DNA of 10,755 nt. It comes from an uncultured Bacteroidota bacterium (lineage in GTDB: Bacteria; Bacteroidota; Bacteroidia; Flavobacteriales; Flavobacteriaceae). The DNA is taken from the NCBI GenBank assembly GCA_903837025.1, contig CAILTC010000436.1, positions 1 to 10,755 on the forward strand, written 5' to 3'. Every line of letters starts with the position of its first letter. The stretch's first letter is position 1. The notes beneath the pieces are model-generated. The model searched no databases. It saw nothing but the letters and a program-made list of their open reading frames with translations, and was not told where the DNA came from. Made by a program: the position numbers and the translations under genes. Below, one piece after another: positions 1-10,755 of this stretch.

Positions 1-350
1 ATGAAGGGATAAATTGGGCAATTATGTTAAAAAACGACTCAAAACTAATTGGGATTATTGGTCATTATCGATTAAAGCCGGAACATTATAGAGCAGAAAT
101 TGGTTATATGTTGCTTCCTGAATACCATGGCAAAGGTATCATGACAGAGGCTATAAACGAAGTTGTAAATTATGGTTTTGACGTAATGAAACTCCATTCT
201 ATTGAAGCGCTTATTGATCCTAGAAATTTAGCGTCTGAAAATGTGCTCCAAAAAAATGGTTTTATAAAAGAGGCTCATTTCATAGAAAACGAATATTATG
301 AAGGTCAATTTTTAGATTCTGTAGTTTATTCCATTTTGAATAAACGATAA
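1..350 (+). CDS. GNAT family N-acetyltransferase (RimJ/RimL type), 5'-truncated by the window edge
   Basis: The reading frame is open from base 3 and ends at the TAA at 348-350, so the ATG at base 24 is internal and the real start lies outside the window. The visible 115 or so residues are the C-terminal part of a GNAT fold. They include the acetyl-CoA pyrophosphate-binding stretch PEYHGKGIMTEA (the Q/RxxGxG/A-type motif), preceded by the beta strand AEIGYMLL. The C-terminal segment NLASENVLQKNGFIKEA is typical of RimJ/RimL-like enzymes. Family members transfer acetyl from acetyl-CoA to the N-terminal amine of ribosomal proteins or to small amines; the substrate cannot be told from the sequence. 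It is presumably cytoplasmic. No clear terminator follows it. Confidence 0.88.
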   Translation, partial: EGINWAIMLKNDSKLIGIIGHYRLKPEHYRAEIGYMLLPEYHGKGIMTEAINEVVNYGFDVMKLHSIEALIDPRNLASENVLQKNGFIKEAHFIENEYYEGQFLDSVVYSILNKR

Positions 351-414
351 CTATTTGCAATTTTTCTATGATCAGAATTAACATTTAAAGATTAAATTCC
401 TATAAACAATATTC

Positions 415-422
415 TATATTTG
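415..422 (+). promoter_or_regulatory. Bacteroidota-type -7 promoter element (TATATTTG) upstream of the DUF3575-like gene
   Basis: TATATTTG fits the Bacteroidota -7 consensus TAnnTTTG used by the sigma-70-like primary sigma factor. It lies 45 bp before the ATG at 468, giving a predicted leader of about 40 nt. No good -33 TTG is visible at the usual distance, so this call rests on the -7 box alone. The possible TTG start at 420 lies inside this box, which argues against it as a translation start. Confidence 0.55.
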
Positions 423-467
423 CGCCTGAAAACAGTATTTATTATAAAAAACAAAAAATATTTTTAC

Positions 468-1016
468 ATGAAAAAATTACTTATTCTAACTATTCTTTTA
501 TTTTCAATACATTCACAAAGCCAAACTTATGTGAAATTAAATGCATTCTCAACCTTATTAACTGTGCCTAATGTAGGAATTGAAACAAGTATTGGTAAAA
601 AATCTACTTTCCAATTTGACATAACTGCTTCATTTTGGAATAGCAAAGTGACTCCGATGCAATTTTATATTTTTATGCCGGAATATAGATACCATTTTCA
701 CGAAAAATACAATGGTTTTTATGTGGGTGCAAATGTAGGAGCAACTGTTTTCAATTTTCAAAAATGGAATCATTTGAATTTGGATGAATATGAAAAAGGT
801 GTGGGTTACCTTGTTGGAGCTTCGATAGGATATCAAAAAAAAATAAACGACAAATTTATGATTGATTGTTTTTTAGGTGGCGGAAACAGTCAAGGATTTT
901 ATAAAGGGTATTATATTGGCACTAATACTCGCTATGAATTTGCTAAAAATTACAACAAAAGTGGCGAATGGTTGCCTTACAGAGGAGGCGTAATGGTTTC
1001 ATATCGATTAAATTAA
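468..1016 (+). CDS. Secreted outer-membrane beta-barrel protein, DUF3575-like
   Basis: The 182-residue protein begins at ATG 468 with a Sec signal peptide: MKK, then the hydrophobic LLILTILLFSI, then a probable cleavage after SQSQ. No lipobox cysteine is present. The mature part alternates short amphipathic beta strands rich in Gly and aromatics, such as the GFYVGANVGATVF and YLVGASIGYQ regions, and ends in GVMVSYRLN. This is the pattern of small outer-membrane barrels of the DUF3575 family common in Bacteroidota. The upstream in-frame TTG at 420 is rejected because it lies inside the promoter box and would bury the signal peptide. Function is unknown; outer-membrane location is inferred from the signal peptide and strand pattern. 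Its stop overlaps the stop of the convergent next gene. Confidence 0.75.
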   Translation: MKKLLILTILLFSIHSQSQTYVKLNAFSTLLTVPNVGIETSIGKKSTFQFDITASFWNSKVTPMQFYIFMPEYRYHFHEKYNGFYVGANVGATVFNFQKWNHLNLDEYEKGVGYLVGASIGYQKKINDKFMIDCFLGGGNSQGFYKGYYIGTNTRYEFAKNYNKSGEWLPYRGGVMVSYRLN

Positions 1017-1249
1017 ATCGAAATTTTAAATTTCCCTAAAGTATTTACATATAACTCTTCTACTTTTTTTCTTGCCCAATCCGTTTTCCTCAAAAAAGTT
1101 AAACTTGATTTGACACTTGGTTTATCTGTAAAGCATTTTATTTTAATTAATTCGCCCAAGGTGTCAAAACCATAATGATCGACAAGTTGTTCAACTATTT
1201 TTTGAAGAGTAATTCCGTGAAGGGGATCTTTTGATGATGACTTTTCCAT
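1013..1249 (-). CDS. VF530/DUF2132 family small DNA-binding protein
   Basis: This 78-residue protein matches the VF530 (DUF2132) family along its whole length. Visible marks are DPLHGITLQKIVEQLVDHYGFDTLGELI near the N-terminus and the conserved C-terminal part SVKSSLTFLRKTDWARKKVEELY. The family is known from a Vibrio fischeri structure and is described as DNA-binding; its physiological role is not established. The start fits the family, whose members begin a few residues before DPLHG. The ATG lies only 4 nt after a TAnnTTTG -7 box on the same strand, so the transcript may have almost no leader. The stop codon overlaps that of the convergent upstream gene by 4 bp, leaving no room for a terminator between the two. 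Confidence 0.88.
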   Translation of the reverse strand: MEKSSSKDPLHGITLQKIVEQLVDHYGFDTLGELIKIKCFTDKPSVKSSLTFLRKTDWARKKVEELYVNTLGKFKISI

Positions 1250-1253
1250 GTTG

Positions 1254-1261
1254 CAAATTTA
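1254..1261 (-). promoter_or_regulatory. Putative -7 promoter element (TAAATTTG) for the VF530 gene
   Basis: On the minus strand TAAATTTG matches TAnnTTTG, with only GCAAC-like spacing (4 nt) before the ATG at 1249. I see no -33 TTG at about 20 nt upstream, so support is moderate. If it is used, transcription would begin at or within one or two bases of the start codon. Confidence 0.4.
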
Positions 1262-1280
1262 AAGCAATTTTAAATAACTA

Positions 1281-1311
1281 TTGACATTTCGCTGTTTTGT
1301 TCCTACATTTG
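1281..1311 (+). promoter_or_regulatory. smpB promoter: -33 TTGACA and -7 TACATTTG
   Basis: TTGACA at 1281-1286 and TACATTTG at 1304-1311 match the Bacteroidota -33 (TTG) and -7 (TAnnTTTG) elements. There are 20 nt between the TTG and the -7 box, the usual spacing. This is the best-formed promoter in the window. The -7 box ends 7 nt before the smpB ATG, so the predicted leader is only a few bases. Confidence 0.75.
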
Positions 1312-1318
1312 CAATCCT

Positions 1319-1771
1319 ATGCTAAAAACAATAAACATACTTAACAAAAGAGCTCGCTTCGATTATGAAATAATCGATAAATTTACGGCTGGAATTGTCT
1401 TGGCTGGAACCGAAATAAAATCGATCCGTTTGGGAAAAGCCAACATCACCGAAAGCTTTTGCGAATTTAGCGGCACTGAACTCTTCGCCATTAATACTTA
1501 TATTGAAGAATATACTTTTGGTAACCAATTCAATCACAAAGCAAGAAGCGAACGTAAACTCTTGCTAACAAAACGAGAATTAAAAGGTTTATCCAGAAGT
1601 GTACAAGCCAAAGGATTGACTATCGTTCCTCTAAAATTATTTACCAATGAAAAAGGTTTAGCAAAACTTGAAATTGGACTTTGTAAAGGAAAGAAAACCT
1701 ACGATAAACGCGAATCTTTGAAAGAACAAGATACTAAACGCGATCTCGACAGAATCAAAAAAGCATTTTAA
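1319..1771 (+). CDS. smpB: SsrA-binding protein SmpB
   Basis: SmpB binds tmRNA (SsrA) and delivers it to stalled ribosomes in trans-translation, mimicking the codon-anticodon stem in the cytoplasm. The 150-residue length is normal. Visible family marks are the N-terminal core [10 protein letters not shown] (residues 9-18), the OB-fold signature [14 protein letters not shown] (24-37), the [10 protein letters not shown] segment (79-88), and the basic C-terminal tail beginning [10 protein letters not shown] (123-132) and ending DLDRIKKAF, which enters the mRNA channel. The start at 1319 agrees with flavobacterial homologues, which begin ML(K)xxNILNKRA. It is transcribed alone from its own promoter and ends before a bidirectional hairpin. 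Confidence 0.97.
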
Positions 1772-1811
1772 TAGCTCTATTACAGCTACCGAAAGATTAA
1801 AAATAATTTAG

Positions 1812-1857
1812 ACACCCATTCTACAAATTTATACCAAATAATTTGTAAAATGGGTGT
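1812..1857. terminator. Bidirectional terminator hairpin between smpB and pcm
   Basis: An 18-nt arm at 1812-1829 pairs with 1840-1857 with one mismatch (1821) across a 10-nt AT loop. The stem ends in a GC-richer base (ACACCC/GGGTGT). It sits between the convergent smpB and pcm stops, where a shared terminator is expected. Flanks are A/T-rich on both sides, although neither has a long pure T run. Confidence 0.75.
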
Positions 1858-1875
1858 TTATGAATAGACCGATAA

Positions 1876-2517
1876 TCAATTTTTATTTTCTAACAAAGGC
1901 ACGAATTTAAAATCGCCAAACTCATGTTTTTCGAATTGGGTTTCATTCTTACGTATCAACAAAGTCATAATTTGTTTTTCTTCGCCAAGCGGAATTACCA
2001 ACCTTCCTCCTATTTTTAGCTGTGCCATCAAGGCTTGCGGAATAACTGGCGCACCGGCGGTTACAATAATACTATCAAAAGGAGCGTGATTCGGCAAACC
2101 TTTATAACCATCTCCAAAAGAAAGATGTTTGGGTCTGATACCTAATTTCGGCAATAAAGCTGATGTTTGCTTGAACAATTCGTTTTGTCTTTCGACACTG
2201 TAAACCTTGGCTCCCATCAAAAACAAAACCGCAGTTTGATACCCAGACCCCGTTCCTATTTCGAGAATTTTATGTTCTTTTTTTACTTCCAATAATTGGC
2301 TTTGAAAAGCAACCGTGTAAGGTTGCGAGATAGTTTGCCCCGCCCCTATCGGGAATGCTTTGTCTTGATAGGCATAATCTTCAAAACTAGAATTTAAAAA
2401 AAGATGTCTCGGAATTTTCCTAATTGCCTCCAAAACAGTCGTGTCAATAATTCCTTTTTCTTGTAAAAGGTTTACTAATTGATTACGAAGTCCTTGATGT
2501 TTTGCAGTGTCTTTCAA
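1876..2517 (-). CDS. pcm: Protein-L-isoaspartate O-methyltransferase (TTG start)
   Basis: Pcm methylates L-isoaspartyl residues in aged proteins using S-adenosylmethionine, starting their repair. The 213-residue protein has the pre-motif IGAGQTISQP (57-66, the substrate-side motif of the family), the SAM-binding motif I EIGTGSGYQTA (86-96), an acidic post-I residue in VERQ (108-111), motif II DSIIVTAGAP (148-157) and GGRLVIPLG (170-178). I place the start at TTG 2517, giving M-KDTAKHQGLR, because the homologues I know begin there. The frame is open to a TTG at 2577, but that extension (FDFWDFKVYF) is encoded by the 7-bp repeat array at 2541-2603 and looks like noise. No clear -7 box is visible for it. 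It is divergent from the Gfo/Idh gene and convergent with smpB. Confidence 0.92.
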   Translation of the reverse strand: MKDTAKHQGLRNQLVNLLQEKGIIDTTVLEAIRKIPRHLFLNSSFEDYAYQDKAFPIGAGQTISQPYTVAFQSQLLEVKKEHKILEIGTGSGYQTAVLFLMGAKVYSVERQNELFKQTSALLPKLGIRPKHLSFGDGYKGLPNHAPFDSIIVTAGAPVIPQALMAQLKIGGRLVIPLGEEKQIMTLLIRKNETQFEKHEFGDFKFVPLLENKN

Positions 2518-2540
2518 AATTTGGGATGATTTATTTTGGT

Positions 2541-2603
2541 AAAAATAAACTTTAAAATCCCAAAAATCAAATAACAAATTCCAAAAACTTTAAACTCCAA
2601 TCT
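2541..2603. repeat. Degenerate 7-bp-period array A (pcm / Gfo-Idh divergent intergenic)
   Basis: Read on the plus strand in steps of 7 from 2541, the sequence falls into nine A-rich heptamers. AAATCCC (2555), AAAAATC (2562), AAATAAC (2569) and AAATTCC (2576) are the clearest, each beginning AAA and ending in C. The array runs into the spurious upstream extension of pcm. It shares CAAAAATCAAA (2561-2571) with the reverse complement of the array at 5247. Its edges are approximate, since the outer units are weak. Confidence 0.6.
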
Positions 2604-2626
2604 TTAGACAATAAACAAATAAATTA

Positions 2627-2634
2627 TACATTTG
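2627..2634 (+). promoter_or_regulatory. -7 promoter element (TACATTTG) for the Gfo/Idh oxidoreductase
   Basis: TACATTTG matches TAnnTTTG exactly and ends 15 nt before the ATG at 2650, predicting a leader of roughly 11 nt. The -33 region has TTTAGACA at 2603-2610, only a loose match to TTG. The alternative TTG start at 2632 lies inside this box and is therefore unlikely. Confidence 0.6.
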
Positions 2635-2649
2635 TTAAAAATCATTTTT

Positions 2650-3615
2650 ATGTTGAAAGTAGGCGTTTTAGGTGCAGGACATCTTGGAAAAATACATTTA
2701 AGATTATTACAACAATCCGAAAAATACGAATTAGTGGGTTTTTATGATGAAAATCAAGAAAACGGAGAAAAAGTCGCCAAAGAATTTGGATACAAACACT
2801 TCTCGACAATAGCCTCCTTAATACATGCTGTCGATGTGATAGATATTGTAACACCTACGCTTTCGCATTATAAGTGTGCCAAGGTTTCGATTAAATCGGG
2901 CAAACATGTTTTTATAGAAAAACCAATTTCGAATACAGTCGCCGAAGCCGAAGAAATTATTGCTTTGGCCAAAGAATATAATGTAAAAGGTCAGGTAGGT
3001 CACGTAGAACGATTCAATCCTGCTTTCAAAGCGACAAAGGATATGATTGAAAATCCTATGTTTATCGAAACGCATCGCTTGGCCGAATTCAACCCTCGTG
3101 GCACCGATGTTCCCGTGGTACTTGACTTGATGATTCACGATATTGATGCCATTTTGAGCGTGGTTAATTCGAAAGTAAAATCAATTAACGCTAGTGGAGT
3201 TTCGGTAATTAGTGAAACTCCTGATATTGCCAATGCTCGAATTGAGTTCGAAAACGGATGCGTTGCCAATTTAACAGCTAGCCGAATATCACTCAAAAAT
3301 ATGCGTAAATCCCGTTTCTTCCAGAAAGATGCTTATATATCAGTTGACTTTTTGGAGAAAAGATGTGAGGTTGTAAAAATGAAAGAAGCTCCTGAAATTC
3401 CTGGAGATTTTGATATCATTCTACAAAATGCAGAAGGTGTAAAAAAACAAATCTACTTTTCGAATCCTGATGTCGAGCAAAACAACGCTATTCTTGACGA
3501 ATTAGAATCCTTTGCCGATGCCATCAACAACGATACAACTCCTGTCGTTACCTTAGAACAAGCAACAGAAGCTTTGCGTGTAGCTTACCAAATTATTGAT
3601 TGTTTTAAGAAGTAA
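2650..3615 (+). CDS. Gfo/Idh/MocA family NAD(P)-dependent oxidoreductase
   Basis: The 321-residue protein has the two-domain layout of the family. An N-terminal Rossmann fold carries GAGHLG (8-13), with acidic D33 after beta-2 suggesting NAD(H) preference. The hallmark EKP motif is at 90-92 in GKHVFIEKPIS. The C-terminal substrate domain carries HVERFNPAF (118-126) and DLMIHDIDA (159-167), whose His and Asp match the usual active-site positions. Members oxidise or reduce sugars or sugar nucleotides; some Bacteroidota relatives act on UDP-GlcNAc-type substrates, but the substrate here cannot be assigned. The start at ATG 2650 gives MLKVGVLGAG. An upstream TTG at 2632 overlaps the promoter box. 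A 20-bp hairpin follows the gene. Confidence 0.92.
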   Translation: MLKVGVLGAGHLGKIHLRLLQQSEKYELVGFYDENQENGEKVAKEFGYKHFSTIASLIHAVDVIDIVTPTLSHYKCAKVSIKSGKHVFIEKPISNTVAEAEEIIALAKEYNVKGQVGHVERFNPAFKATKDMIENPMFIETHRLAEFNPRGTDVPVVLDLMIHDIDAILSVVNSKVKSINASGVSVISETPDIANARIEFENGCVANLTASRISLKNMRKSRFFQKDAYISVDFLEKRCEVVKMKEAPEIPGDFDIILQNAEGVKKQIYFSNPDVEQNNAILDELESFADAINNDTTPVVTLEQATEALRVAYQIIDCFKK

Positions 3616-3627
3616 ATTAAATTGTCT

Positions 3628-3676
3628 AAAGTTTATGGTTCAAAGTTCTTTAGAGCAACTTTAAACCATAAACTTT
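3628..3676 (+). terminator. Long hairpin between Gfo/Idh gene and hydroxyacyl-CoA dehydrogenase, terminator-like
   Basis: Arms 3628-3647 and 3657-3676 are 20 nt each and complementary except for one position (3641), with a 9-nt loop. The GAATTTTT that follows gives a short T-run, so it could end Gfo/Idh transcription. The stem is AT-rich, however, and built from 7-bp units (AACTTTA, AACCATA, AACTTTG), so it may equally be an inverted repeat element. It starts 12 nt after the stop codon. Confidence 0.6.
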
Positions 3677-3698
3677 GAATTTTTAAACCAAAATATAT
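3628..3698. repeat. 7-bp-period array B, palindromic
   Basis: From 3657 the sequence reads as heptamers each starting with AA: AACTTTA (3657), AACCATA (3664), AACTTTG (3671), AATTTTT (3678), AAACCAA (3685). The left half has the inverse units GTTTATG (3631) and GTTCAAA (3638). The array thus consists of reverse-complement units followed by forward units, and these fold into the hairpin at 3628-3676. It reaches the ATG of the next gene at 3697. Confidence 0.6.
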
Positions 3699-4584
3699 GA
3701 AAATAATAGCTATAATCGGAGCAGGAACAATGGGCAACGGGATTGCACATACTTTTGCACAAAGTGGTTTCACCGTAAAACTGATCGATGTTTCCGAGAA
3801 ATCTTTGGATAAAGGAATGACTACTATTTTTGCCAATTTAGATCGAATGGTTGCCAAAGGAACCATTACTGAGGAAGATAAATTCAAAACCATAAACAAT
3901 ATTATTACGTATACCGACCTCAAAGATGGTGTTGTAGGTGTTGATTTAGTCGTTGAAGCTGCCACCGAAAACGTTGAATTAAAACTCGCTATTTTCAAGC
4001 AATTGAACGAGGCTTGTTCTCACAATACGATATTAGCGACGAATACTTCTTCTATTTCAATCACTCAGATTGGTGCCGTTGTCGCGCATCCGGAACGCGT
4101 TATTGGAATGCACTTCATGAATCCAGTGCCAATTATGAAACTAGTCGAAATTATTCGCGGTTACAATACGAGCGACGAAGTGACGAAAATCATTATGGAA
4201 TTATCCGAAAAACTGGGTAAAACTCCCGTTGAAGTCAATGATTATCCTGGTTTTGTAGCCAATAGAATTTTGATGCCCATGATCAACGAGGCCATCGAAA
4301 CCTTATACAACAAAGTAGCTGGCGTTTACGAAATTGATACCGTGATGAAACTCGGAATGGGTCACCCAATGGGACCTCTACAATTAGCTGATTTCATTGG
4401 CCTTGATGTATGTCTTGCTATTTTGAATGTGATGTATGATGGATTCAAAAACCCAAAATACGCGCCTTGTCCTTTATTAATAAATATGGTTCGCGCAGGA
4501 AAAATGGGCGTGAAATCTGGTGAAGGTTTTTATGATTATAGCGAAAGTAAAAAAGCAGAGAAAATCTCGAAACAGTTTAATTAA
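3697..4584 (+). CDS. 3-hydroxyacyl-CoA (3-hydroxybutyryl-CoA) dehydrogenase
   Basis: It oxidises (3S)-3-hydroxyacyl-CoA to 3-oxoacyl-CoA with NAD, or does the reverse, in fatty-acid or butyrate-type metabolism; it is soluble. The 295-residue, single-function (Hbd-type) protein has the N-terminal NAD-binding domain with GAGTMG (8-13) and D31 at the end of beta-2. The active-site residues are in place: S118 in NTSS, H139 in GMHFMNPVP with E151 forming the His-Glu pair, and N189 in GFVANR. The C-terminal domain has GHPMGPLQLADFIGLD (222-237). No enoyl-CoA hydratase domain is fused. The stop is followed after 1 nt by the yggS ATG, so the two are almost certainly co-transcribed and possibly translationally coupled. 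Confidence 0.94.
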   Translation: MKIIAIIGAGTMGNGIAHTFAQSGFTVKLIDVSEKSLDKGMTTIFANLDRMVAKGTITEEDKFKTINNIITYTDLKDGVVGVDLVVEAATENVELKLAIFKQLNEACSHNTILATNTSSISITQIGAVVAHPERVIGMHFMNPVPIMKLVEIIRGYNTSDEVTKIIMELSEKLGKTPVEVNDYPGFVANRILMPMINEAIETLYNKVAGVYEIDTVMKLGMGHPMGPLQLADFIGLDVCLAILNVMYDGFKNPKYAPCPLLINMVRAGKMGVKSGEGFYDYSESKKAEKISKQFN

Positions 4585-4585
4585 T

Positions 4586-5248
4586 ATGTCAATAGCACAA
4601 AACCTCCTCAAAATAAAATCGACTTTACCCGAAAACGTAACGCTTGTTGCCGTTTCTAAAACCAAACCTATTCCTGATTTGATGGAAGCCTACGATGCTG
4701 GTCAACGTATTTTTGGCGAAAACAAAATTCAGGAAATGGCCGAGAAATGGGAAGCGATGCCAAAAGATATTCAATGGCACATGATTGGTCACGTTCAGAC
4801 GAATAAGGTCAAATTTATGGCAGAATTCGTAAGCCTAATTCATGGTGTTGATAGCCTGAAATTAGTAGACGAAATCAACAAACAAGCGAAAAAAAACAAT
4901 AGAATAATCGATTGTTTTCTTCAAATACATATTGCCGAAGAAGAAACTAAATTTGGCCTTGACGAAAAAGAACTCCATGAGATTCTTGCTTCTACAGCAT
5001 TTCAAGAAATGAAAAACATTAGAATTGTGGGATTAATGGGAATGGCAACTTTCACTAATAATCAAGATCAAATTAAGAAAGAATTCACGCATTTGAAAAC
5101 GATTTTTGATTCCTGTCAAAATCTGAAATCTGAAAACTGCAATCTGAAATCTATTTCCATGGGAATGTCTGGCGATTATCAACTCGCAATTGAATGCGGA
5201 AGTACGATGGTTCGGATAGGAAGTAGTATCTTTGGGGGAAGAATTTGA
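4586..5248 (+). CDS. yggS: YggS/PROSC family pyridoxal-phosphate homeostasis protein
   Basis: YggS proteins bind PLP on a TIM-barrel fold and buffer vitamin B6 and amino-acid pools; no catalytic activity is established. The 220-residue protein has the PLP lysine K25 in AVSKTKP, then FGENKIQEM (43-51), WHMIGHVQTNK (64-74), GLMGMAT (149-155), and the phosphate-binding C-terminus MGMSGDYQLAIECGSTMVRIGSSIFG (192-217). The start at ATG 4586 is chosen because it lies 1 nt after the upstream stop and gives the family N-terminus; the frame is open further upstream into the preceding gene. Residues 172-191, just before MGMSGD, are encoded by a 7-bp-period repeat and are longer than the corresponding loop of E. 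coli YggS. The TGA stop lies at the edge of a second array. Confidence 0.95.
   Translation: MSIAQNLLKIKSTLPENVTLVAVSKTKPIPDLMEAYDAGQRIFGENKIQEMAEKWEAMPKDIQWHMIGHVQTNKVKFMAEFVSLIHGVDSLKLVDEINKQAKKNNRIIDCFLQIHIAEEETKFGLDEKELHEILASTAFQEMKNIRIVGLMGMATFTNNQDQIKKEFTHLKTIFDSCQNLKSENCNLKSISMGMSGDYQLAIECGSTMVRIGSSIFGGRI
5101..5156. repeat. 7-bp-period array C inside yggS
   Basis: Eight consecutive heptamers in register: GATTTTT (5101), GATTCCT (5108), a transition unit, then TCTGAAA (5122, 5129, 5143) with variants ACTGCAA (5136) and TCTATTT (5150). The GATT units followed by CTGAA units repeat the architecture of array D about 150 bp downstream. Because 7 is not a multiple of 3, the peptide repeats only every three units, seen as NLKS at 179-182 and 186-189. 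GATTTTTGA and TCAAAATC (5101-5123) can pair as a small stem. Confidence 0.75.
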
Positions 5249-5323
5249 TTTTTGATTGAAGATTAACGATTTTTGATTTCAGATTTGACACTGAACACTA
5301 AAAACTGAACACTGAACACTTAT
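5247..5323. repeat. 7-bp-period array D filling the yggS-exonuclease junction
   Basis: Eleven uninterrupted heptamers (77 bp). Six start with GATT: GATTTTT at 5247 and 5268, GATTGAA at 5254, GATTAAC at 5261, GATTTCA at 5275, GATTTGA at 5282. Five are of the type CACTGAA: 5289 and 5310, with variants at 5296, 5303 and 5317. The first unit supplies the last two bases of the yggS TGA stop, and the last unit ends 1 nt before the TTG start of the next gene. The whole intergenic spacer is therefore repeat. GATTTTTGATT at 5247-5257 recurs at 5268-5278 and in yggS at 5101-5111. Confidence 0.85.
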
Positions 5324-5324
5324 T

Positions 5325-6686
5325 TTGTACGCAATACTTGACATAGAAACTACCGGAGGGCAATTCAACGAAGAAGGAATTACCGAAATTGCGATTTATA
5401 AATTTGACGGTCACGAAATCGTGGATCAATTTATAAGTCTGGTCAATCCTGAAATTCCCATTCAGCCTTTTGTTGTAAAATTAACTGGAATCAATAATGA
5501 GATGTTACGCTCTGCTCCAAAGTTTTTTGAAGTGGCCAAACGTATTATAGAAATGACCAATGACTGCGTTCTCGTTGCTCACAATGCAGATTTTGATTAC
5601 CGAATTTTACGTACTGAATTTCGTCGTTTGGGTTATGACTTCAATATAAAAACGCTTTGTACTGTCGAATTATCAAAAAGATTATTACCCGAACAAACTT
5701 CACACAGCCTAGGAAAATTAGTGCGAGCTTTAGGAATTCCAATGGCTGACAGACATCGAGCTAGCGGTGACGCATTAGCAACCGTAAAACTATTCAAACT
5801 ACTATTAGACAAAGATTTAAATAAAGAAATTGTCAAAGATCTTATCAAATTTGAAGTTCAAAAAGGAATTGCACCAAAATTGATGGACATCGTAGAAAGT
5901 TTACCTTCAAAAACAGGAATTTATTACATTCATCGCGAAGATGGGAGCCTTCTTTTTATTGGTAAAAGTAAAAACATCCGAAAAAGAGTCAATCAGCATT
6001 TTACAGGAATCACACGAAGTGCCAAGAAAATCCAAACCGAAGTTTTCACCGTTACTTACGAAGAAACCGGAAGCGAATTAATTGCACTTTTGAAAGAATC
6101 CGAAGAAATCAAAATCAATAGACCAATCTATAATAGAATGTCACCAAAAAGTAATTTTTCGTGGTCAATATATGCCGAAAAAGATGCTAATGGTTATCTC
6201 AATTTGAAATTACAAAAAGCAGACGGCAGAAAAAAAGAAGTAAAATCATACACCTCCATGCAGGAAGGGAAAGAGGCGTTGGTTCGCATTACTTCCGATC
6301 ATAAATTATGTAAAAAACTGACCGGTTTGTATACGACAAAAACACATTGTCTCCAGCATAACACCAACGAATGCGATGGCGCATGCGCCGGAAAAATAAC
6401 TCCAAAAGAATATAATGAGCGCGTTCAAGAATTTATAGACAAGAATTTATTCGACAATAAAACGATGGTTATTGTTGATAAAGGTCGTACAGTTTCAGAA
6501 CGAAGTGCTATTTTAGTCGAAAATGGAGTCTATAAAGGATATGCATTTTATGATCTGAATTACCAAATCAACACACTAGATATTTTAAGAAACATTATCG
6601 TTCCCATGCAAAGCAACCGAGATACTCGAAACAGTATTCAAGCTTATCTCCGTAAAAATAAGTATTTAAAAATAGTAAATTTTTAA
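5325..6686 (+). CDS. DnaQ-like exonuclease fused to a UvrC N-terminal (GIY-YIG + Cys cluster) module
   Basis: This 453-residue protein joins two nuclease modules. Residues 1-165 form a DEDDh 3'-5' exonuclease like DNA polymerase III epsilon: D6 and E8 in LDIETTG, D91 in AHNADFDYRIL, and H144/D149 in HRASGDA. Residues about 190-270 form a GIY-YIG nuclease as in UvrC and Cho: TGIY (197-200), FIG (211-213), catalytic R221, and E258 before IKINRPIYN. Cysteines C329, C342, C350 and C354 match the spacing of the UvrC iron-sulfur cysteines. The UvrC C-terminal RNase H-like and helix-hairpin-helix domains are absent. A DNA-repair or proofreading role is likely but inferred. The start is TTG 5325, giving MYAILDIETTGG, because nothing else precedes the first catalytic Asp. 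No Shine-Dalgarno site is seen; the upstream base sequence is array D. Confidence 0.9.
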   Translation: MYAILDIETTGGQFNEEGITEIAIYKFDGHEIVDQFISLVNPEIPIQPFVVKLTGINNEMLRSAPKFFEVAKRIIEMTNDCVLVAHNADFDYRILRTEFRRLGYDFNIKTLCTVELSKRLLPEQTSHSLGKLVRALGIPMADRHRASGDALATVKLFKLLLDKDLNKEIVKDLIKFEVQKGIAPKLMDIVESLPSKTGIYYIHREDGSLLFIGKSKNIRKRVNQHFTGITRSAKKIQTEVFTVTYEETGSELIALLKESEEIKINRPIYNRMSPKSNFSWSIYAEKDANGYLNLKLQKADGRKKEVKSYTSMQEGKEALVRITSDHKLCKKLTGLYTTKTHCLQHNTNECDGACAGKITPKEYNERVQEFIDKNLFDNKTMVIVDKGRTVSERSAILVENGVYKGYAFYDLNYQINTLDILRNIIVPMQSNRDTRNSIQAYLRKNKYLKIVNF

Positions 6687-6765
6687 TTTTTTTTGAAGCT
6701 AATTCCCGCTATTTGTTACAAACGAAGTTCACTGAACTCCGATTAAAATGAATGTTAAGTGAAGT

Positions 6766-6803
6766 AATCTTTTCTTTTTCTAAAGAAAAAAAAGAAAAGG
6801 ATT
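6766..6803 (+). promoter_or_regulatory. Pyrimidine/purine hairpin immediately upstream of miaA
   Basis: A pyrimidine-rich arm (6766-6780) can pair with the purine-rich arm 6785-6803 across a TAAA loop, with a few unpaired A residues. The right arm contains AAAAGGA (6795-6801), a Shine-Dalgarno-like stretch 6 nt before the miaA ATG, so the hairpin could hide the ribosome-binding region. No T-run follows on the plus strand, which makes a simple terminator for the exonuclease gene less likely. The rest of the 121-bp spacer (6687-6807) shows only a short palindrome around GTTCACTGAAC (6727-6737) and no clear TAnnTTTG box. Confidence 0.45.
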
Positions 6804-6807
6804 TCCA

Positions 6808-7752
6808 ATGCTATCGGCGCTAAAAAACCATAAAATTTTGAACCAGAAAAAACTCATCGTAATTATAGGTCCTACAGCCATCGGAAAAACTTCCTTGAGC
6901 ATCGCTTTGGCGCAACATTTCAATTGCGATATTATTTCTTGCGACAGTCGTCAATTTTTCAAAGAAATGCAAATAGGAACTGCGGTTCCAACTACCGAAG
7001 AATTAGCTGGAGCCCAACATCATTTCATTCAAAACAAATCCATTTTCGAAAATTATACTGTTGGCGATTTCGAAAAAGAAGCCATTGCAAAACTAGACGA
7101 ATTATTTTTGACCAATGATTATGCGGTTCTAGTGGGCGGTTCTGGTTTGTATGTAGATGCTGTTTTGAAAGGCTTTGACGAGTTTCCCGAAATTGATGTT
7201 TTTGTTCGAGAAGAAGTCACTTCAAATTACGAGAAATTAGGTTTAGACTATTTACAAACCGAATTAGAAAAACGAGATCCCAACTATTTTTCGGTTGTAG
7301 CCAAAGAAAATCCACAACGAATGATGCGCGCTTTAGAAGTTTGCATCGGAAGCGGAAGACCGTATTCCACTTTTTTAAATCAGAAGAAAAACATACGAAA
7401 CTTCACTTCTATTCTTATCGGATTAGAAGCCGAGAGAAGCGTGATTTATGACCGAATTAACCAACGAGTTGACATCATGATCGATGAAGGTTTATTGGCT
7501 GAAGCCAAAGATTTATTTCCTCATAAAAACCTGAATGCTTTACAAACCGTAGGATACAGAGAATTATTCAGCTATTTTGAAGATGAAATTTCATTGGAAT
7601 TTGCCATCGAAGAAATCAAGAAAAATACCCGACGATTTGCTAAAAGACAACTCACTTGGTTCAAAAGAAATTCGGAAACAAAATGGTTTAATTATCTAAC
7701 TGATCGGAAAGAAATTATTCGTTTCTTAATTGAAAAAAATCATAAATCATAA
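6808..7752 (+). CDS. miaA: tRNA dimethylallyltransferase MiaA
   Basis: MiaA transfers dimethylallyl from DMAPP to N6 of A37 in tRNAs that read UNN codons, the first step to ms2i6A; it is cytoplasmic. The 314-residue protein has the P-loop GPTAIGKT (21-28), the DSRQ motif (46-49) with KEMQIGT following, GGSGLY (110-115), and NPQRMMRALEV (168-178) with GRP (183-185). The C-terminal RRFAKRQLTWFKR lies just before the end. The start at ATG 6808 gives about 10 residues more than the shortest homologues I know; no better ATG lies between it and the P-loop. The last residues NHKS and the TAA stop are encoded by the ATAAATC repeat array. It is probably co-transcribed with the thioesterase 29 bp downstream. 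Confidence 0.96.
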   Translation: MLSALKNHKILNQKKLIVIIGPTAIGKTSLSIALAQHFNCDIISCDSRQFFKEMQIGTAVPTTEELAGAQHHFIQNKSIFENYTVGDFEKEAIAKLDELFLTNDYAVLVGGSGLYVDAVLKGFDEFPEIDVFVREEVTSNYEKLGLDYLQTELEKRDPNYFSVVAKENPQRMMRALEVCIGSGRPYSTFLNQKKNIRNFTSILIGLEAERSVIYDRINQRVDIMIDEGLLAEAKDLFPHKNLNALQTVGYRELFSYFEDEISLEFAIEEIKKNTRRFAKRQLTWFKRNSETKWFNYLTDRKEIIRFLIEKNHKS

Positions 7753-7778
7753 ATCATAAATCATAATTCATAATTATT
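7737..7778. repeat. 7-bp-period array E across the miaA stop and into the thioesterase leader
   Basis: Four exact AAATCAT units (7737, 7744, 7751, 7758), then AATTCAT (7765) and a weaker AATTATT (7772). The array encodes the last codons and the stop of miaA and ends 3 nt before the thioesterase ATG at 7782, so it makes up nearly all of the spacer. All units have the same orientation, unlike arrays B, C and D. Confidence 0.85.
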
Positions 7779-7781
7779 TCC

Positions 7782-8522
7782 ATGCCAATAGCACCAAATT
7801 TCACCTCTGAATATAGCAAAGATTGGGAAATCAATTTTACACAATGTATGCCAAACGGTTTCTTGAAATATACCGATTTATGCAATTTGCTGCAATTAAC
7901 GGCGGCAGCTCATTCTGAAATTGGCGGAATTAGTTTTAGCGATATGCAGGAATTCAATCAAGCTTGGGTTTTAAGTCGGATGCGCGTCGAAATTTCCGAA
8001 TTACCAAAATGGAAAGACCATGTTACCGTAAAAACTTGGATCAACACCTTAGAAAATTCGCGTTCTGTACGTGCTTTGGAAATGTATGTTAATGGGAAGA
8101 AAATGGTAGGTTGTGAAACTTTTTGGGCTGTTTTCAATACTAAAATCAGGCGTCCGGAAGCCTTAGCCTTGCCTTTCGAGCATTTTGAATTATACCCAGA
8201 AAATAAAGCTACCCAAAAGCCTTTTTCTAAAATTAACCTCAGTAATGACACCGAAATGGTTTTTGAAAAAACGGTTTCCCTTTCGGATTTAGACATTGTC
8301 AATCATGTTAATAATGTAAAATACTTAGAATGGTGTCTTGATTTTGTGAATGAAAAACTGATTTTAAATCAAAAAATTAAAAGTTTTGAAATGAATTTTC
8401 TCAAGGAATTATCGTTAAAAGACAAGGTTATTATTCACGAAAATCAAACTTCAGAAGCCTTATTATTTAGTATTACTAAAGAAGATAAAACGAGTTTTGC
8501 ATTACAATTGAATTTGGTATAA
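7782..8522 (+). CDS. Acyl-ACP thioesterase (FatA/FatB-like, double hot-dog)
   Basis: It hydrolyses acyl-ACP to release free fatty acids in the cytoplasm. The 246-residue protein has two hot-dog halves. The first carries TDLCNLLQLTAAAHSEIGG (31-49) and the conserved WVLSRMRVEI (62-71), WKDHVTVKTW (77-86) and RRPEAL segments. The second carries SDLDIVNHVNNVKYLEW (168-184), the signature that contains the catalytic Asp and His of plant and bacterial enzymes. D171 and H175 are present, while V173 occupies the place of the Asn of plant FatB, with Asn at 174. The plant Cys position also appears to be Leu (210), as in many bacterial members. The start ATG 7782 follows the repeat array directly. It ends before a hairpin and the strong terminator at 8562. 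Confidence 0.9.
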   Translation: MPIAPNFTSEYSKDWEINFTQCMPNGFLKYTDLCNLLQLTAAAHSEIGGISFSDMQEFNQAWVLSRMRVEISELPKWKDHVTVKTWINTLENSRSVRALEMYVNGKKMVGCETFWAVFNTKIRRPEALALPFEHFELYPENKATQKPFSKINLSNDTEMVFEKTVSLSDLDIVNHVNNVKYLEWCLDFVNEKLILNQKIKSFEMNFLKELSLKDKVIIHENQTSEALLFSITKEDKTSFALQLNLV

Positions 8523-8527
8523 ATGAT

Positions 8528-8559
8528 AAAGTTCCTAACTTTTAATAGCTAAGAACTTT
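8528..8559. repeat. Small inverted repeat after the thioesterase gene
   Basis: Arms 8528-8537 and 8550-8559 (AAAGTTCCTA and TAAGAACTTT) pair with one mismatch across a 12-nt loop. It directly follows the thioesterase stop and precedes the stronger terminator at 8562. It may help protect or end the transcript; no function can be shown from sequence. Confidence 0.4.
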
Positions 8560-8561
8560 AT

Positions 8562-8603
8562 AATAATGAAAAAGCTCGAATCACTTCGAGCTTTTTCATT
8601 ATT
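8562..8603. terminator. Perfect 19-bp bidirectional intrinsic terminator
   Basis: Arms 8562-8580 and 8585-8603 are fully complementary, with a TCAC loop. The GC-rich top is GCTCGAA/TTCGAGC, and A-runs (8569-8573) and T-runs (8592-8596) sit within the stem, so it reads as a Rho-independent terminator on both strands. It lies exactly between the thioesterase stop and the convergent response-regulator stop. Confidence 0.92.
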
Positions 8604-8606
8604 TGT

Positions 8607-9317
8607 TTATGCTTTATTTTTTACTACCAGTCTAAATCCTTCTCCGTGAATATTGAGGATTTCAACATTAGGATCTAGTTTCAAATATTTCCTTAATTTG
8701 GCAATATAAACATCCATACTTCTAGAAGTAAAGTAGTTATCGTCTCTCCATATTTTTGTCAGCGCTAATTCTCTTGGCATCAAGTCATTTTCATGAAGAA
8801 TTAACATTTTCAATAATTCATTCTCTTTTGGAGACAATTTAACAGGTTCTTCGTCGCCAAAAGTCAAAAATCGAAGTTTTGAATTAAGGTGAAATTTACC
8901 AACTGTAAACTCAAACTGTACGGGCTCTGCTTTTACTCCCGAAGATTTTCTTTGAATGATGGCTCTAATTTTCATCAATAAAACCTCAGAATCAAAGGGT
9001 TTATTCAAATAATCATCAGCGCCCGCTTTGTATCCTTTCAAGACATCTTCTTTCATAGATTTTGCCGTCAAAAAAATAATTGGCACATCTTGATTTTTTT
9101 CTCTTATTTCTTTTGCTAATGTATATCCATCTTTATAAGGCATCATTACATCCAAAATACACAAATCATACGTGTCTTTTTTGAATTTTTCAAAACCTTC
9201 CATTCCATTTTTAGCTAGAGTAACCTCAAAATCATTAAGCATTAAATAATCCTTTAATACTGCACCAAAATTAAGGTCATCTTCAACTAAAAGAATTCTT
9301 TTATTTACATTTTCCAT
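8607..9317 (-). CDS. OmpR/PhoB-family response regulator (RprY-like)
   Basis: This 236-residue cytoplasmic transcription regulator has an N-terminal receiver domain with acidic D13/D14, phosphoacceptor D56 in CILDVMMPYKDGYTL, T84 in IIFLTAKS and K106 in DDYLNKPF. A C-terminal winged-helix DNA-binding domain (about 131-232) contains KLSPKENELL, the recognition-helix region SRSMDVYIAKLRKYL and the final wing GEGFRLV. It lies 4 nt downstream of the histidine kinase gene on the same strand, so the two form one operon and almost certainly a cognate pair. Domain order, length and sequence resemble Bacteroides RprY, but the signal and target genes are unknown. Confidence 0.95.
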   Translation of the reverse strand: MENVNKRILLVEDDLNFGAVLKDYLMLNDFEVTLAKNGMEGFEKFKKDTYDLCILDVMMPYKDGYTLAKEIREKNQDVPIIFLTAKSMKEDVLKGYKAGADDYLNKPFDSEVLLMKIRAIIQRKSSGVKAEPVQFEFTVGKFHLNSKLRFLTFGDEEPVKLSPKENELLKMLILHENDLMPRELALTKIWRDDNYFTSRSMDVYIAKLRKYLKLDPNVEILNIHGEGFRLVVKNKA

Positions 9318-9321
9318 ATTT

Positions 9322-10755
9322 CTAATTTATTAATGGTATTTTAATTATAAAGGTACTTCCTTTTCCCTTTTCACTTTCTACATAAATTTGACCATTATGA
9401 TCGTCAACTATCTTTTTTACATAAGCCAGACCTAAACCATGACCTTTTACATTATGTAAATCTCCGGTATGTTCTCGATAAAATTTTTCAAAAACCCTTT
9501 TTTGAGCTATTTTACTCATTCCTATCCCGTTATCTTTTATTTTGATAATCATATAATCTTTTACATTTTCTGTAAAAACATCAATCTTCGGAATTGATGG
9601 TGAATACTTAATTGCATTCTCCAAAATATTAACAATTACATTTATAAAATGGACTTCATTTACCAAAACAGTTGTTCGAACGGCATTAAAATGTTTGGTA
9701 ATTGTTCCTTCTCTATCTTCTAAAATCAAACTTACATGCTCAATCGCATCTTCTATAACCTCTTGAATGTTGCTAGATTCCTTGACAATATCAAGCTCTT
9801 TCTTTTCTAATTTAGAAATTCGTAACACATTCTCCACTTGAGCATGCATCCGTTTATTTTCATCCTTGATCATTTGCAAATACTTGAGAACTTTTTCTTT
9901 ATCATCTATAATTTTAGGATTTCTGATAGCATCTAAAGCCAAATTTATCGTCGCAATAGGAGTTTTAAACTCATGTGTCATATTATTTATGAAATCTGAT
10001 TTTATTTCAGAAATATGTCGTTGACGAATCAATTGGTTCAAGGCACTTGTGTAAGCTATTATAATTATCAACGTAAAAATAATCGACAATAGTGTAATTC
10101 CTGCAAGATCTGTTAGCAAAAACTTCTTTTTATACGGAAATGAAACTAATAATTGGTATTTACTATTTCCTTCATTATCAGAAAATATAGGAATAGAATA
10201 GGTTGTATTTTTATCGTATTTAAAACCATCCGACTTCACTTTTGTAGCTAAACCATTACTATAAATGCCATAATCAAATTTAGTTTTAACTCCATATTCT
10301 TCCAATTCTTTCTTCAAAAGTTTCGCTAAACTTTCTTTCGAAACCCTTTCTTGTATCGGCATTGTAGCCGCTAAATCCTTAAAGAAAATCTCAAACTGAG
10401 CATTATCCAATATGTCAAGATTTCCTGATTTTTCAATCTTAATATCAGGTGTTAATTTATGCTGAAGCCGCGAATTATCAAATCTATTATTATCATAAAC
10501 CTCGGTAACTCGTTTCGAATTAAAACTTTTAAATTTTACACTATCAAATTTTTTATCGAAGAACGTTGCCGAAACATTATAATCTTCGGCTGAAACACTA
10601 TTTGAATATATGATTGTCTGATTTGTTTTACTATTTTTCTGAATGTAATAAAACTGTAATAAATCATTTTTCTGCGGAATCTTTCCAGTACTGTCCTTAT
10701 ATTTATTGTATTTATTATAAAAAGTATAAGCTTCCTGTTTCTGTATTTTATCCGC
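9322..10755 (-). CDS. Membrane sensor histidine kinase, 5' end beyond the window (RprX-like)
   Basis: The frame stays open on the minus strand from the stop at 9322 to the right edge, giving at least 477 residues. The TTG at 10410 is internal, since about 115 codons without a stop precede it in frame. The visible N-terminal 200 or so residues are hydrophilic and likely a periplasmic sensor region. One transmembrane helix follows (LAGITLLSIIFTLIIIIAY, near 10110-10050). Then comes the DHp domain with phosphorylated His in NNMTHEFKTPIATI (codon 9973-9975), and the HATPase_c domain with N-box NILENAIKYS, G1 DNGIGM, F-box EKFYR and G2 GHGLGLAYV. The helix connects almost directly to the DHp domain, with no room for a HAMP domain. 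A first transmembrane helix presumably lies outside the window. Gene order kinase then regulator matches RprX-RprY. Confidence 0.93.
   Translation of the reverse strand, partial: ADKIQKQEAYTFYNKYNKYKDSTGKIPQKNDLLQFYYIQKNSKTNQTIIYSNSVSAEDYNVSATFFDKKFDSVKFKSFNSKRVTEVYDNNRFDNSRLQHKLTPDIKIEKSGNLDILDNAQFEIFFKDLAATMPIQERVSKESLAKLLKKELEEYGVKTKFDYGIYSNGLATKVKSDGFKYDKNTTYSIPIFSDNEGNSKYQLLVSFPYKKKFLLTDLAGITLLSIIFTLIIIIAYTSALNQLIRQRHISEIKSDFINNMTHEFKTPIATINLALDAIRNPKIIDDKEKVLKYLQMIKDENKRMHAQVENVLRISKLEKKELDIVKESSNIQEVIEDAIEHVSLILEDREGTITKHFNAVRTTVLVNEVHFINVIVNILENAIKYSPSIPKIDVFTENVKDYMIIKIKDNGIGMSKIAQKRVFEKFYREHTGDLHNVKGHGLGLAYVKKIVDDHNGQIYVESEKGKGSTFIIKIPLIN

Follow-up and report, generated by a model that had tools for sequence, protein, structure and literature searches.

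The window analysed here, a 10,755-nt stretch of DNA (contig C436) from a genome of 3.14 Mb in 665 contigs, clearly carries three strong arrays that repeat every seven bases (5101-5156, 5247-5323 and 7737-7778), and the excess of such period-7 segments is firmly established across the genus. At the same junctions of 80 relatives, seven is also the commonest best period, with units that differ from one species to another. Seven-base arrays were the core observation of a preliminary description of this DNA, which is partly confirmed and holds with corrections: the family exists, it lies at gene boundaries, and both the junctions of relatives and a sample of the genus bear out the claim that the period is kept while the letters drift. 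Comparison with shuffles and with other DNA of the genome, as covered by sampled stretches, relatives and part of the window's own genome, brings no refutation. What is new is the changing of units at fixed sites, one of them inside yggS; heptamer arrays themselves are known in several phyla.

The genes of the window were assigned by Pfam. On the minus strand lies pcm, separated by a divergent gap from a Gfo/Idh oxidoreductase gene (gfo), which is followed by a 3-hydroxyacyl-CoA dehydrogenase gene (hbd). Then come yggS (4586..5248, + strand), which encodes a PLP homeostasis protein (Ala_racemase_N, PF01168, 2.3e-21) and has 6kzw and 1w8g among its solved relatives, an exonuclease gene (exo) with an RNase_T domain and a TTG start, miaA (6808..7752, + strand; tRNA dimethylallyltransferase, IPPT, 2.4e-76), an acyl-ACP thioesterase gene and, on the minus strand, a response regulator gene. 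Rfam gives no match at gathering score in the window. The nearest relatives by name are Flavobacteriaceae and Flavobacterium records, and the orthologous-locus set totals 1.54 Mb in 80 loci, taken from the 80 best of 568 relatives. Since the arrays in these loci mostly occupy the same few sites, a second sample of genus DNA was taken at preset offsets of contig 1, with no choice based on repeats; it holds 55 stretches from 35 genomes (1.096 Mb). Over the sampling of the genus and of wider groups, 14 of 80 stretches requested were nonexistent. The window's own genome was sampled in 38 contigs (150 kb), and two contigs found through a repeat match were kept apart. The gene caller used for the period scans is crude (ORFs of at least 100 codons) and misplaces the pcm and exonuclease starts in the window, so that coding shares of arrays are approximate.

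Five places had been described as following a period of seven always and without a break, and each was compared with 2000 dinucleotide shuffles per stretch for period-7 score, lag-7 identity and best score of periods 4-12. The claim stands for the three strong arrays, where none of the 2000 shuffles reaches any of these values. The array inside yggS (5101..5156, + strand; AAATCTG units) is supported by both shuffles and TRF (row 5119-5152) and encodes the loop QNLKSENCNLKS before SMGMSGDY; it is the one coding region that the arrays were correctly said to enter. The spacer between yggS and the exonuclease gene consists of two halves, a reverse-orientation array (5247..5286, minus strand; TRF row 5244-5279) and an ACTGAAC array (5287..5323, + strand; TRF row 5288-5320) that adjoins the exonuclease TTG start. 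The loose NNNAA(A/T)C pattern given earlier describes some units of the family; the first half of this spacer is oriented the other way, reading GATTNNN on the + strand before passing into ACTGAAC-type units. Positions 5260-5286 are an inverted partner of 5126-5152, with 74% complementarity. The AAATCAT array (7737..7778, + strand; TRF row 7737-7773) has a lag-7 identity of 32/35 and consists of four AAATCAT units and one AATTCAT; it spans the end of miaA, including its stop codon, and forms the thioesterase leader.

At the remaining two places the period is not upheld to the same degree. The stretch in the divergent pcm-gfo gap (2541..2603, given no strand) has a lag-7 identity of 34/56, equalled in 3 of 2000 shuffles, and is graded as weak or marginal because shuffles often equal its local period-7 score (235/2000) and its best score of periods 4-12 (1023/2000); TRF, run over the window, places no row there. 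For the same reason no convincing array is recognized at 3628-3698, where lag-7 identity is 28/64 (39/2000 shuffles), the local score is equalled in 150/2000 and the best-of-periods score in 938/2000; TRF reports a period-22 row at 3660-3701. A further short period-7 row appears in the TRF output at 9359-9377, outside the five places.

The feature between gfo and hbd (3628..3676, + strand) is instead a predicted intercistronic RNA hairpin, distinct in kind from the arrays, with 20-nt arms that are 95% complementary, 9 nt between them and heptamer-like words in the arms. Predicted RNA structure is strong in the window (z -5.0) and over 60 junctions (median z -4.26, with 37 below -2). Among 21 aligned sequences, chosen for sharing the AAAGTTT-type stem (the stem-sharing loci L030, L054, L058 and L074 were left out), 8 of 20 pairs have changed on both sides, giving 13 both-side-changed cells against 2.9 in shuffles (0/500), and covariation is 0.152 compared with at most 0.088 for slid versions; further pair types in the same 21 sequences number 15 against 12.8 in shuffles, which is not significant (equalled in 49/500). 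Among the matches listed, the site is occupied in other species by unrelated palindromes, which together with the covariation suggests that structure is kept while sequence is exchanged. The earlier proposal of mRNA hairpins at junctions is correct for the gfo-hbd element; in the miaA-thioesterase leaders, predicted structure is no stronger than that of shuffles (median z 0.08, n=41).

Beyond the window, the genus sample contains 31 period-7 segments, while each of the other periods from 4 to 13 has 0-6 and the harmonic periods 14 and 21 have 17 each. Intergenic DNA holds 26 of the 31, where Markov models of order 2 or 4 give an expectation of 0.125-0.375. By a local period score, the 80 orthologous loci contain 68 period-7 segments compared with 0-4 at the other periods from 2 to 11; among longer periods there are 18 segments at 12 and 8 at 19, and the harmonics 14 and 21 have 28 and 17. 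Inside the pcm-thioesterase block (645 kb) lie 66 of these 68 arrays, as opposed to two in 895 kb of flanks. Smaller samples yield two arrays in 150 kb of the window's own genome (38 contigs), three in 100 kb from other genera of the family (5 stretches), two of which are neighbours in one spacer, two in 205 kb from the same order and class (11 stretches), both in one stretch, one in 295 kb from the rest of the phylum (15 stretches), and two in 106 kb of yggS neighbourhoods from a second genus of the family (29 loci). Of 61 genus genomes, 23 contain the exact string (AATTCAT)2AATTC and six its reversed control, while (AAATCTG)2AAATC is present in two of 118 phylum genomes, which belong to this genus and include the window's own, with the control in none.

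When the same junctions are compared over periods 4-13, period 7 comes out best at 40 of 72 pcm-gfo gaps, 27 of 63 gfo-hbd junctions, 55 of 65 yggS-exonuclease spacers and 38 of 54 miaA-thioesterase junctions. An AATTCAT-type array is matched at 22 of 76 miaA-thioesterase junctions; by simple rules, 16 in other species have an AAATCTA type, one an AACTTCT type and 33 of the 76 no type. Eleven species with the identical right flank AATTATTTAT carry between one and six copies, and those compared differ by whole-heptamer steps. In the yggS-exonuclease spacer the word CTGA[AT][CT]AC occurs in 46 of 65 sequences, at least twice in 31. A conserved exonuclease leader was considered and set aside, given a median identity to the consensus of 0.56 at fixed offset; the ACTGAAC-type word family alone recurs. 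Units throughout share a weak profile, about half pyrimidine and half purine, which exceeds 20 of 20 column-permuted controls. A need for stop codons in every frame was also rejected as a reason for the units, a stop being present in 15 of 19 sense units against 12.4 expected from permuted units.

Arrays of the random genus sample, of which one at an edge was left out, can be placed in co-directional gaps (19 of 30 classified), divergent gaps (4), convergent gaps (2) and sequence called as coding (5). A preference for co-directional gaps (19/25 arrays, compared with 0.588 of gap bases; p 0.058) is not claimed. Within co-directional gaps the A-rich strand is the sense strand in 16 of 19 arrays (baseline 0.475, p 0.001), a bias that is partly expected there, since A exceeds T in the last 35 nt before starts in 0.659 of gaps. 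Nine of the 19 end no more than 9 nt from the next start codon (baseline 0.05, p 1e-7).

Tandem heptamers of cyanobacteria go by the name STRR. Among longer prokaryotic repeat units, heptanucleotides are over-represented, and slippage has been proposed as the cause (Mrazek 2007, via PMC4679880 and PMC4692102). The arrays described here have in common with such long simple-sequence repeats a period-7 excess over chance and over other periods, as well as copy number that varies by whole units, as at the miaA-thioesterase junction; unlike those repeats, as these sources present them, their units are degenerate, and one and the same site carries different units in different species. TAACTGA direct repeats are described in marine Beggiatoaceae, cyanobacteria and five Bacteroidetes, namely Flexibacter, Paludibacter, Gramella, Aequorivita and Elizabethkingia (MacGregor 2015, PMC4679880), and therefore furnish a precedent within the phylum for heptamers that had been thought to be without one in flavobacteria. 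These are likewise spacer heptamers, which in BOGUAY are forward for the most part and lie shortly before starts, but as described they form one exact unit, unlike the arrays here (PMC4679880). The likeness does not amount to membership: a TAACTGA direct-repeat pair is found in none of 238 loci, and the window has one singleton where 1.55 are expected.

Heptamers of the GGGAATC and GGGGA(C/T)T types in Xanthomonas and Nostoc are reported to occupy the same gene gaps in related species, to vary in length and sequence and to form inverted pairs, all of which is seen here as well (Rehm 2015, PMC4692102). By that account they are G-rich and form quadruplexes, unlike the A/T-rich arrays of this study, and neither strand of the window's three strong arrays has a GGG run. 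The Calothrix heptamers cited in the same report are similar in being tandem heptamers (PMC4692102). Geobacter metallireducens has elements of four or five tandem heptamers and a 49-member family in and between genes (PMC2700814); the tandem heptamers resemble those found here, but the elements are described as having fixed consensus units and forming multi-copy families that are matched by BLAST, which these arrays do not (PMC2700814). A search of the open-access literature found no description of degenerate, species-variable heptamer arrays in Flavobacterium. As for why seven is preferred among longer bacterial tandem repeats, the sources cited offer only a conjecture about polymerase contact (PMC4679880, PMC4692102). 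The combination of a kept period with unit turnover between close species makes slippage, templating and selection separable as accounts, and Flavobacterium, which can be grown and engineered, is suited to separating them.

The arrays are probably heptanucleotide long simple-sequence repeats that are made locally by 7-nt misalignment and perhaps favoured as unstructured leaders. A 7-nt misalignment of the two DNA strands at replication would create and prune copies, and out-of-register copying would carry letters from one unit to another, with the result that the register is passed on and the letters drift. Arrays would persist at sites that tolerate added or altered bases, namely spacers, gene ends and one variable protein loop. 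Sense-strand arrays beside start codons could provide an unstructured, A-rich leader suited to ribosomes that initiate without Shine-Dalgarno pairing. We infer this selective step from position and orientation only; in F. johnsoniae, low structure and adenines upstream are reported to tune translation initiation (PMC6847099). Copying misaligned by 7 nt is indicated by stepwise copy number, local units and a base bias at lag 7. Of 115 comparisons from 78 small terminal changes, 33 show a derived base identical to the one 7 nt away (0.287, where 0.210 is expected; p 0.03), and among lags 3-15 lag 7 alone lies above expectation, although the signal is weak and its p value is uncorrected for the 13 lags. 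The same test without the restriction to small changes was dropped because replaced arrays inflate the signal. This reading leaves unexplained the concentration of arrays in the pcm-thioesterase block, which would not be expected of a uniform mutational process; the yggS loop lengths given below and the recurring ACTGAAC-type words before the exonuclease gene do not fit it either.

That concentration at particular junctions, along with palindromic repeat elements that occupy array spots in other species (among the matches listed), is what might be expected of a mobile or reverse-transcriptase-like process that writes or disperses arrays. We regard such an origin, raised in the preliminary description, as very unlikely. 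The likeness of arrays is scarcely greater within a genome than between genomes (p 0.25 for 27 pairs in relatives, 0.048 for 40 pairs in the random sample), so that a genome-specific dictionary of units is unconvincing, which argues against dispersal by copying; the yggS loop is, moreover, nearly neutral in length. Improbable, too, is the idea that the arrays are sites of an RNA- or DNA-binding protein that tolerates sequence variation (S1-, Csp- or Csr-like), selected for their 7-nt register, a role of the kind that MacGregor proposed for the Maribeggiatoa TAACTGA repeats (PMC4679880). Sense orientation, nearness to start codons, the recurring words before the exonuclease gene and the shared unit profile are consistent with it, and the last two may hint at selection on letters. 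However, units at a single junction differ widely between close species, a coding loop and some convergent and divergent gaps contain arrays as well, and exonuclease leaders are only loosely conserved at fixed offset.

Among 81 yggS loops before SMGMSGDY, 36 hold arrays, 16 palindrome-type sequence and 29 neither by these rules; the arrays fall into six unit classes (AATCTGA, AACTGAA, AATTCAC, AACCCAA, AACTTCT and AATTGTC). Mean lag-7 identity in the 42 standard-length loops is 0.58, compared with 0.26 for a set of 5142 control windows; identity is near baseline at lags 5, 6, 9, 10 and 11 and reaches 0.34 against 0.26 at lag 8. Conceivably, though we doubt it, this periodicity arises mostly as a side effect of the protein sequence, as the codons of N-C-x-L-K-T by themselves repeat every 7 nt and may therefore have seeded the array. 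Similar motifs in the second genus have a lag-7 identity of 0.41 without clear arrays (29 loops, one with an in-frame stop, the paralogue locus L238 being left out). The loop is only one residue shorter in two aligned solved relatives, so that the array seems to have rewritten it rather than been inserted. Against a protein origin, 27 of the 42 standard loops lie above the control windows' 99th percentile, FTIHNSQFTI and KPKTQNLEPKT keep the period with other residues, and the spacer arrays are left unexplained. It also seems improbable that sites in Flavobacteriaceae are continually rewritten by out-of-register 7-nt templating, with letters changing at constant length and hence an ever-changing yggS array. 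As regards the main reading, lag-7 identity within arrays of the 27 most periodic loops (0.693) is only a little above same-site identity between species (0.640), so that strong homogenisation is not demonstrated at yggS. Loop length varies between 10 and 22 residues, and the differences between close pairs are 3 or 9 nt rather than 7, from which it follows that slippage alone is insufficient for the unit swaps. A marginally less probable reading still attributes those swaps to recombination, either through a few array alleles exchanged between species or through arrays recombining with other loci. Loci L011 and L019 do have an identical 36-nt loop, the irregular CTAGAAC unit is common to L003, L007, L008, L015 and L033, and upstream flanks are 0.80-0.97 identical in three pairs with different loops (L003/window, L035/L047 and L019/L023), in a comparison where some far upstream bins (L011/L019, L011/L031, L007/L015) are apparently misaligned. 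Little genome-specific likeness of units is seen, on the other hand, and class changes persist on a yggS tree that omits the loop. Unit class changes in the 36 array loops number at least 16 on an exo+hbd tree and at least 14 on the yggS-without-loop tree, both of them quick trees in which 23 and 25 of the 78 inner branches are open; a list of the most distant same-class pairs, spoiled by misalignment, was excluded. Transfer of whole yggS genes was rejected as an insufficient cause of the swaps, given the 14 changes that remain. Shuffling the labels 200 times on the yggS-without-loop tree gives at least 17 changes (mean 21.3), and the 14 observed thus point to some inheritance together with frequent change.

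Among the 80 orthologous loci (the best 80 of 568 relatives), period-7 arrays are concentrated within the block of genes that extends from pcm to the thioesterase gene, which holds 66 of the 68 arrays, with just 2 residing in the 895 kb of flanking sequence.

The yggS coding loop, which precedes the SMGMSGDY segment and contains a heptamer array in the window (5101-5156), carries in its place a palindromic element, TAGAGACGC...GCGTCTCTA, in loci L004 (9770-9795), L006 (5621-5646) and other relatives. The exact form of this palindrome is present in 2 of 238 loci, and loops of the palindrome type, as classed by short motifs, account for 16 of 81.

A replacement is also seen at the junction between gfo and hbd, where the AAAGTTT hairpin (3628-3676 in the window) gives way in some relatives, for example L028, L031, L062, L067 and L069, to a long TAGCCACGAATTCAC...GTGAATTCGTGGCTA-type palindrome. 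Other repeat-like palindromes occupy the yggS-exonuclease spacer (5247-5323 in the window) in L028, L030 and L065. At the alignment position of the exonuclease start (5325 in the window), 63 of 81 sequences, relatives included, have TTG; another 17 have ATG, and a single one has ATT.

Three records, L008, L033 and L055, are titled Lentimicrobium, Klebsiella pneumoniae and Bifidobacterium, respectively. Their contigs nonetheless bear this Flavobacterium gene block (77-89% protein identity); they are probably mislabelled metagenome bins.
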